Assembly: GCA_013824045.1 (NCBI GenBank)
Contig: PNND01000369.1
Coordinates: forward strand, 1-5,358
Direction of reading: 5' to 3'
DNA from: Rhodobacter sp.
GTDB taxonomy: Bacteria > Pseudomonadota > Alphaproteobacteria > Rhodobacterales > Rhodobacteraceae
DNA: 5,358 bases
Every line of letters begins with the position of its first letter. Within the stretch, counting starts at the first letter, position 1. Below, piece by piece: positions 1 to 5,358 of the stretch. The position numbers were made by a program, and so were the translations under genes. The notes under the pieces are model-generated. The model was not told the origin of the DNA, did not search any database, and worked only from the letters and a program-made list of their open reading frames with translations.

Positions 1-289
1 GCAGGAGGTCCGCCATCAGCGTGCCGCGCCCGGGGCCAAGCTCGGCCAGCGTAAAGGGCGCGGGCGCGCCCTGATCCAGCCATGCCTGCGCAAGGCAGAG
101 GCCCAAAAGTTCCCCGAACATCTGGCTGATTTCCGGGGCGGTGGTGAAATCGCCCCTCGCGCCGAAAGGATCGCGCGTGGCGTAATAGCCGTGATCAGGA
201 TGCAGCAGGCAATCGGCCATATACTCGGCCAGTGTCAGAGGCCCCGTCGCCGCGATACGGCGGCGCAGCAGGTCCGCAAGCGCGGTCAT
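1..289 (-). CDS. MidA/NDUFAF7-type SAM-dependent methyltransferase, N-terminal part (cut by window edge)
   Basis: The first 96 residues are visible; the rest lies left of position 1. I translated it from the ATG at 289-287. Seen: a segment around residues 35-60 with YY, RDPFG, GDF, TAPE and FGE, followed by the SAM-binding glycine loop ELGPGRGT at residues 83-90. Together these mark the DUF185/MidA family. Known: the mitochondrial relative NDUFAF7 methylates an arginine of a complex I subunit; the bacterial role is less clear. Its ATG overlaps the TGA of lgt (ATGA), and no Shine-Dalgarno is evident, so translation is probably coupled to lgt. In many Rhodobacteraceae I recall lgt, this gene and a PgeF/laccase-domain gene standing in a row, so pgeF may follow outside the window. 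The family call is firm, the exact substrate is not. Confidence 0.9.
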
Positions 290-1176
290 GCGGGGGCGGG
301 CGCGCCGCGCCGGGCGCGGGCGATGAACCAGACCCCCACCACGATCATCGGCAGCGACAGAATCTGCCCCATGGTCAGCCCATAGCCACCCACCTGCAGC
401 GCAAGGCCCAGCGGATTGCCCGGTGTGATGAATTGCGCATCGGGCTGGCGGACAAACTCCACCACGAACCGCCCCAGACCGTAGCCTGCGAAGAAAAGCC
501 CCGCCGTGCGGCCCGGCCGAGCCAGCCAGCCGCGCCGATAAACGACCCAGAGGAGCACGGCAAACAAGAGGAACCCTTCCAACATCGCCTCATAAAGCTG
601 CGACGGGTGGCGGGCGCAGATGCCCACGACGCCGGGGCAGGTCTGCGCCGCCTCGCCGGGAAAGGCCACGCCCCAAGGCAGGGTGGTGGGGCGGCCCCAT
701 AGCTCGGCATTGATGAAATTGGCCAGCCGCCCAAGGCCGATGCCGATGGGGGCCACCACCGCCATCAGATCGGCGGCCGACAGCATCGGAATGCCTTCCT
801 TGCGGCAGAACAGGATGCCCGCCACAACCACGCCAAGGAAGCCGCCATGAAAGGACATGCCGCCTTCCCAAACCCGCAGGATATGGCCGGGGTTCTGCAG
901 GTAATAGCCCGGCTGATAGAACAGCACGAAGCCCAGCCGCCCGCCGAGGACGACGCCGATGATCACCCATGTCAGCAGCCGCTCCACCTGTTCCGCCGTC
1001 ATCGGCGCGGGGCCGGGCCAGAGGCGCGGCGTGGACACGATCCGCGCGATCAGCTTCCACCCCGCCACCAGCCCCACGATATAGGCCAGCGCATACCAGC
1101 GCAGGGCAAAGGAAAACCCGCCAAGATCGATGCGAAAGATCTCGGGCGAGAGGTCGGGGAAGGGGATATAGGACAT
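286..1176 (-). CDS. lgt: Prolipoprotein diacylglyceryl transferase
   Basis: Lgt is an inner-membrane enzyme. It moves a diacylglyceryl group from phosphatidylglycerol to the lipobox cysteine of prolipoproteins, the first step of lipoprotein maturation. The product is 296 aa, a normal length, with several hydrophobic helices. Family landmarks, numbered from the chosen start: the FxLRWY segment near residues 23-28, MSFHGG with the essential His at 110, [16 protein letters not shown] at 149-164 with conserved Arg150, Asn153 and Gly161, HPSQLYEA near 190-197, and [12 protein letters not shown] from 235 with Arg236. I chose the ATG at 1176: it gives MSYIPFPD, usual for this group, and has AGAGG four bases upstream. 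The GTG at 1188 would add only four residues and has no clear ribosome site. It is first gene of an operon with the methyltransferase. Confidence 0.97.
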
Positions 1177-1202
1177 GCTGCCTCTCACATGCGGACGGGG
1201 TG

Positions 1203-1231
1203 GTTTTCCGGGCTGGGGCGCGGGAAGTCAA
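1203..1231 (-). promoter_or_regulatory. Possible promoter of the lgt operon
   Basis: On the minus strand, TTGACT (1231-1226) resembles a -35 element. It is followed after 17 bases by GAAAAC (1208-1203), a poor -10. A start near 1196 would give a leader of about 20 bases before the lgt ATG. The -35 is good and the -10 weak, so this is a candidate only. Confidence 0.3.
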
Positions 1232-1254
1232 CCACTGCGCCCTTTGCCCGGCAG

Positions 1255-1274
1255 GGGAAGGTGTGCACCTTTCC
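1255..1274. promoter_or_regulatory. Inverted repeat, operator-like, between lgt and the UbiK-type gene
   Basis: GGGAAGGTG at 1255-1263 faces CACCTTTCC at 1266-1274 across two bases (TG). Eight of nine positions pair by Watson-Crick rules; the ninth (1257/1272) is G opposite T. Such a short spacer suits a dimeric regulator better than an RNA hairpin. It lies about 24 bases upstream of the candidate lgt -35 and about 70 bases upstream of the candidate promoter of the gene at 1398. No regulator is identified. Confidence 0.4.
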
Positions 1275-1290
1275 ACCAGCCGCGCGCGGG

Positions 1291-1330
1291 CGTTGACGGG
1301 GCAAGATGGGTATTTGTGCCAAGATGAAGC
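1291..1330 (+). repeat. Intergenic motif with a CAAGATG direct repeat
   Basis: CAAGATG occurs at 1302-1308 and again at 1320-1326, 18 bases apart, separated by a GGTATTTGTG segment and preceded by a GC-rich stretch. From memory, GC-rich sequence followed by a GTATTTG core and an AAGATGAAG tail recurs between genes in Rhodobacterales genomes. The direct repeat is seen here; its status as a genome-wide family motif is recalled, not tested. Confidence 0.4.
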
Positions 1331-1342
1331 AGGAGGACAGGG

Positions 1343-1372
1343 TTGTGTCCGGTAGGATCGGGGCCATATAGA
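1343..1372 (+). promoter_or_regulatory. Likely promoter of the UbiK-type gene
   Basis: TTGTGT (1343-1348) and TATAGA (1367-1372) are separated by 18 bases and resemble sigma-70-type -35 and -10 elements. The start would fall near 1379, giving a leader of about 20 bases with a good Shine-Dalgarno, TAAGGAG at 1384-1390. The -10 is good and the -35 partial. Confidence 0.45.
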
Positions 1373-1397
1373 GGGTCAAGCGATAAGGAGTGCGGCC

Positions 1398-1679
1398 ATG
1401 CAGACGCGCAGCAAATTCTTTGACGACATGTCGCAACTGATGACCAACGCCATGGGCGTGGCACAGGGCGCCAAGACCGAGGCCGAGACGGCCATGAAAG
1501 GCATGATCGACCGCTGGATGGCCGACCGTGATTTCGTGACGCGCGAAGAATTCGACGCCGCCCGCGCCATGGCCGTGAAGGCCCGCGAAGAAAACGCCGC
1601 GCTGGAGGCCCGTCTGGCCGCGCTGGAAGCAAAGCTGGCCGGGGATGCGCCGAAGGCTGCGAAGAAGAAGCCAGAGTGA
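1398..1679 (+). CDS. UbiK/BMFP-family accessory factor of ubiquinone biosynthesis
   Basis: This is a 93-aa protein. Residues 1-40 form an amphipathic, Met-rich helix (KFFDDMSQLMTNAMGVAQG). A short link ending in DFVTREEFD (45-53) leads into a heptad-patterned Ala/Leu/Glu coiled coil (about 54-82), and the C-terminus is a Lys/Ala tail (AKKKPE). This layout and the VTREEFD motif match the BMFP/UbiK (YqiC) family. Known: E. coli UbiK trimerises and supports aerobic ubiquinone biosynthesis by acting with the UbiJ/Ubi protein complex; related proteins bind membranes. The start is fixed by TAAGGAG seven bases upstream. The gene is monocistronic, divergent from lgt, and closed by the hairpin at 1702-1735. 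I leave the symbol empty because alphaproteobacterial members are distant from E. coli UbiK, though the family call is strong. Confidence 0.88.
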   Translation: MQTRSKFFDDMSQLMTNAMGVAQGAKTEAETAMKGMIDRWMADRDFVTREEFDAARAMAVKAREENAALEARLAALEAKLAGDAPKAAKKKPE

Positions 1680-1701
1680 TCCGGTCGATACGGCTTTGCT
1701 G

Positions 1702-1735
1702 AAAAAGGCGGCCGCAGGGCCGCCTTCTTGCTTTT
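1702..1735 (+). terminator. Rho-independent terminator, likely bidirectional
   Basis: Positions 1705-1713 (AAGGCGGCC) pair perfectly with 1718-1726 (GGCCGCCTT) around a GCAG loop, giving a 9-bp GC-rich stem. On the plus strand CTTGCTTTT follows, 23 bases after the UbiK-type stop. On the minus strand the stem runs directly into TTTTTC. It can therefore also stop transcripts of the convergent sulfide operon arriving from the right. Confidence 0.85.
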
Positions 1736-1960
1736 GCGCGGTTGCCAAGCGCCCCGCGTGACGTCGGTGCACCTGCGGCACAACCCACGACATTGCTACG
1801 CGTCGACTGGCCTTGTCCCTTCTCTCTACAGAGCGACCGCCTTAACCCTTTTGCCCGGCGCTATGAGCCGTACACGGGACGCGACCGGTGGGCAGGGATG
1901 CGGCACGGGCGATCGGCCAGCGGTGCAGCGATGGCTGGCCTTTGTGCCGAGATCAGCCGG
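1736..1960. other. Convergent intergenic stretch, no gene seen
   Basis: This is about 225 bases between the two converging genes. No frame shows family features or a credible ribosome site. It holds a palindrome GGTGCACC (1766-1773) and a hairpin, GGCCAGC (1915-1921) against GCTGGCC (1934-1940) with a 12-base loop. On the plus strand a short T run follows the hairpin, so it is at best a weak back-up terminator. On the minus strand no U-tract follows it. Confidence 0.6.
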
Positions 1961-2311
1961 TCAGGCCGATTTGCGGCGGAACAGCGACTGGGCCGTATAG
2001 ACCAGGATCGCCGCCCCGACTGCACCCATCACCGCCACACCCAGAAGGACGATCACATCAACCGGCCCGCCGATATCGCGAAAATGCGAACTGGTCACGG
2101 CCTGCACAAAGAGGACCGCCGCGACGGCGCCGATGGGCATGGAAAGCTGCGCCCAAAGGAACTTGCGCATCGACATCGCGCGGTCACGGATCAGGACGTA
2201 AAGATAGGCCGCCGTGACGACCAGCGCCGCCACAACCATGGCCCAGAACAGGCCGCGACCGAAAATCTCTTCGAAAACGGCGATCAGGGTTCCGACTGTC
2301 AGTTCCTTCAT
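1961..2311 (-). CDS. Small three-helix membrane protein (DUF5368-like), partner of the sulfide oxidoreductase
   Basis: The 116-aa protein has three predicted membrane helices: about 20-41 (LFWAMVVAALVVTAAYLY), 52-73 (MPIGAVAAVLFVQAV) and 82-107 (IVLLGVAVMGAVGAAILV). A basic loop RDRAMSMRK separates the first two and the tail is basic (FRRKSA). I recall such MKELTxGTLIAVFxEIFG proteins under the name DUF5368, of unknown function, in Rhodobacterales; that name is from memory. It has no cysteine and no haem or quinone motif I can name. It follows the oxidoreductase after 10 bases: AGGAGG (2322-2317) overlaps that gene's TGA and stands five bases before this ATG, so translation is coupled. Context suggests a membrane anchor, quinone-access or transport role tied to sulfide oxidation, but that is inference. 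Confidence 0.85.
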   Translation of the reverse strand: MKELTVGTLIAVFEEIFGRGLFWAMVVAALVVTAAYLYVLIRDRAMSMRKFLWAQLSMPIGAVAAVLFVQAVTSSHFRDIGGPVDVIVLLGVAVMGAVGAAILVYTAQSLFRRKSA

Positions 2312-2321
2312 GGCACCCTCC

Positions 2322-3665
2322 TCAGGCCTTGCCGCGCAGCATTGCGTTATAGGTGGCCTTCAGCGCCACTTCCTTCATCAGCCAGCTGATCCACAGCTCT
2401 TCCAGCGGCGCGATCATGCCGGGGAAGGAGGGGACGAGGTTGTTGTTATAGTCGAATTCAACCAGCATGGCGCGCCCCACCCGGGTGATCAGCGGGCAGG
2501 AGGTGTAGCCGTCATAGACCTCGGTCCCTTCGCGGCCCTCGATGGCGGCGATCAGGTGGTCCTCGACCACCGGCACCTGCCATTTCACCGATGCCGCCGT
2601 CTTGCCCTTGGGCACACCCGCGACATCGCCCAAGGCGAAGATCTCGGGGTAGCGCAGGTGGCGCAGGGTCTTCTGGTCGACCTCGACCCAGCCCTGATCC
2701 GTCCACTTGTCGGCCCAGGACAGGCCCGATTGGCGGATCACCTCGGGCGCGCGCTGGGGCGGGATGACGTGAAGGTAGTCATAGGGCATCTCGACTGTCG
2801 ATTTCACCTCGGCCTTGGTGGCGGCGTCGATCTCGGTCTTCTCGAAGGTCGCCCGCTTTTGTCCGGGTTCGATGGACAAGAGCTTGTGGCTCATGTGGGT
2901 CTGAATCCCGCGCTGGCCGAACAGCATTCGCACCTTTTCCGCCACGATGGGCACACCGAACAGGGCCGTCTGCGGGGCGGTATAATGCACCTCGAACTTG
3001 CCCGCGCCGACCGTGCGGCTGGCGATATCCTCGACCAAAAAGGCATGCTTGAGCGGCGCGCCTGCGCATTTCATCTCGGTCGCGGGGCGGGTCATCACGG
3101 CAACGCCGCCCTCTTCGGTGAACTGGCGCGCCGCATCCCACGTCTTTGCCGCATAGTCCGGCCCGGCGTAAAGCGCACCGATGCCATTCTGACCCACCAT
3201 ATCCAGCGAGAAGCCGGGGATGGCGTCATGGTCCAGCACAAGACCCGGGGCGACGATCAGGAAATCATAGGCGAGGCTTTGGCCACCGGTGGTTGCCACG
3301 GTCTTGGCGACGGGGTCGATGGCGGCGGCATTCTCGGCCACGAGGGTGATGCCTGAGGGCAGCCAGTCGGCGGTTTGCGACACGGTGTAAGAGGCGGGCT
3401 TCAGTCCCGCCGCCACAAGGCTGAGGCCGGGCTGATAAAAGTGTTCCGCCCGGGCATCGACGATGGTGATCTGCGCGCCATCCAGCCGCTCGACCAGACG
3501 GTTGACAAGCGCGGTCCCGCCAGCCCCTGCACCGATGATGACGATGCGGGCCTTGGTGGCGATGGCATTGGCGCGCACGGGCAAGCCAAGGCTGGCGGCA
3601 GCAAGGCCCGCAACGCCAAGGCCAAGAAAGGCTCGTCGAGATGTTGCAGGACCAGTCAGGCTCAT
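2322..3665 (-). CDS. Type II (mitochondrial-like) sulfide:quinone oxidoreductase with Tat signal peptide
   Basis: This 447-aa flavoprotein probably oxidises sulfide to sulfane sulfur and passes electrons to ubiquinone at the membrane. Residues 1-34 are a Tat signal: SRRAFLGLG with Arg10-Arg11, a hydrophobic stretch, and cleavage likely after ANA (34). The FAD fold begins with VIIGAGAGG (42-50, GxGxxG) and a strand ending at Asp70, followed by HFYQPGLSLV (75-84). KCAGAP contains Cys200 and YDGYTSCPL contains Cys390; both motifs resemble the active-site cysteines of human SQOR (Cys201, Cys379). I see no other cysteine. The second flavin motif is YPEIFALGDVAGVPKGKTAASV (Gly346-Asp347, Lys355-Thr356). 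The C-terminus (about 420-444) is amphipathic, as in monotopic SQRs. I chose the ATG at 3665 because GGAGGGAGGA precedes it and the Tat motif begins there; an upstream start at 3740 would swallow the operators. Flavocytochrome c sulfide dehydrogenase is the main alternative. Confidence 0.88.
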   Translation of the reverse strand: MSLTGPATSRRAFLGLGVAGLAAASLGLPVRANAIATKARIVIIGAGAGGTALVNRLVERLDGAQITIVDARAEHFYQPGLSLVAAGLKPASYTVSQTADWLPSGITLVAENAAAIDPVAKTVATTGGQSLAYDFLIVAPGLVLDHDAIPGFSLDMVGQNGIGALYAGPDYAAKTWDAARQFTEEGGVAVMTRPATEMKCAGAPLKHAFLVEDIASRTVGAGKFEVHYTAPQTALFGVPIVAEKVRMLFGQRGIQTHMSHKLLSIEPGQKRATFEKTEIDAATKAEVKSTVEMPYDYLHVIPPQRAPEVIRQSGLSWADKWTDQGWVEVDQKTLRHLRYPEIFALGDVAGVPKGKTAASVKWQVPVVEDHLIAAIEGREGTEVYDGYTSCPLITRVGRAMLVEFDYNNNLVPSFPGMIAPLEELWISWLMKEVALKATYNAMLRGKA

Positions 3666-3720
3666 GGGTTCCTCCCTCCGGAATATCCGGTATTTCTGCC
3701 ATATCTCTGGGGTGGGCATC

Positions 3721-3734
3721 TTGATCTGGATCAA
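3721..3734. promoter_or_regulatory. FNR-type (Crp/Fnr family) binding site
   Basis: TTGAT-CTGG-ATCAA is an exact match to the consensus TTGAT-N4-ATCAA bound by FNR, FnrL and related Crp/Fnr regulators. Its centre lies 62-63 bases upstream of the oxidoreductase ATG. If it activates in the usual -41.5 position, the start would fall near 3686, but no strong -10 is seen there. Relative to the candidate promoter at 3746-3775 the site lies just downstream of the start, which would favour repression. Confidence 0.75.
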
Positions 3735-3738
3735 ACAC

Positions 3739-3754
3739 ATTCCAGATTATGAAT
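3739..3754. promoter_or_regulatory. SqrR/BigR-type operator (ATTC-N8-GAAT)
   Basis: ATTC (3739-3742) and GAAT (3751-3754) are separated by exactly eight bases. I recall ATTC-N8-GAAT as the binding pattern of SqrR, the ArsR-family persulfide-sensing repressor of Rhodobacter capsulatus that controls sulfide genes. It stands upstream of a sulfide oxidoreductase gene and covers the candidate -10 and start site, a classic repressor position. Confidence 0.65.
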
Positions 3755-3775
3755 TCTTTTGCGGTGCCGTGTCCC
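3746..3775 (-). promoter_or_regulatory. Likely promoter of the sulfide oxidoreductase operon
   Basis: On the minus strand, GGGACA (3775-3770) and CATAAT (3751-3746) are 18 bases apart: four of six and five of six matches to TTGACA and TATAAT. Transcription would start near 3739, leaving a leader of about 74 bases. The -10 sits inside the ATTC-N8-GAAT site. Confidence 0.5.
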
Positions 3776-4066
3776 GTTGCCTCGGGGGCGGGTGGGCGCC
3801 GCGAGGGCCACGATCACGGCACCTGATCCTCGGGCTGACGAGGCGGCACCTATTCCGTCGATCAGGCCGCCTGCATGCGCAGTCCTATTCGTGGCGAGCC
3901 ACATCCGTTTTTGTCCACAGAAGATTTCGCCAGAAATCGCTTTACAGACTTCCCCTTCTGTCACACCATATCTAGTAAGGGTCACGTCGGGCGACGCTGA
4001 TCCTTGCCAGACGCCCAGCTTCTTGTGGGTATCCTCCCCCAGGAAGCATCATGATGAGGCCGGGTA
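3755..4066. other. Non-coding region between the sulfide operon and the YbjN gene
   Basis: No frame here has a credible gene. Seen: AGGCGGC (3841-3847) against GCCGCCT (3866-3872) with an 18-base loop; GTGGC-GA-GCCAC (3891-3902); GATTTC-GCCA-GAAATC (3923-3938), a perfect 6-bp inverted repeat; and GTCAC at 3960-3964 and 3981-3985, 21 bases apart. The part from about 3880 to 3980 is visibly richer in A and T than the flanks, as in a promoter region. TTTACA (3941-3946) and TATCTA (3969-3974) are badly spaced (22 bases), so I do not assign a promoter for the YbjN gene. Confidence 0.5.
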
Positions 4067-4570
4067 ATGTCGTTCGTTGAAGACTTTCTGACCACTGACG
4101 ATCTTCACCCGATCGACATTGTCGAAACCCTTGCCGAGCATCACGATTGGGAATTTGACCGCGTCACCGATGACCAGATCGCCATGGCGGTCGAGGGGCA
4201 GTGGCGCACCTACAGCCTGACGCTGGCCTGGTCGGCGCAGGATGAAACGCTGCGGCTGATCTGCACCTTCGAGATGGAACCGCCCGCCGCGCGGATGGGG
4301 GCTTTGTACGATGTGCTCAACCGCTGCAATGACATGGTCTGGACCGGGGCCTTCACCTATTGGGAAGACCAGAAGCTGATGGTCTGGCGCTATGGTCTGC
4401 TGCTATCGGGCGGGCAATATGTGACCGCCGATCAGATCGACCGGCTGATTTCCGCCGCCGTGGGCGCGGCAGAGCGGTTCTATCCGGCCTTCCAGTTGGT
4501 CTCATGGGGCGACAAGGCCCCGGCCGATGCGATGAAGGTTGCGATTGCCGAGGCCTACGGTCGCGCCTAA
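4067..4570 (+). CDS. YbjN-domain protein
   Basis: This is a 167-aa soluble, acidic protein with no signal peptide or membrane helix. Its order of elements fits the YbjN domain: an N-terminal acidic helix (HPIDIVETLAEHHDWEFDR, 14-32), a beta segment with WRTYSLTLAWSAQDETLRLICTFEME (46-71), the helix MGALYDVLNRCNDMVWTGAF (77-96), the strand LMVWRYGLLLSGG (104-116), and a C-terminal helix starting TADQIDRLI (120-128). Known: YbjN proteins are linked to stress and motility phenotypes in enterobacteria and resemble type III chaperone folds, but the biochemical role is open. The ATG has GAGG (4056-4059) seven bases upstream. proC follows after 31 bases on the same strand, so they probably share a transcript; I recall this pairing from other alphaproteobacteria. 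Confidence 0.85.
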   Translation: MSFVEDFLTTDDLHPIDIVETLAEHHDWEFDRVTDDQIAMAVEGQWRTYSLTLAWSAQDETLRLICTFEMEPPAARMGALYDVLNRCNDMVWTGAFTYWEDQKLMVWRYGLLLSGGQYVTADQIDRLISAAVGAAERFYPAFQLVSWGDKAPADAMKVAIAEAYGRA

Positions 4571-4601
4571 CTTGCCCAGCAAAGGCAAACGGGGGCGGTG
4601 A

Positions 4602-5358
4602 ATGGCGTTGGAGCGGGTGGCCCAGAACGGGCTGGTTCTTCTGGGATGCGGCAAGATGGGAACGGCCCTGCTGACGGGCTGGCTGGGCGCGGGTCTGCCT
4701 GCGGCCTCGGTCTGGGTGATAGAGCCCAACCCGTCGGATTGGCTGCGGGGCAGTGGCGTTCATCTCAACAATGGCGTGCCCGGTGCGCCTGCCGTCGCGC
4801 TGCTGGCCGTGAAGCCGCAGATGATGGGCGCGGCGCTGCCGGTGCTTCAGGCGCTCGGCAATGGCGGCACGCTGTTTCTGTCCATCGCAGCGGGCACCAC
4901 GATCGCGGCGTTTGAGGCGGCGCTGGGCGACCGCACGCCCATCGTGCGCACCATGCCCAACACGCCTGCCATGGTGAACCGGGGCATCACCGCACTCTGC
5001 CGCAATGCCCATGTGTCGGATGCCGACATGGCGCTGGCCGTAGCGCTGATGGCGGCGGTGGGCGAGACGGTCATTCTGGACGGGGAGCATCAGATCGATG
5101 CGGTCACTGCCGTGTCCGGCTCTGGCCCCGCCTATGTTTTCCACCTGATCGAGGCGCTGGCGGCAGCAGGCGAGGCCGAGGGGCTGTCGCCCGAGGTGGC
5201 CATGCAACTGGCCCGTGCCACCGTCTGCGGGGCGGGGGAATTGGCCTATCGTTCCGCCGACAGCGCGGCGCAGTTGCGCATCAACGTCACCTCACCCGGT
5301 GGCACCACGGCGGCGGCGCTGGCTGTCCTGATGCCGGAACTGCCGGGCCTGATGGCCC
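4602..5358 (+). CDS. proC: Pyrroline-5-carboxylate reductase (C-terminus cut by window edge)
   Basis: ProC reduces 1-pyrroline-5-carboxylate to L-proline with NAD(P)H, the last step of proline synthesis in the cytoplasm. I translated 252 residues from the ATG at 4602; the family is usually about 270 aa, so some 20 residues lie beyond the edge. Seen in order: the dinucleotide fold with LGCGKMG (14-20), AVKPQ (69-73), SIAAGT (94-99), VRTMPNTPA (115-123), DAVTAVSGSGPAYVF (166-180, substrate and dimer region) and VTSPGGTTAAAL (229-240). All conserved blocks are intact. A GGGGGCGG run just before the ATG is a modest ribosome site. It stands 31 bases behind the YbjN gene with no terminator between them. 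Confidence 0.96.
   Translation, partial: MALERVAQNGLVLLGCGKMGTALLTGWLGAGLPAASVWVIEPNPSDWLRGSGVHLNNGVPGAPAVALLAVKPQMMGAALPVLQALGNGGTLFLSIAAGTTIAAFEAALGDRTPIVRTMPNTPAMVNRGITALCRNAHVSDADMALAVALMAAVGETVILDGEHQIDAVTAVSGSGPAYVFHLIEALAAAGEAEGLSPEVAMQLARATVCGAGELAYRSADSAAQLRINVTSPGGTTAAALAVLMPELPGLMA

What the first reader, a model, noticed from the sequence alone, without database searches (positions are those of the whole stretch)
3739..3754. Exact ATTC-N8-GAAT site placed over the -10 of a sulfide:quinone oxidoreductase operon
The site is seen directly, with exact halves and exact spacing. It covers CATAAT, the best -10 of the region, and lies just upstream of a gene that handles sulfide. I recall this pattern as the SqrR/BigR operator. 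This predicts repression until persulfide forms a disulfide or polysulfide link in the repressor. It ties a Tat-exported type II enzyme to a regulon described for a type I enzyme in Rhodobacter capsulatus.
Basis: partly seen in the sequence, partly recalled or inferred. Interest (0 to 1): 0.72.

Follow-up and report, generated by a model that had tools for sequence, protein, structure and literature searches.

The report
Oxygen-and-sulfide switch on sulfide oxidase
The DNA in front of a sulfide-oxidising enzyme gene carries two conserved sites four bases apart, one matching the published target of a persulfide-sensing repressor and one matching the target of oxygen-sensing activators, so the gene is predicted to switch on when oxygen is scarce and sulfide is present.

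Summary
The ATTC-N8-GAAT site is exact and correctly placed. Weak on its own, it recurs before orthologous genes: 15 of 97 upstream regions hold an exact copy, shuffles 0.47; no other spacing N4-N13 exceeds 1 of 98. The two elements recur together at preferred offsets: of 37 pairs, 16 (this one included) have the operator 19-21 bp upstream of the FNR centre. There a conserved extended -10 lies where an FNR box at -41.5 would place it, so the operator is predicted near -61, abutting the FNR box, not over the -10; CATAAT is poorly conserved. Half the orthologues (50 of 99) show neither element nearby. In this genome the other best operator matches lead an RND pump, a YgaP-like protein and a carboxymuconolactone-decarboxylase-family gene. 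Main weakness: neither an SqrR-type ArsR nor FnrL was found in this assembly (83% complete). Relatives have SqrR-like ArsR genes, one beside sqr. Binding and expression were not testable here.

The parts
3739..3754 (.). ATTC-N8-GAAT operator-type palindrome
   Evidence: exact match; conserved in orthologues; scores 29.4 with a matrix made from 25 orthologue sites, own site left out
3721..3734 (.). perfect FNR box TTGATCTGGATCAA (TTGATCCAGATCAA on the gene's strand)
   Evidence: conserved
3692..3701 (-). predicted extended -10 (TG at 3701-3700, CAnnnAT at 3698-3692), placed as for an FNR box at -41.5
   Evidence: column counts over 16 loci; own sequence
3686..3686 (-). predicted transcription start, 21 bases before the ATG
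   Evidence: inferred from the FNR box at -41.5; not mapped
3669..3679 (-). Shine-Dalgarno-like GGAGGGAGGAA
   Evidence: sequence
3746..3751 (-).
   Evidence: promoter-like; poorly conserved
2322..3665 (-). sqr: twin-arginine, SQOR-like sulfide:quinone oxidoreductase, 447 aa
   Evidence: 6mp5 E 8.8e-63 with KCAGAP and TSCPL aligned; Pyr_redox_2; best NCBIfam model is a type III one far below its cut-off (203.5 vs 525 bits); the label type II for SQOR is recalled
1961..2311 (-). DUF5368 gene, small hydrophobic protein, second gene of the likely operon
   Evidence: PF17336 E 1.8e-48; found in 99 of 100 related sqr loci

Best explanation
The site at 3739-3754 is a conserved operator-type sequence four bases from a perfect FNR box, and the two likely form a two-input promoter for the sqr-DUF5368 operon. 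Predicted working: when oxygen is low, an FnrL-type activator would bind 3721-3734 at about -41.5 and recruit RNA polymerase to an extended -10 at 3701-3692. Without sulfide, an ArsR-family persulfide sensor of the SqrR/BigR/YgaV type would sit on the adjoining operator at about -61 and block FNR or the polymerase alpha subunit. When persulfide bridges its two cysteines it would let go, so sqr would be expressed at low oxygen AND with sulfide. Shown: both sites, their conservation in part of the orthologues, and their preferred distances. Inferred: the identity of both proteins, the start site, repression, and the blocking mechanism.
For: Operator exact in 15 of 97 orthologue upstreams (shuffles 0.47, max 2) and FNR box exact in 18 (0.03, max 1); other spacings N4-N13 0 or 1 of 98, 47 other words at most 4. 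Core positions are more alike than the spacers and flanks. Preferred offsets; counting exact operators alone, which no matrix chose, 10 of the 15 loci also have an FNR box (up to one mismatch) and 9 of these 10 have an exact operator at -19/-20 or +40/+43. Extended -10 at the expected place. Four of 50 sqr loci without nearby elements have an FNR-operator pair further upstream. Regulon-like targets in this genome and an FNR-operator pair before a Blh-like dioxygenase operon. SqrR-type ArsR gene next to sqr in L074; operator-like sites enriched near ArsR starts. The motif is the one deduced for RcSqrR (PMC9774250).
Against: No SqrR-type ArsR and no FnrL found in this assembly. 50 of 99 orthologue upstreams have neither element and 7 have the FNR box only. 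The matrix was trained on 25 of the same upstreams, partly picked for their distance from the FNR box, so the counts are partly circular. The sister genome's ArsR gene has no operator of its own. A simple scan does find a sigma-70-like promoter with CATAAT. FnrL also represses genes (PMC4634722, passages). In R. [quoted passage not shown] Nothing was measured.
Confidence: 0.6

Rival explanations
1. One reading: an SqrR/BigR protein covers the -10 CATAAT and represses a promoter that answers to sulfide alone; the FNR box is irrelevant.
For: CATAAT is the only promoter-like hit; YgaV binds over the promoter of its own operon (PMC9774250, passages); in other orthologues the operator does lie over a -10 or start region.
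Against: Perfect, conserved FNR box; CATAAT poorly conserved; conserved extended -10 elsewhere.
Confidence: 0.12
2. The operator belongs to the same two-input promoter, but its protein helps activation (or acts both ways) from -61 instead of repressing.
For: The upstream place at about -61 is unusual for a repressor; YgaV acts as repressor and activator (PMC9774250, passage).
Against: In other orthologues the same motif lies about -20 or about -1, where repression is the simple reading.
Confidence: 0.12
3. FNR is the repressor here: it binds downstream of a start driven by CATAAT.
For: FnrL represses some genes (PMC4634722, passages); with CATAAT as -10 the FNR box would fall in the leader.
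Against: Conserved extended -10 at the class II distance from the FNR box; at other orthologues TATACA-like elements stand at that distance (my reading).
Confidence: 0.08
4. The site is a chance match or belongs to another palindrome family of this genome.
For: 35 exact sites in the genome, among them a family AAATTCNTTNNAANGAATTT.
Against: The window site scores 29.4, that family 12.8 or less; conservation.
Confidence: 0.04

Closest known systems
SqrR and its sqr target in Rhodobacter capsulatus
   Same: Recognition sequence ATTC-N8-GAAT (PMC9774250, passages); sqr is a target, cysteines C41 and C107 (PMC9995734, passages), 66 apart as in the ArsR proteins L074, L213, L088 and L105
   Different: The primary paper (Shimizu 2017) is not held.
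YgaV-ygaVP of Escherichia coli
   Same: SqrR-type ArsR with a similar site near its promoter and control of anaerobic respiratory genes (PMC9774250, passages); here a YgaP-like gene has a perfect ACATTC-N8-GAATGT site
   Different: In the passages seen, no operator-FNR pair at a fixed distance is described
BigR-Blh of Xylella and Agrobacterium
   Same: Persulfide or sulfide response under low oxygen (PMC5823870, passages); a Blh-like dioxygenase operon here has an FNR-operator pair
   Different: ArsR matches here stay below the BigR model's cut-off
FnrL regulon of Rhodobacter
   Same: Same box type (recognition sequences in PMC4634722, passages); ccoN has such a box here as well
   Different: The words sulfide and sqr do not occur in the main text of PMC4634722 or PMC4263372; supplements were not looked at

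Membership tests
SqrR/BigR-type operator | ATTC-N8-GAAT | tested here: met
   exact at 3739-3754; the consensus is from PMC9774250 passages
SqrR/BigR-type operator | conserved before orthologous genes | tested here: met
   15 exact of 97, shuffles 0.47; but 50 of 99 upstreams have neither element
SqrR/BigR-type operator | cognate ArsR with two cysteines in the same genome | tested here: not met
   not found in this 83%-complete assembly; found in relatives: 59 of 60 ArsR loci fetched have a cysteine pair by the pattern (a stricter, badly placed pattern counted 28 of 60)
SqrR/BigR-type operator | binding, and release by persulfide | not testable with these tools
   needs protein and DNA
FnrL/FNR class II promoter | TTGAT-N4-ATCAA | tested here: met
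   exact at 3721-3734
FnrL/FNR class II promoter | box centred at -41.5 | tested here: inconclusive
   extended -10 at the fitting place; start not mapped; the -41.5 rule is recalled
FnrL/FNR class II promoter | FnrL protein in the genome | tested here: not met
   CRP/FNR proteins found lack the FnrL cysteine set (recalled); a contig ends in the gene next to ccoN, where R. sphaeroides numbering puts fnrL next (PMC4634722 table)
Sulfide:quinone oxidoreductase, SQOR-like | flavoprotein homology and both catalytic cysteines | tested here: met
   6mp5 E 8.8e-63; both cysteine motifs in 100 of 100 loci
Sulfide:quinone oxidoreductase, SQOR-like | sulfide oxidation, quinone reduction, export by Tat | not testable with these tools
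   twin-arginine match in 100 of 100 loci, loose pattern

The most novel reading that the evidence does not exclude
A compound oxygen-and-sulfide promoter module accompanies sulfide-oxidation genes in Alphaproteobacteria: an FNR box and a persulfide operator held at preferred offsets (about -20, +22 and +42 bp, near two and four helical turns), so that one repressor can act from either side of the activator and make a low-oxygen-AND-sulfide gate, here by shutting FNR out of an abutting box.
Probability: 0.5. Interest if true: 0.65.

Novelty: new variant of a known kind. Interest (0 to 1): 0.5.

Why it matters
It would join two redox sensors, an oxygen-sensing FNR protein and a persulfide-sensing ArsR protein, at one promoter and explain how sulfide oxidation is confined to low-oxygen, sulfide-bearing conditions. 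The recurring geometry gives direct tests in cultured relatives. It also places an SqrR-type operator before a twin-arginine, SQOR-like enzyme whose gene sits with DUF5368 in 99 of 100 loci, a small membrane-type protein for which a full-text search found no paper.

Tried and rejected
Rejected: CATAAT as the working -10 (poorly conserved); chance origin; membership in the AAATTC...GAATTT palindrome family. ArsR-type proteins of the assembly as repressor: L016, L017 and L018 lack the cysteine pair; L019 (joined to a phosphatase-like domain) and L020 (a 432-aa open frame) were set aside on reading their sequences. Synteny of the sulfur-transport genes in this genome led to the dioxygenase operon, without an ArsR gene in the fetched stretch. 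PMC9143464 held none of the words sought. Paper searches for joint FNR and SqrR control: from the listings no title or abstract start describes it; the library is open-access only, and the 2017 SqrR and 2007 BigR papers are not held.

One search kept the best 80 of 385 relatives; one search found matches in 121 of 295 family genomes (none in the one other member of the genus) and I fetched 30 loci. One search used 16 loci (L049 in, L037 out); the 16 have L037 and not L049. One search covered 20 genomes that I chose, most of them bearing a box.

Full report
Observation. ATTCCAGATTATGAAT lies at 3739-3754 with exact halves. By itself it is weak: sites with up to one mismatch are expected 1.22 times in the window, and the genome has 35 exact copies. 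Four bases away, between it and the gene, lies TTGATCTGGATCAA (3721-3734), a perfect FNR box; even with one mismatch allowed 0.07 are expected in the window, and it is one of three exact copies in the 3.2-Mb assembly. On the gene's strand the order is operator, GTGT, FNR box, gene.

The gene. Window 2322-3665 (minus) encodes a 447-aa protein with a twin-arginine start. It matches mitochondrial sulfide:quinone oxidoreductase over residues 40-445 (6mp5, E 8.8e-63) with KCAGAP and TSCPL aligned. The best NCBIfam model (type III, selenoprotein subtype) is far below its cut-off; 'type II' rests on likeness to SQOR and recollection. Among 100 non-redundant related loci all have a twin-arginine match (loose pattern) and both cysteine motifs, and 99 have DUF5368 in the locus.

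Conservation. Of 97 orthologue upstream regions (220 bp), 15 have an exact operator and 29 one with up to one mismatch; shuffles give 0.47 (max 2) and 7.95 (max 14). For the FNR box the numbers are 18 and 38 against 0.03 (max 1) and 0.55 (max 3). Exact matches for the other spacings N4-N13 are 0 or 1 of 98, and for 47 other words at most 4. With a matrix made from 25 of these operators, 32 of 99 upstreams carry both elements, 10 the operator only, 7 the FNR box only and 50 neither. The operator count there is inflated by training; shuffled upstreams give 1.6 (max 5). Of the 50, four have an FNR-operator pair further upstream (L086, L088, L090, L126), against one pair in 377,820 bases downstream of the gene starts. 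That one precedes a gene that reads like a cytochrome c peroxidase (my reading of the translation).

Geometry. For each FNR box the best operator within 80 bp was taken: 37 pairs. The operator centre lies 19-21 bp upstream of the FNR centre in 16 (the window among them), 21-22 bp downstream in 7, 38-44 bp downstream in 9, and at +18, +33, +50, +50 and +53 in 5. This is partly circular, because some training sites were picked for their distance. Free of that, of the 15 loci with an exact operator 10 also have an FNR box with up to one mismatch, and 9 of these 10 have an exact operator at -19/-20 or +40/+43 (the tenth, L037, has its exact match at +51 and a one-mismatch one at -21). Counted from an FNR box at -41.5 (class II position, recalled), the three groups fall near -61, -20 and -1. 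In 16 loci of the first type, reading after the FNR box, T20 and G21 occur in 15 and 16, A24 in 15, A28 and T29 in 14 each: an extended -10 at the expected place without T at -7. Over 60% of -10 elements of R. sphaeroides and two other Alphaproteobacteria lack that T (PMC8407463, passages). In loci of the +38 to +44 type, TATACA-like elements stand at that place and the operator follows them (my reading). Core positions are more alike than spacers: FNR core 0.97 and 0.92, right half-site 1.0 and 0.88, left half-site 0.76 and 0.71, N8 0.41 and 0.54, upstream flank 0.32 and 0.35 (two sets of 8). The window thus belongs to an arrangement in which the operator abuts the FNR box and does not cover the conserved -10.

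Regulon in this genome. Scored with the matrix (own site left out), the 35 exact sites fall into four high ones (window 29.4; L009 29.4; L006 28.4; L156 26.2) and the rest (16.3 and below). L009 precedes an RND adaptor and pump, L006 a YgaP-like transmembrane protein, L156 a carboxymuconolactone-decarboxylase-family protein. The two sites that match ACATTC-N8-GAATGT in full are L006 and L009 (the window site has two mismatches to it). A weaker operator-like site (19.6) with an FNR-like box TTGACCTTGATCAA precedes an operon of a Blh-like dioxygenase (389 bits, cut-off 625), a Sulf_transp protein, DUF6691 and a TIGR01244 sulfur transferase. The other two exact FNR boxes lead a cytochrome oxidase subunit I fragment (L032) and ccoN with a divergent gene (L033).

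Regulators. No SqrR-type ArsR was found here: the HTH_5 search gave five matches and the BigR model three, best E 5e-10; L016-L018 lack the cysteine pair. No FnrL was recognised among the CRP/FNR matches. The contig with ccoN ends inside the divergent gene, which had no family match and which I call uspA-like only by its place; in R. sphaeroides ccoN, uspA and fnrL have consecutive locus numbers (PMC4634722 table). In relatives, 278 of 290 family genomes and 20 of 20 chosen sqr-bearing genomes have BigR-model matches, none over the curated cut-off; the model also rings in 14 of 14 control genomes, so the match alone is not specific. Of 60 fetched ArsR loci 59 have the cysteine pair. In Pseudotabrizicola sediminis (L074) such a gene precedes sqr on the same strand with the operator between them, and Blh-like and DUF6691 genes lie upstream. 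By matching contig lengths, in three Paracoccus genomes (L051, L054, L069) such a gene lies about 6-8 kb from sqr. The sister genome has a similar-looking ArsR (L213) without an operator of its own. The cysteines are 66 residues apart in L074, L213, L088 and L105, as C41 and C107 of RcSqrR (PMC9995734, passage). Operator-like sites (score 19 or more) are commoner near ArsR starts: 10 in 18,745 positions against 5 in 172,215, in 8 of 60 loci. The L074 ArsR matches HlyU, NolR, YgaV, the ArsR protein of 6o8k-6o8o (SqrR by recollection) and BigR in the PDB, so calling it SqrR would go too far.

Against. Half of the orthologues show neither element near the gene; a sigma-70-like hit with CATAAT exists; FnrL also represses genes (PMC4634722, passages); and in R. 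capsulatus added sulfide did not induce the sqr promoter anaerobically (PMC9995734, passage), which the low-oxygen-AND-sulfide logic would not predict for that organism.

Verdict. A conserved SqrR/BigR-type operator: very likely. A two-input promoter with an FNR-type activator: likely. Exclusion of FNR by the repressor, and the low-oxygen-AND-sulfide logic, are inferred.

Noticed in passing
L226 (G000:C40:11432-14788), 357-420 and 463-2803: FNR-like box and operator-like site (matrix 19.6) before an operon of Blh-like dioxygenase, Sulf_transp protein, DUF6691 and TIGR01244 sulfur transferase: a second candidate promoter of the same kind in this genome, with the operator downstream of the FNR box.
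   Followed up: partly
window 1961-2311; 99 of 100 related loci: DUF5368 accompanies this sqr gene almost always; a full-text search for DUF5368 found no paper. It may be a membrane partner of the exported enzyme.
   Followed up: partly
L001, L004, L012, L013, L015, L145, L159, L161 (own genome): A family of near-identical longer palindromes, AAATTCNTTNNAANGAATTT, usually with TTGCAA beside it, makes up at least 8 of the 35 exact ATTC-N8-GAAT sites and scores low with the sqr operator matrix; another regulator or a repeat.
   Followed up: no
L157 (G000:C262), 1503-1619: Three ATTC-N8-GAAT palindromes within about 120 bp, unlike the sqr operator; looks like a cluster of sites for another regulator.
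   Followed up: no
L124, 2042-2086: An FNR-operator pair (spacing 23) before a gene that reads like a cytochrome c peroxidase, downstream of sqr and DUF5368.
   Followed up: partly
window 3678-3690: Palindrome CCGGATATTCCGG around the predicted start and before the Shine-Dalgarno, reported by the scan as terminator-like on the plus strand.
   Followed up: no
family genomes: A second set of SQR-like matches at about 35-41% identity in longer open frames (often 560-600 codons) occurs in many family genomes; this assembly gave only the one match.
   Followed up: no
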